Positions 1 through 64,000 of a DNA stretch of 64,000 nt are shown piece after piece. Below the pieces are notes generated by a model. It was not told the origin of the DNA. It worked only from the letters and a program-made list of their open reading frames with translations, and made no database searches. Position 1 is the first letter of the stretch. Each line of letters begins with the position of its first letter. The position numbers were made by a program, and so were the translations under genes. Source of the DNA: an uncultured Bradyrhizobium sp. (GTDB lineage Bacteria; Pseudomonadota; Alphaproteobacteria; Rhizobiales; Xanthobacteraceae); assembly GCF_947648125.1 (NCBI RefSeq), contig NZ_CANSMR010000007.1, positions 248,001 to 312,000 on the forward strand, given 5' to 3'.

Positions 1-833
1 TGGGGCGCTCGCTGCTCGGCACCGCCAAGACGCTGAAGGCCTTCAACCGGGACACGCTGCGCGGCTATCTGTCGACGCATTACCGTGCGCCGGACATGGT
101 GGTCGCCGCCGCCGGCGCCGTCGATCACAAGCGCGTCGTCGAGGACGTGGCGCAGAAATTCGCCAGCTTCGACGCCACGCCGGCACCGGCGCCGCAGCCT
201 GCGATGTTCGGCAAGGGCGGCTCGCGGGTGGTGCATCGCGATCTCGAGCAGGCGCATCTGACGCTGGCGCTCGAGGGCGTGCCGCAGACCGACCTGTCGC
301 TGTTCTCGCTGCAGGTCTTCACCAACACGCTCGGCGGCGGGATGTCGTCGCGGCTGTTCCAGGAGGTGCGCGAGAAGCGCGGGCTGTGCTACTCGATCTA
401 CACCTTCCACGCCCCCTACACCGACACCGGCTTTTTCGGCCTCTACACCGGGACCGATCCCGCCGACGCGCCGGAAATGATGGAAGTCATCGTCGACGTC
501 ATCAATGACGCGGTGGAGACCCTGACCGAGGCCGAGGTCGCCCGCGCCAAGGCGCAGATGAAGGCCGGCCTGTTGATGGCGCTGGAAAGCTGTTCATCCC
601 GGGCCGAGCAGCTGGCACGCCATGTGCTAGCCTACGGCCGGCCGCAGACGGTGGAAGAGCTGGTGGCACGGATCGACGCGGTCAGCGTCGAATCGAGCCG
701 CAACGCCGCCCGCGCGCTGCTGTCGCGCAGCCGGCCCGCCGTTGTTGCACTCGGCAGCGGCAGGGGTCTGGACACGGCGGTGTCTTTTGCGGAAGGATTG
801 ACGAAGTCGAAGGCAAAGACGCTGCTGCATTAG
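1..833 (+). CDS. M16 family zinc metallopeptidase (processing-peptidase-like), 3' part only
   Basis: The open frame is already running at the window edge (first full codon at base 3), so only about 277 C-terminal residues are present. They match the non-catalytic half of M16/pitrilysin proteins related to mitochondrial processing peptidase beta: a Gly-rich segment (LGGGMSSRLFQEVREKRGLCYS) followed by the aromatic YTFHAPYTDTGFFGLY strand and a long helical tail. The HxxEH zinc site would lie upstream, outside the window. Family members act as zinc endopeptidases. In related genomes this gene follows thrC and precedes a GNAT gene, and the GNAT gene is present here. Family call is firm; substrate unknown. 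Confidence 0.88.
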   Translation, partial: GRSLLGTAKTLKAFNRDTLRGYLSTHYRAPDMVVAAAGAVDHKRVVEDVAQKFASFDATPAPAPQPAMFGKGGSRVVHRDLEQAHLTLALEGVPQTDLSLFSLQVFTNTLGGGMSSRLFQEVREKRGLCYSIYTFHAPYTDTGFFGLYTGTDPADAPEMMEVIVDVINDAVETLTEAEVARAKAQMKAGLLMALESCSSRAEQLARHVLAYGRPQTVEELVARIDAVSVESSRNAARALLSRSRPAVVALGSGRGLDTAVSFAEGLTKSKAKTLLH

Positions 834-844
834 GGATTGAGCTG

Positions 845-1048
845 ACCTCGCCCCGCTCTTGCGGGGAGAGCATGGGCCGCCTACCGGCGGCCGTTGACGG
901 ACATACGCCGAGGCGGAGCCTCGGCTATGGCCGAAGGCTTCGGGTGAGGGGTCGAGCCGCAGATTGAGGCTGCGGAAAGGGCCCTCACCCCGACCCTCCA
1001 AGAGCGAGCTTTGCTCGTCTTGACCCCGCAAGAGCGGGCGAGGGAGAA
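845..1048. repeat. Intergenic palindromic repeat (Bradyrhizobium-type, GAGAGG/CCCTCACC family)
   Basis: The gap between the peptidase and the GNAT gene is filled by nested inverted repeats: a CCCCGCTCTTGCGGGG hairpin near the left end, a GTGAGGG/CCCTCAC pair in the middle and a CCCGCAAGAGCGGG stretch near the right end. The same word set recurs at 36486-36650 and 55115-55270, so this is a dispersed non-coding family rather than a single terminator. Confidence 0.7.
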
Positions 1049-1074
1049 GTAGTCCGGCGGGGGAGTGTTGGGCC

Positions 1075-1662
1075 ATGGCCCTGTTTCGTTTGCCGTCTGG
1101 TGGACCGGCCGCACTGATGCCGCGGGGTCACGGGCTTTTGCTGCGTGCGCCGCAAATGTCGGATTTCCCGCAATGGGCGCAATTGCGCGAGTTCAGCCGC
1201 GCCTATCTCACGCCATGGGAGCCGATCTGGCCCTCCGACGACCTGACCCGCGCGGGCTTCCGCCGTAGGTTGCGCCGCTACAGCGAGGATATCGCCGCCG
1301 ACCGCTCCTATCCGTTCATCATCTTCCGCGAATCGGACGGGGTGATGATCGGCGGCATCACGCTTGCCAATGTCCGCCGCGGTATCGTGCAGGCCGGCAC
1401 GATCGGCTATTGGGTCGGCCTGCCGCACGCCCATCGCGGCTACATGACGACGGCGCTGCGGGTGCTGCTGCCCTCGCTGTTCGGCGAGCTCAACCTGCAT
1501 CGCATCGAGGCGGCCTGCATTCCCTCCAATGCGTCGTCGATCCGCGTGCTGGAGAAGTGCGGCTTCACCCGCGAGGGCCTGGCGCGGCGCTATCTCTGCA
1601 TCAACGGGATCTGGCAGGACCACCTGCTGTTCGGCCTGCTGCACGAGGATTTCCGCGGTTGA
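1075..1662 (+). CDS. GNAT family N-acetyltransferase (RimJ/RimL-like)
   Basis: The 195-residue protein has the RimJ/RimL layout: an N-terminal strand and helix, the YWVGLPHAHRGYMTTAL motif (acetyl-CoA binding, V/I-G-x-x-x-x-x-G-x-G/A equivalent), and the typical C-terminal IEAACIPSNASSIRVLEKCGFTREG block. RimJ/L enzymes acetylate N-terminal amines of ribosomal proteins or small molecules using acetyl-CoA; the acceptor here cannot be told. The start at 1075 lacks a strong ribosome-binding site, and the internal Met at 1117 is an alternative. It lies downstream of the M16 peptidase, separated by a palindromic repeat, so co-transcription is possible but not shown. Confidence 0.88.
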   Translation: MALFRLPSGGPAALMPRGHGLLLRAPQMSDFPQWAQLREFSRAYLTPWEPIWPSDDLTRAGFRRRLRRYSEDIAADRSYPFIIFRESDGVMIGGITLANVRRGIVQAGTIGYWVGLPHAHRGYMTTALRVLLPSLFGELNLHRIEAACIPSNASSIRVLEKCGFTREGLARRYLCINGIWQDHLLFGLLHEDFRG

Positions 1663-1801
1663 ATCTTAAGCCTGTTGGCTGATGGCGGGCCCGCCGCCCG
1701 GCGCCTCCTGGAGGCCCTGTTAGATGCCTTGGGTTCGCCGCCATTGCCTTGCTATAACGCCCGCGAAACGGGGAACCGTGTTTTGAGATTTGAGGGTATT
1801 G

Positions 1802-2449
1802 ATGGGTGACAGGGTGATCAGGTTCGCGCTCGCGGCGGCGGTATCGATCGGTCTCGGTGCCACCCTGCTGCCGGAGGCCGGCTCGGCGCAGTCGCTGAGC
1901 GACCGCTTCAAGAGCCTGTTCGGCGGCGGTTCGTCGGATTCGAAGCCGGCGACGCCAGCGGCGCCGCAGCCGCTCAACGATGCCGACGCCGGGCTAACCT
2001 GCCCGCCGGTGCAGATCCGCTCCGGGGCCTCGACCTATTCGGTCGCTGTGGACGGCAAGGAAGCGGTCGGCAACGACGTCAAATTCCTGGCCTCGATCAC
2101 GCGCACGGCGCGGGAATGCAATCTGAACAGCGGCCAGATCACGGCCAAGATCGGTATCCAGGGGCGCGTCATCGTCGGCCCCCAGGGCGCGCCGCCGACC
2201 ATCCAGGTGCCGCTGCGCGTCGCCGTGGTGAAGGGCGGCGTCGGCGAGAAGACCATCGCCACCAAGGCCTACACCACCACGGTGCAGATGGACGACAGCG
2301 GCAGCGTGCCGTTCAGCCTGGTCGCCGAGGATGTCGTCTATCCGGCGCCGTCGGCCGCGGAGAACGACGATTATGTCTTCTATATCGGCTTCGATCCGCA
2401 GGCGCTGAAGCCGGAGCCCAAGCCCCGCGCGCCGCACAAGAAGAAGTAG
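1802..2449 (+). CDS. Hypothetical exported protein
   Basis: A 215-residue protein of unknown function. The chosen ATG has GAGGG five bases upstream; an upstream TTG in frame is less likely. It begins with a signal peptide (basic start, hydrophobic stretch, cleavage expected after SAQ near residue 31), followed by a Gly/Ser/Pro-rich linker and a beta-rich domain, and ends in a Lys/Pro-rich tail. The hydrophobic start and SAQ site suggest periplasmic export. Two cysteines in the mature part could form a disulfide. It is convergent with the ATP synthase operon, and the two share the terminator at 2503-2537. I do not recognise a family. Confidence 0.72.
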   Translation: MGDRVIRFALAAAVSIGLGATLLPEAGSAQSLSDRFKSLFGGGSSDSKPATPAAPQPLNDADAGLTCPPVQIRSGASTYSVAVDGKEAVGNDVKFLASITRTARECNLNSGQITAKIGIQGRVIVGPQGAPPTIQVPLRVAVVKGGVGEKTIATKAYTTTVQMDDSGSVPFSLVAEDVVYPAPSAAENDDYVFYIGFDPQALKPEPKPRAPHKKK

Positions 2450-2502
2450 CGGCTGCCGCCGTGACGGGGGCCGGTAGAATAAAGAAGCAGCAGGAACAAA
2501 GA

Positions 2503-2537
2503 AAAAGGCCGGCGCGATGATCTCGCGCCGGCCTTTT
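2503..2537 (-). terminator. Rho-independent terminator of the F0 ATP synthase operon
   Basis: A perfect 15-bp stem (2503-2517 with 2523-2537) with a 5-nt loop. Read on the minus strand the stem ends in a T run. It lies 22 bases after the atpF stop and may also serve the convergent exported protein gene. Confidence 0.85.
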
Positions 2538-2558
2538 CCGGAAGGACGTGTGATCGCG

Positions 2559-3044
2559 TCAGTTCAGCTTGGAGCGGACTTCGGCGATGCCCTTGCCGAC
2601 GAGCTCGTCGGCAACCGAGCCCTTGACCGACTGCGACAGGATGGTCGAGGCGGCGGTCACGGCGGCGTTGGCCGCGGCGGCGCGCACATCGGCCACGGCC
2701 TGCGCCTCGGCCTGGGCGATCTTGCTCTCGGCGGTCTTGGTCCGCCGGGCGACAAAATCTTCCATCTTGGTCTTGGCTTCAGCCGCGATCCGCTCGGCTT
2801 CGGCCTTGGCGCTGGAGATGATGTCGGCGGCCTCGCGCTCCGCGCTGGCGCGGCGCGCCTTGTATTCGCCGAGCAGCTTGTTGGCCTCGTCCTTCAGACG
2901 GCGGGCGTCCTCGAGCTCGGCCTTGATGCGCTCGGCACGATGATCGAGCGCCGTCAGCAGGGTGCGATGGACGCCGAGATAGCCGAACACGACCAGCAGA
3001 ATGACGAAGGCGATGGCAACCCAGGTTTCCGGTTCGTAAAACAT
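2559..3044 (-). CDS. atpF: F0F1 ATP synthase subunit b
   Basis: A 161-residue protein with one N-terminal membrane helix ([21 protein letters not shown], residues 6-27) followed by an uninterrupted Ala/Glu/Lys-rich coiled coil to the C-terminus. This is the architecture of the peripheral-stalk b subunit, which tethers F1 to the membrane a subunit. It is the last gene of the minus-strand operon atpI-atpB-atpE-atpF'-atpF, starts 3 bases after the b' stop, and is followed by a strong terminator. Having both b and b' is typical of alphaproteobacteria and photosynthetic lineages. The F1 genes are not in this window. Confidence 0.96.
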
Positions 3045-3047
3045 CGT

Positions 3048-3614
3048 CTATCCCTTCAGCGACGCGTCGACGGCGCTGTTGACCGCATTCGCGTCCGGCG
3101 TGACGCCGGCGAGTTGCTGGACGATGGCGCCGGCCGCATCCGCCGCGATGCCGCGGACGTTGCTCATGGCGTTGGTCCGGGTCGTTGCGATCTGCTTCTC
3201 GGCGTCGGCGAGCTTTGCCGCCAGCTTCTCTTCCAGCGCCTTGCGCTCGGCTTCCGAGGCCGCGTTCAGCTTCTCGCGGGTCTCGTTGCCGATCGCCTGC
3301 GCGTTGGAGCGCGCATTCGCCAGCTCGGTTTCATAGGCCTTCAGCGCCGCGTCGGACTCGTCCTTCAGCTTCTGCGCCTCGGCCAGATCGCCCTCGATCT
3401 TGTTCTGGCGTGCATCGATCGTCCCGCCGACACGCGGCAGTGCGATACGCGACACGATCAGATAGAGCGCGACAAATGCAATCGCCAGCGACACCAGCTG
3501 CGAAGCGAAATTGGAGGAATCGAACGGCGGAAAGGCTCCGCCGTGATGTCCGCCATCGGCCTCGGTGTGGGCGCCGGCATTCTGGCCTTTTGCCTCGCCA
3601 TGACTCTCAGCCAC
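3048..3614 (-). CDS. atpG: F0F1 ATP synthase subunit b'
   Basis: A 188-residue paralogue of subunit b. It has a His/Gly-rich cytoplasmic N-terminal extension (about residues 1-35), a membrane helix around 40-58 ([16 protein letters not shown]) and a long charged coiled coil. It pairs with b to form the peripheral stalk of the F0 sector. It sits between atpE and atpF, in the order seen in Rhizobiales. Symbols vary in databases (atpG, atpF2, atpX). The identification rests on the operon position plus the single-helix/coiled-coil layout. Confidence 0.94.
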
Positions 3615-3705
3615 GGTGTTCTCCTGTTGCTGTCATGCGCGCCGCCCTTGGTACGACCTCTGGGCGGCGCGACGGGTTGCCGCTAAAGCGGAACCGGGGT
3701 GCCGC

Positions 3706-3936
3706 TCAGAGCGGAACGAACAGCAGAAGCAGCGCGATCAGCAGCGAGAAGATGCCGAGCGCTTCGGTCACGGCGAAGCCGAAGATCAGGTTGCCGAACT
3801 GGCCCTGAGCGGCCGACGGGTTACGCACCGCAGCGGCGAGGTAGTTGCCGAAGATGATGCCCACGCCGACGCCCGCACCGCCCATGCCGATGCACGCGAT
3901 GCCCGCGCCGATAAGTTTTGCTGCTGCCGGTTCCAT
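3706..3936 (-). CDS. atpE: F0F1 ATP synthase subunit c (proton ring)
   Basis: A 76-residue proteolipid with two membrane helices joined by the polar loop RNPSAAQGQ (residues 38-46). Glu58, in FAVTEALG of the second helix, is the proton-carrying carboxylate. The Gly-rich first helix ([19 protein letters not shown]) is the ring-packing motif. Ten or more copies form the rotor ring. No sodium-type ligand set (Q-x-ES) is present, so a proton-driven enzyme is expected. It lies between atpB and atpF' in the F0 operon. Confidence 0.97.
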
Positions 3937-3991
3937 TTGTAGCTCCTTGAGAAAGATAGACAGATTGGTGGGTGGAGATTCCCCGGACCGC

Positions 3992-4741
3992 TTAGTGTCC
4001 CGGATGAATGGCGTCGTTGAGGTAGATGCAGGTCAGGATCGCGAACACGTAGGCCTGCAGGAATGCGACCAGCAGTTCGAGCGCGTACAGTGCGACCGTG
4101 AGCGCCAGCGGCAGCACGCCGCCGAACCAGCCGAGCGCGCCGAGCGAGAAGCCGAGCATCGCGACAAAGCCCGCGAACACCTTGAGCGCGATGTGGCCGG
4201 CCAGCATGTTGGCGAACAGACGAACGCTATGCGAGACCGGCCGCAGGAAGAACGACAGGATCTCGATGAACATGACCAGCGGCAGGATGTAGATCGGAAC
4301 GCCGGAGGGGACGAAGATGCTGAAGAATTTCAGGCCGTTCTTGTAGAGGCCGTAGATCAGCACGGTGAAGAATACGAGCAGCGCCAGCGCCGCGGTGACG
4401 ATCAGGTGGCTAGCGATCGTGAAGGTGTAGGGGATCACGCCGACCAGGTTCGAGACGCACAGGAACATGAAGAGCGAGAAGATCAGCGGGAAGAACTTCA
4501 TGCCTTCCGAGCCGGCCGTGCTGCGAATCGTCGACGCGACGAATTCGTAGGAGATTTCAGCGACCGACTGCAGCCGTCCCGGAACCAGGTCCCGGCCGCT
4601 CGCCAGCATCAAGAGCGCGATCAGCAGCACCGCGATGAGCATGAAGAGCGACGAATTGGTGAAGGCGATCGTGTGATTGCCGATGTGGCCGAGCGTGAAG
4701 AGGGGCTCGATATTGAACTGGTGGATCGGGTCGATTTTCAT
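3992..4741 (-). CDS. atpB: F0F1 ATP synthase subunit a
   Basis: A 249-residue polytopic membrane protein forming the proton half-channels against the c ring. The invariant arginine is in [14 protein letters not shown], followed by the conserved Asn and by the C-terminal [22 protein letters not shown] block. The start at 4741 (MKIDPIHQF) gives the usual length for the family; a nine-residue upstream extension in frame has no support. It is the second gene of the operon after atpI. Confidence 0.96.
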
Positions 4742-4813
4742 CCGCGCGGCTCTTGGTCCACCGGCCATCGTGCCGGTAATCGAATTTCAAATGTCGTGAC
4801 TTCCCGCCAGCGC

Positions 4814-5185
4814 TCAGCGCTTGCCCGAGGCCACGCCCGCGGACCTCACCACGTTGACTACGCCGGCGACGAAGCCGAGCAGCGTTAACACGATGAAGCC
4901 GAATGGCGACGTCGACAGCAAACGGTCGAACCCCCAGCCAATCGCCGCTCCGACGGCAACGCCCGCGATCAGCTCCGAGGAAAGACGAAAACCGAGCGCC
5001 ATCGCCGAAGCTCTGGCGGCACTGTCCCCGCTTTCAGTACCGGATTGATCAGTCTTGCTCCTGCGGCTGTCGCGAATTTCTGACAACCGATGATCGAGAC
5101 TTCCGAGCCTTGCGGAAAGCGCAGCTTCGTCAGGAGGCGATTGATCGCGACTTCCATCTGCGCCGTCGTTGGTGTTCTCAGCCAT
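4814..5185 (-). CDS. atpI: AtpI/AtpZ family F0 assembly protein
   Basis: A 123-residue protein with a charged, disordered N-terminal half (Ser/Asp/Arg-rich to about residue 60) and two C-terminal membrane helices (LSSELIAGVAVGAAIGWGF and FGFIVLTLLGFVAGVVNVV). This is the AtpI/AtpZ layout; the family helps assemble the c ring or take up Mg2+ for the synthase. It is the first gene of the F0 operon. The 276-bp region upstream (5186-5461), shared with a divergent gene, must hold the operon promoter, but no consensus hexamers stood out. Confidence 0.9.
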   Translation of the reverse strand: MAENTNDGADGSRDQSPPDEAALSARLGSLDHRLSEIRDSRRSKTDQSGTESGDSAARASAMALGFRLSSELIAGVAVGAAIGWGFDRLLSTSPFGFIVLTLLGFVAGVVNVVRSAGVASGKR

Positions 5186-5461
5186 GCTGCAAACACTAAC
5201 CGATGCCGCGGATGATGGAAATTGCGCCCGTCCCCGTCAAAAGCCGCGCGGACCATACTTACCGCGTCTAATCAAGTCAAGATTGCGTCGTAACCAGTTA
5301 TTGCTTTGATTCTACTGGATTTATTTGGAGATATTCAAGGTCAGAGTGACGCAGTGTTCGCAGTGCAACAGCTTGTATGCTGTGAAGTGATGTTGCCTGG
5401 CATTTCCGGCTCTGCTGGGATCACCGAAAGTCCTCATCCTCTCGCGCAGTCAAGGTTCCGC

Positions 5462-6085
5462 ATGTCACGCCAGATCGATTACTACTTCTCGCTGCAATCG
5501 CCCTGGGCCTATATCGGTCACAAGCCCTTCGTTCGGCTCGTAAACACTTACGATCTCAAGGTAAATTACCGGCCCGTGCTGCTGGTCGATCTGTTCTCGG
5601 AGACCGGCGGGCTGCCGCTCGCCCAGCGCCATCCGGTGCGGCAGCGCTACCGGATGATCGAGTTGCAGCGCTGGCGCGACAAGCGCGGGCTGAATTTTCA
5701 CCTGCAGCCGGCCAACTGGCCGTTCAACGGGCGGCTTGCCGATGGCGTCGTCATCGCGATGCTCGAGGCCGGGCTCGATCCCGAGCCGTTTTTGCAACGC
5801 GCCTATCCTGCTGTGTGGGAGCTTGAGCTCAACCTTGCCGATGCTGCGACGCTGGTGAAACTCGCCGACGATGCAGGCTTGCCCGGCCGGCAGCTGGTGG
5901 AGCGCTCGGGCTCGGATGCGATCAGCGCGGCCTATGAGCAGAATCGCCAGACTGCATTGGACGCCGGCGTGTTCGGCTCGCCCGGCTATGTGCTCGATGG
6001 CGAGGTGTTCTGGGGGCAGGACCGGATCGAATTGCTCGAGGACGCGTTGAAGTCAGGCCGCGAGCCCTATAGCTCTGTGGTCTAG
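5462..6085 (+). CDS. DsbA-fold 2-hydroxychromene-2-carboxylate isomerase family protein
   Basis: A 207-residue protein of the kappa-GST/HCCA isomerase branch of the thioredoxin superfamily. It opens with IDYYFSLQSPWAYIG, where Ser replaces the DsbA CxxC cysteine, and continues through a helical insertion to FGSPGYVLDGEVFWGQDRIELLED, the cis-Pro and C-terminal motif of the family. Characterised members isomerise hydroxychromene carboxylates in naphthalene breakdown using glutathione, but most members have unknown substrates. The start at 5462 begins at the canonical N-terminus; a 52-residue upstream extension in frame is not family-like. It is divergent from the ATP synthase operon. Confidence 0.88.
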   Translation: MSRQIDYYFSLQSPWAYIGHKPFVRLVNTYDLKVNYRPVLLVDLFSETGGLPLAQRHPVRQRYRMIELQRWRDKRGLNFHLQPANWPFNGRLADGVVIAMLEAGLDPEPFLQRAYPAVWELELNLADAATLVKLADDAGLPGRQLVERSGSDAISAAYEQNRQTALDAGVFGSPGYVLDGEVFWGQDRIELLEDALKSGREPYSSVV

Positions 6086-6116
6086 GGGCAGGAATCTGGT
6101 TGAGGCGGAGCAAGCC

Positions 6117-6626
6117 ATGCCCATCGCGATGTCGTCCTCGAAATTGTCCATCGCAATTGTTGCCATCCTGATCTCAAGCGGTGCCGCGCTCGCGCAAACT
6201 GCGCCCGATACCGAGAACGGCCGCTACGCGTTGTCGCCGGCCGGCGATGGCTTCCTGCGGCTCGACACCCGCACCGGCGCGGTGTCGACCTGCACCAATT
6301 CCAGCGCCGGCTGGGCCTGCTACATGGTGCCCGACGAGCGTGCGGCGCTCGATGCCGAGATCGGGCGCCTGCAAGCCGACAATGACAAGCTGAAAGGCGA
6401 GCTCGCAGCGCGCACACCATCGGCCAAGACCGACGAGGCGTTGCCGAAATCGGATTCGTTGAAGAAGGCTGAGCCGAAAGTCGCCGAGGGCGAGCGCAAG
6501 ATCGAGATCCCGCTGCCGAGCGACCGCGACATGGATCGCATGATGTCGTTCGTGGAGCGGGCCTGGCGGCGGCTGATCGAGATGGCCAACCGCGTACAGC
6601 GCGACGTCAATGGTGGCAAGATTTGA
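6117..6626 (+). CDS. Hypothetical exported coiled-coil protein
   Basis: A 169-residue protein of unknown function. It has a signal peptide to about residue 26 (LSIAIVAILISSGAALAQ), then a short domain with an RYALSPAGDGFLRLDTRTGAVSTC...WACYMVPDERAAL block holding two cysteines, a short coiled coil (EIGRLQADNDKLKGELAA), a charged linker and a basic helix at the C-terminus. The motif around the two Cys recurs in exported rhizobial hypothetical proteins I have seen, but no function is known to me. It lies 31 bases after the isomerase-like gene on the same strand and could be co-transcribed with it. Confidence 0.75.
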   Translation: MPIAMSSSKLSIAIVAILISSGAALAQTAPDTENGRYALSPAGDGFLRLDTRTGAVSTCTNSSAGWACYMVPDERAALDAEIGRLQADNDKLKGELAARTPSAKTDEALPKSDSLKKAEPKVAEGERKIEIPLPSDRDMDRMMSFVERAWRRLIEMANRVQRDVNGGKI

Positions 6627-6650
6627 TGCGGCGTTTGCAACATCCACGGT

Positions 6651-6791
6651 GTCGTCCCGGCGAAAGCCGGGACCCATAACCACCGAAGCGTATTGGTTAC
6701 AAAGGATATCCACTCCGAGTCTTTGAACGTGAAGGGCCGCGGAGTATGGGTCCCGGCCCCCGTGCGCAATTGCGCACTAGGCCGGGACGAC
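6651..6791. repeat. Palindromic intergenic repeat, GTCGTCCCGG family
   Basis: The outer ends GTCGTCCCGG (6651-6660) and CCGGGACGAC (6782-6791) are perfect inverted repeats. Inside them are further pairs based on GGGACCCATA/TATGGGTCCC. The same family recurs at 33015-33125, so this is a mobile-type palindromic element able to fold into a long hairpin. It separates two genes on the plus strand. Confidence 0.82.
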
Positions 6792-6808
6792 GAGTTGAGA
6801 GACTGCGG

Positions 6809-7285
6809 ATGAGTTCATCGAAGCAAATGTCGCGCTCGGCGCCATCCTCGGTCGCGGCGACCAGCATCGTGTCGTCGCGCCTGACGGTCGAAACGCCCGG
6901 CGCCGGGTTCACCGACATCACGCGCGAGGTCGCAAAATTCCTGCGTGAGGTGCGCGCCGGCGAGGGTGCGGTGACGCTGTTCATCCGTCACACCTCGGCC
7001 TCGCTGACGATCCAGGAGAATGCCGATCCGACGGTGCTGGCCGATCTGACGACGGCGCTCGATCGCGCGGCGCCCGAGGACGGCGGCTGGCGTCACGACA
7101 CCGAAGGTCCCGATGATATGCCGGCGCATATCAAGACCATGCTGACGGCAACCTCGCTGCAGGTCCCGGTCCTCGACGGCGAGATGGCGCTCGGCACCTG
7201 GCAGGGCATCTATCTGATCGAGCATCGCGCCCACCCGCACCGGCGCGAGATTGTGCTGCAATTCATCGGCGCGACCAGAAACTGA
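6809..7285 (+). CDS. YjbQ/UPF0047 family protein (secondary thiamine-phosphate synthase-like)
   Basis: A 158-residue single-domain protein. It carries the YjbQ signatures: FIRHTSASLTIQENADP in the middle, then GWRHDTEGPDDMPAHIKTML, and LGTWQGIYLIEHR near the end, with conserved His/Asp residues grouped as in the family's metal site. Escherichia coli YjbQ shows weak thiamine-phosphate synthase activity, but the physiological role is not settled. The start at 6809 leaves an unusual Ser-rich N-terminal extension of about 20 residues before the conserved fold. It is followed at once by the shared hairpin at 7309-7338. Confidence 0.92.
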   Translation: MSSSKQMSRSAPSSVAATSIVSSRLTVETPGAGFTDITREVAKFLREVRAGEGAVTLFIRHTSASLTIQENADPTVLADLTTALDRAAPEDGGWRHDTEGPDDMPAHIKTMLTATSLQVPVLDGEMALGTWQGIYLIEHRAHPHRREIVLQFIGATRN

Positions 7286-7308
7286 TCGCAAATCGCGCGC
7301 AAAAATGA

Positions 7309-7338
7309 AACCGGCCGCGGATCGCTCCGCGGCCGGTT
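7309..7338. terminator. Bidirectional terminator hairpin
   Basis: A perfect 12-bp stem, AACCGGCCGCGG with its complement, around a 6-nt loop. It lies in the 73-bp gap between the convergent YjbQ and MHS transporter genes. A-rich sequence on the left gives a T run on the minus strand, so it suits termination of the transporter best. Confidence 0.75.
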
Positions 7339-7358
7339 CATCGAAAGGTGTCAGCCGA

Positions 7359-9023
7359 TCAGGTCTTGCTGATGTCTACGTTTTTGGTCTCCGGCAGGAA
7401 GATCAGGCCGACCACCGCGGTAATGGCCGCGAAGATAATCGGATACCAGAGGCCGGCATAGATATCGCCGGTTGAGGCCACGATCGCGAACGCCGTCGCC
7501 GGCAACAACCCGCCGAACCAGCCGTTACCAATGTGATAGGGCAGCGACATCGAAGTGTAGCGGATCTTGGTCGGGAACAACTCGACCAGCATCGCGGCAA
7601 TCGGGCCGTACACCATGGTGACGAAGATCACCAGGATGAACAGCAAGCCGATCACGGCCGCGACCTGCGGGCGGAAGATGTCGAACGGATGCGACATCTT
7701 CACGATGCCGGCGTCGCCCGCCTTCGGATAGCCGGCGGCGGCCACAGCGGCGGTGATCGCCGCATTGCCGTCCTTGGCGTTGGCATAGGGGACGTCCTTG
7801 CCGTTGACGACGACCTTCACGCCGGAGCCGGCCGCGCCATACGTCGTCGAGTACTTGACCGACGATTGGGCGAGGAAGGCGCGGGCCGTGTCGCAGGGCG
7901 CGGTGAACACGCGGGTGCCGACCGGGTTGAACAGGTCGCCGCAGCCTGCGGGATCGGCAACCACCTCGACCTTGGCCGATTCGATCGCCTTCTCCAGCGC
8001 CGGGTTGGCGTTGGAAGAGATCATCTTGAAGATCGGAATGAAGGTCAGTGCCGCGATCGCGCAGCCTGCCAGGATGATCGGCTTGCGTCCGATCCGGTCG
8101 GACAGCGCACCGAACACGACGAAGAACCCGGTGCCAAACAGCAACGACCAGGCGATCAGAAGGTTCGCGGTGTAGCCGTCGACCTTGAGGATCGATTGCA
8201 GGAAGAACAGCGCGTAGAACTGGCCGGTGTACCACACCACGCCCTGACCCATGGTGCCGCCGAGCAGCGCCAGGAGGACGATCTTCGCGTTGCCCCAGTT
8301 GGCGAAGGCCTCCGTCAGCGGCGCCTTTGAACTCTTGCCCTCGTCCTTCATGCGCTGGAACACCGGCGATTCATTCAGCCGCAGCCGGATCCAGACCGAG
8401 ATGCCGAGCAGCAGCACCGACACCAGGAACGGAATCCGCCAGCCCCAGTCCGCGAAATCCTTCTCGCCGGTGATCGAACGGGTGAACAGGATCACCAGCA
8501 GCGACAGGAACAGGCCGAGCGTTGCCGTGGTCTGGATGAACGAGGTGTAATAGCCGCGCCTGCCGTTTGGCGCGTGCTCGGCGACGTAGGTCGCAGCACC
8601 GCCATACTCACCGCCGAGCGCGAGGCCCTGCAGGAGGCGCAGCGAAATCAGGATGATCGGCGCCGCGAGGCCGATGGTCTTGGCGCTGGGCAACAGGCCG
8701 ACGATGAAGGTCGACAGGCCCATGATCAGGATGGTGACGAGGAAGGTGTATTTGCGGCCGACGATGTCGCCGACCCGGCCGAACACGATGGCGCCGAACG
8801 GACGCACCAGGAAGCCTGCGGCGAAGGCCAGCAACGCGAAGATGTCGCGGGTTGCCGGGGGGTAGTCGGAGAAGAACTGCGCGCCGATGATGCCGGCCAG
8901 TGAACCGTAGAGATAGAAATCGTACCACTCGAACACGGTGCCGAGCGACGACGCCAGGATGACGAAACGCTCATCCTTCGTCATGCCGGCGGGCCGCGCC
9001 GAAGTTGCAGTCATTGTGGACAT
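7359..9023 (-). CDS. MFS transporter, metabolite:H+ symporter (MHS) type, with large inserted loop
   Basis: A 554-residue twelve-helix major facilitator. The N-terminal FEWYDFYLYG and GRVGDIVGRK (residues 82-91, motif A) and the GLALGGEYGGAATYVAEHAP segment mark the MHS branch, whose members import carboxylates, proline/betaine or alpha-ketoglutarate with protons. An insertion of about 115 residues (roughly 335-450, with Cys361 and Cys377) lies where a short loop between two late helices is usual; by topology it should face the periplasm. It is divergent from the response regulator at 9339, which suggests regulation by that protein. The start could also be Met4 or Met14. Confidence 0.9.
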   Translation of the reverse strand: MSTMTATSARPAGMTKDERFVILASSLGTVFEWYDFYLYGSLAGIIGAQFFSDYPPATRDIFALLAFAAGFLVRPFGAIVFGRVGDIVGRKYTFLVTILIMGLSTFIVGLLPSAKTIGLAAPIILISLRLLQGLALGGEYGGAATYVAEHAPNGRRGYYTSFIQTTATLGLFLSLLVILFTRSITGEKDFADWGWRIPFLVSVLLLGISVWIRLRLNESPVFQRMKDEGKSSKAPLTEAFANWGNAKIVLLALLGGTMGQGVVWYTGQFYALFFLQSILKVDGYTANLLIAWSLLFGTGFFVVFGALSDRIGRKPIILAGCAIAALTFIPIFKMISSNANPALEKAIESAKVEVVADPAGCGDLFNPVGTRVFTAPCDTARAFLAQSSVKYSTTYGAAGSGVKVVVNGKDVPYANAKDGNAAITAAVAAAGYPKAGDAGIVKMSHPFDIFRPQVAAVIGLLFILVIFVTMVYGPIAAMLVELFPTKIRYTSMSLPYHIGNGWFGGLLPATAFAIVASTGDIYAGLWYPIIFAAITAVVGLIFLPETKNVDISKT

Positions 9024-9338
9024 CTGGATTGCTCCCCCCGAATTATTGCTGCCATGCTCGCCCCCGGCTGGCGGGTCAGACCCGAATGGGCCTTAGGCTT
9101 AAGTCGAGGGTAACATCGCAGTGAAACCCGCCCCAATAAGACTTTTGGCTTTTGCACGCTTGAACTTATCTTGAGAGGTGAGTGCCGGATCGAACGTCCC
9201 CGCGTGCGTCTATTGCGGCGCACAAGCTCGGCGGGTTAACTGCGTTGGCATCTGGTATTATCAAGGGCTTGCGTGATACTGCCGCGCGGGCGACAACCGA
9301 ACGGCGCGGGCTTCCCAAAGCCCGCTTGTGGGACTGAG
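9024..9338. promoter_or_regulatory. Divergent promoter region between MHS transporter and response regulator
   Basis: This 315-bp stretch holds no gene. It must contain both divergent promoters. The one clear structure is a perfect 8-bp hairpin, GCGGGCTT with AAGCCCGC around a 4-nt loop (9306-9325), ending 13 bases before the response regulator start codon, where it could affect ribosome access. No certain sigma-factor hexamers or operator palindromes were found. Confidence 0.45.
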
Positions 9339-10013
9339 ATGACTGCTGCCGCCAATACTCATCTTGTCATCGCCGACGACCATCCGCTGTTCCGCGATGC
9401 GTTGCGTCAGGCGGTGTCCAGCGTCGTGAGTTCGGCCACGATCAGCGAGGCCGGATCTTTCGAGGATCTGACCGCGCTGTTGGAACGGGACTCCGAAGTC
9501 GACCTGATCCTGCTCGATTTGAGCATGCCGGGGATCAGCGGATTCTCCGGCCTGATCTATCTGCGGGCGCAATATCCGGCGATTCCGGTGGTCATCGTGT
9601 CCGCCAGTGACGATGCCGGAACCATCCGCCGCTCACTCGATTTCGGCGCCTCCGGTTTCATCCCCAAGCGCTTCGGCGTCGAGACCTTGCGTGACGCCAT
9701 CATGAAGGTGATGGAGGGCGACGTCTGGGTTCCGCCGGACACCGATCTGTCGGCGGCCGGCGATCCCGACATGACGCGGCTGCGCGACCGTCTGGTGACG
9801 CTGACCCCGCAGCAGGTACGGGTGCTGATGATGCTGTCCGAGGGACTGCTCAACAAGCAGATCGCCTACGAGCTCGGCGTCTCCGAAGCGACTATCAAGG
9901 CCCATGTCTCGGCCATCCTGCAGAAGCTCGGCGTCGAAAGCCGGACCCAGGCCGTGATCGCCGCCGCGAAGATCGCCGGCGGCCAGTGGCGCCAGGGCAC
10001 GCCGTCGAGCTGA
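9339..10013 (+). CDS. NarL/LuxR-type response regulator (CrbR/ErdR-like)
   Basis: A 224-residue two-domain regulator. The receiver has the acidic pair Asp13-Asp14, phospho-acceptor Asp60 (LILLDLSMPG), the Ser/Thr switch at VSAS and Lys110 (FIPK). The C-terminal LuxR helix-turn-helix covers about residues 155-215 (LTPQQVRVLMMLSEGLLNKQIAYELGVSEATIKAHVSAIL). The start at 9339 gives the standard N-terminus. No kinase is adjacent, but the symporter-domain hybrid kinase at 12169-15678 is the expected partner: CrbS/CrbR and MxtR/ErdR pair such a kinase with such a regulator to control acetyl-CoA synthetase and acetate growth. Domain call is firm; the pairing is an inference. Confidence 0.9.
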   Translation: MTAAANTHLVIADDHPLFRDALRQAVSSVVSSATISEAGSFEDLTALLERDSEVDLILLDLSMPGISGFSGLIYLRAQYPAIPVVIVSASDDAGTIRRSLDFGASGFIPKRFGVETLRDAIMKVMEGDVWVPPDTDLSAAGDPDMTRLRDRLVTLTPQQVRVLMMLSEGLLNKQIAYELGVSEATIKAHVSAILQKLGVESRTQAVIAAAKIAGGQWRQGTPSS

Positions 10014-10014
10014 C

Positions 10015-10650
10015 CTACGCGGCCGGCATCACCCGGTACGCGCAGCGCCGCGCACCGGCAAGGATGTGATCGACGCGATCGACCACGACATCGCTGCCCA
10101 GCACGGCGCGAAACACCGCAAGTTCGGAGCGGCAGAGGCCCTGACAGGCTGCCGCCGCCGCGCAGATCGGGCAGTGGTTCTCGATCAGCAGGAAGCCGCC
10201 GGCGTCCTTGACCACGCTCGCCATATAGCCTTCCCGGCTCCGGATCCGGGCGAGCGCCGTGAGCCGCTGTCGGAGTGAGCCCTCGGTTCCGACCGCTTTC
10301 CGATAGTCGGCGATGCCGGCGCGTTCGCGGTGCGCGATCAGCGTCTCCAGGCCGCGCTCGCCAAACACCTCATGCATCGACCGCAGCAGATCCAGCGTGA
10401 GGTCGGAATGACGGTCAGGGAAGCGCGCGTGGCCCGGCGCCGTCAGACGCCAATACTTCCGCGGCCGCCCGCGTCCCTCGCGCTCATCGCCGCTTTCGAC
10501 GAGGCCCGCCGCTTCGAGCTTGAGCAGATGCTGGCGCGCGCCGGCAGGCGTCATGTCGAGGCGCGCGCCGATGCCGGCAGCCGTCTGCGGGCCGCGCGTC
10601 TTCAGTTCGAACAGGATGCGATCCTGGCTGCGCGTGTCGTCTTGACTCAT
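10015..10650 (-). CDS. SufR-like winged-helix regulator with cysteine cluster
   Basis: A 211-residue regulator with an N-terminal winged helix (TAAGIGARLDMTPAGARQHLLKLEAAGLV, about residues 22-51, then the RGRPRKYWRLT wing) and a C-terminal domain with Cys160, Cys163, Cys169, Cys173 and Cys203. The ENHCPIC...C...C...RRCAYRV pattern is that of SufR-type proteins, where three or four cysteines hold an Fe-S cluster that sets DNA binding. A redox or iron-sulfur sensing role is therefore likely. It is divergent from a drug-type MFS pump, with a 9-bp inverted repeat between them, so local repression of the pump and itself is the simplest reading. Confidence 0.85.
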   Translation of the reverse strand: MSQDDTRSQDRILFELKTRGPQTAAGIGARLDMTPAGARQHLLKLEAAGLVESGDEREGRGRPRKYWRLTAPGHARFPDRHSDLTLDLLRSMHEVFGERGLETLIAHRERAGIADYRKAVGTEGSLRQRLTALARIRSREGYMASVVKDAGGFLLIENHCPICAAAAACQGLCRSELAVFRAVLGSDVVVDRVDHILAGARRCAYRVMPAA

Positions 10651-10655
10651 TGACC

Positions 10656-10685
10656 TATTTTAGAAACAAGATGCTATCTAAAATA
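10656..10685. promoter_or_regulatory. Candidate operator for the SufR-like regulator
   Basis: A perfect 9-bp inverted repeat, TATTTTAGA (10656-10664) and TCTAAAATA (10677-10685), separated by 12 bases so that the arms are 21 bp, two helical turns, apart. It begins 6 bases upstream of the regulator start codon and 60 bases before the MFS start. A possible -35 element, TTGACC (10650-10655), abuts the left arm and the right arm overlaps the expected -10 zone, so binding would block transcription. It is AT-rich against a GC-rich background. Confidence 0.72.
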
Positions 10686-10744
10686 ACCGGAAATCGCCGC
10701 CGCGTGCAACTGCCTTGGCGCCAGTCCGGAAGGAGAACTCCGAC

Positions 10745-12151
10745 ATGGAGCAACAAGACGTCCGCGCGGGGTGGCGATCCCTCCTCAAGCGCGAATGGAT
10801 CCCGACGCTGGCCATCCTGCTCGGCGGTGTGCTGCTGCAATCCATGAACGTGCTGATGCTGACGACGGTGCTGCCGTCGATCGTCGGCGAACTCGGCGGC
10901 GTCGCCATGCTGAGCTGGCCGACCACCGCCTATCTGGCGTCCTCGATCGTCGCGGCGAGTTGCGTCGGCGTGCTCTCCACCGCGCTCGGCGCCCGGCAGG
11001 TCTACTGCGTGGGCGTTGCGATCTTCGGCGTCGGCGCCGTGCTGTGTTCGCTGGCCCCCGCGATGGGCTGGATCGTGGCCGGCCGGCTGATCCAGGGATT
11101 CGGCGGCGGCCTGGAGGCTGCTGTCGCCTATGTGCTGGTGCGCGGTACGTTTCCGGAGCGCATGTGGTCGCGAACGATCGCGCTGATGTCGACGAGCTGG
11201 AGCATGTCGGTGCTGATCGGTCCGCTGGTCGGCGGGATGTTCGCGCATTTCGCCAGCTGGCGCGGCGCCTTTGTCGCCAGCGCCGCAACCGCCGTCGTGC
11301 TGGCGATCGCTGCCTTCTTCGTGCTGTCGCCGGTCACGGCGGCGCAGCGCGCATCGTCGGCACGCGTGCCGCTCGGCCGTGTCGCGCTGATCTGCCTTGC
11401 CATCGCCGCGACGTCGGCGACCTCCGCCGCTGGGTCGTCCTTGCTGAAGCTCGGCCTGATCGTCACGGCGATCGTCTCGTTTGTCGCGATGCTGCGGCTC
11501 GATCGTCTGGCGTCGCCCCGGCTGCTGCCCAGCGACGCGTTCTCCTGGCGAACCGGCACCGGCGTCGGGCTGTGGCTCGCGCTGCTGCTCTGCATCACTT
11601 TCAGTCCGCTGCAAATCTACGTGCCGATGTTCCTGCAGCAGCTGCATGGCTTCGATCCGCTTTCGGCCGGATTCACCGTCGCCTGCGCTTCGCTGGGCTG
11701 GAGCGCCGCCTCGCTGCTGACGGCCGGCGTGTCGGCCCGCCGGGCGGACCGCCTGATGCTGATCGGCCCTGCAATCATGGCAGCTAGCCTTGCCGCGATC
11801 GGGCTGCTCGGTCCGGACGGCGCGGCGTCGATCATCCTGCTGGTCATGGCGATCGCGATGCTGGGAGCCGGTATCGGCCAGTGCTGGCCGCTCGTCGCTC
11901 ATCGCATCATGGACAGCGCCAAGGCTGGCGACGAAGTGGTCGCGGCCTCGTCGGTGCCGACCATCCAGCAGATGGGCTTTGCGTTCGGTGCGGCGATCGC
12001 AGGCCTGATCGCGAATGCCAGCGGCCTGTCGGCTGCGATCGCGGACGCCACGATGGCGCGCGCCGCCTTCTGGGTGCCGGCGAGTTTCGTGGTGCCGGCC
12101 ATGCTCGCCGTTGCCGCCGGGCTCCGCCTGCGGGCGCTGCGCAGGCCGTAA
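10745..12151 (+). CDS. MFS transporter, drug-efflux (DHA2/EmrB) type
   Basis: A 468-residue polytopic protein of the 14-helix drug:H+ antiporter branch. Signals include MLTTVLPSIVGELGG in the first helix region and GRLIQGFGGGLEAAVAYVLVRGTFPE (motif C region, about residues 118-143). Such pumps export toxic hydrophobic compounds in exchange for protons. The start at 10745 has AGGAGA nine bases upstream; an in-frame codon at 10715 has no such site. It is divergent from the SufR-like regulator and presumably controlled through the 10656-10685 operator. It is convergent with the hybrid kinase, with only 17 bases between stops. Confidence 0.88.
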   Translation: MEQQDVRAGWRSLLKREWIPTLAILLGGVLLQSMNVLMLTTVLPSIVGELGGVAMLSWPTTAYLASSIVAASCVGVLSTALGARQVYCVGVAIFGVGAVLCSLAPAMGWIVAGRLIQGFGGGLEAAVAYVLVRGTFPERMWSRTIALMSTSWSMSVLIGPLVGGMFAHFASWRGAFVASAATAVVLAIAAFFVLSPVTAAQRASSARVPLGRVALICLAIAATSATSAAGSSLLKLGLIVTAIVSFVAMLRLDRLASPRLLPSDAFSWRTGTGVGLWLALLLCITFSPLQIYVPMFLQQLHGFDPLSAGFTVACASLGWSAASLLTAGVSARRADRLMLIGPAIMAASLAAIGLLGPDGAASIILLVMAIAMLGAGIGQCWPLVAHRIMDSAKAGDEVVAASSVPTIQQMGFAFGAAIAGLIANASGLSAAIADATMARAAFWVPASFVVPAMLAVAAGLRLRALRRP

Positions 12152-12168
12152 GCCGGCCCGTCGTAAGG

Positions 12169-15100
12169 CTACTCCGCCGCCACCATCTGCTGGGTGCGCC
12201 ATTGTCCGAGCAGCGCGCGCAGCGAGGCCGGCTTGACCGGCTTGTTCAGCACCGCGATGTTTTCCTCGCGTGCGGCCAAGCGCACCGCGGGGCTGCGGTC
12301 GGCGGTGATCAGGATCGCCGGAATGCCGTCGCCGAAGCGGCGGCGGATCTCGCGGATCGCGGCGACGCCGTTGCCGCGATCGAGATGATAGTCGACCAGC
12401 ACGCCGGTGACGCGGCCGCCGGCAGCCTCGATCGCGCTGATCGCGCCGTCGGCATCGAGCACCGCGATCACCTCGGCGTCCCACGCCGTCAGCAGCGTCT
12501 TCATGCCGTCGAGAATGGCGGGATCGTTCTCGATGCAGACGATCAGCGAGCCGCTCATCGGCGTCTTCGACAGCGGCGTGGCGGTAGTGACGGCCGCGGT
12601 ATGGTTGACGGCGGTGGCGACCGGCACGGTGACCGAGAACGCCGAGCCGCCGCTCACATTGGCCGAAATCGCGATGCGATGGTTGAGCACGCGCGCCAGC
12701 CGCTCGACGATCGATAGTCCAAGGCCGAGGCCGCGGGCGATCCGGGCGCCCTGCTCGAGGCGATGGAATTCCTTGAAGATCTCGCCGCGCTTCTGCACGG
12801 GAATGCCGACGCCGGTGTCGAAGATGCTGATCTGGAGCGTGTCGCCGCGGCGGCGGCAGCCGATCAGCACGCGGCCGCGCGGGGTATATTTGATCGCGTT
12901 GGAGATGAAGTTCTGCAGCAGCCGGCGCAGCAGCGAGCGGTCGGATTCGACCGGCAGCGAGCAGGCCACGAAGCGCAGATCGAGGCCCTTGTCGCGGGCG
13001 ATCGGCATGAACTCGATCTCCAGCGAGCGCATCAGATCGGCCATTCGGAAGCTCGTGATCGCCGGCGTCATGGCGCCGGCATCGAGCCTCGAGATGTCGA
13101 GCAGCGCGCCCAGGATGTCCTCGATCGCCTCGAGCGAGTCGTCGATGTTCTCGACCAGTCGAGAATCTTCGCCGCCGTTCTGGCGTTCGACGAGACTCGT
13201 GACATAGAGGCGCGCCGCATTGAGCGGCTGCAGGATGTCGTGGCTGGCCGCCGCGAGGAAGCGCGTCTTGGAGGCGTTGGCGTCCTCCGCGATGCCCTTG
13301 GCGAGCGCGAGCTCCGAGTTCAGCCGCGTCAGCTCCTCGGTGCGGTCGCGGACACGCTTTTCCAGGGTCGCGTTGGCGCGCTCCAGCGCCTCCGCGGCCT
13401 CGAAGCTCGGCGTGACGTCGGAGAAGGTGATGACGAGCCCGCCACCCGGCATGCGGTTGGCGCGGACCTCGATCACCAGATGGCGATCGGTGAAGCGCTC
13501 CAGATAGGGCTCGCCCTCGGTGGTGTAGGCGCGCAGCCGCAGTTGCAGCAGGTTGTCGCTGTCGCCGGCCGGCGGCGGACTGATCGCGCCCATGAATTCG
13601 AGGATCTCGGGCAGGGGTATGCCGAGCTGTACCAGATGCGGCGGCAGCGCGAGCAATTCGGAGAACTGGCGGTTGGAGCAGATCAGCTGCAGATCGGCGT
13701 CGAACACCGCGATGCCCTGGCGCACGTGATTGAGCGCGGTCTGCAATATCTCGCGGTTGAAATGCAGCGCGGCGTGCGAGTCGTCGAGCAGCTTCAGCGC
13801 GGCCTTGGCGGACACCGTCCGCCGCTGCAGCAGCAGCGACATCACGAGGCGCGAGGACGCCGCCCCGATCGAGGAGGCGATCAGCCGCTCGGCGTGCTGC
13901 AGCAGCTCGAAATCCGCCGGCGCTGATGCCAGCAGCACGACGTTGCGGTCGACGGCGAACGAGGCGAACGCCTCGCGGGTGCGGTCGGGGCCGAGATATT
14001 GCGTCACCGTGCTCTCGATGTCCTGCACCGTCACCGTGGTGCGCCAGCGCCGGAAGCTCGGCGCGATCGGGGCCAGTGCGTTGGGCACGAACACGTCGGC
14101 TTGCAACAGCTCGATCGAGGACGGCGCACGCGCCAATGAGAACACGACGTAGGTGACGATGTTGAGCGCGAGGCTCCACAGCACGCCGTGCAGCAGCGGC
14201 GGCAGGTCGGCGCCGAACAGCGCCTGCGGCCGCAGCGCCTCGAGCCCGAACGGCCCGTGCTGCAGCAGCATCAGGCCGGTGGTCGAGTTTTCCAGGAAGC
14301 TCGGGATGAACAGCGTGTAGAGCCACGTCGCGAAGCCGACCAGCATGCCCGCCATGGCGCCGCGTGCGGTGGCGCGCCGCCAGAACAGCCCGCCGAAAAA
14401 CGCCGGCGCGAGCTGGGTGATCGCGGCAAAGGACAATAGGCCGATCGCGACCAGCTGGGTGTTGCCGAGCGCGCGATAGTAGAAATACGCCATCACCATG
14501 ATGGCGAAGATCGAGAAGCGACGTGCCTTCAGGAGGAAATCGCCAAAGTCTTTCTGGCCGGCGCGGGCGTCATCGCTGCGCGGCAGCACCAGCGGCAGCA
14601 CGATGTCGTTGGAGACCATGATCGACAGCGCGACGCATTCGACGATCACCATCGCGGTCGCCGCCGACAGCCCGCCGACGAAGACCGCAAGGCTGAGCAG
14701 CTGCGAATTGCCCTCGATCGGCAGCGCCAGCACGAACATGTCGGCATCGACAGCGCCGAATGGGAAGATGACGAGGCCCGCGATCGCAATCGGAGTCACG
14801 AACACGTTGATGGCGACGAGGTAGAGCGGGAACAGCCAGCGCGCCCGGGTGACTTCGGCGGGCGTCGAATTCTCGACCACGCTGACATGGAACTGGCGTG
14901 GCAGCAGCATGACCGCGCAGAACGACAGCAGCGTCATGATCAGGAAATTGCCGATCGACGGCACATATTCGATCGCGCGTACCGCCTCCGGCGTCTTCAG
15001 GGCGCGCTCGTAGAGCTCGACCGGGGAGAACATCCAGAAGGTGACGAAGGCGCCGGCGGCGATGAAGGCGACCAGCTTGACGATGGACTCGGCGGCGATC

Positions 15101-15678
15101 GCCAGGATCAGCCCGTGCTGGTGCTCGGTCGCGTCGGTGTGACGGGTGCCGAACAGCACCGCGAACACCGCCATCGCCAGCGTCACCATCAGCGCGATGT
15201 CGCCCATGATCGGGATTTTCGAGAACGCCTGATCCTCGCTCAGGATGGTTTCCAGCGATGAGGCCATCGCCTTGAGCTGCAGCGCGATGTAGGGCACCGA
15301 GCCGATGATCGCGATCAGCGCCACGGTGGCCGCGACCGCCTGGCTCTTGCCGTAGCGCGCGGCGATGAAGTCGGCGATCGAGGTGATGTTCTGCGACTTG
15401 GCGAGCGCGATGACGCGACGGAGCAGCGGGGTGCACAGCCCGATCATCACGATCGGGCCGACATAGATCGCCAGGAAGTCGACGCTGGTGCGGGTGGCGA
15501 AGCCGACCGAACCGAAGAAGGTCCAGGAGGTGCAGTAGATTGCCAGCGACAGCGGATAGATCCACTGGCTGGCACGGCCGCGCGCGCCCGCCGACATCCG
15601 GTCGCCGCGGCTGGCAATGAAGAACAACAATCCGATGTAGGCAAACGCCGTGGCGATAACGCCCCAGTCGTGCAGCAT
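12169..15678 (-). CDS. Sodium/solute symporter-domain hybrid sensor histidine kinase (CrbS/MxtR-like)
   Basis: A 1169-residue membrane kinase. Residues 1 to about 490 form a sodium:solute symporter (PutP-like) domain with many membrane helices. A PAS domain follows (about 655-770, FDADLQLICSNRQFSELL), then a coiled segment, the dimerisation/phosphorylation helix with His near 812 (AASHDILQPLNAARLY), an ATPase domain (N-box NFISNAIKYTPRG, then GVGIP and GLGLGLSIV) and a C-terminal receiver with Asp near 1095 (VLVDYHLDRGNG). CrbS of Vibrio and MxtR of Pseudomonas share this design and act in the acetate switch. The NarL-type regulator at 9339-10013 is the likely partner. The acs target gene is not in the window. 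Confidence 0.93.
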   Translation of the reverse strand: MLHDWGVIATAFAYIGLLFFIASRGDRMSAGARGRASQWIYPLSLAIYCTSWTFFGSVGFATRTSVDFLAIYVGPIVMIGLCTPLLRRVIALAKSQNITSIADFIAARYGKSQAVAATVALIAIIGSVPYIALQLKAMASSLETILSEDQAFSKIPIMGDIALMVTLAMAVFAVLFGTRHTDATEHQHGLILAIAAESIVKLVAFIAAGAFVTFWMFSPVELYERALKTPEAVRAIEYVPSIGNFLIMTLLSFCAVMLLPRQFHVSVVENSTPAEVTRARWLFPLYLVAINVFVTPIAIAGLVIFPFGAVDADMFVLALPIEGNSQLLSLAVFVGGLSAATAMVIVECVALSIMVSNDIVLPLVLPRSDDARAGQKDFGDFLLKARRFSIFAIMVMAYFYYRALGNTQLVAIGLLSFAAITQLAPAFFGGLFWRRATARGAMAGMLVGFATWLYTLFIPSFLENSTTGLMLLQHGPFGLEALRPQALFGADLPPLLHGVLWSLALNIVTYVVFSLARAPSSIELLQADVFVPNALAPIAPSFRRWRTTVTVQDIESTVTQYLGPDRTREAFASFAVDRNVVLLASAPADFELLQHAERLIASSIGAASSRLVMSLLLQRRTVSAKAALKLLDDSHAALHFNREILQTALNHVRQGIAVFDADLQLICSNRQFSELLALPPHLVQLGIPLPEILEFMGAISPPPAGDSDNLLQLRLRAYTTEGEPYLERFTDRHLVIEVRANRMPGGGLVITFSDVTPSFEAAEALERANATLEKRVRDRTEELTRLNSELALAKGIAEDANASKTRFLAAASHDILQPLNAARLYVTSLVERQNGGEDSRLVENIDDSLEAIEDILGALLDISRLDAGAMTPAITSFRMADLMRSLEIEFMPIARDKGLDLRFVACSLPVESDRSLLRRLLQNFISNAIKYTPRGRVLIGCRRRGDTLQISIFDTGVGIPVQKRGEIFKEFHRLEQGARIARGLGLGLSIVERLARVLNHRIAISANVSGGSAFSVTVPVATAVNHTAAVTTATPLSKTPMSGSLIVCIENDPAILDGMKTLLTAWDAEVIAVLDADGAISAIEAAGGRVTGVLVDYHLDRGNGVAAIREIRRRFGDGIPAILITADRSPAVRLAAREENIAVLNKPVKPASLRALLGQWRTQQMVAAE

Positions 15679-15737
15679 CGCTGCTCATCTCCTGTCCCCG
15701 CCGCTGGGAGGGCCGGGTGTCAGGATTATAGCGCAAA

Positions 15738-15766
15738 GGGCCGGCCGCGCGATGCACGGCCGGCCC
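15738..15766 (-). terminator. Terminator hairpin downstream of hemA
   Basis: A perfect 10-bp stem, GGGCCGGCCG with CGGCCGGCCC, around a 9-nt loop, followed on the minus strand by TTTGCGC. It lies 27 bases past the hemA stop and before the start of the kinase gene at 15678. Confidence 0.75.
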
Positions 15767-15792
15767 AAATTCGGGGTTGGAAACGGATAGGG

Positions 15793-17022
15793 TTACTCGG
15801 CGGCCAGCGACTTCTGGTGCAGGGGCAGGCCGAGCCGGTCCCAGACCTGGAGCAGGGCCTCGGCCAGCGCGTCGATCAGGCCGTCGTCATGGTAGGGCGA
15901 GGGCGTGATGCGCAGCCGCTCGCTGCCCTTGGCGACCGTCGGATAGTTGATCGGCTGAATGTAGATGCCGTGGTCCTCGAGCAGCAGGTCGGAGGCACGC
16001 TTGCACTTCTCGGGGTCGCCGACGAACAGCGGCACGATATGGGTGTCGCTCGACATCACGGGCAGGCCGGCCGCGGTCAGGATCGCCTTGGTGCGGGCGG
16101 CGCGGTCCTGGTGGCGCTCGCGCTCCCAGTTCGAGGTCTTCAGATGGCGGATCGCAGCCGTCGCGGCCGAGCAGATCGCCGGCGGCAGCGCGGTGGTGAA
16201 GATGAAGCCCGGCGCGTAGGAGCGTACCGCGTCGATGATCTCGGCACGGCCCGCGATATAGCCGCCGAGGCAGCCGAACGCTTTCGCAAGCGTGCCCTCG
16301 AGCACGTCGATCCGGTGCATCACGCCGTCGCGCTCGGCGATGCCGCCGCCGCGCGGGCCGTACATGCCGACCGCATGGACCTCGTCGACATAGGTCATGG
16401 CGCCGTATTTCTCGGCGAGATCGCAAATCCTGGCGAGCGGCGCGACGTCGCCGTCCATCGAATAAAGGCTCTCACAAACGATCAGCTTCGGCCGGTCGGG
16501 ACCGGCGGCGATCAGCAGCTCTTCGAGATGCGCGACGTCGTTGTGGCGGAAGATCTGGCGTTCGCAGCCGGCCTGCCGCACGCCTTCGATCATCGAATTG
16601 TGGTTCAGCGCGTCCGACAGGATCAGGCAGTCCGGGATCAGCTTGGCGAGGGTCGAGATGCCAGTCTGGTTCGAGACATAGCCCGAGGTGAACAGCAGCG
16701 AGGCTTCCTTGCCATGGAGGTCGGCGAGCTCCGCCTCGAGCTGCACGAGCGGATGATGGGTGCCCGCGATGTTGCGGGTGCCGCCGGCGCCGGTGCCGAC
16801 GCGCGTCGCGGTCTCGACCATGGCGCCGACCACCTTGGGGTGCTGGCCCATGCCGAGATAGTCGTTGGAGCACCAGATCACGACATTGCGGCTGCCCTTC
16901 GGCGAATGCCAGGTCGCGTGCGGGAAGCGTCCCGCGATCCGTTCGAGGTCGGCGAACACACGGTAGCGCCGCTCGTCATGCAGGCGGTTGAGGGCGGTTT
17001 GGAAAAACTGGCTGTAATTCAT
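15793..17022 (-). CDS. hemA: 5-aminolevulinate synthase
   Basis: A 409-residue PLP enzyme condensing glycine and succinyl-CoA to 5-aminolevulinate, the first step of haem synthesis in alphaproteobacteria. Family marks: [28 protein letters not shown] start, [62 protein letters not shown], and the PLP lysine in [14 protein letters not shown]. The length is standard. The upstream region (17023-17205) holds an FNR/FixK-type box (17161-17174) and an 8-bp inverted repeat (17068-17088), consistent with oxygen-dependent control of haem supply. The gene is monocistronic, ending at the hairpin at 15738-15766. Confidence 0.98.
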
Positions 17023-17067
17023 CGGCGAACCCAGAAAGCGGAACCTGACCGGAAAAGCTGCCTCTTC

Positions 17068-17088
17068 TTAGAGCTTTTCCAGCTCTAA
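17068..17088. promoter_or_regulatory. Inverted repeat in hemA leader
   Basis: TTAGAGCT (17068-17075) and AGCTCTAA (17081-17088) form a perfect 8-bp inverted repeat around TTTCC, 46 to 66 bases upstream of the hemA start codon. If transcription starts about 40 bases downstream of the FixK-type box, this hairpin lies in the transcribed leader. It could be an operator or an RNA hairpin. Confidence 0.45.
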
Positions 17089-17160
17089 TGTCCATGCATT
17101 GGCCCACATCCGGGCATGCGTTGCAGTTGGGCAAATTGCCCTAGCGGCCGTCGATCCGGC

Positions 17161-17174
17161 TTGATTTCGGTCAA
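17161..17174 (-). promoter_or_regulatory. FNR/FixK-type box upstream of hemA
   Basis: TTGATTTCGGTCAA is an exact match to the TTGA-N6-TCAA core bound by FNR/FixK/CRP-type activators. It lies 139 to 152 bases upstream of hemA. FixK-class proteins usually bind near -41, placing the start site near 17127 with a leader of about 105 nt. The word CAAATTGCCC occurs at 17172-17181 and again 40 bp away at 17132-17141, inside a near-palindrome GGGCAAATTGCCC. Confidence 0.65.
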
Positions 17175-17205
17175 ATTGCCCGGGGCATTTCGGCCCGGCC
17201 GGCGC

Positions 17206-18270
17206 TCAGGTCGTCTTGAAGCGCAGCATGCCGTCGTCGTGCATCTCCGCCGTCAGGCGACCCTCGACCAGCATGTAATTGACATGGGCGACCAGTTCGC
17301 CGGCGGCAAAGCCCATCTGGTGCTCGTCCAGCACGTGCTTGTGGAACACCACCGGGACCAGTTCCTTGGAGGTCTGCGGCACCTCGCGGCAGGCCTCGGC
17401 GATCAGCCGGCAGCGCTCCTCATGGTGATCGGCGAGCTGCTTGATCCGGGTCTTCAGCCCGTAGAACGGCACGCCATGGCCGGGCAGCACCATCACGTCA
17501 TAGGGCAGGGTGGTGGTCAGGCTCGCCAGCGAGGCCAGATATTCGCCGAGCGAATTCTGTTCGGGCTCGACTGCCCAGACGCTGACATTGGGCGAGATCT
17601 TGCTCAGCACCTGGTCGGCGGACAGGAACAGCTTGTCGGCCGCGCAATACAGCATCACCTGGTCGAGCGCGTGTCCGCCGCCGGTGATCACCTTGAAGCG
17701 CCGCGTGCCGATCACGACCTCGTCGCCATGGGTGAGGCGGTGATAGGACGGCGGCAGCACCGACACGCGCTTCAGGTAATCCTGGCCACGGCCGAGCAGC
17801 TTCTCGGTCAGGTCCTCGTCCATGCCGTGGCGGCGGAAGAACAGCCGCTGTGCGTTGCGCCGCTCCTCGGTGCCGCGGTTCTGGTGATAGACCGACTGCA
17901 GGTATTCCACCTGCGACATGTACAGCGGGCAGTCGAAGCGCTCGGTGATCCAGCCGGCGAGACCGACATGGTCTGGATGCGAATGCGTCACGATCAGCCG
18001 CTTGACCTTGACGTGCTTCAGCGGTCCCTCGAACAGCGTGGTCCAGGCCGCAATCGATTCCTCATTGCCAAAGCCGGCATCCACCATGGTCCAGCCGTCG
18101 CCGTCGGCGAGCAGATAGATGTTCACATGGTTGAGGCGGAACGGCAGCTTCAGCCGCGCCCACAGTACGCCGGGGGCCACCTCCACGACCTGGTCGTGGC
18201 CGGGATGGTTCTCCCAGGGGTATCGCAGTGCCTCCGCCGAGGAGGGAAGGCTGTCGGTCTTCGTATGCAT
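17206..18270 (-). CDS. MBL fold metallo-hydrolase
   Basis: A 354-residue metallo-beta-lactamase fold protein with the metal-binding motif THSHPDHVGL near residue 97, an Asp in VDAGFG, a later His in GGGHALDQ and another in LPGHG. A C-terminal winged-helix-like region (PVVFHKHVLDEHQMGFAAGELVAHVNYMLVEGRL) is typical of the LACTB2-like/BLACT_WH branch. The family hydrolyses thioesters or nucleic acids, but the substrate here is not evident. It is encoded downstream of the chemotaxis receptor on the same strand with a palindromic repeat between, so independent transcription is likely. Confidence 0.87.
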   Translation of the reverse strand: MHTKTDSLPSSAEALRYPWENHPGHDQVVEVAPGVLWARLKLPFRLNHVNIYLLADGDGWTMVDAGFGNEESIAAWTTLFEGPLKHVKVKRLIVTHSHPDHVGLAGWITERFDCPLYMSQVEYLQSVYHQNRGTEERRNAQRLFFRRHGMDEDLTEKLLGRGQDYLKRVSVLPPSYHRLTHGDEVVIGTRRFKVITGGGHALDQVMLYCAADKLFLSADQVLSKISPNVSVWAVEPEQNSLGEYLASLASLTTTLPYDVMVLPGHGVPFYGLKTRIKQLADHHEERCRLIAEACREVPQTSKELVPVVFHKHVLDEHQMGFAAGELVAHVNYMLVEGRLTAEMHDDGMLRFKTT

Positions 18271-18396
18271 GCTACCGACTTAGCGGGCCCCGGGCCGCCG
18301 CGCCAGCCGAAAAATCAGATAGTCGTCCGGAGAATGGGGGGCCCAGAGCTGGAATTCCGTAGCCCGGATCAAACGGACGGAATCTACAAATACGCC

Positions 18397-18479
18397 CGTC
18401 ATTCCGGGGCGATGCGCAGCATCGAACCCGGAATCTCGAGGTTCCGGGTCTGGTCCTTCGGACCATCCCGGAACGACGC
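18397..18479. repeat. Palindromic intergenic repeat, CGTCATTCCGGGG family
   Basis: CGTCATTCCGGG at the left and CCCGGAACGACG at the right form an imperfect inverted repeat with internal GATGCGCAGCATC and GGTCCTTCGGACC hairpins. It lies directly after the chemotaxis receptor stop (18489 on the minus strand) and may end its transcript. This class is abundant in Bradyrhizobium intergenic regions. Confidence 0.72.
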
Positions 18480-18488
18480 GTAACCTTG

Positions 18489-20633
18489 CTACGCCGCGCG
18501 GATGTTCGACAGGAAGCCGTCGATCTCGGAGCGCAGCACGTCGGCCTCGCGGCGCAATGCGTCCGAGGCGCTGAGTACTTCGCCGGCCGCGGCACCGGCC
18601 TCGGCCGAGGCGGTCGAGACGCCGACGATGTTGCTCGACACCTCGCTGGTGCCGCCCGCCGCATGCTGGATGTTGCGGGCGATCTCGCGGGTCGCCGCGC
18701 CCTGCTCCTCGACCGCGGCGGCGATCGCGGTGGTGACGTCGTTGATCTCGCCGATCGTGCTTGAGATGTTGCGGATCGCGGTGACCGCCGTCGTCGTCAC
18801 CTCCTGCATGCTGACGATCTGCTGGCGGATTTCCTCGGTCGCCTTGGCGGTCTGGCTCGCCAGGTTCTTCACCTCGGAGGCGACGACGGCAAAGCCGCGG
18901 CCGGCCTCGCCGGCGCGCGCCGCCTCGATGGTGGCGTTGAGCGCCAAAAGATTGGTCTGCGAGGCGATGGTCTGGATGAGGTCGACCACGACGCTGATGC
19001 GCGCGGCATTGTCGGCGAGGCCCTGCATCGTGGTGTCGGTGGCGCTGGCTTCCTCGACCGCCTTGCGGGCGATCTCCGCCGAGGTGACGACCTGGCGGCC
19101 GATCTCGGAGATCGACGACGACAGCTCCTCGGTGCCGGCCGATACCGTCTGCACGTTGACCGAGGTCTCCTCGGCGGCCGAGGCGACCGCATTGACCAAT
19201 GCGCTCGACTGGTCGGCGGTCGCCGACATGCTCTGCGCGGTCGACTGCATCGAGTTCGCCGCGGTCTGCAGGCTGCCGAGCGCAGTGCGGACCGTCGATT
19301 CGAACGTCGTGATCTGCTTCTCCATGCGCGAGGCGCGCTCGGCCTTGGCGGAGCGGTCCTTGTTCTGGTTCTCGGTGAGCTCGCGGCTCTCGATCATGCT
19401 CTCGCGGAACACCTGCAGCGAGTCGGCCATGACGGCGATCTCGTCGCGCTGGCGGCTCTGCGGGATCTCGGTGTCGAGGTCGCCGTCGGACAGCAGCTGC
19501 ATCGAGCGCTGCAGGCCGCGGATGCGGCGCAGGATGTTGCGCCCGACATAGAGCCAGACGAACAGGAACGAGCCGACCAAGGTCAGCGCGCCCAATCCGA
19601 TCATCACTGTGGTGGCAAGCGAGATTTGCTGCCGCGCCTGGAAGGTCGCGGAGTCGGTCTCCTTCTGCACGGCGTCGACCAGCTGCTGGACGCTGATGCC
19701 GAGCCCGACATTGAGCTTGCGGGTCTCTTCCAGGATGGTCTGGCCGTAATCGATCGAGTCGAGCTCCTTCTGGCGGATCTTGAACACGCCGGTCTTGCCT
19801 TCGCCGAGCACCAGCAGCTTCTGCGCGGTGTCGCGCACGGCAACGATCGCCGGATTGTTCGGCAGGTCCTCGAGGTTGGACTTGACGCGCTCGCGGCCCT
19901 TCTTGAACTCCGCCTCGATCGCATCGAGCGTCTCGCTGGAATTGGCCGACAGCGCTGCGGTCATGTCGGCGGCCATCAGATTGCCGGCCGCGAGCACGTT
20001 GCCGATCTGGCCGACGGTGCGGGCCGCTTCGGTGGCAGCGTCGGCGGAGACATCGGCCGCGCCAAGGATGGCGTTGAGCCGGGTCTGCGCGTCGAGCATC
20101 GCGGGACCAGCGGCGGAGACGAAGGCGCCCTGCGCCTTGCGCAGCGCGTTGTACTGCTTGTCGCGCAGCGCGCCGACGTCGAGCCGCTCATGCGCCGCCG
20201 AGATCAGGCTCTTGGTCGCCTCGTCGGTGTTCTTGACGTTCTCCTGCAGCGCGCTGACGACGGATTTGTCGGCGCCGAGTTCGATGATCTCGCCAAGCTT
20301 GGCATTGGTTTGCTGCGCGACCTCCTGCACCTTCTTGGTGCGATCGTTCAGCGCATCCTCGCTCTGCACGGCGAGCAGGCCGGGCCCCTGGGCTGCGAGC
20401 GAGGCGCTCTGCGCGGAAAGCTGCAGGCTCGCGGCGAGCCGCGGAATGTCGCGGCCGGAGAGATCGCTCATGGTGCCGCCGAGCTGATGCAGCACGATGC
20501 CGGCACCTGCGCTGATCACCAGCGCCATGCCTGCGATCACGGCGAACGCCGCGAACAGGCTGCCCCTGACGCCCATCTGCGGCAGATGGATACGCTTGAG
20601 ATTTGGTTTGCCGAGCTTGAACCGAAACGCCAT
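18489..20633 (-). CDS. Methyl-accepting chemotaxis protein
   Basis: A 714-residue transducer. A first membrane helix ([25 protein letters not shown], about residues 26-50) is followed by a roughly 300-residue helical sensor, a second membrane helix ([23 protein letters not shown]) with an adjacent HAMP domain, and a signalling domain whose tip reads [32 protein letters not shown]. It signals to the CheA/CheW complex; the ligand is unknown. The start at 20633 (MAFRFKLG) has AGGGGG upstream; starts at 20654 or 20717 would add up to 28 residues. There is no C-terminal CheR tether motif. Confidence 0.94.
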
Positions 20634-20818
20634 TGCCCCGTGCCCCCTGGCCATACTCTTGGCCACTACTCTTGGATGTTTCCCCGGCGCGGGAGTATCG
20701 GTGCGGCGGGTTAACAAAATCGGGAAAATTGCGACGATCTGCGGGATTTTTCGCGGCTGCCGCGTGCCAACGCGGTGTTGGTTCGCAGTGCGGAACAGAT
20801 GCGCGCGATCGGATGCAA

Positions 20819-20842
20819 AAAGGCCGGCGCGAGCCGGCCTTT
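20819..20842 (-). terminator. Terminator of the outer-membrane protein gene
   Basis: A perfect 10-bp stem, AAAGGCCGGC with GCCGGCCTTT, around a 4-nt loop, with extra T residues on the minus strand. It lies 28 bases past the stop of the beta-barrel protein gene. Confidence 0.83.
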
Positions 20843-20870
20843 CCGCTCATGGTTGTGGTGATCAGTAATC

Positions 20871-21617
20871 TCAGTAGCGGCCGTAAGCGGGGCCGCCGAG
20901 GTTGCCGAGATTGAAGCGGTAGTTGAGGCCCGCCTTCACCGTGTGCTCGTCATTGTGGAAGCTGCCGACCGGCACCAGCGCGCCCGGTGCGGTGAAGCGG
21001 CTGTCGCCGAAGTCGTAGTACTGGTACTCGACCTTGGCCGACCAGTTCGGCGCGAACATGTATTCGGCGCCGCCGCCGATGGTCCAGCCGTTGCTGTGGT
21101 TGTCGCTGAGCGCGAAGCCGATCGGCGCGCCGCCCAGCGTCACCGTTTCGTTGTTGTCGGAATAGGCGTAACCGCCCTTCACATAGATCAGGCCCGGGCC
21201 CCAGGTGTAGCCGACGCGGCCAGTGATCGACGCGATGCCGCGCTGATTGTTGTTGTAGACGTAACCGCCCGGGAAGATCGCGTTGAGCTGATGGCCGCCG
21301 ACCCAGGAATACTGGCCTTCGAGGCCGATCACCCACATCGGCGACAGCTGCCAGTCGTAGCCGCCCTGGACGCCGCCCATGAAGCGGGCGCTGGAGTCCG
21401 ACAGCGCGAGGCCGTTGAACGTGTTGTTCTGCGAGAACACGCCGCCGAGATGGCCGCCGAGATAGAAGCCGGTCCAGTTGTAGAGCGGCGCGGCGTAAAC
21501 AGGCGCGGGCGCCTTCTGGTAATAGCCACGGGAGCCGAGGTCGGCAGCCTGGGCGGTCGCGCCAAAGGCAGCGATGGCGACAGCTGCGGCTGCGGTTGCG
21601 AGCAGGAACTTCTTCAT
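20871..21617 (-). CDS. Outer-membrane beta-barrel protein (Omp25/Omp31-like)
   Basis: A 248-residue porin-family protein. It starts at MKKFLLATAAAAVAIAAFGATAQAADL with signal cleavage expected after AQA (about residue 23). The mature part shows alternating hydrophobic strands with marks of this rhizobial family: NWTGFYLGGHLGGVFSQ, GVQGGYDWQLSPMWVIGLEGQYSW, RVGYTWGPGLIYVKGGYAYSDN and the terminal VKAGLNYRFNLG region. It would insert in the outer membrane as an eight-strand barrel. The last residue is Tyr after Arg, not the usual Phe, although FNLG precedes. An AT-rich promoter region lies upstream at about 21690-21780. Confidence 0.92.
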   Translation of the reverse strand: MKKFLLATAAAAVAIAAFGATAQAADLGSRGYYQKAPAPVYAAPLYNWTGFYLGGHLGGVFSQNNTFNGLALSDSSARFMGGVQGGYDWQLSPMWVIGLEGQYSWVGGHQLNAIFPGGYVYNNNQRGIASITGRVGYTWGPGLIYVKGGYAYSDNNETVTLGGAPIGFALSDNHSNGWTIGGGAEYMFAPNWSAKVEYQYYDFGDSRFTAPGALVPVGSFHNDEHTVKAGLNYRFNLGNLGGPAYGRY

Positions 21618-21844
21618 GGGGCAGTCTCCGGACAAGTCATGAGGCGCAGCGTGAATGGCGCCATCCATGGCGATGCGTTAGACCGCATTTGAATAAAATG
21701 CTGTCACCGAATGACGACTTGGCACGTTAAGTCGCACCCTTTGCGGTGAAACGTTTTGTTGTGCCTAACGAACGCTTAAGCGGGAATGACGGAATGCTTA
21801 ACGCACCGTGCGCGACGCGCTTGCTCCGTTAACCAGGCCGTCCG

Positions 21845-22207
21845 CTAGTCCAATCGCTTGCGCACGTCGTCGCGCATCTGCTCGCGGAACGCCTGGCGGC
21901 GTGCGGCGCGATCCTTGACCGGAACGTCGTGGCGATCGAACACGTCGAACTTCTCCAGGATCGGATAGTGCTCGCTCGCCATCGCCAGCACGCGCAGCAG
22001 GCCTGCGACCTTCGGGGTCGGGCCGGTGACTTCCCATCTGCGGAGTTTCTCGGCGCCGCCGGCCGCCGGCAGCCCGCACAGTTTCGCCATGTCCGCCGCC
22101 GTCAGCTTCCGGCCGAGTGCCTCGCCGAGATGTTCGCGCAGTTTCTTCAGTTCTGGGCCAGTCACTCTTGGGTCCGCTCCGCGATTTTGAAGTGTGAAGT
22201 GAGTCAC
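21845..22207 (-). CDS. Small helix-turn-helix-like protein
   Basis: A 120-residue protein with a predicted DNA-binding N-terminal half: VTGPELKKLREHLGEALGRKLTAADMAKLCGLPAAGGAEKLRRWE resembles a Cro/MqsA-type helix-turn-helix (about residues 16-60). The C-terminal half is charged and helical. The GTG start at 22207 is weakly supported; a second GTG at 22162 (TGPELKK) is a fair alternative. It is divergent from the 41-aa membrane protein at 22266, with GTGAGTCAC (22199-22207) at its own start, which may be an autoregulatory site. No specific family name is claimed. Confidence 0.72.
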   Translation of the reverse strand: MTHFTLQNRGADPRVTGPELKKLREHLGEALGRKLTAADMAKLCGLPAAGGAEKLRRWEVTGPTPKVAGLLRVLAMASEHYPILEKFDVFDRHDVPVKDRAARRQAFREQMRDDVRKRLD

Positions 22208-22265
22208 ATGACGTGCTCGGGGGCCCGTCTATACGCTGCTCATGCGACTTCTCAAGGAAACCATC

Positions 22266-22391
22266 ATGCACGGCATCATCGAAGGCCTCAGCCCCGAACA
22301 CGGACAGATCGATTGGAAATGGGTCGGCAGTGTGTTCGCGTTCTACGTCGTGCTGATGATCGGCGGGGCGGGGCTGCTGCTGGCGCATTGA
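22266..22391 (+). CDS. Small single-pass membrane protein, 41 residues
   Basis: ATG at 22266 with AGGA eight bases upstream opens a 41-codon frame ending TGA. The protein has a polar start (MHGIIEGLSPEHGQIDWKW) and one membrane helix (VGSVFAFYVVLMIGGAGLLLA) ending two residues before the stop. An in-frame ATG at 22242 would add eight residues. Support comes from the ribosome-binding site, the coherent membrane helix and the divergent position beside an HTH protein. Function unknown; small membrane proteins of this kind often modulate larger membrane partners. Confidence 0.55.
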   Translation: MHGIIEGLSPEHGQIDWKWVGSVFAFYVVLMIGGAGLLLAH

Positions 22392-22431
22392 TGCAGCACG
22401 GACATCGCGACCGGTTGGATTCGTTCGTCCG

Positions 22432-22815
22432 CTAGTGAGGCGCCCCGGATTGATCGAGCACCCGATCGGCGAGGGTCTTGCGGCCGCGCCGGTTCAGCCA
22501 GCCCTGACCCCAATCGCGGAGCTGCAGCAGCAGTGGGCCAAGTGAGCGTCCCTCCTCGGTCAGGCTGTACTCGACCTTCGGAGGAATCACCGGATAGGCG
22601 GTCCGCTGGATCAGTCCGTCCTCCTCCAGCTCGCGCAGCTGCCTGGTCAGGAGGCGCGGCGTGCAACCGGTCAGATGGCGGTGCAGTTCGTTGAACCGCT
22701 GGGTGCCGTCGAGCAGGTGATAGAGGATCACCGACTTCCACTTGCCGTTGATCAAGTTGACCGCTGCTTCCATCGAGCAGCCGGGCACCAGATCGTATCG
22801 TCTCTGCTTCTGCAT
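22432..22815 (-). CDS. HxlR family transcriptional regulator
   Basis: A 127-residue winged-helix regulator with the HxlR layout: N-terminal CSMEAAVNLINGKWKSVILYHLLDGTQRFNELHRHLTGCTPRLLTRQLRELEEDGLIQR, then the wing VEYSLTEEGRSL. Cys13, just before the first helix, is the position of the redox-active cysteine in HypR/QorR/YodB-type members that sense quinones, aldehydes or disulfide stress. It is divergent from a quinone-oxidoreductase-like gene at 22939, a pairing seen in QorR-qorA systems. Negative control of that gene and of itself is likely. Confidence 0.93.
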   Translation of the reverse strand: MQKQRRYDLVPGCSMEAAVNLINGKWKSVILYHLLDGTQRFNELHRHLTGCTPRLLTRQLRELEEDGLIQRTAYPVIPPKVEYSLTEEGRSLGPLLLQLRDWGQGWLNRRGRKTLADRVLDQSGAPH

Positions 22816-22839
22816 ATCGTGGACACTACGCTTTCGGAT

Positions 22840-22879
22840 AGTACCGGCTAATTTTTACAGTATAGCGCACCTGGGTACT
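22840..22879. promoter_or_regulatory. Possible HxlR operator in the divergent promoter region
   Basis: The 123-bp gap between the HxlR gene and the oxidoreductase gene is AT-richer than its surroundings. It holds AGTACC (22840-22845) and GGTACT (22874-22879) as an inverted repeat with a 28-bp spacer. HxlR proteins usually bind one or two short palindromes in such gaps, but these arms are far apart, so this is only a candidate. Confidence 0.3.
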
Positions 22880-22938
22880 GCCCTCCAGATAGATCAGGCC
22901 GCTGCGTCAGGTGGCCATGAACATCAGGAGACGACGGC

Positions 22939-23928
22939 GTGTCGAAGAGCGTGAGGTTCCATCAGGTCGGTGGCCCGGAGGTGCTGAAGATCGAAACCAT
23001 CCCGATCCCAGTGCCCGGTGTCGGCGAGGTTCGCATCAAGACCAAGGCCATCGGGCTGAACCGGGCAGAGGTGATGTACCGGTCTGGTGCCTATGTGTCC
23101 GCGCCGGTGTTTCCCGCGCAGCTCGGCTATGAGGCCGCCGGCATCATCGACGCCGTGGGCGATGGCGTCGACGGCTTCGAGGTCGGCGACGCCGTCAGCG
23201 TGATTCCGGCGTTCAGCTTCGCCGAATACGGCATGTACGGCGAGGATGTGATCGCGCCGGCGAGAGCGGTCGTGAAGCATCCGCGCTGGCTGAGCTGGGA
23301 GATGGCCGCGGCCATCTGGATGCCGTTCGTGACCGTCTGGGGTGCGCTGATCGACATTGCAGGGATCACCAAAGGCGACGTCGTCGTGATTCCGGCCGCA
23401 GCGAGCAGCGTCGGCCTGGCGACCATTCAAGTGGCTCGTTACGTCGGTGCATTGCCGGTCGCGCTGTCTCGAACGTCGTCGAAGGCGGACGAATTGAAGG
23501 CCGCAGGCGCCGCGCACGTCATCGCCACCGCTGAACAGGATGTGACAGCCGAATTGTTGCGCATCACCGACGGCAAGGGCGCGCGCGTTGTGTTCGATCC
23601 GGTCGGTGGCCCGGCGTTCGAGAAGCTGGCGCAGGCAACCGCGGTCGGCGGCATCATCTTCATCTACGGCGCGCTGAGCCCGGACACGACACCGCTGCCC
23701 TTGATGGCTGTGCTGGGGCGTCACCTGACCATCCGCGGCTATGAGCTGTTCGAGGTCACGTCTCGGGATGACAAGCTCGGGCAAGCGAAGGAGTTCGTGC
23801 TCCAAGGCCTCGCCTCCGGGCATTTCAGTCCGAGGATCGCGCGGACCTTCCCGTTCGAGAGCATCGTGGAGGCCCATCGCTTCCTGGAGGCGAACGCGCA
23901 GGTCGGCAAGGTGGTGGTGACCGTCTGA
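22939..23928 (+). CDS. Zinc-independent MDR family NAD(P)-dependent oxidoreductase (quinone reductase-like)
   Basis: A 329-residue medium-chain dehydrogenase/reductase. GTG at 22939 has AGGAG nine bases upstream. The N-terminal catalytic domain has VPGVGEVRIKTKAIGLNRAEVMYRSG and GYEAAGIIDAVGDGVDGFEVGD; the Rossmann segment has VVIPAAASSVGLATIQVARYVGA (AASSVG in place of the GxGxxG core). It lacks the catalytic zinc ligands (no GHE motif) and the structural zinc cysteines, so NADPH-dependent reduction of quinones or enones is more likely than alcohol oxidation. It is divergent from and probably repressed by the HxlR regulator. Confidence 0.9.
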   Translation: MSKSVRFHQVGGPEVLKIETIPIPVPGVGEVRIKTKAIGLNRAEVMYRSGAYVSAPVFPAQLGYEAAGIIDAVGDGVDGFEVGDAVSVIPAFSFAEYGMYGEDVIAPARAVVKHPRWLSWEMAAAIWMPFVTVWGALIDIAGITKGDVVVIPAAASSVGLATIQVARYVGALPVALSRTSSKADELKAAGAAHVIATAEQDVTAELLRITDGKGARVVFDPVGGPAFEKLAQATAVGGIIFIYGALSPDTTPLPLMAVLGRHLTIRGYELFEVTSRDDKLGQAKEFVLQGLASGHFSPRIARTFPFESIVEAHRFLEANAQVGKVVVTV

Positions 23929-23956
23929 GGTCACGCACCGATTGCGCGACGGCGCT

Positions 23957-24832
23957 CTAGATCAGCGCGGGGCACCATGGCTCTTCATAATAGTCGAAAC
24001 CGGTACCTGACCGGACGACGTGGATCAGGCCGGGGAAGTTGAGATGTGGCCCCGCGATCAAGGTGCGCTCTGCTGCTGCCATATCGAGCGTCTTCAGGCG
24101 CGTTGTGCGGGCCTGATCGGGATCCGCGTCGAAGGCGATGGTGACCTCCGGCCGCTTGATCTGCACATCGGGCACGTGGGTGATATCGCCCCAGACGAGC
24201 AACGTATCGGTTCCCGACGACACCCTGTAGCCGCCATGGCCCGGCGTGTGGCCTGGAAGCGCAACGAATTCGATGCCGGGTACGACTTCGCCGCTTCCGA
24301 TCGGGCGCAGGGCCTTGCCGTAAGTCGCGAAGGCTGCACGGGCAAGCGCGAACATCGGTTGCAGGCTCTCCGGAGCGGCGTCGGCGCGCGCGGTATCCGC
24401 CCAGAAAGCCAGCTCGACATCCGACAGGATCAGCTCTGCATTCGCGAACACGGGAGTGCCGTCTGCGCCGACGAGACCGCCGATGTGGTCGGGATGCGCA
24501 TGGGTCAGAAGCACCGCGTCGATCTCGCCGGCAGCAACCCCTGCGGCGGCAAGCGCGCCCGGCAGCTTGCCGCCCCAGCCGTTGAAGCCGCCGCCGCCGC
24601 TGTCGATCAGGACGGTGCGCGTACCGTCCTGCACCAGGAATGCGCTGACACTGAAGCGCGGGTCGGGCGGACGATGCGCGGTGGCCAGCATCGCCTCGGC
24701 CTCCGCCACGGTGATATCGGCAAGCAGCTCGAAGCTGAGATCGAGGTAGCCGTCATTCAACACGGTGACGACCGCATCTCCTATGCGGCGGCGATTGAGG
24801 CCCGGGGCCTGTGACGTTGGACGCTGGGACAT
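23957..24832 (-). CDS. MBL fold metallo-hydrolase (quorum-quenching-lactonase-like branch)
   Basis: A 291-residue metallo-beta-lactamase fold protein. The start at 24832 (MSQRPTSQAPG) has AGGAGA upstream on the minus strand; the frame stays open further upstream without support. Metal motifs are LTHAHPDHIGGL and LPGHTPGH, plus Asp in VLIDSGGGG and WGDITHVP. The arrangement (ALLTHAHPDHIGG, GHTPGHGGY, late GDITH) is that of the AHL-lactonase/methyl-parathion-hydrolase-like group. Substrate unknown. It is divergent from a LysR regulator, which probably controls it. A C-terminal YYEEPWCPALI tail follows the fold. Confidence 0.88.
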   Translation of the reverse strand: MSQRPTSQAPGLNRRRIGDAVVTVLNDGYLDLSFELLADITVAEAEAMLATAHRPPDPRFSVSAFLVQDGTRTVLIDSGGGGFNGWGGKLPGALAAAGVAAGEIDAVLLTHAHPDHIGGLVGADGTPVFANAELILSDVELAFWADTARADAAPESLQPMFALARAAFATYGKALRPIGSGEVVPGIEFVALPGHTPGHGGYRVSSGTDTLLVWGDITHVPDVQIKRPEVTIAFDADPDQARTTRLKTLDMAAAERTLIAGPHLNFPGLIHVVRSGTGFDYYEEPWCPALI

Positions 24833-24994
24833 GCGGGTCTCCTGTTCGAGGCGATCAAGCCGGCCCTGCCGCACTGGGCGCCGCGATGGAGGCGGTCCGC
24901 TGGCGCAGAGCATTCGGTTGCCCTCATTCATGAGGCCGCTTCTTCGAGAAGAGAACGCGCCGCCAGGCACGTCAGAATGAACCAGAGGTTTGCA

Positions 24995-25882
24995 ATGGAC
25001 CGCTTTCTCAGCATGGGAGTGTTCGTCAAGGCCGTGGAACTGGGCTCGTTCGCGGCCGCGGCCAGTGCCTACGGCATGTCGGCGCCGATGGCCGGCAAGC
25101 ACATTCGTTCCCTGGAGGCGCATCTCGGTACGACCCTCGTGCATCGGACGACCCGCAAGATGGCGCTCAGCGATCTGGGGCGCGCCTATTTCGACCGCTG
25201 CAAGGCAGTGCTGTCGGAAGCGCATGCGGCGGACGCCATGGTCAAGGATCACGTCGGCGCGGTGCAAGGGACGCTGCGCGTCACGTTGCCCGTGATCTAC
25301 GGGCGAATGCTGATCGCACCGCTGCTGGTCCAGCTCGCGACCGAACATCCTGCGCTTGATCTGGTGTTGTCGTTCAGCGATCGGCCGAGCGATCTGCTTC
25401 GCGAGGGCTACGACCTCAGTGTGCGAAGCGGGCTTCCCGCCGACGGTGGCGGTCTCATCAGCCGCAAGCTGGCGGAGTATCCGATGGTCGTGTGTGCCGC
25501 ACCGCCTTACGCGAGCGCGCAGCCGCTGCAGGAACCGGCGCAGCTCGCCGGCCATGATGGCATCTTCTACAGCCGTTCGGGTCGGCCGCGACCCTGGCGC
25601 TTCCCCCGCGAGGGTGGGACCGAGCTCGATGTCATGCCGCGCAAGCGGCTGCTGCTCGACGACCTCCAGAGCATCGCCGACGCGGTCGAGGCGGGAATGG
25701 GTTTCGCCTGGCTGCCGCTTTGGCTCGTCGAGGATCGGCTAGGGGCCGGCCGGCTGGTGCCGGTCCTGACCGATCACGCGGCGTTGCGCTTGAGCTATTT
25801 CCTGATCTGGCCGGAGGCGCAGTTCCTGCCACTGCGTACCCGGGTCGCGATCGATGCGATCGCCCGGCAGCTCGCAGCCTGA
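24995..25882 (+). CDS. LysR family transcriptional regulator
   Basis: A 295-residue LysR protein. The N-terminal winged helix reads FVKAVELGSFAAAASAYGMSAPMAGKHIRSLEAHLGTTLVHRTTRKMALSDLGRAYFDR; the effector-binding domain (from about residue 90) has the CrgA/PBP2 pattern LVLSFSDRPSDLLREGYDLSVRSG and the late GMGFAWLP. The start at 24995 has AGAGG six bases before; an ATG at 24977 would add six residues. It is divergent from the MBL hydrolase at 23957-24832, so that gene is the first target to test. The ligand is unknown. Confidence 0.93.
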   Translation: MDRFLSMGVFVKAVELGSFAAAASAYGMSAPMAGKHIRSLEAHLGTTLVHRTTRKMALSDLGRAYFDRCKAVLSEAHAADAMVKDHVGAVQGTLRVTLPVIYGRMLIAPLLVQLATEHPALDLVLSFSDRPSDLLREGYDLSVRSGLPADGGGLISRKLAEYPMVVCAAPPYASAQPLQEPAQLAGHDGIFYSRSGRPRPWRFPREGGTELDVMPRKRLLLDDLQSIADAVEAGMGFAWLPLWLVEDRLGAGRLVPVLTDHAALRLSYFLIWPEAQFLPLRTRVAIDAIARQLAA

Positions 25883-25966
25883 GCTGCGCAGCTTGGCTCA
25901 AATTCGCCGGCAAGTGACAAGTGTACCGGTGGAAGGGGATGGTGCTGCCAGAAGAGGAGTCACGCT

Positions 25967-25996
25967 CCTGCCGGCGCCTGGGTCAGCGCCGGCAGG
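25967..25996. terminator. Terminator-like hairpin between convergent genes
   Basis: A perfect 11-bp stem, CCTGCCGGCGC with GCGCCGGCAGG, around an 8-nt loop in the 128-bp gap between the LysR gene and the convergent exported protein gene. There is no T run on either side, so it may slow or protect transcripts rather than act alone. Confidence 0.55.
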
Positions 25997-26010
25997 GTGA
26001 GTTCAGATCA

Positions 26011-27198
26011 TCAGCGTGAGGCGAGAGCGTTGGCCATCCGGGCGGATTTGCCGGACGGCTTGGGCGCAGACCGTGCTGCCACCACAGGTTCGGATGGTGT
26101 CGCATTCGTCGGCCAGGCACCGGGGAAGGGCGGGGCAAAATGGTGCGCTTTGAGGGCCGCGATGTCCCAAGAGTTCAGACAGGTTTTTCCGCCATATTCC
26201 GTCGAATTGTAGAAGGCGTGAAACCCGATACCAAGAGCCGACGCGAAACGGTCGCCCTTGGTCGCTCCGTCCACATAGCTTCGGAGCTTCGCGCAGAACT
26301 TGGGCAGGTTGGCCGACCAGGGAGAATCGACCGCATTCTGGGCATTGTTGAATTGGTTCTGAAGCTCGCCGTACCGGTCGGAAAAAGCTCCGTCGACCCC
26401 CGACCAGCCGTTCATGCCATCAATATCCAACCCGCTACCATGCACAATCTTGTCGATCGAGATGACGGTCGTTCGGCCGCTTCTGTAGCTGATGTTGCTG
26501 GCGGTCGATCTGATCTCGTACTGCTTGGGATCAGGCGATTTGGTTTCGGCGAACGACTCCATGATCGAGTTCACGCCGCTATTGAGCGTCGTGATGGCGT
26601 TGCTGTTTTTCTGCAGATAGGAGACGACCGGGACGATCGCCGATCCAAGGCCCCCAGTGCCTGTGGCTAAGGAGCCCAACGCGACGGCGCTGGTGCCGAC
26701 CGTCGCAATACCGCTCACAAACTTCGTCGGGTCATTGAATCGAATGGTGTCCGACTGCTTGTACTCGAAGTGCATCCTTATTTTCGCGTTCGCCGGAACG
26801 TCGGTGATGATGGTGCCTTCGCAGTTCTGAATCTGGGTGTCGCCAAAGTTGGCCTTCGCTATGATCGGCACTTTGACCTGCTTGGTCTCGTTGCTCTTGG
26901 CGTTCGGGAACGTGACCACGGCCGCAAGGGCGACAGACCGGTCGTGAATATTGAATCCATCCTGGAATACGTTGCCGGTTCGCTTCGCTCCGACCCAGCT
27001 CGATGCCACGTTGTTCAGGCTCTGCGGATTGTCGCAGAGATTGCCGACTTTCAGGTCGTACTGGAAAACGTCCCTGGGGCCGTCGAAGGCTCTTATGACC
27101 GGCTGCGAGCCCGATGCACGCTCAACATCTCCCAAGTCAAAGCCAAATGCGGACGAGGAGGCCAACAGCGAAACAGCCGCCGGCAGCAGAATTTTCAT
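26011..27198 (-). CDS. Unfamiliar exported protein with central Gly-rich hydrophobic segment
   Basis: A 395-residue protein that I do not recognise. The start at 27198 begins a clear signal peptide (KILLPAAVSLLASSSAFG, cleavage near residue 19). The mature chain has a beta-rich N-terminal half with Cys55 and Cys126, a Gly/Ala/Val-rich hydrophobic stretch at about 160-195 that could insert in a membrane, a polar helical C-terminal half with two more cysteines, and a basic Ala/Pro tail. Four cysteines suggest two disulfides. Its base composition and codon use are visibly less GC-rich than those of the neighbours. It lies directly downstream of tRNA-Thr, a common spot for acquired DNA. No partner gene is adjacent. 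Confidence 0.75.
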   Translation of the reverse strand: MKILLPAAVSLLASSSAFGFDLGDVERASGSQPVIRAFDGPRDVFQYDLKVGNLCDNPQSLNNVASSWVGAKRTGNVFQDGFNIHDRSVALAAVVTFPNAKSNETKQVKVPIIAKANFGDTQIQNCEGTIITDVPANAKIRMHFEYKQSDTIRFNDPTKFVSGIATVGTSAVALGSLATGTGGLGSAIVPVVSYLQKNSNAITTLNSGVNSIMESFAETKSPDPKQYEIRSTASNISYRSGRTTVISIDKIVHGSGLDIDGMNGWSGVDGAFSDRYGELQNQFNNAQNAVDSPWSANLPKFCAKLRSYVDGATKGDRFASALGIGFHAFYNSTEYGGKTCLNSWDIAALKAHHFAPPFPGAWPTNATPSEPVVAARSAPKPSGKSARMANALASR

Positions 27199-27395
27199 GT
27201 GCACGCGAAATCCCCCAATTCCCTGTCGTATTGCCAAGTTCTGAAATTCGCCAAAGTAACTACAGGCGCATAGAAGTATGGCTTTGGCCGAAAATCAACC
27301 AAAAGTAGATTTCGCGATCAGGACGTAAGGGAGGCCGGGTCTTTGGCGAGGCGGGGATGTCTCGTATTCGGCTTAGCGCTGCGCGATGAAGGTCC

Positions 27396-27470
27396 TGGTG
27401 CTGCCAGACAGGATTGAACTGTCGACCTCTCCATTACCAATGGAGTGCTCTACCACTGAGCTACGGCAGC
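27396..27470 (-). tRNA. tRNA-Thr (anticodon GGT)
   Basis: A minus-strand cloverleaf of 75 nt with encoded CCA (27396-27398). The acceptor stem is GCTGCCG with TGGCAGC, the D arm has AGCTCAGTGGTAGAGC, the anticodon stem is CTCCA/TGGAG with loop TTGGTAA (anticodon GGT), and the T arm is GACAG/CTGTC with TTCAATC. Confidence 0.97.
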
Positions 27471-27792
27471 ATGCCCGGGAAAAATTGAATCGGCCCCAAG
27501 GGCCCGTCCAAGCGGGCGGTTCTTGCCACAGGCCTCCCCTTCACGCAAGCGAAACAGCACCCCGCTTGCTGATGAAATCGGCAGAAATTGACGCCCCACG
27601 CAGTGATTCTGTCCAATCCGGCCGATTTCGGCTTGATTGGGTTCCCGATTCCTCCGGAAACCTCCTGATCCGCCAAGTCGCCGAATCATGCCACCGAGTG
27701 CGCAACTGGCCGACCGGGCAGGGTGCGCGGGCGGCGGGCATTGGCTATGTTCGGCCTCGGGGAAGGCGCGGCGGCGGTTCGAGAGTTTTGCA

Positions 27793-28014
27793 ATGACAGG
27801 TGAGCACGACAAGGGCGGCCAGGCCGGAGCCCGCGTGAAGGATTCACGACAGGATCGTCTCAAGCTCGCGCTGCGCGAAAATCTGAAGCGGCGGAAATCG
27901 CAGGCGCGCGGTCGCGAGGATGTGGCTTCCGAACCGGCCCAAGCCTCGTTAGATGACGCCTCGCCAGAAGACGGCTCACGAGACGACGCCGGCGGAAGCG
28001 AGCCGGGCCGCTAA
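27793..28014 (+). CDS. Small basic/acidic hypothetical protein
   Basis: A 73-residue protein starting at ATG 27793. The N-terminal part is basic (GARVKDSRQDRLKLALRENLKRRKSQARGRED) and the C-terminal part acidic and Ser/Asp-rich. RQDRLKLALRENLKRRKSQARGR is a motif I associate with a short hypothetical gene upstream of murA in Bradyrhizobium-type genomes; here murA is absent and an unrelated redox block follows instead. There is no signal or membrane segment. It is probably cytosolic and perhaps nucleic-acid binding given its charge. Function unknown. Confidence 0.62.
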   Translation: MTGEHDKGGQAGARVKDSRQDRLKLALRENLKRRKSQARGREDVASEPAQASLDDASPEDGSRDDAGGSEPGR

Positions 28015-28152
28015 AGCAATCTCGCGCGAGATGGACATCAGTTCGTGCAGAAAATCCGGCAAAACGACAAGCCAGGGCCTGGGTTCTGGTTCTAGTGAGA
28101 ATCGAAACTCCGGCCGGTTGGCGTGTGTTGCAACAAGAAGCGAGTCGCCGAG

Positions 28153-29850
28153 ATGGCCATGGATGAAACGACGATCGACCGATTGAACGCAACCGCCACC
28201 GCTTTCCCGCGCCACGAGCAAACCTTTCCGACCCTGACGGCGCATGAGATCGAGCGGATGCGCCGCTTCGGCGAGCCGCGGTCGTACAAGGATGGCGAGG
28301 CGCTGTTCGAGACGGGCAAGCCGGGGCCCGGCATGTTCGTGGTGCTGTCGGGCAGCGTGGCGATCTCCCAGCGCGATGGCCTCGGCCGTGTCACGCCGAT
28401 CATCGACCAGGGGCCGGGGCAATTCCTCGCCGAGATCGGCCAGCTCTCCGGGCGCGCCGCGCTGGTCGACGGCCATGCCGAGGGCCCCGTCGAGACGCTG
28501 CTGCTGCCGCCCGAGCGGCTGCGCGCGCTGCTGGTTGCCGAGGCTGACCTCGGCGAGCGCATCATGCGCGCGCTGATCCTGCGCCGCGTCAGCCTGATCC
28601 AGGGTGGCGCCGGCGGGCCGGTGCTGATCGGCTCCGCGTCGGTCGGCAACATGGCGCCGCTGCAGAATTTCCTGGCGCGCAACGGCCAGCCGCATCACGT
28701 CCTCGATCCCGAGACCGACAAGGATGCGGCCGATCTCGTCGCGCGCTATTCGCCGACGCGCGCCGAGCTGCCGCTGGTGGTCTGCCCGAACGGCACGGTG
28801 CTGCGCAATCCGTCCGAGACCGCGCTGGCGATGGCGCTCGGTATGATCGGCAACAGTGCGCAAGACAAGCTCTACGATGTCGCGGTGGTCGGCAGCGGCC
28901 CGGCCGGGCTCTCCACCGCGGTCTATGCGGCCTCCGAGGGGCTGTCGGTCGCGGTGTTCGATTCCCGCGCGTTCGGCGGCCAGGCCGGCGCCAGCATGCG
29001 GATCGAGAACTATCTGGGATTTCCGACCGGCATCACCGGCCAGGCGCTGGCCGGGCGCGCCTTCAACCAGGCGCAGAAATTCGGCGCCGAGATGCTGATC
29101 CCGGTTTCGATCAAATCGCTCGACTGCTCGAAGGCGTCGGGCGCGTTCACGCTCGCCACCGGCTGCGGGCACACGCTGCGCGCCAAGTCGGTGGTGGTCG
29201 CGAGCGGCGCGCGCTATCGCCGGCCGGCGATCGACAATCTCGAGAATTATGAGGGCCGCGGCGTCTGGTACTGGGCCTCGCCGATCGAGGCGCGGCTCTG
29301 CGCCCAGCAGGATGTCGTGCTGGTCGGCGGCGGCAACTCCGCGGGGCAGGCGGCGGTGTATCTGTCGGCGCATGCCCGCAGGGTCAACATGATGATTCGC
29401 GGCGGCGGGCTCGGGGCCAGCATGTCGCGCTATTTGATCGAGCGCATCGAGGCGACGCCGAACATCGAACTGATGTTCAACACCGAGGTGATCGGGCTCG
29501 AAGGCGCGGAGACGCTGGAGCGCGTGCGCTGGCGCAGCCGGCTCGCGCCCGACGAGTTCACCATGGATATCCGCAATCTCTTCCTGTTCGTCGGCGCCGA
29601 TCCGGCGACCGGCTGGCTCGAGGGCTGCGGCGTGCAGGTCGACCGCGGCGGCTTCGTGATGACCGGTGTGCAGAACGGCGAGGGTGCGCCCGCGGTGCCG
29701 TTGCTCGAGACCACGGTGCCCGGCGTGTTCGCGGTCGGCGACGTCCGCTCCGGATCGGTCAAACGCGTCGGCGGTGCGATCGGCGAGGGCGCGCAGGTCG
29801 TTGCGGCGCTGCACGGCTATCTCGCCGATGACGGCAGTCCGTCGCTGTAG
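28153..29850 (+). CDS. cNMP-binding / thioredoxin-like / TrxR-like FAD oxidoreductase without active-site cysteines
   Basis: A 565-residue three-part protein. Residues about 30-150 are a cyclic-nucleotide-binding domain (LFETGKPGPGMFVVLSGSVAIS). Residues about 155-232 look like a thioredoxin/glutaredoxin fold lacking CxxC. Residues 240-565 are a thioredoxin-reductase-type flavoprotein with FAD motif VVGSGPAG (246-252), NAD(P) motif VGGGNSAGQAA (391-401) and VFAVGDVRSGSVKR. Where thioredoxin reductase has CATC, this protein has WASP (about 374-377), so it cannot use the usual disulfide relay. Starts at 28153 and 28159 are both possible. The UBP zinc finger gene begins 8 bases after its stop, a pairing suggesting joint function. 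Confidence 0.9.
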   Translation: MAMDETTIDRLNATATAFPRHEQTFPTLTAHEIERMRRFGEPRSYKDGEALFETGKPGPGMFVVLSGSVAISQRDGLGRVTPIIDQGPGQFLAEIGQLSGRAALVDGHAEGPVETLLLPPERLRALLVAEADLGERIMRALILRRVSLIQGGAGGPVLIGSASVGNMAPLQNFLARNGQPHHVLDPETDKDAADLVARYSPTRAELPLVVCPNGTVLRNPSETALAMALGMIGNSAQDKLYDVAVVGSGPAGLSTAVYAASEGLSVAVFDSRAFGGQAGASMRIENYLGFPTGITGQALAGRAFNQAQKFGAEMLIPVSIKSLDCSKASGAFTLATGCGHTLRAKSVVVASGARYRRPAIDNLENYEGRGVWYWASPIEARLCAQQDVVLVGGGNSAGQAAVYLSAHARRVNMMIRGGGLGASMSRYLIERIEATPNIELMFNTEVIGLEGAETLERVRWRSRLAPDEFTMDIRNLFLFVGADPATGWLEGCGVQVDRGGFVMTGVQNGEGAPAVPLLETTVPGVFAVGDVRSGSVKRVGGAIGEGAQVVAALHGYLADDGSPSL

Positions 29851-29858
29851 GAGATTTG

Positions 29859-30167
29859 ATGACAAAAGGCTGCACCCACATCGCCGGCATTCAGGACGTC
29901 ACGCCGAGTGCGTTCGGCTGCGAGGAATGCCTGAAGAGCGGCAGCCGCTGGCTGCATTTGCGGATCTGCCGGACTTGCGGCCATGTCGGCTGCTGCGACG
30001 ACTCGCCGAACCGACATGCGACGGCGCATTTCCACACCACCGGCCATCCCGTGATCGAGGGCTACGATCCGCCGGAAGGCTGGGGCTGGTGCTATGTCGA
30101 CGAGGTGCTGTTCGACCTGTCGAGGCGCAAGACGCCGCATAACGGGCCGATCCCGCGCTATTATTGA
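29859..30167 (+). CDS. UBP-type zinc finger protein
   Basis: A 102-residue protein that is essentially one ZnF-UBP domain. The ligand pattern is visible: Cys5-x-His7, Cys21-x2-Cys24, Cys37-x2-Cys40, Cys45, then His53, His57 and His59 in RHATAHFHTTGHPV, followed by WGWCYVDEVLFDL. In eukaryotes this fold binds the C-terminal Gly-Gly of ubiquitin (USP5, HDAC6, BRAP2). Bacterial stand-alone copies are known but their ligand is not. ATG at 29859 has GGAG six bases upstream. It is translated directly after the TrxR-like flavoprotein, so the two probably form one unit. Cytosolic; no signal peptide. Confidence 0.9.
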   Translation: MTKGCTHIAGIQDVTPSAFGCEECLKSGSRWLHLRICRTCGHVGCCDDSPNRHATAHFHTTGHPVIEGYDPPEGWGWCYVDEVLFDLSRRKTPHNGPIPRYY

Positions 30168-30338
30168 TTCAGTGTCTCACGAGGAGCACGTGCGTACGAC
30201 ATGCGTGCGACAATTTTTGGCAAGTGCCGACGCCGGCAAATTTCTCATGAGATGTCGGCGATCCTGCCATCGAACCATGTAGCAATTTTCAAGGACGCAT
30301 CGTAACGTAGTGCGGGTTCTCAACGGGGAGTACGCCAC

Positions 30339-30839
30339 ATGACGACGCTGGTGCTTGTGCACGTCATTATCAGCCTGATCGCTATCGTCGCCGGCGTGAT
30401 CGTGATGTTCGGCCTGCTCGGCTCGCGCGCGATGCCCGGGCTGACCGCGATCTTCCTCATCCTCACGATCCTGACCAACGCCACCGGCTTCGTGATCCCG
30501 CCCTTGGCGACCGAGAAGCTGCTGCCGTCGCACATCATCGGCGGCCTCTCGCTGGTGCTGCTCGCGATCGCCTGCATCGCGCTGTATGCGATGCAGCTCA
30601 AGGGCGCCTGGCGTCCGATCTATATCGTGACCGCGATGGTCTCGCTCTATCTCAACGTTTTCGTGCTCGTCATCCAGAGCTTCCTCAAGGTGCCCGCGCT
30701 GCAGGCGCTGGCGCCGGCGGTGCCGCCGAACCCACCGTCCGGGCCGGTGTTTGCGGTGGTGCAGGGCATCGTGCTGGTGTTCTTCGCCGTGGTGATCATC
30801 GGCGCCTGGCGCCGGTTCAGGCCGGTCACGTTCGCCTGA
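30339..30839 (+). CDS. Four-helix membrane protein of unknown function
   Basis: A 166-residue integral membrane protein. Hydrophobic segments lie at about 2-25 (LVLVHVIISLIAIVAGVIVMFGLL), 35-55, 65-85, 92-115 and 138-158, giving four to five helices. The loop PAVPPNPPSGP precedes the last helix and the C-terminus is basic (AWRRFRPV). No catalytic motif is seen. A GGGGAG-type site lies just before ATG 30339. It stands 171 bases after the zinc finger gene; the gap has no visible terminator, so read-through is possible. Confidence 0.78.
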   Translation: MTTLVLVHVIISLIAIVAGVIVMFGLLGSRAMPGLTAIFLILTILTNATGFVIPPLATEKLLPSHIIGGLSLVLLAIACIALYAMQLKGAWRPIYIVTAMVSLYLNVFVLVIQSFLKVPALQALAPAVPPNPPSGPVFAVVQGIVLVFFAVVIIGAWRRFRPVTFA

Positions 30840-30952
30840 TCGGGGGCGGATGACATCATTTCGCGGCGACGCACGGCATAGAAGGTGACGCGCGATGGCG
30901 CGCGCGTGAGCTGCGTTCGCGCCTGAAGATCTGCAACAAGAGGAGCAATCAA

Positions 30953-31777
30953 ATGCCGATCATCACCACCAAAGACGGCGTCGAGATCTTCTACAAGGAT
31001 TGGGGTTCGGGCCAGCCGATCGTGTTCAGCCATGGCTGGCCGCTGTCATCGGACGACTGGGACGCGCAGATGCTGTTCTTCGTGGGACACGGTTTTCGCG
31101 TCGTAGCCCATGACCGCCGCGGCCACGGCCGCTCCGCCCAGGTCGCCGACGGCCATGACATGGACCACTATGCCGACGACCTCGCGGCCGTCACCGCGCA
31201 TCTTGACCTGAAGAATGCCGTCCATGTCGGCCATTCTACCGGCGGCGGCGAGGTGGTGCATTACATCGCCCGCCACGGCGAGAGCCGGGTCGCAAAGGCC
31301 GCGATCCTGAGCGCGGTGCCGCCCCTGATGGTGCAGACCGCGGCCAACCCCGGCGGTCTGCCCAAGTCGGTGTTCGACGGGCTGCAGGCCCAGCTCGCGG
31401 CCAACCGCTCCCAGTTCTACCGCGATATTCCGGCCGGGCCGTTCTACGGCTACAACCGGCCCGGCGCAAAACCGTCGGAAGCCGTGATCCAGAACTGGTG
31501 GCGGCAGGGCATGATGGGCGGCGCCAAGGCGCATTACGACGGCATCGTCGCGTTCTCGCAGACCGACTTCACCGAGGACTTGAAGAAGATCACTGTGCCG
31601 GTGCTGGTGATGCATGGCGACGACGACCAGATCGTGCCCTATGCCGATTCCGGCCCGCTCTCGGCCAAGCTTTTGAAGAACGGCACGCTGAAGACCTACA
31701 AGGGTTTTCCGCACGGCATGCCGACCACCGAAGCCGAGACGATCAACAAGGATCTGCTGGCGTTCATCAAGGGCTGA
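30953..31777 (+). CDS. Alpha/beta hydrolase (non-haem chloroperoxidase-like)
   Basis: A 274-residue alpha/beta hydrolase of the cofactor-free haloperoxidase/aryl-esterase group. The oxyanion turn is [12 protein letters not shown], the nucleophile Ser95 lies in [18 protein letters not shown], the acid is in [12 protein letters not shown] and the His in FPHGMP near the end. These proteins hydrolyse esters and can form peracids from acetate and peroxide; the natural substrate is usually unknown. The start has AGAGGAGC upstream. It sits between the membrane protein and a Rossmann-fold gene in what may be an oxidative-stress or detoxification block. Confidence 0.93.
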
Positions 31778-31828
31778 CGGGCGGCTGCGCGTGAGCGCAT
31801 CCGGTAAGGCCGGGCAAAAGGACGCAAT

Positions 31829-32488
31829 ATGAAGGTCATCCTGTTCGGCGCGACCGGCATGGTCGGGCAGGGCGTGCTGCGCGAGTGCCTGCTCGATCCC
31901 GGCGTCGAGCGCGTGCTCGCGGTCGGACGCAGCCCGACCGCGCAGCGCGATCCAAAGCTCGTCGAGTTGATCTGCGACAATTTCGTCGACTACAGCGCAA
32001 TCGAGCCGCAGCTGGCCGGCTATGACGCCTGCTTCTTCTGCCTCGGCGTCTCCTCGATCGGGATGGACGAGGCGCGCTACCGCCATCTGACCTACGACAT
32101 CACGCTGGCGGCGGCGACGACGCTGGCGCGGCTCAATCCCGGCATGGTGTTCACCTATGTCACGGGACGTGGCGCCGATTCCACCGAACAGGGTCCGCAG
32201 ATGTGGGCGCGGGTGAAGGGCAAGACCGAGAACGACCTGCTCAAGCTGCCGTTCAAGGCGGCCTACATGTTCCGGCCCGCCGGTATCCAGCCGCTGCACG
32301 GGGTCCGCTCCAAGACCGGCTGGGTGCAGGCGATCTATGTCGCGACCTCGCCGTTGCTGTCGTTTCTGGTGCGCGTTGCCCCGAGCTACATGACGACATC
32401 GGAACAGCTTGGCCGCGCCATGCTCAAGGTCGCCCGCGACGGCTATCCGAGGCCGGTGCTGGAGAGCGAGGACATCAACAGCCTCTGA
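31829..32488 (+). CDS. NAD(P)-binding Rossmann-fold protein (epimerase/SDR-atypical)
   Basis: A 219-residue atypical short-chain dehydrogenase-like protein. The N-terminus MKVILFGATGMVGQGVLRECLLDPGVERVLAVGRS holds GATGMVGQG, the dinucleotide motif, and LGVSSIGMDEARYRHLTYDITLAAA follows. The classical YxxxK is not obvious. A C-terminal stretch (GWVQAIYVATSPLLSFLVRVAP) is hydrophobic and could associate with the membrane. Related proteins are annotated as epimerases without a known substrate. It follows the chloroperoxidase-like gene by 51 bases and is the last gene of the accessory block before DUF2948. Confidence 0.85.
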   Translation: MKVILFGATGMVGQGVLRECLLDPGVERVLAVGRSPTAQRDPKLVELICDNFVDYSAIEPQLAGYDACFFCLGVSSIGMDEARYRHLTYDITLAAATTLARLNPGMVFTYVTGRGADSTEQGPQMWARVKGKTENDLLKLPFKAAYMFRPAGIQPLHGVRSKTGWVQAIYVATSPLLSFLVRVAPSYMTTSEQLGRAMLKVARDGYPRPVLESEDINSL

Positions 32489-32580
32489 CGGGGGGCGGCG
32501 GCAGGGCCGGTTCCCTTGATCGTGGGTTTCCTTGAGGCGCGTGGGTATCTCCCGGCTTCCAGGACGTTATAATTGCCGCC

Positions 32581-33009
32581 ATGTCCCCGCCTGCTCCCCT
32601 GAAACTGATCGCCCTCGATGCCGATGACCTCGCGGTGATCTCCGCCCATGTGCAGGACGCCCGCGTCCAGCCCGCCGACATCGTCTGGCGCCAGGACGAG
32701 AAACGCCTCGTGCTCGGCCTGAACCGGCTGGACTGGGAGCAGACCTTGGCCGGCGGCACCTGCTCGCGCCGGCTGATCGCCGCGCTCAGGTTCGACCGGG
32801 TGCTGGCATGCAAGTCGCGCAACATCGACCTGAAGGCCCCTGAGGCCACCCTGGAACTGCTCGGGATCGAATTCCACGCCTCCGACCCGCCCGGCGGCAG
32901 CGCGCTGCTGATGTTCGGCCAGGGTGGGGCGCTGCGGCTCGATGTCGAGTGCCTGGAGTGCGAATTGACCGATCTCGGGCCCGACGATCTCGGGGTGGCT
33001 CCGGGGTAA
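32581..33009 (+). CDS. DUF2948 family protein
   Basis: A 142-residue protein matching the alphaproteobacterial DUF2948 family by its sequence (LKLIALDADDLAVISAHVQDARVQPADIVWRQDEKRLVLGLNRLDWE) and by its place directly upstream of hisD. A mostly alpha/beta compact protein is expected. There is no catalytic motif I can name. A palindromic repeat (33015-33125) begins 5 bases after the stop and separates it from hisD. Confidence 0.88.
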   Translation: MSPPAPLKLIALDADDLAVISAHVQDARVQPADIVWRQDEKRLVLGLNRLDWEQTLAGGTCSRRLIAALRFDRVLACKSRNIDLKAPEATLELLGIEFHASDPPGGSALLMFGQGGALRLDVECLECELTDLGPDDLGVAPG

Positions 33010-33014
33010 TTATG

Positions 33015-33125
33015 CCGTCGTCCCGGCGAAAGCCGGGACCCATTGCCCGCTGCGGGAGCTGGGGTCCCATCGCGACCATAATCCGCATCGGTGGTTATGG
33101 GTCCCGGCTTTCGCCGGGACGACGG
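33015..33125. repeat. Palindromic intergenic repeat, GTCGTCCCGG family
   Basis: CCGTCGTCCCGGCGAAAGCC at the left and its complement at the right form a near-perfect long inverted repeat; inner parts repeat GGGACCCAT/ATGGGTCCC. It is the same family as 6651-6791 and lies inside the DUF2948-hisD gap, where the transcript would carry a long hairpin. Confidence 0.85.
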
Positions 33126-33204
33126 TGGGTGTCTGCCAAGGGTTGACGGCCATTATCCGCCGCGCCATTGAGCAGGGACCCGAATTCCTCTTCAGAAAGC
33201 CGCC

Positions 33205-34500
33205 ATGCCCGTTCGCCTGGACCGACAGAGCGCCGATTTCGACCAGCGTTTCCGCGAATTCCTGGCGGCCAAGCGCGAGGTATCGGCCGATGTCGAGCGC
33301 GCCACCCGCGCCATCGTCGATGACGTGGCGGCCCGCGGCGACGCGGCGCTGCTCGAGGCGACCAAAAAGTTCGACCGGCTCGACATCGAAGCCGCCGGCC
33401 TGCGTATCACCGCCGCCGAGGTCGACGCTGCGGTTGCGGCCTGCGACCCCAAGACCGTCGAGGCGCTGAAATTCGCGCGCGACCGGATCGAGACCTTTCA
33501 CCGCCGCCAGCTGCCCAAGGACGAACGCTTCACCGATGCCGCCGGGGTCGAGCTCGGCTGGCGCTGGAGCGCGGTCGATGCGGTCGGGCTCTACGTGCCC
33601 GGCGGGACCGCGGCCTATCCATCCTCGGTGCTGATGAATGCGGTGCCGGCCCGGGTCGCCGGCGTGCCGCGGGTCGTGATGGTGGTGCCGGCGCCCGACG
33701 GCAAGCTCAACCCGCTGGTGCTCGCCGCCGCCCATCTCGGCGGCGTCTCGGAAATCTACCGCGTCGGCGGTGCCCAGGCGGTGGCGGCGCTGGCCTATGG
33801 CACCGCGACGATCGCGCCGGTCGCCAAGATCGTCGGCCCCGGCAACGCCTATGTCGCTGCCGCCAAGCGGCTGGTGTTCGGCAAGGTCGGCATCGACATG
33901 ATCGCCGGCCCCTCCGAGGTGCTCGTGATCGCCGACGACACCGGCAATGCCGACTGGATCGCGGCCGATCTCCTGGCGCAGGCCGAGCATGACGTCAGCG
34001 CGCAGTCGATCCTGATCACCGACAGCCCACGGCTCGCCGCCGATGTCGAGCGCGCGGTCGAGGCGCAACTTGCGACGCTGCCGCGTGCGGTGATTGCGCG
34101 CGCCTCGTGGGACGATTTTGGCGCGGTGATCATGGTGTCAAAGCTCGACGACGCGATCGAGCTCGCCAATGCGATCGCGGCCGAGCATCTGGAGATCATG
34201 ACCGCGGACGCCGAGGGCCTGTCGAAAAAGGTCCGCAACGCCGGCGCGATCTTCCTTGGGCCCCATACCCCGGAGGCGATCGGCGACTATGTCGGCGGCT
34301 CCAACCACGTGCTGCCGACCGCGCGCTCGGCGCGGTTCTCCTCGGGCCTCGGGGTGCTTGACTTCATGAAGCGAACCTCGATCCTGCGGTGCGGGCCGGA
34401 TCAGCTTCGTGCGCTCGGGCCCGCCGCGATGACGCTCGGCCAGGCCGAGGGTCTCGATGCCCATTCACGTTCCGTCGGATTGCGCCTCAACCTCTCATGA
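33205..34500 (+). CDS. hisD: Histidinol dehydrogenase
   Basis: A 431-residue zinc enzyme catalysing the last two oxidations of histidine synthesis (histidinol to histidine with two NAD+). Family marks: [80 protein letters not shown], the zinc ligands in [17 protein letters not shown] and the C-terminal [11 protein letters not shown]. Length is normal. Its stop overlaps the start of the UPF0262 gene (ATGA), so the two are translationally coupled. Other his genes are not nearby. Confidence 0.97.
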
Positions 34501-35003
34501 ACAAGCCACCAGACGACGAGGATTCCAACAATCGCATCGTCGCGGTGACGCTCGACGAGGAATCGATCGGCCGTTCCGGGCCCGACATCGAGCATGAGCG
34601 GGCGATCGCCATCTACGACCTGGTCGAGCAGAACCTGTTCGCGCCAGAAGGCGCAGCCGGGCCGGGGCCCTATACCCTGCACATCGCGATCACCGGCAAC
34701 CGGCTGATGTTCGACATCAGGAAAGAGGACGGCGCGCCCGTGGTGGCGCATCTACTGTCGCTGACGCCGTTCCGCCGCGTCGTGAAGGACTACTTCATGA
34801 TCTGCGACAGCTACTATCAGGCGATCCGCACCGCGACACCGGACAAGATCGAGGCCATCGATATGGGCCGCCGCGGGATCCATGACGAGGGCTCGCGCAC
34901 GCTGCAGGAGCGGCTCAAGGGCAAGGTGCGCGTCGATTTCGAGACCGCGCGGCGGTTGTTCACGTTGATCACTGTGCTGCACTGGAAGGGTGAGGGCGCA
35001 TGA
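34497..35003 (+). CDS. UPF0262 family protein
   Basis: A 168-residue protein of the alphaproteobacterial UPF0262 family, recognised from [16 protein letters not shown]-like and [45 protein letters not shown] segments and its fixed place after hisD. The start ATG overlaps the hisD stop codon by four bases (ATGA). Its stop codon lies within a dispersed repeat (34996-35114), so the C-terminus may have been reshaped by that insertion. Function is not known. Confidence 0.92.
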
Positions 35004-35114
35004 TCCCGACCCGGAAGGCCGCGTTAACGCAAAGTGGGCACCGGTTTTCGGTCGCGACAAACGCGAGCGTTTGCGCGGAGATCATGCGCCGGAATAAGAA
35101 GCGCATGATCCCGG
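34996..35114. repeat. Dispersed rhizobial intergenic repeat (GCGCATGATCCCG family)
   Basis: The word GCGCATGATCCCG occurs at 34997 and again at about 35102, flanking AAAGTGGGCACCGGTTTTCGG and a GATCATGCGCCGG block that pairs with the ends. This word set is a repeat very common in Bradyrhizobium and relatives. The left end supplies the last codon and stop of the UPF0262 gene. Confidence 0.72.
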
Positions 35115-35171
35115 CCATCTTCACTTCGCCAGACGACGGGGGCGTACCCCGGTCGAAAAAAGCCTGATCGC

Positions 35172-35636
35172 ATGGAAGCGCCGCGCGCGCGCCACCCCCA
35201 GGCCGTGCTGTTCGCATGTGGGCACAACGCCGTGCGCTCGCCGATGGCCGAAAGCCTGCTGCAGGAGATGTTTCCGCAAGGCGTCTATGTCCGCTCCGCC
35301 GGCGTGAAGAAGGGCGAGCTCGATCCGTTCGCGGTCGCCGTGATGGCCGAGTTCGGCCAGGACATCTCCGGCCACAAGCCGCAGACCTTCGAGGAGCTCG
35401 AGGATTGGGAAGGGCTGAACTTCGACCTCATCATCACGCTATCGCCCGAGGCGCACCACAAGGCGCTGGATCTGACCCGGACGCTCGCCGCCGCTGTCGA
35501 GTACTGGCCGACCCCTGATCCGACCGGCACCAGCGGCAACCGCGAGCAGAAGCTCGCCGCCTATCGCGAGGTCTGCGACGGCCTGTTGCTGCGCATCCGC
35601 CGCCGCTTCACCAAGGCCGGTGTGGCGAACTTGTGA
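35172..35636 (+). CDS. Low-molecular-weight phosphatase family protein
   Basis: A 154-residue protein of the LMW tyrosine phosphatase/arsenate reductase fold. The catalytic loop is FACGHNAVRSPMAE: Cys16 and Arg22 give CX5R, but the loop sequence GHNAV lacks the second cysteine (C-x4-C-R) usual in LMW-PTPs. The general acid is in WPTPDPTG near residue 115. It keeps the fixed place between UPF0262 and maf. An arsenate reductase role is unlikely because no additional redox cysteines are seen; phosphatase activity is plausible but untested. Start at 35172. Confidence 0.87.
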   Translation: MEAPRARHPQAVLFACGHNAVRSPMAESLLQEMFPQGVYVRSAGVKKGELDPFAVAVMAEFGQDISGHKPQTFEELEDWEGLNFDLIITLSPEAHHKALDLTRTLAAAVEYWPTPDPTGTSGNREQKLAAYREVCDGLLLRIRRRFTKAGVANL

Positions 35637-35830
35637 GGCTCAGGGCAGAGGCCCGCGTGTTCCGATTCGCAAAGTCCGCCCCTTGTCGCCAGACTGACAA
35701 ACAGCTGTGCTTATGGGGCCTTGTCGGCCACGGGGAAGCGCGATTCGCAGCCGGTTCCAAGGTTGTGCATCCATGCCCCATCCGATAGGTTCCGCCCGCG
35801 TCCGTCCCCCCGATTCAGCCCAAAGCCCGC

Positions 35831-36460
35831 ATGCTAGGCCGTCCCAAATTCGTTCTTGCTTCCGGTTCGCCGCGGCGGCTGGCCCTGCTCAACCAGGCCG
35901 GCATCGAGCCCGACGCGCTGCGTCCGGCCGATGTCGACGAGACCCCGCGGCGGGGCGAGCTGCCGCGCGCCTGCGCCAACCGTCTGGCGCGTGCGAAAGC
36001 GGACGCGGCGCTGAAGTCGGTGCAGCTCGACGACGATCTGCGCGGCTCCTTCATCATCTCCGCCGACACCGTGGTCGCGGTCGGCCGCCGCATCCTGCCC
36101 AAGGCCAATCTGGTCGACGAGGCCGCGCAGTGCCTGCGGCTGCTGTCGGGCCGCAATCACCGCGTCTACACCGCGATCTGCGTGGTGACGCCGCGCGAGG
36201 CGTTCCGCCAGCGCCTGGTCGAGACGCGGGTGCGCTTCAAGCGGCTCAGCGACGACGACATCCAGGCCTATATCGGCTCCGGCGAATGGCGCGGCAAAGC
36301 CGGCGGCTATGCCGTGCAGGGCATCGCCGGATCCTTCGTGGTCAAGATGGTCGGCTCCTACACCAACGTCGTCGGCCTGCCGCTCTACGAGACCGTCACC
36401 TTGCTCGGCGGCGAAGGCTTTCCGATCCGCCACGGCTGGCTCAACGCCGTCGCGGTGTGA
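35831..36460 (+). CDS. maf: Maf family nucleotide pyrophosphatase
   Basis: A 209-residue house-cleaning nucleotide pyrophosphatase that hydrolyses non-canonical or modified NTPs. Marks: [19 protein letters not shown] at the N-terminus (phosphate-binding SxSPRR), the catalytic Asp in [28 protein letters not shown] and [16 protein letters not shown] near the end. Length is typical. The gap to the phosphatase gene is 194 bases without a gene; in many rhizobia infA lies at this spot, and it is not here. It is followed by a palindromic repeat and yacG. Confidence 0.95.
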
Positions 36461-36485
36461 GCTGATGTATCCGCATCGACGGTGC

Positions 36486-36650
36486 ACCTCTCCCCTTGTG
36501 GGAGAGGTCGGAATTCAAGCGTCAGCTTGAATTCCGGGTGAGGGGTCTACCTCCGCGGATAGAGACCCCTCATCCGGCGCTGCGCGCCACCTTCTCCCAC
36601 ATCCGCCTTCGCCAAGGCTTCGGCGGACAAGAGGGGAGAAGGGAAGGGAG
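36486..36650. repeat. Palindromic intergenic repeat, CCTCTCCCC/GGTGAGGGG family
   Basis: Nested inverted repeats fill the maf-yacG gap: CTCCCCTTGTGGGAG, GGAATTCAAGCGTCAGCTTGAATTCC, GAGGGGTCTA with TAGAGACCCCTC, and CCTTCGCCAAGGCTTCGGCGG. It belongs to the same broad family as 845-1048 and 55115-55270. Confidence 0.78.
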
Positions 36651-36716
36651 CGACGCGCGGCACGGAACAAGCGATCGCCTCCTCAATTGCCAACTGGTGT
36701 AAACTCCGTCCCAGCC

Positions 36717-36899
36717 ATGACTGACCAAGCCCGAACACCCCCGGCCACCGCGCGCGCCTGCCCGATCTGCGGCAAGCCCGCCCAGCAGGCCTTTCTCCCG
36801 TTCTGCTCGTCGCGCTGCCGCGACGTCGACCTCAACCGCTGGCTCAGCGGCCGCTATGTCGTTCCCGGCCGCGAGGACGACGTGGAGGACCCGGAATAG
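36717..36899 (+). CDS. yacG: DNA gyrase inhibitor YacG
   Basis: A 60-residue zinc protein with ligands CPICGKP (two Cys) and FCSSRCRDVDLNRWLSGRYVVPG (two Cys), the YacG signature. YacG binds GyrB and inhibits gyrase in E. coli. ATG at 36717 gives the standard start; an upstream in-frame codon at 36687 is not needed. The acidic tail EDDVEDPE is typical. It is the last protein gene before tRNA-Phe. Confidence 0.95.
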   Translation: MTDQARTPPATARACPICGKPAQQAFLPFCSSRCRDVDLNRWLSGRYVVPGREDDVEDPE

Positions 36900-36905
36900 C
36901 CAAGA

Positions 36906-36952
36906 TTTCCCAACAAGTTGGGGAAACAACGCCGGGCGGGCGGCGCCCGGCG
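36906..36952 (+). terminator. Tandem hairpins between yacG and tRNA-Phe
   Basis: TTTCCCAAC with GTTGGGGAAA forms one hairpin (36906-36926), and CGCCGGGC with GCCCGGCG a second (about 36930-36952). They start 7 bases after the yacG stop and probably end its transcript, though no U tract follows. Confidence 0.5.
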
Positions 36953-37039
36953 AAGCGTTTCGCGAAGCCGGGTGGACACAGCGCCCCGACCTCTCTATAA
37001 ACCGCCCGCTCGCTTCGGCCTTTTCGGTCCTGCGGGTTT

Positions 37040-37115
37040 GCCCAGGTAGCTCAGTTGGTAGAGCATGCGACTGAAAATCGCAGTGTCGGTGGTTCGATCC
37101 CGCCCCTGGGCACCA
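37040..37115 (+). tRNA. tRNA-Phe (anticodon GAA)
   Basis: A 76-nt cloverleaf with encoded CCA. Acceptor stem GCCCAGG with CCTGGGC, D arm AGCTCAGTTGGTAGAGC, anticodon stem TGCGA with TCGCA and loop CTGAAAA (anticodon GAA), T arm GGTGGTTCGATCCCGCC. It sits after yacG as in related genomes. Confidence 0.98.
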
Positions 37116-37188
37116 TTCAGCTCAGTGCTGCCGTACGAGCGATCCGCACGAAGACTCGTCCCGGCGTAGCCCGAAGGGCGAAGCCGGA

Positions 37189-37213
37189 TGGTTCGATCCC
37201 GCTCCTGGGCACC
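37189..37213 (+). repeat. Near-copy of the tRNA-Phe 3' end (att-like)
   Basis: Bases 37189-37213 match 37090-37114, the T arm and acceptor end of tRNA-Phe, at 24 of 25 positions in the same orientation, 99 bp downstream. Such 3'-end copies are the usual trace left by integrases that use tRNA genes. The rest of a tRNA is missing, so it is not a gene. No integrase lies in the window. Confidence 0.75.
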
Positions 37214-37395
37214 GTTCGCCCACCCCGCAAGACCAACACGCTTTCGCAGGCAGCCATGGCGGCTCCCGTCGCGATCGCCATGACGCCCGGCCGCTCCTTC
37301 GGTTGGACGGGGTTGAATTCGTTCAGCCCGGCGGGCGGTCGTACCTGATCCGGTGTCGTCTCTCATCGTGCGGGAGCTTGCACCGAAACGCGCGA

Positions 37396-37605
37396 TCAGC
37401 TGCTCTTCTTCGTCGCGAGCTGCATCCTGGCGACCAGATTGGCCTTCTCGGAGAGCTGTTTCTTGGCCTCGAGCTGGTGCCTGCTGGTCAGCGCCGCCTT
37501 TTCGGCCAGCTGGCGCTTCGCCTCGAGTTGATGCTTGGCCACGGTATCCGCCTTCGCAGCCAGCTGCTTCTTCGCTTCGAGTTGCATCGATGCTGTATCA
37601 GCCAT
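37396..37605 (-). CDS. Small protein of three 18-residue helical repeats
   Basis: A 69-residue protein. After MADTASM come three tandem 18-mers: QLEAKKQLAAKADTVAKH, QLEAKRQLAEKAALTSRH and QLEAKKQLSEKANLVARM, then a partial fourth, QLATKKSS. Eighteen residues equal five turns of alpha helix, so each repeat puts the same faces in register: a long amphipathic, Lys/Ala/Gln-rich helix is expected. There are no cysteines and no signal peptide. The start overlaps the stop of the upstream Cys-rich gene by eight bases (ATGGCTGA), so the pair is translationally coupled. Function unknown. Confidence 0.75.
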   Translation of the reverse strand: MADTASMQLEAKKQLAAKADTVAKHQLEAKRQLAEKAALTSRHQLEAKKQLSEKANLVARMQLATKKSS

Positions 37606-37924
37606 TTCCGCACTCCTCCGCCAGGCTTGAAATGTAGGTTTTCACAAACGCGATTTCTTCCTCGGTCAATCCGGCGAGCAGCCGCTCTGCCGTCAGGTCG
37701 CTTGCGGTCAGCTCGCAGTCCTTAGTCAGGCTTGGATCCTTTCCTTCGACGGCAAGATGCACCTGCTTCTCGAAGCCGGCCTGGCAAAGCTTGGACAGGG
37801 CGCAGGAGATGCACGGGCTGCGATCGCGCGACGCCTTCAGGTATCCATTCTCCGCAATGCAGAACTCGTCGAAATCAGGACCGTCATAAGGAAATTTCGG
37901 ATCAACGTTATGGTGCAGCGGCAT
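37598..37924 (-). CDS. Small cysteine-rich cytosolic protein
   Basis: A 108-residue protein with five cysteines: Cys22, Cys38, Cys41, Cys47 and Cys70. The CISCALSKLC cluster (CxxC-x5-C) in a polar, acidic protein suggests a metal or Fe-S site. The start at 37924 (MPLHHNVDPKFPYDGPDFDEFC) has GGAGGGG seven bases upstream; the frame is open further upstream but shows no coding character. It is the first gene of an operon with the 18-mer repeat protein and is preceded by a consensus-like promoter at 37952-37980. I do not recognise the family. Confidence 0.72.
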   Translation of the reverse strand: MPLHHNVDPKFPYDGPDFDEFCIAENGYLKASRDRSPCISCALSKLCQAGFEKQVHLAVEGKDPSLTKDCELTASDLTAERLLAGLTEEEIAFVKTYISSLAEECGNG

Positions 37925-38229
37925 AGCCCCTCCACTTTTGATCGCATGCTCAATATACGTGTGTAATAAATAAAATACAACCTGAACCTTTGACCGCTGG
38001 GCGGCCCCGCGATCTTGCGCGCGGCTGGTACAGGCGGTTCTTCGCTCGGCGAAGCGCGAGCGGCAGGAACCTGTATCGGCGTCGCCGATTGCCATGAAGC
38101 CGACTATGCTGCGGCGGTCAGGCTGAGCCTGATATGGTGGCTGCTGGGCATAACGGACCTGGTGTGCTCGACCGGGCCGGAGCTGCGGCATCGCCGACAA
38201 GATGACCAGGACAACGTGAGTGAAGGACC
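37925..38229. other. Intergenic region between divergent small genes
   Basis: This 305-bp stretch has no gene I can support. The left part is the AT-rich promoter of the Cys-rich operon. The middle (about 38030-38075) has an imperfect hairpin, CAGGCGGTTC...GAACCTG with CTTCGCTCGGCGAAG inside. The right part must hold the promoter of the DUF2945 gene; no clear hexamers were seen. Confidence 0.4.
37952..37980 (-). promoter_or_regulatory. Sigma70-type promoter for the Cys-rich/repeat-protein operon
   Basis: On the minus strand TTGTAT (37980-37975) and TATATT (37957-37952) are separated by exactly 17 bases, a near-consensus sigma70 arrangement in a strongly AT-rich patch. The expected start near 37945 would give a leader of about 20 nt before the ribosome-binding site at the 37924 start codon. 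Confidence 0.62.
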
Positions 38230-38439
38230 ATGACCCGGAAATTCAAGGTCGGCGATCACGTCAGCTGGAATTCCGAGGCCGGACGGGTCTCGGGCACCAT
38301 CATCGCGGTTCACACCAGCGATTTCGACTACAAGGGGCACACCCACCGCGCCTCGGAGGCTGATCCGCAATACGAGATCAAGAGCGACAAGACCGATCAC
38401 GTCGCGGCCCACAAGGGCAGCGCGCTGCATCGCGCGTGA
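38230..38439 (+). CDS. DUF2945 (hypervirulence-associated HVA1, Tudor-like) protein
   Basis: A 69-residue protein: KFKVGDHVSWNSEAGRVSGTIIAVHTSDFDYKGHTHRASEADPQYEIKSDKTDHVAAHKGSALHRA is the complete DUF2945/HVA1 pattern, a small SH3/Tudor-like barrel. Rhizobial copies often lie near stress genes; the binding partner is unknown. It is 12 bases ahead of the DUF488 gene on the same strand, so the two are likely co-transcribed. No membrane or signal segment. Confidence 0.93.
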   Translation: MTRKFKVGDHVSWNSEAGRVSGTIIAVHTSDFDYKGHTHRASEADPQYEIKSDKTDHVAAHKGSALHRA

Positions 38440-38451
38440 CAGAGGCACGGC

Positions 38452-39000
38452 GTGGCGCTTCCGTTCTTCACGATCGGCCATTCCAACCGCAGTCTCGAGG
38501 ATTTCGTTACCGTCCTCACCGAGGCCAAGATCGACCGCGTTGTCGACATCAGAACGGTGCCAAGATCGCGCACCAATCCGCAGTTCAACAAGGACACGCT
38601 CCCTACATCGCTGGCGGCCGCGGGCATCGCGTATGAGCATCTGGCCGATCTCGGCGGGCTCCGCGGCAAGGCGCGAAGCGTGCCGCCTTCGGTCAACGGA
38701 TTCTGGAGCAACGAGAGCTTCCACAACTACGCCGACTACGCGTTGTCGCCGCAGTTTCATGCAGGCCTGCAGCACCTGCGCGAGGAGGGCCACCGGCTGC
38801 GCTGCGCGATCATGTGTTCGGAAGCCGTGTGGTGGCGCTGCCACCGCCGCATCGTCGCCGACTACCTCATTGCGTCCGGGGAGACCGTCGTCCACCTCAT
38901 GGGGGAGGGGCGCCTCGAGCCCGCCCGCCTCACCGAAGGCGCTGTCGTGCAGAGCGACGCCACGGTGGTCTATCCGGCGACGGATCAACTGGATTTATGA
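38452..39000 (+). CDS. DUF488 family protein
   Basis: A 182-residue protein of the DUF488 family: FFTIGHSNRSLEDFVTVLTEAKIDRVVDIRTVPRSRTNPQFNKDTLPTSLAAAGIAYEHLADLGGLRG, then IMCSEAVWWRCHRRIVADYL with conserved Cys, Glu and His. The fold is predicted to be related to nucleotide-processing or DNA-repair enzymes (a CE...CHR motif like that of YeaO), but biochemical activity is not established. GTG start at 38452. It forms a likely operon with DUF2945. Confidence 0.93.
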   Translation: MALPFFTIGHSNRSLEDFVTVLTEAKIDRVVDIRTVPRSRTNPQFNKDTLPTSLAAAGIAYEHLADLGGLRGKARSVPPSVNGFWSNESFHNYADYALSPQFHAGLQHLREEGHRLRCAIMCSEAVWWRCHRRIVADYLIASGETVVHLMGEGRLEPARLTEGAVVQSDATVVYPATDQLDL

Positions 39001-39105
39001 GTGGGGCGAAGCTTGCGACCGTCCGCATCGCGCCGCGCGGCTCGCTTCGTGTCGCGCGCGGCACAACACCCGGCGCGACGCAGCCATGCAATGGCGAGCG
39101 TGCGG

Positions 39106-40338
39106 TCAGGCTGCCTGCTTCGGCGTCCAGACGCCTGCCGGTACCGGCTCAGCCGGCAACAGGTTGGCGCCGGCCGCGCCCGCGATCGACATCGTGATCT
39201 CGTGGATGTCCTGCACCGACCGCTGCATCGAGAAGCGCGGATAGAGCTCGCTCATGGTGGTGGCGGTCGCCGCCTGCGCCGCGACGGGATCGGCCAGCAG
39301 CGCCTCGACGGCGGCGGCGACGCTTGTCGTGTCCTGGCCGAAGCTGTAGCGGGCCAGATGCGGCATCTCCGCCGCGGAGAAGCGGTTGGCGTCGAACACC
39401 GGCACCGTGCCGGCGCCGAGCGCGAAGAAAACCCGGTCATGCACCGACAGGTCGATATTGGGATTGAGCGAGACCGCGGCGAGATAGCTGCCGAGGCCTT
39501 CGCGCATCGCATCGAAGGTCATCGCGCCGAGCACGCGGGCCGAGCGTCCGCTGACGTCGAGATCGCTCCAGCCGCCGCCGATGAAATCGACCGGATAGTC
39601 GGCCAGCACCGCGCCCACCTCGCGGGTGCGGACGCCTCTGGTGTAGTTGTCGAGCCGGGTCAGGATCACGTTGAACAGGTCGCCGCCCGGCTTCAGATAG
39701 ACCAGATGCCGCTCGGCCACGTCGACGATGATTTTTGGAAACGCGCCGCAGGTCTTGCCGCGGGCCTCGGCGATCGCATCGAACAGCAGCGCGAACAGTT
39801 TTGGCGGCATCGTCTTGCGCCAGCCGCGCTCGAGCGCCAGCGGATTCCAGCCGGACTTGGCGAAGATCAGCCGGCCGTTGCGCTGCTCGGGCGGCAGGCC
39901 GCCGAAGAAGCCGGGATCGGGGATGCCCATATGGGTCGCGAACATGGCGCCGTTGGCGCCCAGATGATCGCGGTTGAACGTGGCGTGGTCGGGAAACACG
40001 TAGCCATGCGCGGCATAGCGGCTCTCGAGCCCGTGCCGCTTGGCGAAATAGCAAGGGTGGTCGCAGAACCAGGTGAAGACCGGGATCTGGGCGACGTCCC
40101 AGAACAGCCGGCCGTCCTTGGTGTGGATATCGAGCCCGATGCCGGAGAAGCCGAGCGCCATCGTCTCGGTCTTTCGCGGCAACAGCGCATTGAGCCGGGC
40201 CGAGAAATCCGGCGCCAGCAGGTCGAGCATCTTGACCTCATGCCCGAGCCGGTCGAGCTCGGCGGCCGCCATCGCGAGGATGCCGCGCAGCGAATCATAG
40301 GTGGTGTTGCTGGAATACAGGACGCAGATTACGGACAT
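39106..40338 (-). CDS. CgeB-like glycosyltransferase family protein
   Basis: A 410-residue protein starting MSVICVLYSSNTTYDSLRGILAMAAAELDRLGHEV. It resembles CgeB/GT1-type transferases: a variable N-terminal Rossmann-like domain and a C-terminal half ending in LSVHDRVFFALGAGTVPVFDANRF and a late GQDTTSVAAAVEALLADP, the region that contacts the nucleotide sugar. Donor and acceptor are unknown. An in-frame ATG at 40395 would add 19 residues. It is divergent from UDP-galactopyranose mutase at 40549, hinting that it may use UDP-galactofuranose. Confidence 0.75.
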   Translation of the reverse strand: MSVICVLYSSNTTYDSLRGILAMAAAELDRLGHEVKMLDLLAPDFSARLNALLPRKTETMALGFSGIGLDIHTKDGRLFWDVAQIPVFTWFCDHPCYFAKRHGLESRYAAHGYVFPDHATFNRDHLGANGAMFATHMGIPDPGFFGGLPPEQRNGRLIFAKSGWNPLALERGWRKTMPPKLFALLFDAIAEARGKTCGAFPKIIVDVAERHLVYLKPGGDLFNVILTRLDNYTRGVRTREVGAVLADYPVDFIGGGWSDLDVSGRSARVLGAMTFDAMREGLGSYLAAVSLNPNIDLSVHDRVFFALGAGTVPVFDANRFSAAEMPHLARYSFGQDTTSVAAAVEALLADPVAAQAATATTMSELYPRFSMQRSVQDIHEITMSIAGAAGANLLPAEPVPAGVWTPKQAA

Positions 40339-40548
40339 CGGGCCCCCGCGTATGATGCTGTTGCTGCGCGCGCGGATAAACCCAGCGCCTCGCATGCTGT
40401 CAGTTGAACGGCCGAGCCCGCTGTTCCGGGCACGGAATTATCGCGGCCTTAACCAAAATCTTCGCCGGAAGTCGGCTCCCGCGCCGTTGAAGCTCCGTCG
40501 GGATGACGCGGCGGGCTACCGCCCGGGCCCGCGCGGGGCGGGGGCCAC

Positions 40549-41757
40549 ATGCAGCTTGAGAGTTTCGACGTCGTCGTGGTGGGCGCCGGCTTCTTCGGCG
40601 CCGTGATCGCCGAGCAGGTGGCGAGCAGGCTCGGCCGCTCGGTCTGCGTGCTCGACCGCCGTCCGCATATCGGCGGCAACGCCTATTCGGAAGTCGATTC
40701 CGACAGCGGCGTCGAGGTGCACCGCTACGGCACGCATATCTTCCACACCAATTCCGAGACCGTCTGGCGCTATCTGAACCGCTTCACCGAGTTCACCGAC
40801 TACCGTCACCGCGTCTTCACGGTGGCGAACGGCCGCGTCTATTCGATGCCGATCAACCTTGCGACGGTGTGCGCCGCGTTCGGCCGCATCATGTCGCCGG
40901 GCGACGCGCGTGCCGTGATCGCGGCGGAGGCGGCGGCGCATGGTGCCTCCGGGATCGGCAATCTCGAGGACAAGGCGATCGCCTCGGTCGGCCGCACGCT
41001 CTACGATCTCCTGATCCGCGGCTATACGCAGAAGCAGTGGCAGACCGATCCGCGCGAGCTCTCGGCCGACATCATCGGCCGCCTGCCGGTCCGCCTCACC
41101 TTCGATGACCGTTACTTCGCCGACCGTTATGAGGGCATGCCGCTCGACGGCTACACCGCGATCTTCCGCCGGATGCTCGATCATCCCGGAATCGCGGTGC
41201 ACCTCGGTGTCGACTATTTCGACGTCGCGGACCGGATCAACCCGCACCAGCTCGTGATCTATACCGGACCGATCGACCGCTTCTTCGGCTATGCCTGCGG
41301 TCATCTCGGCTGGCGCACCGTCGACTTCGCGCGCGAGGTCCATGACGTCGCCGATTTCCAGGGGGCTGCCGTCATCAACTATGCCGACGCCGAGGTGCCG
41401 TTCACCCGCATCCACGAGTTCAGGCATCTGCATCCGGAGCGCGCGCATGCCGGGACGCGGACCACGATCTACCGCGAATATTCCCGCTTCGCCGGCCGCA
41501 CCGACGAGCCGTATTACCCGATCAACACCGCCGCCGACCGCGCCATGCTCGCGTCCTATCATGCCATGACGGCATCGCATCCAAACGTCATCTTCGGCGG
41601 CCGGCTCGGCTCTTACAAATATCTCGACATGCACCAGGCGATCGGCGCCGCGCTGAAAACGTTCGAGCACGAGGTCGAGCCGTTCTTCGCTGGCGCAGAC
41701 ATGCGCCCCGGCGACACCGCCGCGCGCCGCCACGCCTTGTCGCCCTTGCCGGCGTGA
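40549..41757 (+). CDS. glf: UDP-galactopyranose mutase
   Basis: A 402-residue FAD enzyme converting UDP-galactopyranose to UDP-galactofuranose for cell-surface polysaccharide. Marks: VVVVGAGFFGAVIAEQVA (FAD motif), CVLDRRPHIGGNAYSE, HRYGTHIFHTNSETVWRYLNRF, the LIRGYTQKQWQTDPREL active-site segment and the C-terminal GGRLGSYKYLDMHQAIGAAL FAD-binding close. Length is typical. It is divergent from a CgeB-like glycosyltransferase with a 210-bp gap. Galactofuranose would go to lipopolysaccharide or exopolysaccharide. Confidence 0.97.
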   Translation: MQLESFDVVVVGAGFFGAVIAEQVASRLGRSVCVLDRRPHIGGNAYSEVDSDSGVEVHRYGTHIFHTNSETVWRYLNRFTEFTDYRHRVFTVANGRVYSMPINLATVCAAFGRIMSPGDARAVIAAEAAAHGASGIGNLEDKAIASVGRTLYDLLIRGYTQKQWQTDPRELSADIIGRLPVRLTFDDRYFADRYEGMPLDGYTAIFRRMLDHPGIAVHLGVDYFDVADRINPHQLVIYTGPIDRFFGYACGHLGWRTVDFAREVHDVADFQGAAVINYADAEVPFTRIHEFRHLHPERAHAGTRTTIYREYSRFAGRTDEPYYPINTAADRAMLASYHAMTASHPNVIFGGRLGSYKYLDMHQAIGAALKTFEHEVEPFFAGADMRPGDTAARRHALSPLPA

Positions 41758-41820
41758 TCTAAGCCTGCCGCAGCGGGCAGCGAATTCATAACAATCGCCC
41801 GCGGTCCCGGTGAGGAAACA

Positions 41821-43092
41821 ATGCGAAAGATCGCCATTGCCGCGGCTGCCGCCGCCACATGTCTTGCCTTCAACATCGCCCATGCCGCGCCGCCGCTGCC
41901 GGAAGCTTCGGCACATCAGGCCGGTTTCTCGGATCAGGGGCTGGCGCGGCTCGATGAGTTCTTCGCGCGCGAGATCGCGGCCAAGCGCGTGCCTGGTGCC
42001 GTGGTGGCGATCGCGCGCGACGGCCGGCTCGTGCACTACAAGGCCTATGGCCAGCTCGATCCGGTCAAGGGCACGCCGATGCCGATCGATGCCGTGTTCG
42101 CGCTGGCCTCGATGACCAAGCCGATGGCGGCGGTCGCGGGGCTGACTCTGATGGAGCAGGGGCGGCTGCCGCTGCAGGCGAAGGTCGCCGAGTTCTATCC
42201 GGCGTTCGCCGACATGAAGGTGGGCGTGCAGCAGGCCGACGGTTCGCTGACGATGGAGCCGCAGGCCCGGCCGATCTTCATCCACGATCTCTATCGCCAC
42301 ACCTCCGGCCTGATGTATGGCGGCCGGCCCGATAGCTCGAGCGCGCTGGCGCGGCTCTACCCCGACGGCACGGCGCCGGCGGTCGAGGGCGACACTCAGG
42401 CCTTCATCGACCGCATCACCAAGCTGCCTCTGGTGCACCAGCCCGGCACCGAGTTCGAATACGGCTTCTCGATCGACGTGCTCGGCGCCGTCGTCGAGAA
42501 GGTTTCCGGCCAGCGGCTCGGCGACTATCTTTCGGCCAATGTCTGGAAGCCGCTCGGCATGAAGGAAGCGACGTTCCACCCGACCGACGCCCAACGTGTG
42601 CGTCTGGCGCGTCCGTTCGCCAACGATCCGCTCACCGGCAAGCCGCAAGCCATCAAGCTGCTCGACACGCCGACCAAGTTCGACTGCGGCGGCGCCTGCT
42701 CGTTCGCCACCGTCGGCGACTATGTCCGCTTCGGACAGATGCTGCTCAACGGCGGCGAGCTCGACGGCAAGCGCATCCTCAGCCCCAAGACCGTGCACCT
42801 CATGACGTCGAACCATCTCGGGCCCGAGATCAAGAACAACGTCGCCGCAGTTGAGCCGCATCGCGGCGGCTTCGGCTTCGGGCTGGCGGTCGCGGTGCGG
42901 ACCAGCGAGGGCCTGGCGTCGGTCCCGGGCAATCCTGGCGAGTTCACCTGGAACGGCGCCTATGGCACGCAGTTCTTCTGCGATCCGAAGGAGCGTCTCG
43001 TGGTGGTGGTGGGAACCGCTGCTCCCGGCGAGCTGCGCAAATATTATCGCGAGAACGTGCAGGACATCGTCTACGGCGCGATGGTGAAGTAA
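41821..43092 (+). CDS. Serine hydrolase, beta-lactamase/esterase class C family
   Basis: A 423-residue exported protein with signal peptide (RKIAIAAAAAATCLAFNIAHA, cleavage about residue 22). The catalytic motif S97-M-T-K100 (LASMTKPMAAVAGL) and a YGFSIDVLGAVVEKVSG tyrosine motif near 215 mark the class C beta-lactamase/EstB fold; FGFGLAVAV and a late TWNGAYGTQFFCDP region complete the site. Many such enzymes are esterases or peptidases, not lactamases. Probably periplasmic. It follows glf by 63 bases and could be in the same transcript. A hairpin (GCCGCA/TGCGGC, 43093-43108) begins at the stop. Confidence 0.92.
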   Translation: MRKIAIAAAAAATCLAFNIAHAAPPLPEASAHQAGFSDQGLARLDEFFAREIAAKRVPGAVVAIARDGRLVHYKAYGQLDPVKGTPMPIDAVFALASMTKPMAAVAGLTLMEQGRLPLQAKVAEFYPAFADMKVGVQQADGSLTMEPQARPIFIHDLYRHTSGLMYGGRPDSSSALARLYPDGTAPAVEGDTQAFIDRITKLPLVHQPGTEFEYGFSIDVLGAVVEKVSGQRLGDYLSANVWKPLGMKEATFHPTDAQRVRLARPFANDPLTGKPQAIKLLDTPTKFDCGGACSFATVGDYVRFGQMLLNGGELDGKRILSPKTVHLMTSNHLGPEIKNNVAAVEPHRGGFGFGLAVAVRTSEGLASVPGNPGEFTWNGAYGTQFFCDPKERLVVVVGTAAPGELRKYYRENVQDIVYGAMVK

Positions 43093-43108
43093 GCCGCATC
43101 GCTGCGGC
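43093..43108 (+). terminator. Short hairpin after the serine hydrolase gene
   Basis: GCCGCA with TGCGGC around TCGC starts directly after the stop codon. It is short and has no U tract, so it is a weak terminator candidate. Confidence 0.4.
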
Positions 43109-43137
43109 CTCGTTCATGACATCCGCCGAACGGCAAG

Positions 43138-43170
43138 AAGGCCCATCGCTCAAACCGAGCGACGGGTCTT
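43138..43170 (-). terminator. Terminator-like hairpin for a minus-strand gene remnant
   Basis: AAGGCCCATCGCTC (43138-43151) pairs with GAGCGACGGGTCTT (43157-43170) at 12 of 14 positions plus two wobble pairs around a 5-nt loop. On the minus strand it lies 14 bases past the stop of the open frame at 43185-43361 and is followed by CTTCTTG, as expected for a genuine gene end. Confidence 0.55.
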
Positions 43171-43184
43171 CAGATTTGCGTGGG

Positions 43185-43361
43185 CTACCACTGCCGGTAG
43201 ACGCCGGTCAGCATACCATTGTTGTTCACTTCGGGACCGACGTCGCCCTGCGACGAGCTCGGCGTCGGATGGTTGGTGCCGTTGACTGCGCCATACGTGT
43301 CCGGTTGCCAGCCCGGTCGTGCCGTCGCTGTGCCCGGTCGAATGCATTCGGTGCTGGGCCG
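43185..43361 (-). pseudogene. Remnant of a small protein gene (no start codon)
   Basis: A minus-strand frame of 58 codons, closed upstream by TAG and without ATG, GTG or TTG, ends in a protein-like sequence: RPGWQPDTYGAVNGTNHPTP, then SSSQGDVGPEVNNNGMLTGV and YRQW, then stop. It is Pro/Gly/Asn-rich, like small exported rhizobial proteins, and is followed by a terminator-like hairpin. The missing 5' part suggests a decayed gene. The rest of the 43093-43638 gap holds a GCCCGCC/GGGCGGGC hairpin near 43442-43461 and the promoter of the next gene, but no other gene. Confidence 0.42.
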
Positions 43362-43638
43362 CTATGCGTTTCCGGCTATAACGCCCTGCAGCCGGCCGCG
43401 CCCGCGGTGCTTCGAAGGGGCGGGCGGTTCGTAAAAGGAAGCCCGCCGACCGGGGCGGGCAAGGTCTCAGGGAGGAAAACGCTCTGACAAGGGAGCGTAC
43501 AGCCAGTCTCGTCGATTCGATGGCGGATGCGAAGATCGTATAACTACTGTCATCAGGGCCGGCATTATGCGAATGCTGCGGCGGGCTGCGGCGGCCTGGC
43601 AGGGCGCAATAACGGGACGCGAATAACAGGGGAAGTTC

Positions 43639-44940
43639 ATGAGCACGTCTGGAGTTTTTGCCCGCGTCGTCGCGGCGATCGGGGCCGGCGCCGTGGCGTG
43701 GCGGCGGATGCAGGGCGCCGAGCCCGCACCGGCCTGGGGCAGCGCGCCGCAAATCCCGGCGGCGAAGTCGCAGGGCGCGATCCCGACGCTCAAGATGCCG
43801 ACGGCAAGGGGCTGGGACAAGGGCCAGCTTCCGACCGCAGCGCCAGGGCTCAAGGTTAACGCCTTTGCCGCCGGGCTCGATCATCCGCGCTGGATCAACG
43901 TGCTGCCGAACGGCGATGTCCTGATCGCGGAGGCGACGCAAATCGCAGGAACGCCGCGCAGTGTCTTCCACTATGCGATGCAGGCGACGATGCGCCGCGC
44001 CGCCGCCCTCGGCGTCAGCGCCAACCGCATCACGCTGCTGCGCGACCGCGATGGCGATGGCGTCGCCGAAAGCCGCGGTGCCTTCATGGAGGGGCTACGC
44101 CAGCCGTTCGGCATGGCGCTGATCGGCGACACCTTCTATGTCGGCAACACCGACGGCGTGGTCGCGTTTCCGTACACCGCGGGCGCCGATCGCATCACGG
44201 CGGAGGGACGCAAGCTCGTCACCTTCAAGCCCGACGGGCACTGGACGCGCAGCCTGCTGCCGAGCGCCGACGGCAAGAAGCTCTATGCCGGCGTCGGCTC
44301 GCTCAGCAACATCGCGGAAGGCGGCTTTGCGGTCGAGGAGGGCCGTGCCGCGATCTATGAGCTTGATCTCGCCGCCGGCACCAGCCGCATCTTCGCCGGC
44401 GGCCTGCGCAATCCGGTCGGGCTCGCATGGGAGCCGACCACGAATGTGCTGTGGACCGTCGTCAATGAGCGCGACGGCATCGGCGACGAGACGCCGCCTG
44501 ATTATCTCACCTCGGTGCGCGACGGCGGCTTCTATGGCTGGCCCTATTGCTACTGGGGCAAGACTGTGGACGATCGCGTGCCGCAGGATCCGGCGATGGT
44601 CGCCAAGGCGATCCAGCCGGACTACGCGCTCGGCGGCCACACCGCATCGCTCGGTCTGTGCTGGATGCCGGCGGGCACGCTGCCGGGTTTCCCCGACGGC
44701 ATGGCGATCGGCCAGCACGGCTCGTGGAATCGCTCGACGCTGTCGGGCTACAAGGTGGTGTTCGTGCCGTTTACGAACGGCCGCCCCTCAGGCCCCGCGC
44801 GCGACATCCTGTCCGGCTTCCTCGCGCCCGACGAGAAGGTGTCGTACGGCCGACCGGTCGGCGTCGCGCTCGGCCCCGACGGCTCGCTGCTCGTGGCCGA
44901 CGATGTCGGCAACGTGATCTGGCGCGTCACGGGGGCGTAG
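43639..44940 (+). CDS. PQQ-dependent sugar (L-sorbosone) dehydrogenase-like protein
   Basis: A 433-residue six-blade beta-propeller of the soluble glucose/sorbosone dehydrogenase family. Marks: GLDHPRWINVLPNGDVLIAEATQIAGTPRS, NRITLLRDRDGDGVAESRGAFMEGLRQPFGMALIG, FAGGLRNPVGLAWEPTTNVLWTVVNERDGIGDETPPDYLTSV with the following GGFYGWPYCYWG, and the final VADDVGNVIWRVTG. Such enzymes oxidise sugars in the periplasm with PQQ. The N-terminus has one hydrophobic stretch (residues 8-22) serving as a signal or anchor. No PQQ synthesis genes are in view. A terminator-like hairpin follows at 44973-45007. Confidence 0.9.
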   Translation: MSTSGVFARVVAAIGAGAVAWRRMQGAEPAPAWGSAPQIPAAKSQGAIPTLKMPTARGWDKGQLPTAAPGLKVNAFAAGLDHPRWINVLPNGDVLIAEATQIAGTPRSVFHYAMQATMRRAAALGVSANRITLLRDRDGDGVAESRGAFMEGLRQPFGMALIGDTFYVGNTDGVVAFPYTAGADRITAEGRKLVTFKPDGHWTRSLLPSADGKKLYAGVGSLSNIAEGGFAVEEGRAAIYELDLAAGTSRIFAGGLRNPVGLAWEPTTNVLWTVVNERDGIGDETPPDYLTSVRDGGFYGWPYCYWGKTVDDRVPQDPAMVAKAIQPDYALGGHTASLGLCWMPAGTLPGFPDGMAIGQHGSWNRSTLSGYKVVFVPFTNGRPSGPARDILSGFLAPDEKVSYGRPVGVALGPDGSLLVADDVGNVIWRVTGA

Positions 44941-44972
44941 GTCGCTCCTCACACTACCGCCAAAACTGCTTG

Positions 44973-45007
44973 AACGGCGCGGCTTCGATCGATCGGAGCC
45001 GCGTCGT
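44973..45007 (+). terminator. Terminator hairpin after the sorbosone dehydrogenase-like gene
   Basis: AACGGCGCGGCT pairs with AGCCGCGTCGTT (one unpaired position in each arm) around 12 bases, followed by TCATTT. It lies 33 bases after the stop. Confidence 0.6.
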
Positions 45008-45031
45008 TTCATTTGCGACAATCCGTTAGTA

Positions 45032-45058
45032 TTGACTTACCGTAAGCAATAGCTTACG
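45032..45058 (+). promoter_or_regulatory. Promoter and palindromic operator of the ArsR-type operon
   Basis: CGTAAGC (45041-45047) and GCTTACG (45052-45058) form a perfect 7-bp inverted repeat around AATA. A -35-like TTGACT lies at 45032-45037 and the palindrome fills the spacer up to the expected -10 zone (45055-45060). The start codon is 28 bases downstream. This is the position expected for self-repression by the ArsR-type protein encoded next. Confidence 0.75.
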
Positions 45059-45085
45059 CTTATTTCGACAACGGACGATGCGATC

Positions 45086-45412
45086 ATGATCAGCGCAGAA
45101 CGCGCGCTCGACGCGCTGGGAGATCCGACCCGCCGCCTGGTGTTCAAGCGGCTGCGCGAGGGCAATCGATCGGTGCAGGAGATCGCCGATGGCCTCAAGG
45201 TGAGCCGTCCGGCGGTCTCGCAGCATCTTCGGGTGCTGAAGGACGCGGGCCTTGCCGTGGTGCGGATCGAAGGCACGCGGCGGCTCTACGCCATCGACAT
45301 CCGCGGGCTCGAGAGCCTGCGCGGCTGGCTCGACGGATTCTGGGACAAGACGCTCACTTCGTTCAAGCAAGCGGCCGAACGCGAAGCCGCAAGAGAGAGG
45401 AGATCCCGATGA
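45086..45412 (+). CDS. ArsR/SmtB family transcriptional regulator (non-metal type)
   Basis: A 108-residue winged-helix repressor: ALDALGDPTRRLVFKRLREGNRSVQEIADGLKVSRPAVSQHLRVLKDAGLAVVRIEGTRRLYAIDIRGLESLRGWLDGFWDK. It has no cysteine, so the metal sites of classical ArsR/SmtB are absent. This branch regularly precedes an SRPBCC/AHSA1 gene, as here, with a four-base ATGA overlap. The 45041-45058 palindrome directly upstream is its probable operator. The inducer is unknown. Confidence 0.95.
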   Translation: MISAERALDALGDPTRRLVFKRLREGNRSVQEIADGLKVSRPAVSQHLRVLKDAGLAVVRIEGTRRLYAIDIRGLESLRGWLDGFWDKTLTSFKQAAEREAARERRSR

Positions 45413-45909
45413 CGACGCAAGCGACCTCCGACAATTACGATCCCTACAGCGTCCGCAAGGTGATGAATGTCGAGGCGCCGCCGGCGGTGGCCTGGCGCGT
45501 CTTCACCGAGCAGATGGGCACGTGGTGGCCGCTCGCGCATTACAAGATCGGCAAGACCAATGCGATCGACGCGATCATGGAGCCCCGCGTCGGCGGCCGC
45601 TGGTACGAGCGCGGCGACGACGGCAGCACCTGCGACTGGGGCAGCGTGCTGCTCTGGGAGCCGCCGTCGCGCCTCGTGCTGTCGTGGGACATCACGGCGG
45701 ACTGGCAGTACGATCCGAACTTGAAGACCGAGATCGAGGTGCGCTTCATCGCCGACGGCAAGGACGCCACCCGCGTCGAGCTGGAGCACCGCAAGCTCGA
45801 CCGCTACGGGGCGCGCGCTGCCGAGATGCGCCGCGTGTTCGATACCGAAGGCGATTGGGGCCGTCTGCTCGCGATGTTCGCGGCGCGCGCCGCGCAAGGG
45901 TCGCAGTAG
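45409..45909 (+). CDS. SRPBCC (AHSA1/START-like) domain protein
   Basis: A 166-residue SRPBCC fold protein (helix-grip, hydrophobic cavity): VRKVMNVEAPPAVAWRVFTEQMGTWWPLAHYKIGKTNAIDAIMEPRVGGRWYERGDDGSTCDWGSVLLWEPPSRLVLSWDIT, then a long C-terminal helix. Such proteins bind hydrophobic ligands or act as cochaperone-like factors. The start overlaps the ArsR stop by ATGA, so the two are translationally coupled. The ligand of this protein might be the signal sensed by the operon. Confidence 0.93.
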   Translation: MTTQATSDNYDPYSVRKVMNVEAPPAVAWRVFTEQMGTWWPLAHYKIGKTNAIDAIMEPRVGGRWYERGDDGSTCDWGSVLLWEPPSRLVLSWDITADWQYDPNLKTEIEVRFIADGKDATRVELEHRKLDRYGARAAEMRRVFDTEGDWGRLLAMFAARAAQGSQ

Positions 45910-46134
45910 CCGGATAGAGCGCGACATTGCTCTTGTAGCCGCGTGCGAATGGGTAATGGCTCCTGACGGATCGCACGCCTGGCGGGAACTCAAAAATCCC
46001 TCCAGGCCGATAGCTCGGAAGCGCATAAAACCGGAATGAAATCCATAGCGGTTTTCAACCATGCCCCTTGAACCTTCCTCAACTTCCGCGGCCGATGCTC
46101 CGCCTGCTGACGGGATCGACAAGGAGCTCAAAGC

Positions 46135-46482
46135 ATGCCGGCCAAAGGACGAGCGACCGCGACCAATGCCACCGCGCAATCGCGCGAGGATATCCTGAAC
46201 GCGCGGGCCATCAGCACGCTGGGCGCCGGCGTCGTCAACGCGATGAGTGCGGTCGGCGCCGCCGTCATCAAGAAGCACAAGCCGGCGCTCGGCAAGAGCC
46301 CGGATTGGTTCTGGCACGTGTTCGCGAAATGCGAGGCCAAGGCCGCGCGCGTCGCCGAGCAGGCCGCGCGCGATCCGGAGGCCTGTGGCGATGCCACCTT
46401 CATCGAGGTCTATGCCGCGCAACTGCCGAAGCTGATGGCATCCGCACTCGAGAGCCACGACAAGGCGCTCAAGGCGAAGTGA
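46135..46482 (+). CDS. Hypothetical Ala-rich helical protein
   Basis: A 115-residue protein without signal peptide. It is Ala/Lys-rich and predicted mostly helical, with SREDILNARAISTLGAGVVNAMSAVGAAVIKKHKPALGK and a PDWFWHVFAKCEAKAARVAEQAARDPEACGD segment holding both cysteines. Two Trp residues stand close together in an otherwise low-complexity chain. I do not recognise a family. An AGGAGC-like site lies just before ATG 46135. A perfect hairpin at 46632-46653 may end its transcript. Confidence 0.68.
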   Translation: MPAKGRATATNATAQSREDILNARAISTLGAGVVNAMSAVGAAVIKKHKPALGKSPDWFWHVFAKCEAKAARVAEQAARDPEACGDATFIEVYAAQLPKLMASALESHDKALKAK

Positions 46483-46631
46483 CGTGGCGTGAGGTGACGT
46501 GGCGTCAAGAAGAAGATCGACAACGGCGATCGTGCCGTTGTCGTTCCCGTGATCTCTCTGCCAGGTCGCTGCGCAGAGCAGCCATGCAGCTGAAACCGCG
46601 ACCCGTCGCCGTTCGTATTCAATAGGTGGCG

Positions 46632-46653
46632 GAAGCCCGCGCCCGCGGGCTTC
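46632..46653 (+). terminator. Perfect palindromic hairpin
   Basis: GAAGCCCGCG and CGCGGGCTTC pair perfectly around CC, 150 bases after the 46135-46482 gene and 23 bases before the next small gene. A TTCTTAT stretch follows, compatible with termination on the plus strand. Confidence 0.6.
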
Positions 46654-46675
46654 GGATTCTTATCCGGGACGGTTG

Positions 46676-46840
46676 ATGGTGAAGCACCTTGTTTCCGATG
46701 AAGAGAAGTGTGACGCGTGTAACGGGACGGGCTTTCCAGCGGTGAAGCAGCCGAGCGAGCCGGGACGGAAGATCTATCCCGAGCCTTGCAAGAAATGCGG
46801 CGGCAAGGGGCGGATCAGGAAAGCGACGTGGGGGAAATAG
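46676..46840 (+). CDS. 54-residue DnaJ-type zinc finger protein
   Basis: An open frame from ATG 46676 to TAG 46840. The protein has two CxxCxGxG motifs: CDACNGTG (Cys12, Cys15) and CKKCGGKG (Cys38, Cys41), joined by a basic linker. This is one complete zinc-binding unit of the DnaJ cysteine-rich domain, without the J domain or substrate-binding parts. Free-standing mini-proteins of this type occur widely in rhizobia without a known function; zinc binding is near certain. A palindromic repeat begins 23 bases downstream. Confidence 0.8.
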   Translation: MVKHLVSDEEKCDACNGTGFPAVKQPSEPGRKIYPEPCKKCGGKGRIRKATWGK

Positions 46841-46862
46841 CCGCGCAAAGGCAATCAGTCCT

Positions 46863-46948
46863 GTAGGGCGGGTTAGCGTGAGCGTAACCCGCCGCAACGC
46901 GATGCGCTGAAGCAGAGGCGGGTTACGGCTTCGCCTAACCCGCCCTAC
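46863..46948. repeat. Palindromic intergenic repeat, GTAGGGCGGGTTAG family
   Basis: GTAGGGCGGGTTAG (46863-46876) and CTAACCCGCCCTAC (46935-46948) are perfect 14-bp terminal inverted repeats, with a second GGGTTA/TAACCC pair inside. The element is typical of alpha- and betaproteobacterial REP-like sequences, and no transposase is linked. Confidence 0.85.
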
Positions 46949-47065
46949 GTATCGGCTTGCGCGGAGGTGCAACCGCGTGTGACGCGCGTCACGGCGGGAG
47001 CCAGCGCCGCGAGCCATTGATAGCGCCATGAACGGGCGGTCCTCCCGTCGATCATGGAGCTGAAG

Positions 47066-48529
47066 ATGACGTCCTCCCTTGCAATCAGTGTTTCCGATGA
47101 CGGCCTTGCTCTGGTGCCGGAGCATGATCAAGCCGCCGCGTCGCTCGTTCCCGCCGATGCGGCCGGCGCGCCGCAGCGCCAGTTCTGGGAGACCGAGCAC
47201 ACCCGCCCGGATTTTCAGCCCTCCAATGACGCAGCACCCGAGCTGGTCGCGGCCACCGCCAACTATCTCGGCGAATGCATGCGTCATCCCTATCTGCCGG
47301 TGTCGGAAATCCGCGCGCGGCAGTTCGCCCGGATCAAGGAGCTGGTCGAGCTCGCCTACCGCGACATTCCGGTCTACCGCGCCAAGTATGATGCGGCCGG
47401 CTTCAAGCCGGAGCATCTGCGCGACTATGACGACATCCAGAAGATCCCTGTCATCACCAAGCCGGAGCTGGTCGCGGCCTTCCCCGACCAGTGCGTCAAC
47501 AAGAAGTACAAGCCGGAAAACCTGTTTCCGACGCGCTCATCGGGCTCGTCCGGCCAGACGTTGCTGATCCGCGTCGACTATGACGCCGTCATCACCGACA
47601 CCATCCAGGGCGTCCGCCAGTTCGCAATGCAGAGCGGCGGCAATTACCGCGCCGAGGATTTGCTGGCTCACGTCTACACCGTGCCGTGGTGGTTCGATTC
47701 GATCGGCGGCGATTATCCGACCGCTTTCATCTCGAACCTGATCCCGCCGGCCCGCGTCGCCCAGCATCTGCGCTATCTCGGGCCGAAGATCCTGTCGCTC
47801 TATCCGTCGAGCCTCGATGCGCTGATGCCGCATGTCGACGAGTTCCGCTCTTCGCTCAATCTCGCGGTGACGCATTCGGAATATTCCTCGCGCGCCGCCC
47901 GTGCGGAATGGTCGCGCCAGCTCGGCGTGCTCGTGCTCGACGAATATTCCTCCGAGGAAGCGACGCGGATCGCGCTCGAGATGCCCGACGGCCAGTATCA
48001 CGTCTGCGAGGACACCGTGCATCTCGACGTGCTCGACCCCGTCACGATGCAGCCGCAGGCGCCCGGCCAGTCCGGCATCGCCGTGATCACCAACCTGCTC
48101 AACGAGGCGATGCCGTTCATCCGCTACGTGCAGGGCGACTACATCACCCAGCCGGCCAATCCTGCGCCGTCTGACATCAACTGGTCGCAGATCGCCAGCA
48201 TCGACGGCCGGCTCAACGATGCCTTCGTCAACCGCGACGGCCGCAAGGTCCCGGCCGGCAGCATTCTGGATGCAACCTATCGCTGGATGTTCGACTGTAA
48301 CCTGCATCTGGCGCAGTTCGAGATCGTGCAGCGCGGCGTCGATCTCGTCGAGGCGCGCGTCGTGCTCGGCCAGGATACGCCGATGTCGCGGCTGCACGGC
48401 TCGGTCGCGCACCTCGAGGATCTGCTCGCCGCCTGCCTCGAGCATCCGGTCCGGGTGCAGGCCAACGCGCTGCTCGCGTTCCCGCCCAAGGTCGGCAAGC
48501 GCCGCCCGATCCGCCGCGAGATCGATTGA
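47066..48529 (+). CDS. PaaK/CapK-like adenylate-forming enzyme
   Basis: A 487-residue protein of the phenylacetate-CoA ligase-like adenylating superfamily. Marks: ELAYRDIPVYRAKYDAAGFKPEHLRDYDDIQKIPVITKPEL (PaaK N-terminal block), the phosphate loop TRSSGSSGQT, the adenine/acid region VLVLDEYSSEEATRIALEMP, and MPFIRYVQGDYITQ with a later SIDGRLNDAFVNRDGRKVPAG hinge. It should activate a carboxylic acid as acyl-AMP, perhaps passing it to CoA, an amine or a carrier. ATG 47066 has GGAG six bases upstream; 47054 is an alternative. The stop overlaps the permease start, so it belongs to the ABC exporter operon. Confidence 0.88.
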   Translation: MTSSLAISVSDDGLALVPEHDQAAASLVPADAAGAPQRQFWETEHTRPDFQPSNDAAPELVAATANYLGECMRHPYLPVSEIRARQFARIKELVELAYRDIPVYRAKYDAAGFKPEHLRDYDDIQKIPVITKPELVAAFPDQCVNKKYKPENLFPTRSSGSSGQTLLIRVDYDAVITDTIQGVRQFAMQSGGNYRAEDLLAHVYTVPWWFDSIGGDYPTAFISNLIPPARVAQHLRYLGPKILSLYPSSLDALMPHVDEFRSSLNLAVTHSEYSSRAARAEWSRQLGVLVLDEYSSEEATRIALEMPDGQYHVCEDTVHLDVLDPVTMQPQAPGQSGIAVITNLLNEAMPFIRYVQGDYITQPANPAPSDINWSQIASIDGRLNDAFVNRDGRKVPAGSILDATYRWMFDCNLHLAQFEIVQRGVDLVEARVVLGQDTPMSRLHGSVAHLEDLLAACLEHPVRVQANALLAFPPKVGKRRPIRREID

Positions 48530-49350
48530 TGTTGGCAACAGGGGTGCGCGCTATGAGCTCGTCACTGAACCGTATCGCCGCCATGACGGCGCGCTATCAC
48601 TACATCCTGCGCTCGTCATGGCTCCGGCTGCTCGAGATCGTCTACTGGCCGGCGATGCAGATGCTGGTGTGGGGTTTCCTCTACACCTACCTCTATCAGA
48701 GTAAGTCGGCGATGGCCTCCACCGCCGGCCTGCTGCTCGGCGCCGTCCTGCTCTGGGACGTGCTGTTTCGCGGCCAGCTCGGTTTCACCTTCACCTTCCT
48801 GGAGGAGATCTGGTCGCGCAATCTCGCCAACCTGATGATGAGCCCGTTGCAGCCGGCCGAGCTTGCGGCCTCGCTGATGCTGATGAGCCTGATCCGGCTG
48901 GTGATCGGTACGTTGCCGGTGACATTGCTGACGCTGCTGCTGTTCGGCTTCAACGTCTATGCGATGGGGCCGGGGCTGATCTTGTTCTTCCTCAACCTCG
49001 TGCTGACCAGTTGGGCGATCGGGCTCGTCGTCGCCGGCCTCGTGATCCGCCAGGGCCTCGGCGCCGAAAGCCTCGCCTACTCGATCATGATCGTGCTGCT
49101 GCCGCTGTGCTGCGTCTACTACCCGGTCGAGGCGCTGCCTCTCTGGCTGCACCCGGTCGCCTGGTCGCTGACGCCGACCTATGTGTTCGAGGGCATGCGC
49201 GCCGTGCTGCTCGATGGCACCTTCCGCACCGACCTGATGATCGAATGCCTCGCGCTCAATGCCGTCTATCTCGGCATGGGCTTCGCCACATTCGTTGCCC
49301 TGTTGCAGAGCGCTCGCCACAAGGGCGGCCTGCTCACCATGGGCGAGTAA
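48529..49350 (+). CDS. ABC-2 type transporter permease
   Basis: A 273-residue inner-membrane protein with six predicted helices, the first near residue 40 (LEIVYWPAMQMLVWGFLYTYLY) after an amphipathic interface helix. The GLIIRQGLG-like segment (AGLVIRQGLGAESLAYSIMIVLLPLCCVYYPVEALP) and the following PVAWSLTPTYVFEGMRAVLLDG are typical of ABC-2 exporters such as polysaccharide, antibiotic or Nod-factor (NodJ-like) exporters. The start ATG overlaps the TGA of the preceding enzyme; ATG 48553 is an alternative with AGGGG upstream. It pairs with the ATPase 12 bases downstream. Confidence 0.93.
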   Translation: MLATGVRAMSSSLNRIAAMTARYHYILRSSWLRLLEIVYWPAMQMLVWGFLYTYLYQSKSAMASTAGLLLGAVLLWDVLFRGQLGFTFTFLEEIWSRNLANLMMSPLQPAELAASLMLMSLIRLVIGTLPVTLLTLLLFGFNVYAMGPGLILFFLNLVLTSWAIGLVVAGLVIRQGLGAESLAYSIMIVLLPLCCVYYPVEALPLWLHPVAWSLTPTYVFEGMRAVLLDGTFRTDLMIECLALNAVYLGMGFATFVALLQSARHKGGLLTMGE

Positions 49351-49362
49351 GGGGAGACATCC

Positions 49363-50190
49363 ATGAGCCGCATCGAACGCTTTTTGCCCCGCAGACGTCT
49401 GACATCGGTGTCGCCAGACGCCACGCCCGCGCAGGACAATGCACCTGTTGGCCTCGGTATCGATGAGGCGCCGGCCATCGTAGTCGAGGACCTCTGCAAG
49501 AAGTACCGCAGCCATTGGGCCGTCGACGACGTGAACTTCAACGTGCCGAAGGGCTGGACCGTCGGCCTGCTCGGCGGCAACGGCGCCGGCAAGACCACCA
49601 CCATCGCCATGATCATGGGCCTGGTGGTGCCAAGCTTCGGCCGCGCCATGGTGCTGGGCCACGACATGGCGACCGAGCGTCACAAGGTGCTCAGCCGGAT
49701 GAATTTCGAAAGCCCCTATGTCGCGTTGCCGGGGCGGCTCACCGTGCGGCAGAACCTGACCGTGTTCGGTCGGCTCTATGGCGTCGCCAATCTCAAGGCG
49801 CGGATCGAGGAACTGATCGAGGATTTCGAGCTCGGCGACGTGCTCGACCGCGTCACCGGGCGGCTCTCGGCCGGGCAGAAGACCCGCGTCGCCGTGGCGA
49901 AGGCGCTGATCAACGATCCGGACGTGCTGCTGCTCGACGAGCCGACGGCATCGCTCGACCCTGACCGTGCCGAGTGGGTGCGCAGCCGGCTGCGCGCCTA
50001 TCAGAAGCGCCGCGGCGCCACCATCCTGCTGTCCTCGCACAACATGACCGAGGTCGAGCAGCTCTGCGACTTCGTCGTGATCATGAGCCACGGCCGCGTC
50101 GTCGCGATGGGACGTCCGGGTGAGCTCGCCGAGCGCTTCAAGTGCCGGGATCTCGACGAGGTCTTCATCTATCTGGCGAGGGTCGCGTGA
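49363..50190 (+). CDS. ABC transporter ATP-binding protein
   Basis: A 275-residue ABC ATPase of the ABC-2 exporter type (NodI/CcmA-like). Walker A is LLGGNGAGKTTT, the Q loop is near NFESPYVALPGRLTVRQNL, the signature is RLSAGQKTRVAVAKAL (SAGQ in place of SGGQ), Walker B is VLLLDEPTASLDPD and the switch His is in LLSSHNMTEVEQLCD. An N-terminal extension of about 35 residues precedes the fold. It works with the permease encoded 12 bases upstream. Its stop overlaps the start of the GNAT gene by one base. Confidence 0.95.
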   Translation: MSRIERFLPRRRLTSVSPDATPAQDNAPVGLGIDEAPAIVVEDLCKKYRSHWAVDDVNFNVPKGWTVGLLGGNGAGKTTTIAMIMGLVVPSFGRAMVLGHDMATERHKVLSRMNFESPYVALPGRLTVRQNLTVFGRLYGVANLKARIEELIEDFELGDVLDRVTGRLSAGQKTRVAVAKALINDPDVLLLDEPTASLDPDRAEWVRSRLRAYQKRRGATILLSSHNMTEVEQLCDFVVIMSHGRVVAMGRPGELAERFKCRDLDEVFIYLARVA

Positions 50191-50783
50191 TGTCCTCATT
50201 TGGTTCTCCGAACGACAAACCGGTTGCGATCCGTCAGGAACGCCGTTCGGACGTGGCGGCGCGAGACAGTCTGCTCGACGCTGCATTCGGTCCTGGCCGT
50301 TTGGCCAAGACCTCGGAGCGGCTGCGCGAGGGCCGCAAGCCTGCGCGCGGCCTCGCGTTTGTCGCGCGCCGCGGCGGCCACCTGGTCGGCACATTGCGGC
50401 TGTGGCCCGTCGTGACCGGCACCGGTCACGCCTGCCTGCTGCTCGGCCCGCTCGCGGTGGCGGAGGAGGCGCGGTGTCTCGGCATGGGCGCCGCGCTGAT
50501 GCGGCAGGCCTTGCAGCGGGCGCATCGGCTCGGCCACCGCGCCGTCATCCTCGTCGGCGATGCCGCCTATTACAGCCGCTTCGGCTTCTCGGCAGCGCAG
50601 ACCGGCGCGCTCCGCATGCCCGGTCCGTATGAGCGTGACCGTCTTTTGGCCCGCGAACTGGTGCTCGGCGCGCTGCGCGGAGCGGGCGGCCTGATCGCCG
50701 CGGCCAGCCCGCCCCCGTCGCGGCTGTCCGGATTGATGGACCGGATCGCCGGCAGCCGGCCCCCGATCGGGCAACCGGCCTGA
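50190..50783 (+). CDS. GNAT family N-acetyltransferase (YhbS-like)
   Basis: A 197-residue acyltransferase: an N-terminal charged stretch, then HLVGTLRLWPV, LLLGPLAVAEEARCLGMGAALMRQALQRAHRLGHRAVILVGDAAYYSRFGFSAAQTGALRMPGPYERDRLLARELVLGAL. This last block is the YhbS-like (COG3153) pattern, with acetyl-CoA motif R/Q-x-x-G-x-G/A degenerated to ARCLGMGAAL. The start ATG shares a base with the ATPase stop, so it is translated as part of the exporter operon; acylating the exported product or a precursor is a natural guess. A 155-bp gap follows before the helicase. Confidence 0.9.
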   Translation: MSSFGSPNDKPVAIRQERRSDVAARDSLLDAAFGPGRLAKTSERLREGRKPARGLAFVARRGGHLVGTLRLWPVVTGTGHACLLLGPLAVAEEARCLGMGAALMRQALQRAHRLGHRAVILVGDAAYYSRFGFSAAQTGALRMPGPYERDRLLARELVLGALRGAGGLIAAASPPPSRLSGLMDRIAGSRPPIGQPA

Positions 50784-50938
50784 TCCGCGGCTTTTTCCGC
50801 TGCGAGGGCATGGTGATTTGGTTGTTCTTGGCGTAAAGCACCCCAAATCGTCATGCGGCTGTGCCGCCTGCCGGGTACGCAGCTTCAGGTCGTCCCGCTC
50901 GACGTTCTGCACCCGGACCAATCAAGGTTTCCCATCCC

Positions 50939-52999
50939 GTGCCCTTTCCGACCACAAGTCCGCCGCTCGCCCGCGCCTTGGCTGAGCGCAACTACGAACA
51001 GCCGACCCCCGTCCAGCTCGCCGTGCTCGCGGACGACGCCGTTGACCGTGATCTGCTCGTTTCGGCCCAAACCGGCTCGGGCAAGACCGTTGCCTACGGA
51101 TTGGCCATGGCAAAGGATCTGCTCGACGGCGCCGAGCGGTTCGAGCCGGCGGCCGCGCCGCTGGCGCTGATCGTCGCGCCGACCCGCGAGCTCGCCTTGC
51201 AGGTTCAGCGCGAGCTCGCATGGCTCTATGAGCATGCGGACGGTCGGGTGGTCTCCTGCGTCGGCGGCATGGACCCGCGCCGTGAGCAGCGCGAGCTTGC
51301 CGCAGGCGCTCACATCGTGGTCGGCACGCCCGGCCGGTTGTGCGACCATTTGCGGCGCGGCCGTCTCGACATTTCGGGATTGCGGGTCGTCGTCCTCGAC
51401 GAGGCCGATGAGATGCTCAATCTCGGCTTCCGCGAGGACATGGAATTCATCCTCGAGACCACGCCGGATACCCGCCGCACCCTGCTGTTCTCGGCGACGT
51501 TTCCGCGCGGCATCGTCGCGCTGGCCAAGCAGTATCAGCAGCAGGCGTTTCGGATCGAGGTCGCGGGCGACGAGGGCGGCCATGCCGATATCGAATACCG
51601 CGCCATCCGGGTGGCCGCCGACGATGTCGAGCACGCGGTCGTCAACCTGCTGCGCTTCCATGAGGCGCCGAGCGCGCTGGTGTTCTGCAACACAAGGGAA
51701 GCCGTCCGGCATTTGCAGGCGGCGCTGCTGGAGCGCGGGTTCTCCGTGGCCGCGCTGTCGGGTGAAATGACCCAGAACGAGCGCACCCAGGCGCTGCAGG
51801 CGTTGCGCGACGGACGATCCCGGGTCTGTGTCGCGACCGACGTGGCAGCACGCGGCATCGACCTGCCGAGCCTCGATCTCGTCATTCATGCCGATCTGCC
51901 GAAAGACCCGGAGGTCATGCAGCATCGCTCGGGCCGCACCGGCCGCGCCGGCCGCAAGGGTGTCAGCATCCTGCTGGTGCCGCCGGCCCGGCGGCGGCGC
52001 GCCGAATTGCTGCTGGATCACGCCGGCATCGATGTGGTGTGGGGTTCTGCGCCGCAGGCGGATGAGATCCGCAAGCTCGACCATGACCGCCTGCTGCACG
52101 ACGCGGTGTTCTCCGAGGAGGTGACATCAGACGATCAGGTGCTCGCGCAAGCCTTGCTTGCCGAACGGTCGCCCGAGGCGATCGCCGCGGCGCTGGCCCG
52201 GTTCTATCGCGCGCGGCTGCCTGCGCCCGAAGACATTCTCGATCCCGGCGAGGGCCGGGGCCGCGACCGCGACGATCGCCGCGGCGAGCGCACCTCGCGG
52301 CGCGACGATCGTCCCGCCGGGCCGCGATCGAAGACGGGTAAGTTGTCCCCGCGTCACGGCATGGAGGAGGCCACCGTCTGGTTCCGCGCCTCGATCGGAC
52401 GCAGAAAGAATGCCGAAGCCCGCTGGCTGTTGCCGATGATCTGCCGTCGCGGCGGCATCGACAAGCACGACATCGGCGCCATCAAGATCTCGGATACGAC
52501 CACCGAGTTCGAGATCGCCGCGCGGGTCGCGGATTCCTTCGCCGTCAAGATCAAGCGTCCGGACAAGGAAGACACCATTCGCATCGAGCCGCTGGCGGAC
52601 GCTCCGCAGCGGCAGGCCCCCGCGGACAAGCCGGCGCGCAAGCCCAGGCACGATGCTTGGCGCGACAAGGATGACGGCGGCCACAGCGCACCGCGCCGCG
52701 ACGAGCCGCGTGACGATGCGGCCGCAAAGCGACGCGGCAAGCCGGACCGCGAGGCGAGAGCGTTTTCGAACGAAGGCGCGGGCCGTTCGCGCGAGGACTA
52801 CGCGCCAAAACAGGAATCGAGAGCCGCGTTCCGCTTCGACCGGGACGGCAAAGGCGCGAAGCCGAAATCTGGCGACGAGCCAAGGTTCGGAAAGAAAAAG
52901 CAACATCGGAACAAGTCCGGCCAGGCCGGACACTGGCCAGACGTGTCGCCCGCGAAACCGAAGTTCGGCAAGAAGCCAAAGAAGAAGCACCGCGGCTGA
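50939..52999 (+). CDS. DEAD-box RNA helicase with DbpA-type RNA-binding domain
   Basis: A 686-residue helicase. GTG at 50939 starts PFPTTSPPLARALAERNYEQPTPVQ (Q motif); Walker A AQTGSGKT, PTRELA, GG, TPGR, DEAD in VVLDEADEML, SAT, then RGID and HRSGRTGRAGR follow in order over about 400 residues. Next come a charged linker, a DbpA/CsdA RNA-binding domain (about 470-545, ATVWFRASIGRRKNAEARWLLPMICRRGG) and a long Arg/Asp/Lys-rich disordered tail ending KPKKKHRG. Such helicases remodel rRNA or act in cold stress and RNA decay. The exact start is less certain than the gene. Confidence 0.94.
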   Translation: MPFPTTSPPLARALAERNYEQPTPVQLAVLADDAVDRDLLVSAQTGSGKTVAYGLAMAKDLLDGAERFEPAAAPLALIVAPTRELALQVQRELAWLYEHADGRVVSCVGGMDPRREQRELAAGAHIVVGTPGRLCDHLRRGRLDISGLRVVVLDEADEMLNLGFREDMEFILETTPDTRRTLLFSATFPRGIVALAKQYQQQAFRIEVAGDEGGHADIEYRAIRVAADDVEHAVVNLLRFHEAPSALVFCNTREAVRHLQAALLERGFSVAALSGEMTQNERTQALQALRDGRSRVCVATDVAARGIDLPSLDLVIHADLPKDPEVMQHRSGRTGRAGRKGVSILLVPPARRRRAELLLDHAGIDVVWGSAPQADEIRKLDHDRLLHDAVFSEEVTSDDQVLAQALLAERSPEAIAAALARFYRARLPAPEDILDPGEGRGRDRDDRRGERTSRRDDRPAGPRSKTGKLSPRHGMEEATVWFRASIGRRKNAEARWLLPMICRRGGIDKHDIGAIKISDTTTEFEIAARVADSFAVKIKRPDKEDTIRIEPLADAPQRQAPADKPARKPRHDAWRDKDDGGHSAPRRDEPRDDAAAKRRGKPDREARAFSNEGAGRSREDYAPKQESRAAFRFDRDGKGAKPKSGDEPRFGKKKQHRNKSGQAGHWPDVSPAKPKFGKKPKKKHRG

Positions 53000-53076
53000 A
53001 CTGGCGCCGGTCGCGCAGCACTTCGGTCAACACTTCGCTAAGAGCCAAAATACAAGGCCGCGTCCCAACCAACACC

Positions 53077-53180
53077 TGTCATCGCCCGGCTCGACCGGGC
53101 GATCCAGTACGCCGCGGCTTCTCGGCTCAAGCGCCGGCGCCTCTGGAATACTGGATCACCCGCATGCGCGGGTGATGACA
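53077..53180. repeat. Palindromic intergenic repeat, TGTCATCGCCCGG family
   Basis: TGTCATC at the left and GATGACA at the right frame inner hairpins GCCCGGCTCGACCGGGC and CACCCGCATGCGCGGGTG, with a GATCCAGTA/TACTGGATC pair between. It fills the gap between the convergent helicase and diguanylate cyclase genes. Confidence 0.82.
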
Positions 53181-53212
53181 CCGAATATGCTGTTTAACGT
53201 ACGAAGCCGAAC

Positions 53213-54706
53213 TCACGCCACCAGCGCGATCTTCGGCACGGTGGCGAGAACCGACTGGTTGCGGCCGTTGGCCTTGGCGGCGTAGAGCGCCTTGTCAGCA
53301 GCTTCGATCAGGTCGGACCATTGCTGGCCTGCGAGCGGCCGCATGCTGGCGACGCCGATGCTCACCGTCGTGATCAGCTCACCCTCGCACCATTGCTGGA
53401 CCTTGCCGCGGATGGTCTCGGCCAGTTTGAAGGCCTCGAGCGCGGGCATGTTGGGTAGCAGCACGGCGAATTCCTCGCCGCCGAAGCGTGCCGGGCAATC
53501 GCCGGCGCGGCGCACCGCATCCGAAATGCAGATCGCGATTCCCACCAGCACCTGGTCGCCGGCCTGATGCCCATAGGTGTCGTTGTAGGCCTTGAAGTGA
53601 TCGGCATCGATCATCAACAGCGCGACCGGCTGGCCGTACCGGCCGGCACGGCGCCATTCGCGGTCGATCTCGGTGTCGAACTTGCGTCGGTTTTTCAGGC
53701 CGGTGAGGGCGTCGGTGGTCGCGAGCTCCTCGAGCTTGTCCTCGGCGTCGGCGCGGCGGACGATCTCGCGGGCGAGCACCAGTGTCGCGCTGAGCACGAA
53801 CAGCACCAGAACGGCCATGATCGTGCCGATGCGGATCGCTTCGGTGCGCCACAGATTGAAGACCGCTTCGAGCGGCTTGCCGACCACCACGTAGAGCGGC
53901 CCGCTGCTGCTGCGCCTGACATAGAGGCGCGGCGTGTCGTCGACCGGGCCCATGCCGGAGAACGCGCCGCCCACCTTCAGGTTCTCGGATCTCCAGTCCA
54001 GCTGGTCGGCGAGGTTCTTGCCGATCACGTCGAGATCGAACGGCGTCCGCATGATGATGGTGCGGTCGTTGCGCAGCACCGTGATGGTGTCGCCCGGCGT
54101 GAGGTTCAGCCGCCCGAACAGATCGTGGAAGTAGCTGAAGCGGATCGAGCCGACCGCGACGCCGAGAAAACGGCCGTCCTCGCCGGTGATGCGCCGGCTC
54201 AGCACGATGGCGTAGGCCCCGCGATGCAGCATCGGCCGGCTGACATACAGCCCGCTGTCGGGATGGTCGCGCTGGATGGCGAAATACTCCTCGTCGCTGC
54301 GGTTCTCCGGCTGCGGATCGAGGCTCGCCGCGTCGATGGTCAGATTGCCCTCGGTGTCGAACACCTGGATCGCGCCGAAATGCTTTGCGGTCGCGGCATG
54401 ATCGAACAGGATCAGCTGGCGCAGTTCCTTGCTGACGCCGCGGATCTCCGGCATTTCCAGATTGCTGGCGACCGCACGCAGCGACAGGTCGTAGAGCTCG
54501 AGGTTGCGGCTGATGTCGGCCTCGATGCCTGACGCCAGATTCTCCAGGGTCCGGCGGGCCAGCTGTTCCTCGCCGCGGCGCATGTCGAACATCACGCCGG
54601 CGCAGACCGCGGAAAAGCCGAGGACGGTCGCAACGGATGCAGCGATCAGCAGCTTTGCCGATAGCCGCCAGCGCCGCCTTGCCTCGTTTCCCCGTCGAAA
54701 TGGCAT
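53213..54706 (-). CDS. Membrane-bound diguanylate cyclase (dCACHE-GGDEF)
   Basis: A 497-residue protein with two membrane helices (about 17-40 and 300-320) enclosing a periplasmic double-Cache-like sensor (LASGIEADISRNLELYDLSLRAVASNL and DSGLYVSRPMLHRGAYAIVLSRRI). The cytoplasmic GGDEF domain is intact: active-site GGEEF at about 409-413, TDALTGLKNRRKFD upstream and the product-inhibition I-site RAGD five residues before. It should make cyclic di-GMP and be feedback-inhibited by it. The start at 54706 has GGAG upstream; nine further residues are possible. It is not in an operon. Confidence 0.95.
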   Translation of the reverse strand: MPFRRGNEARRRWRLSAKLLIAASVATVLGFSAVCAGVMFDMRRGEEQLARRTLENLASGIEADISRNLELYDLSLRAVASNLEMPEIRGVSKELRQLILFDHAATAKHFGAIQVFDTEGNLTIDAASLDPQPENRSDEEYFAIQRDHPDSGLYVSRPMLHRGAYAIVLSRRITGEDGRFLGVAVGSIRFSYFHDLFGRLNLTPGDTITVLRNDRTIIMRTPFDLDVIGKNLADQLDWRSENLKVGGAFSGMGPVDDTPRLYVRRSSSGPLYVVVGKPLEAVFNLWRTEAIRIGTIMAVLVLFVLSATLVLAREIVRRADAEDKLEELATTDALTGLKNRRKFDTEIDREWRRAGRYGQPVALLMIDADHFKAYNDTYGHQAGDQVLVGIAICISDAVRRAGDCPARFGGEEFAVLLPNMPALEAFKLAETIRGKVQQWCEGELITTVSIGVASMRPLAGQQWSDLIEAADKALYAAKANGRNQSVLATVPKIALVA

Positions 54707-54828
54707 GTCCCGCTCCAAAGCGCCGTCATGCAACGGGAAATCTTGTTGTCGCCTTAAATGGCGACAGCGGCCGCCGAATGGGTTAACGGGTGGTTGCCGG
54801 GACCTGATTTTTTGTCATCGAGGATGTT

Positions 54829-55086
54829 GTGAACGACTACGACGCGCTGCGGGACTATCTGAAGAAGCAGCATTTGCCCGAATTCGTGCTGACCTTCGAC
54901 GAGATCGAGGCGATCATCGATGCGGCGCTGCCGCGCGCTGCGCACCGGGCGTCGTGGTGGGAAACCCTACGCAGCCCGCAGGAGAAGATGCCGCAGCGCG
55001 AAGCCTGCCTCGACGGCGGCTACATCGCCACGCGTCAGGCCGATGGCAAGAGCGTCAAGTTCAAGCGCATGCCGAAGCCGCGCTAA
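54829..55086 (+). CDS. Small DUF7662-like protein
   Basis: An 85-residue protein: YDALRDYLKKQHLPEFVLTFDEIEAIIDAALPRAAHRASWWE...REACLDGGYIATRQADGKSVKFKR. The pattern YDxLRDYL - VLTFDEIEAIIxxxLPxxA - HRAWW - W/CLxxGY is that of a small domain (DUF7662) found alone or next to restriction and defence-like genes, with no defined function. GTG start at 54829. It is divergent from the diguanylate cyclase and convergent with the EAL protein. A palindromic repeat begins about 28 bases after its stop. Confidence 0.78.
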   Translation: MNDYDALRDYLKKQHLPEFVLTFDEIEAIIDAALPRAAHRASWWETLRSPQEKMPQREACLDGGYIATRQADGKSVKFKRMPKPR

Positions 55087-55114
55087 GGCGCGATCCGACG
55101 AGGTCGGACAGTCA

Positions 55115-55270
55115 CCGCAGACACGGTGCGCTCCCTCTCCCGCTTGCGGGGGAGGGCTGGGGTGGGGGCTCTCTGCACGAGTCGCATCGCGGAGAGAGCC
55201 CCCACCCGCAACGCATCTTCGATGCGTTGCGACCTCCCCCGCAAGCGGGAGAGGTGCAGTGAGTCTGCGG
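55115..55270. repeat. Palindromic intergenic repeat, CTCTCCCGCTTGCGGG family
   Basis: CTCTCCCGCTTGCGGGGGAG at the left pairs with its complement at the right (55233-55253). The middle holds GGGGGCTCTCT/AGAGAGCCCCC and AACGCATC-TTC-GATGCGTT hairpins. It is the third copy of the family seen at 845-1048 and 36486-36650, placed between convergent genes. Confidence 0.85.
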
Positions 55271-55301
55271 CAGGACCGATGCTAACTTACTTGATCGCGC
55301 T

Positions 55302-58178
55302 TTAGCTCGCGGCTTCCAGCCGTTCCTCGGTGAGCAGCCGCGTGGCGGCATCGGCGTCCATCGGCTCGCCGAAGGCGAAGCCCTGCGCGTATTCGCAGCC
55401 GAGCTGGTAGAGCTCGACGGCATCCGAATCCGTCTCGGCGCCTTCCGCGACCACTTCCATGCCGAGATCGTGCGCCAGCGCGATGATCGATTTCAGGATC
55501 ACAGGGCGGGTGCCGCGGCTGGTGGTGCGGACGAAGGACTGGTCGATCTTGATGGTGTCGAACGGGAAGCGCTGCAGATAGGACAGCGAGGAATGGCCGG
55601 TGCCGAAATCGTCGAGCGACAGCCCGGTGCCGAGCTCGCGGATCCGCGCCAGCATCTGGGCGGCGTGCTCCGGGTTCTCCATGACCAGCGATTCCGTCAG
55701 CTCCAGCTTCAGCGTGCCGCGCGCCACCGAGGAGCGCGACAGCACGGTGCGGATATCGTGGATCAGATCGTGGCGCAGCAATTGCCGCGACGACACGTTC
55801 ACTGACGCGAAGATCGGCTCGCGTGCGCGCATCGCGCGCTGCCACACCGCGAGCTGGCGCGCGGTCTGGTCCATCACGAACATGCCGAGATCGACGATCA
55901 GGCCGGTCTCCTCGGCGACATTGATGAACTCCGACGGCGACATCCGGCCGAGCTTGGGATGGTCCCAGCGTGCCAGCGCCTCGAAGCCCGCGATCGCGCG
56001 ATCCTCCAGCCGCACGATCGGCTGGTACAGGATCGTGATCTCCTGCCGCTCGATGGCGCGGCGCAGGTCGCTCTCGAGCGTCAGGCGGTCGGTCTTCCGC
56101 GCCCGCATCGCCGGCTTGTAGACGTCGATGCGGTCGCCGCCGATCCGCTTCGAATGATACATCGCAAGCTCGGCGTCCTTGATGATCTCGTCGGTCAGCG
56201 GCGCCGCGGGATCGGACAGCGCAAGGCCAATCGACGCGGTCAGGAAGATCTCGCGGTCGTTGAACGCGATCGGCGCGCGGATCGTCTTGCGGATGGTCTC
56301 GGCGAAGTTGGTGATCCGCGCCGGGTCCTGCTCGGACAGCAGGATCAGGCCGAACTGGTCGCCGGCCATCCGCGCCAGCGTGTCCTGCGGCTTGAGGATG
56401 CGGGTGAGGCGGCGCGCCAGCGTCAGCAGGATGGAATCGCCGACCGCGATGCCGACGGAATCGTTGACCTGCTTGAAGCGGTCGAGGTCGATCACCATCA
56501 GGGTCGGCCGCAGGTTCGGCATGGTCTTGGCGAGGTTCGCCACCGCGCCGAGCCGATCCATGAACAGCCGGCGGTTCGGCAGGCCGGTCAGATTATCATG
56601 CACGGAGTCATGCAGCATCCGCTCTTCGGAGTTCTTGAACTCGGTGACGTCGGTCAGGGTGCCGACCACGCGCGAGACTTCGCCGTCGGAGCCGACCACC
56701 GGCCGCGCCTTCAGCGCAAACCACATGAAGTGGCCGTCGGGCGTGCGCAGCCGGAAATCCTGCACCAGGCGGCCGCGGCGCTGGTCGAGCACGCTGTCGA
56801 GCGCGGCGCGGAAGCGGTCCTGGTCGAGCGGGTGCAGCACTTCGAGCCATTTCGCCGCGGGGCCTTCCAGCGTGCCACGCTTCAGGCCGAGCAGCGCCTC
56901 GGTCTCCGGGCTGGTGAACACCTTGTCGGCGGAAACGTCCCAGTCCCAGATCAGATCGCCGGAGCCGGTCAGCGCCAAAGCGCGGCGCTCGACATCGGAG
57001 ACCACGCCGGTGGTGGCGCCGCCGCCGGCAAAGGCGTGCTGCATCACCGTGAAGCCGATCAGCATCACAATCAGCACGAGGCCGCCGAGCAGCGCCGGGC
57101 CGACGATGTCGTTGGTGACGGAACCCGCGACCGTCATGCCGGCCGCGACCACCCACACCACCAGTAGGAACCAGGTCGGGATCAACAGCACCGCGCGGTC
57201 GAAACCGTGGGTCGAGAGATAGACGATCAGCGCGAAGCCGGCGAAGGCGATCATCACTAGCGACATGCGCGCGATCCCGGAGGCGACCGCCGGATCGAAC
57301 AGCGCCAGCGCCACCAGCGAGCCGAGGAAGACCAGCCAGCCGATCGTGATGTGCGAGTAGCGGACGTGCCAGCGACTGAGATTGAGATAGGCGAAAAGGA
57401 ACACCAGCAGTGTCGCCGCGAGGATCGCCTCGCCCGCCGCGCGCCAGACGCGCTCGGCGTTGTTCGACATGTCGAGCACTTTGCCCCAGAAGCCGAAGTC
57501 GACGCCGATATAGACGAGCACCGCCCAGGCCAGCGCCGCGGCGGCGGGGAACATGATGCTGCCCTTGACCACAAACAAAATCGTGAGCACGAGCGCGAGC
57601 AGGCCCGAGATGCCGATCACGATGCCCTGGTACAGCGTGAACGAGTTGACCTTGTCCTTGTAGGCGTCGGGTTCCCACAGATAGAGCTGCGGCAGCTTGT
57701 CGGTACGCAGTTCCGCGACATAGGTGACGACAGCGCCGGGATCGAGCGTGATGCGGAACACGTCGGCGGTCGGGCTCTCCTGACGCTCGGGACGATCGCC
57801 GACCGACGGCGTGATGGTGGCGATGCGCGACAGACCGAGGTCGGGCCACAACAGGCCGGATGACACGATGCGATAGTGCGGCGCGACGATCAGGCGGTCG
57901 AGCTGGTCGTCAGTGTTGTTGGCGAGTGCGAACACCACCCAGTTCTGGCCGCCTTCGCGGGCGCGAACTTCGATGCGGCGCACGATGCCGTCGGTTCCAG
58001 GTGCAGTGGAGACCTGGATGCGGTCGGTTTCGCTGCGCTGATGGTCGAGAACCGCAGTGAGGTCGATCGCCGGCGCATCGCTGCGCACGCTGACCGCGTC
58101 GATCGCATACGCGTCAGGCGCAGCGGCAAACATCATGAGGCCCAGCGCCAGCAGCGCAAGGCACCTGATCAGACGCAC
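55302..58178 (-). CDS. 7TMR-DISM / PAS / GGDEF-EAL protein (probable c-di-GMP phosphodiesterase)
   Basis: A 958-residue membrane protein: signal peptide (1-25), a periplasmic beta-rich DISM-type domain (to about 180), six to seven membrane helices (about 185-390), a PAS domain (about 400-525), then GGDEF and EAL domains. The GGDEF active site reads AGDQF (about 604-608), so cyclase activity is unlikely. The EAL domain has FEALARW (about 731), the catalytic NVSS, ELTESL, LDDFGTGHSSLSYL and KIDQSFV motifs, so phosphodiesterase activity is expected, perhaps GTP-stimulated. It is downstream and convergent to the DUF7662-like gene. Start at 58178. Confidence 0.94.
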   Translation of the reverse strand: MRLIRCLALLALGLMMFAAAPDAYAIDAVSVRSDAPAIDLTAVLDHQRSETDRIQVSTAPGTDGIVRRIEVRAREGGQNWVVFALANNTDDQLDRLIVAPHYRIVSSGLLWPDLGLSRIATITPSVGDRPERQESPTADVFRITLDPGAVVTYVAELRTDKLPQLYLWEPDAYKDKVNSFTLYQGIVIGISGLLALVLTILFVVKGSIMFPAAAALAWAVLVYIGVDFGFWGKVLDMSNNAERVWRAAGEAILAATLLVFLFAYLNLSRWHVRYSHITIGWLVFLGSLVALALFDPAVASGIARMSLVMIAFAGFALIVYLSTHGFDRAVLLIPTWFLLVVWVVAAGMTVAGSVTNDIVGPALLGGLVLIVMLIGFTVMQHAFAGGGATTGVVSDVERRALALTGSGDLIWDWDVSADKVFTSPETEALLGLKRGTLEGPAAKWLEVLHPLDQDRFRAALDSVLDQRRGRLVQDFRLRTPDGHFMWFALKARPVVGSDGEVSRVVGTLTDVTEFKNSEERMLHDSVHDNLTGLPNRRLFMDRLGAVANLAKTMPNLRPTLMVIDLDRFKQVNDSVGIAVGDSILLTLARRLTRILKPQDTLARMAGDQFGLILLSEQDPARITNFAETIRKTIRAPIAFNDREIFLTASIGLALSDPAAPLTDEIIKDAELAMYHSKRIGGDRIDVYKPAMRARKTDRLTLESDLRRAIERQEITILYQPIVRLEDRAIAGFEALARWDHPKLGRMSPSEFINVAEETGLIVDLGMFVMDQTARQLAVWQRAMRAREPIFASVNVSSRQLLRHDLIHDIRTVLSRSSVARGTLKLELTESLVMENPEHAAQMLARIRELGTGLSLDDFGTGHSSLSYLQRFPFDTIKIDQSFVRTTSRGTRPVILKSIIALAHDLGMEVVAEGAETDSDAVELYQLGCEYAQGFAFGEPMDADAATRLLTEERLEAAS

Positions 58179-58298
58179 TGTCAGTACTCCGCGATCGACA
58201 AACTACCCGGGCCCGGCGACCGGCCCGGAGGTGGCGCGATAAATGACACGAAAGCGAAGGGAATCAAAGGGTTTCCGCCCCTGCTTCCGCTGCGAGAG

Positions 58299-59297
58299 TT
58301 AAACCACCAACACAATTTTGCCAATATGTTCGCTGGTCTCCATGCGGCGGTGCGCATCGGCGGCCTTTTCCAGCGGGAATGTGCTGTCCATCAGCGGTTT
58401 GACGCGGCCTTCGCGCAACAAGGGCAGCACCTTGGCCTCGATCGCCGCGACCATTGCCGCCTTGTCCGCATTACTACGGGGGCGCAGGGTCGAGCCGGTG
58501 TGGTGCAGCCGCTTGACCATCAGCTTGGCGAAATTGGCCGTGGCCTTCGGTGTTCCCGACAGGAACGCGATCTGGACGATGCGGCCCTCGACCGCGGCAG
58601 CGTCATAGTTCCGGTCGATATAGTCGCCGCCCACCATGTCGAGGATGACATCGGCGCCGTTGCCGCCGGTGGCCTTCTTCACCGCCTCGACGAAATCCTC
58701 GGTCTTGTAATTGACCGCATGATCGGCGCCGAGCTTGAGGCAGGCGTCGGCCTTGTCCTGCGAGCCGACGGTGACGATCACCTTGGCGCCGAACGCCTTG
58801 GCAAGCTGGATCGCCATCGTGCCGATGCCCGACGAGCCGCCGTGGATCAGCAGCGTCTCGCCGGCCTTGAGCGCGCCACGCTCGAACACGTTGTGCCACA
58901 CGGTCATCAGCGTTTCCGGAATGGCGCCGGCTTCCTGCATCGACAGCGAGGACGGCACGGTCATCGCCTGCGCGTCCTGCGCAATGCAATATTGCGCGTA
59001 GCCGCCGCCGGCGACGAGCGACATCACCTTGTCGCCGATCTTGTGCTTTGCGCCTTCGCCGAGTGCGACCACTTCGCCCGCGATCTCGAGGCCGGGCAGA
59101 TCGCTCGCGCCGGGCGGCGGCGGATAGGAACCGGAGCGCTGCGCGACGTCAGGGCGATTGATGCCGGCGGCCGCCACCTTGACCAGGACTTCGCCGGCCT
59201 TCGGCGCTGGCAGCGCGCGGGTTTCCGGCACCAGCATCTCGGGGCCACCTGGCTTGCTGATGGCAACGACGGTCATTTGCGCGGGCAGGTTTGGCAT
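58299..59297 (-). CDS. NAD(P)H quinone oxidoreductase, PIG3 family
   Basis: A 332-residue medium-chain reductase of the TP53I3/PIG3 branch. Marks: GEVLVKVAAAGINRPDVAQRSGSYPPPPGASDLPGLEIAGEVVALG, PETLMTVWHNVFERGALKAGETLLIHGGSSGIGTMAIQLAKAFGAKVIVTVGS (NADPH motif GGSSGIG). There are no zinc ligands. PIG3-type enzymes reduce ortho-quinones with NADPH. It is the last gene of a minus-strand pair or single unit; the frameshifted small gene at 59367-59658 lies just upstream on the same strand. Confidence 0.93.
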   Translation of the reverse strand: MPNLPAQMTVVAISKPGGPEMLVPETRALPAPKAGEVLVKVAAAGINRPDVAQRSGSYPPPPGASDLPGLEIAGEVVALGEGAKHKIGDKVMSLVAGGGYAQYCIAQDAQAMTVPSSLSMQEAGAIPETLMTVWHNVFERGALKAGETLLIHGGSSGIGTMAIQLAKAFGAKVIVTVGSQDKADACLKLGADHAVNYKTEDFVEAVKKATGGNGADVILDMVGGDYIDRNYDAAAVEGRIVQIAFLSGTPKATANFAKLMVKRLHHTGSTLRPRSNADKAAMVAAIEAKVLPLLREGRVKPLMDSTFPLEKAADAHRRMETSEHIGKIVLVV

Positions 59298-59366
59298 AGT
59301 TCGTCCCTGGTCAGTGAAGTGGATTGGCGAATGGCATAACGCCTTTTCGAACGAAGCGAAACGCCA

Positions 59367-59658
59367 TTAAGCCCCGAACCGCCTCGCCAGATGGTCGGCT
59401 TTTTCGGGGCTGATTTTCTCGACCAGCGGGCCGAGCTTCGCGACCGGCGTGCCGGCGCCGCAATCCAGCAGCGGAGCGAGTGGGCCATTGGGCCAGCGTG
59501 GCACGATATCATCTCGGCCGAACGCGCCGAGCACGCGCGCCGCGAGGTCGGGCACGATGCTCCATGCCGGCGTCGCGCAGTGCGCTGCCGCCGTACAAGG
59601 CGTTGCCGAGCCTCCATTCAATTGCGTCGGTTTTGATGCTACCAAAGCGCCAGATCAT
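59367..59658 (-). pseudogene. Small gene, probably frameshifted
   Basis: Two frames on the minus strand look coding end to end. From ATG at 59658 one frame reads MIWRFGSIKTDAIEWRLGNA and on to ALRDAGME, with high GC at third positions. From about 59560 the +1 frame reads VPDLAARVLGAFGRDDIVPR and continues LAPLLDCGAGTPVAKLGPLV...RRFGA to a stop at 59367. In either single frame the other half turns odd in composition. A one-base shift near 59555-59565 would join them into a protein of about 94 residues. Either a frameshift mutation, a sequencing error, or a shorter real gene at 59367-59645. Confidence 0.42.
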
Positions 59659-59675
59659 GATCGCGGGGAGGACAC

Positions 59676-59867
59676 ATGCCGATTGAGGATGAGGACCGGC
59701 CGCGGAAGAAGATCACTCACGAGATCGGACAGGATCTCTCGCTGCTGTCGGTCGAGGAATTGACCGAGCGCATCGCGCTGCTCAATGCCGAAGTCGATCG
59801 CCTGAAGGAAGCGATGACCAAGAAGCGCGCGTCGAAGGACGCCGCGAACGCGTTCTTCAAGTCGTAG
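59676..59867 (+). CDS. DUF1192 family protein
   Basis: A 63-residue protein: EDRPRKKITHEIGQDLSLLSVEELTERIALLNAEVDRLKEAMTKKRASKDAANAFFKS. The motif HEIGQDLSLLSVEELTERIALLxxEIxRLxxA with a KxAS-A-FFK end is the DUF1192 family signature of alphaproteobacteria, a short coiled coil. GGGGAGG lies four bases before the ATG. Divergent from the small frameshifted gene with a very short gap. Function unknown. Confidence 0.93.
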   Translation: MPIEDEDRPRKKITHEIGQDLSLLSVEELTERIALLNAEVDRLKEAMTKKRASKDAANAFFKS

Positions 59868-59884
59868 CGTTTCGACATCGCAAG

Positions 59885-59999
59885 CGTCGTCCCGGACAAG
59901 CGAGTCCCGCAGCCCGGATGGAGCGAAGCGCAATCCGGGGCCGCGCTATCCGCGGATCGACCGTTCCCGGATTTCGCTACGCTTCATCCGGGCTACGCA
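59885..59999. repeat. Palindromic intergenic repeat, GTAGCCCGGAT family
   Basis: AGCCCGGATGGAGCGAAGCG near the left pairs with CGCTACGCTTCATCCGGGCT near the right, with a CCGCGCTATCCGCGG hairpin between. This is another common Bradyrhizobium repeat class. It starts 18 bases after the DUF1192 stop. Confidence 0.82.
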
Positions 60000-60107
60000 G
60001 CTACGGCCGGCCTGCACCTGTCCCAAACTAGGTCAATGGCCGACATGGCAAACAAAGACTGAAGAAATCCGTTCATTTACGATCGGTTAAGCTTTCTCGA
60101 TTATGAC

Positions 60108-60208
60108 TGCATTGTCCTTGTTTGGACACCGAGTGGCTCCTGTCCACTCTGTTTGACGCCTCCCTGTTATCAACTTCAAAAGCCGCCGGAAACGGCGGCT
60201 CTTTTTTG
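60108..60208 (+). ncRNA. Candidate small RNA with three hairpins and anti-Shine-Dalgarno motifs
   Basis: Three hairpins follow each other: TGTCC/GGACA (60113-60128), GAGTGG/CCACTC (60131-60149) with loop CTCCTGT, and the strong terminator at 60181-60200 with TTTTTT after. Between the second and third lies single-stranded GCCTCCCTG. CTCCT and CCTCCC can pair with ribosome-binding sites, as in the CUCCUCCC-type sRNAs of Rhizobiales. No protein gene ends here, so the terminator needs a transcript. The 5' end is a guess; AT-rich sequence at 60070-60105 may hold the promoter. Confidence 0.4.
60181..60208 (+). terminator. Strong Rho-independent terminator
   Basis: AGCCGCCG and CGGCGGCT form a perfect 8-bp stem around a GAAA tetraloop, followed by CTTTTTTG. 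It is the best terminator in the window, yet the nearest plus-strand gene ends over 300 bases upstream, with a repeat between. Confidence 0.88.
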
Positions 60209-60340
60209 TGCGTCCTATCCGTTGGAAACCATAAATCCGGTTGCGGCTGGACTCTGCGGCGCGCCCGCGCAATGATTTGTTCATCATAAGCTGGCGCGTC
60301 AGATGCCAGCGGGCGTTACGATGGTGTGAGGGCGTTAACC

Positions 60341-60853
60341 ATGGCGGATCGTTCCCAGAACGAAGCCGGGCTTGTGCTGTTCAGTGAACGGCTGACCAAT
60401 TCTGCGGCATTTGGCGTGCTGTTCCGGGAAGGCATGGACCTGGTCGAGCAGACCGCCGCCTATCTCGACGGCGACGGCCGTGCCGAGGCCAAAGCGCTGG
60501 AACGCTCCGTCAGCCTGACCTATGCCACCGAGAGCATGCGCCTGACCACGCGGCTGATGCAGCTCGCGTCCTGGCTGCTGCTGCATCGCGCGGTCAAGGA
60601 AGGCGAGATGACGCTGACCCAGGCCAATCGCGAAAAGACCAAGGTGAAGCTGTCGGCCGCCGATCCTGGCCCGGTCGACATGGTGACCAAGCTGCCGGAG
60701 CAATTGCAGCAGCTGATCGCCCGCTCGATGGATCTGCAGGCGCGCGTCCGCCGCCTCGACACCACGATCCACGCGCCGGCGCCGGATCGCTCGTCGATCG
60801 GCAACCCGCTGGTGCCGCAGCTCAACCGGCTCAAGGCTGCGTTCGAGCAGTAA
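60341..60853 (+). CDS. DUF1465 family protein
   Basis: A 170-residue helical protein. SERLTNSAAFGVLFREGMDLVEQTAAYLDGDGRAEAKALERSVSLTYATESMRLTTRLMQLASWLLLHRAVKEGEMT is the DUF1465 family block, found throughout alphaproteobacteria and once linked to the RcdA name (regulator of CtrA degradation), a ClpXP adaptor partner in Caulobacter. The second half is charged, with a loop and a C-terminal helix. ATG at 60341. Its 3' end overlaps the convergent MocR gene by 23 bases. RcdA-like function is plausible for the family but not shown for this copy. Confidence 0.88.
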   Translation: MADRSQNEAGLVLFSERLTNSAAFGVLFREGMDLVEQTAAYLDGDGRAEAKALERSVSLTYATESMRLTTRLMQLASWLLLHRAVKEGEMTLTQANREKTKVKLSAADPGPVDMVTKLPEQLQQLIARSMDLQARVRRLDTTIHAPAPDRSSIGNPLVPQLNRLKAAFEQ

Positions 60854-62390
60854 GATCCGAACCGTCAAATCCGTGTGAAGCCTCAGTGCGGCGCGGCTTG
60901 GCCCGCCGCTTTGCCGTCTGCTGATCGATTATCCGCCGCAGCCGTATTGCGGCGGCCGCCAGCTCCTCCGGTTCGAATCCACCAAAGCCGAGCATGAGGC
61001 CGGGGCGCGCTGCTGCCTCGTACATCGGTGAAATCGGCCGCACGACGATGCCGCCGGCAAGTGCTGTCTTCGCCAGTTGCACATCGTCGAAGTCTTGCGG
61101 CAGCCACAGCAACAGATGCATGCCCTGATCGCTTGGCTGCAGCGTGACGTCGTCAGGCATGTGTCGTTCGATGGCTGCGATCAGCGTCGCGCGGCGGGCG
61201 GCGTAGACGCCGCGAATGCGCCTGATATGCGCCTCGAACAGCCCCTCGCGCATGTAGGCCGCCAGCACATGTTGGTCGGCGGTCGGTGAATGCCGGTCGA
61301 GCAGCGCCCGCGCGCCGGCGAAGGCGTCGATCAGCGGCAGAGGCGCCACGACGTAGCCGAGCCGCAGCGAGGGAAACAGCACCTTGCTCAGCGTGCCCAG
61401 ATAAATCACGCGCGACGGCGCGAGCCCCTGCATCGACGGGAAGGGATGACCCGCATAGCGCAGCTCGCTGTCATAATCGTCCTCGACGACCCACGCATTG
61501 CTTCGCTGCGCCCACGCCACTAGCGCGTTGCGGCGGGCCATGCTCATCGGCATGCCCAGTGGATATTGGTGCGAGGGCGTCACGAACGCCGCGCGTGCAT
61601 CCGGACAGGCGGCGATCGCCGCATCGATGTCGATGCCTTGCGCATCGACACTCACGCGCGTGGTGACGAGATCGAGATCGTCGAGCACGGCCGTCATGCC
61701 GGGATAGGCCGGATCCTCGGCCCACACCCGATCGCCCGCTGACAGCAGCACGCGGCCGGCGAGGTAAAGGCCCTGCTGCGTGCCGGCCGTGATCACGACC
61801 TGCCCGGGCTCGCAATGTACCGCGCGGGATTTGCGGACATAGTCGGCGATCGCCGATCGCAACTCCATCAGGCCGCGCGGATCGCCGTAGCTTGCCGGCG
61901 CCGCGGCGCGCGATGCGCGCACGCGGTTGCCGAGGCGACGCCAATTGTCGTCGGGCGCGACCGCGCCGCCGGGGACCGCGATCGCAAACGGGACTTCGGG
62001 CATCGGCGTGAAGGCCGCCGCAACCCTGGCAAGCCGCATCGCGCGCGGCGGCAACTCGATCGGCGCAGGCGTGTTCGGGCTGCGGCTAGCCGGCGGGCGA
62101 ACCGGCTGCGCTTGCTCGGCAAGCGTCGCCGCGACACGGGTGCCGGCGCCGACCTGCGATTCCAGATAGCCCTCGGCCTGCAATTGCTCGAAGGCTTCCG
62201 TCACCGTGCCGCGCGCCACGCCGAGCGAGGTCGACAGCGCGCGGGTCGACGGTAGATATTCGCCGGCCTTCAGTTCGCCGTTGGCGATGGCGGCGCGCAG
62301 GGCCTGCGCGATCCGGCGTCCGACCTGTCCGGCGGCGCGGTCGACCGCCCGCAGCGAGGGGATGCTGATGGTGGCGCGCAGGCGGGGCAT
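60831..62390 (-). CDS. MocR-type PLP-dependent transcriptional regulator (GntR-aminotransferase fusion)
   Basis: A 519-residue fusion. Residues about 1-75 are a GntR winged helix (GRRIAQALRAAIANGELKAGEYLPSTRALSTSLGVARGTVTEAFEQLQAEGYLES) and residues about 120-490 an aminotransferase class I fold with VVEDDYDSELRY and the PLP lysine in YLGTLSKVLFPSLRLGY. MocR proteins bind PLP or its adducts and usually control neighbouring vitamin B6 or amino-acid genes. It is divergent from a PaiB-like gene, with an operator-like repeat between. Start at 62390 (MPRLRAT); an ATG at 62429 is possible. The C-terminal end overlaps the convergent DUF1465 gene by 23 bases. Confidence 0.95.
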   Translation of the reverse strand: MPRLRATISIPSLRAVDRAAGQVGRRIAQALRAAIANGELKAGEYLPSTRALSTSLGVARGTVTEAFEQLQAEGYLESQVGAGTRVAATLAEQAQPVRPPASRSPNTPAPIELPPRAMRLARVAAAFTPMPEVPFAIAVPGGAVAPDDNWRRLGNRVRASRAAAPASYGDPRGLMELRSAIADYVRKSRAVHCEPGQVVITAGTQQGLYLAGRVLLSAGDRVWAEDPAYPGMTAVLDDLDLVTTRVSVDAQGIDIDAAIAACPDARAAFVTPSHQYPLGMPMSMARRNALVAWAQRSNAWVVEDDYDSELRYAGHPFPSMQGLAPSRVIYLGTLSKVLFPSLRLGYVVAPLPLIDAFAGARALLDRHSPTADQHVLAAYMREGLFEAHIRRIRGVYAARRATLIAAIERHMPDDVTLQPSDQGMHLLLWLPQDFDDVQLAKTALAGGIVVRPISPMYEAAARPGLMLGFGGFEPEELAAAAIRLRRIIDQQTAKRRAKPRRTEASHGFDGSDLTARTQP

Positions 62391-62413
62391 AGTGGACCAG
62401 TCATTGTGATCGA

Positions 62414-62438
62414 AAGTGGCTCTTATCATAGGCCACTT
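62414..62438. promoter_or_regulatory. Candidate MocR operator
   Basis: AAGTGGC (62414-62420) and GCCACTT (62432-62438) form a perfect 7-bp inverted repeat with an 11-bp spacer in the 98-bp divergent gap. A related word, AGTGGACC, lies 25 bases to the left just at the MocR start codon. MocR proteins usually bind two such sites. Confidence 0.65.
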
Positions 62439-62488
62439 CCGCGCTATTGTGCGATCAACAATTCGATGAGGTTTGCCAGAGGTCTCCC

Positions 62489-63115
62489 ATGTACCTGCCG
62501 CCGCATTTCAAGATGGATGAGCTCGGCCCGATCCACGCCGCAATGCGGGCCTCAAAGCTCGCGACACTGGTCACCGCGACCGCGGACGGGCTGATCGGAA
62601 CGCCGCTGCCGCTGATCCTCAGTGAAAACGAGGGCGATTACGGCACGCTGTACGGTCACGTCGCGCGGCCCAATCCGCAATGGAAGCTGCCTGCGATCGG
62701 TGAGGCGATGGCGATCTTCACCGGGCCCGACGCCTATGTGACGCCGTCCTGGTATGTGACCAAGGCCGAGCACGGCAAGGTGGTGCCGACCTGGAATTAC
62801 CTCGCCGTCCACGCTTACGGCGCGGCCGAGTTCTTCGAGGATGCGGACCGGCTGCTCGATGTCGTAACGCGCCTGACCCGATTGCACGAGAGTACGCGCA
62901 AGGAAGTCTGGCAGGTCAGCGATGCGCCCGATGATTTCATCAAGGCGCAGCTGCGCGGCATCGTCGGCTTCCGGATGCCGATCACACGGATCGACGCCAA
63001 GAAGAAGATGAGCCAGAACCGCAAGCTCGAGGATCGCACCGGTGTCATCGCGGGCCTCGGCGCCAGCGACGATCCCGCCGACCGCGAGGTCGCCGCGATG
63101 ATTCCGGCGAGCTGA
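62489..63115 (+). CDS. PaiB family FMN-binding protein
   Basis: A 208-residue protein: MYLPPHFKMDELGPIHAAMRASKLATLVTATADGLIGTPLPLILSENEGDYGTLYGHVARPNPQWK, then AIFTGPDAYVTPSWYVTKAEHGKVVPTWNYLAVHAYGAAEFF is the complete PaiB (FMN-binding negative regulator) pattern with its split-barrel flavin fold. Bacillus PaiB affects sporulation and protease genes; in many proteobacteria it is paired with MocR. The start at 62489 is family-like. It is divergent from the MocR gene at 62390 and probably controlled by it. Confidence 0.94.
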   Translation: MYLPPHFKMDELGPIHAAMRASKLATLVTATADGLIGTPLPLILSENEGDYGTLYGHVARPNPQWKLPAIGEAMAIFTGPDAYVTPSWYVTKAEHGKVVPTWNYLAVHAYGAAEFFEDADRLLDVVTRLTRLHESTRKEVWQVSDAPDDFIKAQLRGIVGFRMPITRIDAKKKMSQNRKLEDRTGVIAGLGASDDPADREVAAMIPAS

Positions 63116-63139
63116 GACGCCTTGAACAAAATTGGAGGC

Positions 63140-63226
63140 CGTCATTGCGAGGAGCGATAGCGACGAAGCAATCCATCCATCGGCATATGCGGACAGATGG
63201 ATTGCTTCGCTTCGCTCGCAATGACG
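63140..63226. repeat. Palindromic intergenic repeat, CGTCATTGCGAGGAGCG family
   Basis: CGTCATTGCGAGGAGCGATAG at the left and CGCTCGCAATGACG at the right pair, with inner AAGCAATCCATC/GATGGATTGCTT. This class is extremely common in proteobacterial intergenic DNA. It lies between the PaiB and LysE genes and may form a long RNA hairpin. Confidence 0.87.
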
Positions 63227-63283
63227 GCGAAGGAAGTCGCGACCGCTCCGCCTCTTCTTATCGTCGAGAGATTGAGCCTGTAC

Positions 63284-63901
63284 ATGGAATTGTACCTTGC
63301 CTTTGCGGTTACGACCGCGACCTTCGCGCTGATTCCGGGGCCAGCCATGCTCTACGCCGCAGCCCGCACCCTCGCAGGCGGCCGGCGTGCCGGGTTGATG
63401 GCCTCGCTCGGCCTGCATCTCGGCGGCTACGTTCATGTCGTTGCCGCGGCCGCTGGCCTCGCGCTTCTGTTTCATGCGGTGCCGCCGCTCTTCATGGCGA
63501 TGAAGCTTGCCGGTGCGGCCTATCTGGTCTGGCTCGGGCTGTCGCTATTTCGCGATCGCGACAACGCCAAGCGTCCCGTGTTGGCGCCGCTCTCTGCGGA
63601 GCGCGCCCTCGCGCAAAGCATCGTCGTCGAGGTGCTCAATCCGAAGACCGCGATCTTCTTCCTGGCATTCCTGCCGCAGTTCGTCGATGCGTCGGCAAGC
63701 GTGCCGGTCTGGGCCCAGCTGTTCCTGCTCGGCACGACAGTCAACCTGACGTTCTCGGCGGTCGATATCGTCTGCGTGTTTTTCGCCAGCGCCGTGATGG
63801 CGAAGCTGCAGCGCTCCCGGAGGTCACAGCGGATCATGCAGCGGATCGGCGGCAGCATCCTGGTCGCGCTCGGGGCTCGGCTGGCGTTTCAGGATCGCTA
63901 G
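63284..63901 (+). CDS. LysE/RhtB family amino-acid exporter
   Basis: A 205-residue membrane protein with six predicted helices. The N-terminal PGPAMLYAAARTLAGGRRAGLMASLGLHLGGYVHVVAAAAGLALL and VKLAGAAYLVWLGLSLFRD blocks and the later NPKTAIFFLAFLPQFVD are the LysE/RhtB signatures. Members export lysine, threonine, homoserine lactone or other metabolites. The start at 63284 (MELYLAFAV) gives the usual length; an upstream in-frame extension runs into the palindromic repeat and is not family-like. It follows the PaiB gene, but a repeat lies between. Confidence 0.94.
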   Translation: MELYLAFAVTTATFALIPGPAMLYAAARTLAGGRRAGLMASLGLHLGGYVHVVAAAAGLALLFHAVPPLFMAMKLAGAAYLVWLGLSLFRDRDNAKRPVLAPLSAERALAQSIVVEVLNPKTAIFFLAFLPQFVDASASVPVWAQLFLLGTTVNLTFSAVDIVCVFFASAVMAKLQRSRRSQRIMQRIGGSILVALGARLAFQDR

Positions 63902-64000
63902 GCGCTTTCGCCCCGCGTCGATTGCCTCGTCGAATCGGCGGCATTAGTCCGTAGATCGGATTTTGGGCGTGGGCAGTCCACCTTCGGAAGAATGCATGAC
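63902..64000. other. Window end, no gene seen
   Basis: The last 99 bases hold no start codon with ribosome-binding site that leads into a convincing frame before the window ends. Nothing else is evident. Confidence 0.3.

Follow-up and report, generated by a model that had tools for sequence, protein, structure and literature searches.

A thioredoxin reductase-like flavoprotein without the CATC site and its small ZnF-UBP neighbour: a possible stress-linked redox module of bacteria

In this study we describe a pair of bacterial genes, one for a flavoprotein on the thioredoxin reductase plan (F) and one for a small stand-alone ZnF-UBP protein (U), which we analysed in a stretch of 64,000 nucleotides from an uncultured Bradyrhizobium sp. 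(the window). The pairing of F and U is real, conserved and widespread, with a looser link in Actinomycetota. It might be possible that the two form a conserved stress-linked redox module in which F would be a sensor-gated NAD(P)H flavoprotein and U its accessory partner; we hold this reading tentatively, with a probability of roughly 0.45. New here are the frequent loss of U while F stays, versions of the pair with a REC domain and a cNMP-domain kinase, and its occurrence in chaperone operons.

RESULTS

Domain organization of F

From the N- to the C-terminus F consists of a cNMP-binding domain, a glutaredoxin-like domain and a TrxR-like FAD/NAD(P) core (Table 1). Residues 43-127 belong to the Pfam family cNMP_binding (PF00027, 46.3 bits, cut-off 27.5) and residues 241-546 to Pyr_redox_2 (PF07992, 109 bits, cut-off 26.1). 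The nucleotide motifs VGSGPAG (FAD) and VGGGNSAGQ (NAD) can be read from the translation, so that both the FAD and NAD(P) motifs and the fused cNMP domain proposed in an initial annotation of this DNA are borne out. Binding of cAMP or cGMP by the domain is putative, with Glu94 and Arg101 of the phosphate cassette retained in the window and in 41 and 37, respectively, of 45 F rows; Ala93 stands in the window F where 34 of the 45 rows carry Gly. The loop between Glu94 and Arg101 is two residues shorter than in the usual spacing.

Table 1. Features of the F-U region and other features of the window
Feature	Position	Strand	Basis
tRNA-Thr (ggt), upstream of F	27396-27470	-	Rfam
F gene, 565-aa flavoprotein	28153..29850	+	ATG 28153, stop 29850
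cNMP-binding domain of F, residues 43-127	28279..28533	+	PF00027, 46.3 bits
Glutaredoxin/mycoredoxin-like domain of F (predicted), residues 152-236, without CxxC	28606..28860	+	profile match to 2lqo
TrxR-like FAD/NAD(P) core of F, residues 241-546	28873..29790	+	PF07992
Former CATC site of F: WASP (374-377), Glu379, C383	29272..29301	+	alignments
U gene, 102-aa stand-alone ZnF-UBP protein	29859..30167	+	ATG 29859
GPIPRYY-type C-terminal tail of U	30144-30164		
Two terminator-like hairpins 3' of U	30189-30209, 30225-30238	+	weak: 3 sites in region against 1.2 expected in shuffles
166-aa membrane-type protein and alpha/beta hydrolase	30339-31777	+	
tRNA-Phe (gaa), downstream of F	37040-37115	+	Rfam
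BjrC1505 alphaproteobacterial sRNA	60069-60208	+	Rfam, 135 bits

As a single sequence the segment from about residue 152 to 236 has no redoxin match in Pfam, the sole match listed being P-loop_SecA at E 0.0018, below the family cut-off. A profile built from 42 homologous F segments matched the glutaredoxin-like protein Rv3198.1 of M. tuberculosis (2lqo) at E 2.2e-6, followed by SecA 2 at 0.0057 and one glutaredoxin at 0.045. This match to a solved member suggests that the middle domain is glutaredoxin/mycoredoxin-like. The catalytic CxxC of glutaredoxins is absent from it, and the single CxxC found among the 45 F rows (L097) lies outside the domain. A thioredoxin-like domain without cysteines had been annotated; the missing CxxC agrees with this, but C211 lies within the domain and is present in 33 of 45 homologues.

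In the core, W374 and I378 stand opposite the two cysteines of CATC in a profile alignment with solved reductases, and the same placement is obtained with the TrxB of the window's own genome, which reads CAT-CDG. The replacement of CATC by WASP at residues 374-377, seen earlier by eye in the sequence, is hence found in two alignments. CATC occurs in none of the 73 F rows that reach the site (in a 74-row table that counts the window twice). An 81-row tree took in two controls from the same genome, TrxB (L119) and another distant homologue (L120), and there the only CxxC at the site is that of TrxB. The loss of CATC is a trait of the F family and not peculiar to the window locus. To call the enzyme 'non-thiol', as was done initially, captures this loss but overstates the case: F is not cysteine-free, and C383, nine residues past W374, is retained in 43 of 45 homologues. 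Glu379 is found in 45/45 rows, at the position taken in the aligned reductases by the Asp after CATC.

With low-Mr TrxB (TIGR01292) F shares the FAD/NAD(P) fold over residues 241-556 (E 1.3e-60), scoring 204.8 bits where the curated cut-off is 343.45. It differs from TrxB in the missing CATC, in its additional cNMP and glutaredoxin-like domains and in retaining only Arg416 (45/45 F rows) of HRRxxxR, the NADPH motif of thioredoxin reductases. Like AhpF, F has a redoxin-type domain ahead of a TrxR-like core. AhpF itself carries N-terminal cysteines, whereas F has CxxC in neither part and a cNMP input in addition, and the AhpF model gives 145.4 bits (cut-off 502.9). The core also resembles TrxR-like ferredoxin-NADP reductases (3lzw, E 1.5e-28; 3ab1, E 2.8e-29). 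These enzymes are not known to carry CxxC or a sensor or redoxin domain. No ferredoxin partner was seen for F among the 25 neighbour families listed per scan.

U and its rebuilt pocket

Eight bases separate the F stop from the U ATG, with an AGGAGA-like ribosome site sitting on the F stop codon. A hairpin scan of the region placed no terminator-like hairpin between the two genes, a sigma-70 scan of the region found no promoter, and Rfam at gathering thresholds gave no RNA feature at F-U, its two tRNAs and one sRNA lying elsewhere in the window. U is a member of zf-UBP (PF02148, 46.5 bits, cut-off 22.7), which confirms the earlier view of a flavoprotein gene coupled to a stand-alone ZnF-UBP gene eight bases on. 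It has the fold of solved ZnF-UBP domains (E 3e-62 to 2ida); 2ida is the bacterial ZnF-UBP protein RPA1320, of the same family as U and without evident difference from it, and is listed as a solved structure without function.

The fold and most zinc-ligand positions are shared with the ZnF-UBP domains of HDAC6, USP5 and USP16, but U has Asp47 in place of Arg, Cys46 in place of Gly, and a four-residue insert with an invariant Leu34-Arg35. At the position of USP16 R84, which is presumably equivalent to USP5 R221 and HDAC6 R1155, 162 U rows carry Asp in 156 cases, Glu in 4 and Asn in 2, and Arg in none. An alignment with USP49 shifts the tail-binding Arg one place on, to position 48, where the rows displayed (159 of the 162) are again all without Arg. 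The Gly preceding this Arg is Cys46 in 161/162 rows (44/45 in the actinobacterial set), and together with C45 (162/162) U has one cysteine more there than the aligned USP16. W77 and Y79 align with USP16 W115 and Y117, and W31, retained in 152/162 rows, with a USP49 Trp; a gap in the USP16 alignment sets W72 opposite R35 of U. Because the tail-binding Arg is Asp and the preceding Gly is Cys, canonical reading of a Gly-Gly tail by U is unlikely.

The pattern used in our genome scan favours U of the GCCD type, and conservation from C45 to D47 was therefore judged on profile-selected sets too. C46 and D47 are conserved with or without F nearby and are therefore not specific to F. No position clearly separates F-linked from unlinked U when 36 and 15 rows with a GPIP-type tail are set against each other. 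Among the best 80 of 593 matches the GPIPRYY-type tail itself is present in 36/45 linked and 15/35 unlinked rows; it occurs in 0/39 actinobacterial U rows.

Linkage and co-occurrence of F and U

Genome contigs were scanned with the U alignment, and we analysed the best 80 of 593 confirmed matches, a sample of close relatives of U rather than a full count. F adjoins U in 44 of these 80 loci: upstream on the same strand in 32, downstream on the same strand in 7 and on opposite strands in 5. In the remaining loci F is either farther off (3) or absent from the fetched stretch (33, some of these stretches being short). By another criterion 45 of the best 80 of 593 are linked, the difference being the triad of L109. 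How often the two genes are neighbours had been a question of the initial annotation; rarely adjacent they are not, and the families co-occur. Three of the 44 adjacent loci (L043, L051, L091) have a broken or partial F. In L043 (3838-5592), from a Bradyrhizobium MAG, a stop splits F into two open frames.

The searches of relatives, phylum and plasmids were made without the GCCD pattern and agree with the pattern scan. F is adjacent, in either order, at 10/10 U places in a sample of 299 genomes from the phylum of the window (window included), at 13/20 in 60 relatives and in 9 of 13 plasmid regions hand-picked from the listing. Of 74 U places found in Actinomycetota, 40 were fetched; F lies in the stretch at 12 of them and none was seen at 28, and only 15 of the 74 are no more than 3 kb away from an F place entered in the comparison. 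At the level of genomes, F is found in 40/56 U genomes against 50/246 overall in the actinobacterial sample (F counted at E 1e-75 or better; hypergeometric 1e-23), in 10/10 against 29/299 in the phylum sample (1.5e-11) and in 17/17 against 39/60 among the relatives (1.3e-4), figures that overstate the association because kinship is uncorrected in all three.

The orders of F and U differ between loci, and the pair is therefore not one inherited block. On a poorly resolved U tree the linkage changed at least 24 times. No natural F-U fusion was found among the open reading frames of L001-L117, and no neighbour family recurs strongly among the 25 listed per scan. Alpha/beta hydrolases make up 7 of 133 neighbours of linked U, partly from the Bradyrhizobium block.

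F without U in Bradyrhizobium

Within the genus we compared the 33 full-length F that share 72% identity or more, leaving out two partial pieces of G016. U accompanies 13 of them, and an intact U is missing beside the other 20; tblastn (E 1e-3) left U undetected at 19 of these places, and one (L203) holds a remnant. In 18 of the 20 U-less places F still has the window's membrane gene and alpha/beta hydrolase gene behind it, and so it does in L203; at L212 the contig runs out 615 bases past F. U is likewise undetected beside F at L235 and L236, two F places of the phylum sample. As U has been lost from 20 of the 33 Bradyrhizobium-type F, it is dispensable and F is retained without it, which is evidence against a strict F-U complex.

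The L203 remnant (2660-2773; residues 61-96, 51% identity) lies between F and the membrane gene and represents a U in decay. In the window the 166-aa membrane-type protein 3' of U has no Pfam match at 1e-5; it and the alpha/beta hydrolase stay beside F even without U.

Other versions and gene neighbourhoods

A REC domain replaces the cNMP domain on F in ten loci (L109, L105/L167 as one locus, L173, L176, L181, L184, L189, L193, L197 and L199), and in these a cNMP-domain-type kinase is found next to REC-F and U or between them. This arrangement accounts for 9 of the 40 actinobacterial places, with a Pfam domain check in L109; response-regulator-F with a cNMP-histidine kinase and U was found in Actinomycetota and in an acidobacterium. 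Across 57 F-linked copies the input is a cNMP domain in 42, REC with a kinase in 11 and not assigned in 4; the plasmid copy L033 has an F without an assignable input domain. Since REC-F is accompanied by the cNMP-kinase, a cNMP-type sensor stays in the system under either wiring. The combination of REC and TrxR domains is already in print (PMC5847659), and the core of those response regulators is like REC-F of L109, L193 and others, whereas the window F has its cNMP domain in place of REC. The accessible part of PMC5847659 does not mention a link to a cNMP-domain kinase and U.

A chaperone neighbourhood is found in six loci and is absent from the window. The order grpE-dnaJ-cbpM-clpB-trxA-U-F occurs in L034, L035 and L243 (actinobacterial plasmids) and in L195, with dnaK in L034 and L243. 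Paraburkholderia plasmids supply two further loci, L033 and L246, where a Clp ATPase, Hsp20 and HdeD are neighbours of F-U. By gene content this neighbourhood recalls the transferable heat-resistance loci, which according to the accessible part of PMC5383660 carry clpK and sHsp20. The actinobacterial chaperone operon closes with a DUF1931 gene after F in L034 (6950-7390), and likewise in L243 and L195.

U is also fused behind a Na+/H+ exchanger with TrkA_N in L100, L106 and L117 (shown by a domain table for L100 and, for the set, by tallies of three); on a Deinococcus plasmid it lies inside a gene annotated as a cation:proton antiporter. In L117 (2549-6252) a cNMP-domain-like kinase directly precedes the exchanger-TrkA_N-UBP fusion, a U without F. 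A reading as an anti-phage defence system was rejected, F and U having no match in the PADLOC library at E 0.01.

DISCUSSION

We infer the enzymatic activity of F, its gating, its contact with U and a role in stress from sequences and gene neighbourhoods. In the reading that we prefer, the N-terminal input of F, of the cNMP type here and REC beside a cNMP-kinase in other phyla, would gate an FAD/NAD(P)H flavoprotein on the thioredoxin reductase plan. Lacking CxxC in its core and in its glutaredoxin-like domain alike, F cannot run a classical dithiol relay. With both dithiol stations lost and the FAD and NAD(P) motifs kept, the flavin, or Glu379 and C383 near in sequence, should act on the acceptor; the core would employ its flavin directly, with Glu379 in place of the reductases' Asp. 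U would then be a small accessory partner, neither a ubiquitin reader nor essential to F, and would most likely dock F to some client or output during protein-quality or redox stress.

It might alternatively be that F is a sensor and not an enzyme, reading the NAD(P)H or flavin state along with phosphorylation or a cyclic nucleotide, with U as the output that is bound or released. The lost dithiols fit such a role, as do the sensory input accompanying F in 53 of the 57 linked copies and the three exchanger fusions, in which U is again joined to a nucleotide-binding module, the NAD-binding-type TrkA_N. We nevertheless consider this rather doubtful: the FAD and NAD motifs and Glu379 are strongly conserved, which points to catalysis, and F persists without U.

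Less probable than a sensor role is that U supplies the missing thiol in trans through C45 or C46, beside Asp47 in the former tail pocket; the cysteine would either take electrons from the F flavin or bear a thiol modification that F reduces. Both cysteines are near-invariant, C46 takes the place of the Gly beside the tail-binding Arg in the alignment, and TrxA is a neighbour of U both in the chaperone operons of actinobacteria and, with no F present, in L062 and L174. However, C46 is equally conserved in the actinobacterial set, with its majority of places lacking a nearby F, F is retained where U is lost, and zinc-bound thiolates are usually poor redox partners; hence we regard this as unlikely. 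A more elaborate form, a trans-acting thiol reductase under cNMP or phosphorelay control in which Cys46/Asp47 of U would carry reducing power or a client to chaperone-linked targets, seems more unlikely still.

The initial annotation had proposed that U binds a free C-terminal Gly-Gly-like tail and so brings the tailed protein to F. The invariant Arg35 of the four-residue insert could in principle replace the lost Arg, but the Asp, Glu or Asn at its site and the lack of Arg one place later in the rows displayed argue against this, and the idea is not supported; we judge it improbable. In the accessible parts of the respective papers, R221K alone weakens ubiquitin binding of USP5 from 2.3 to 100 micromolar (PMC3247260), and USP16 R84A/Y117A is termed binding-deficient (PMC10424181). 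Least probable of all is a genomic accident kept by co-transfer without joint function, to which the U-less Bradyrhizobium places and the many linkage changes on the U tree would be suited but which is opposed by linkage repeating in different orders, strands and phyla and by the co-occurrence across genomes.

No description of the F-U pair was found in the open-licence literature searched. A term search of the accessible part of Genome Biol 2006 R60 gave no occurrence of UBP, Zn-finger, thioredoxin or ZnF.

In conclusion, the F-U pair links a domain known from the ubiquitin field to bacterial redox signalling and chaperone operons. NCBI names some F members 'cyclic nucleotide-binding domain-containing thioredoxin-disulfide reductase'; F proteins figure in some database entries as thioredoxin reductases without having the cysteines that such work needs. 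The solved homologue (2ida) and the recurrent partner make the question of U readily testable, and its rebuilt pocket suggests that in bacteria the ZnF-UBP fold may serve a ligand other than ubiquitin.
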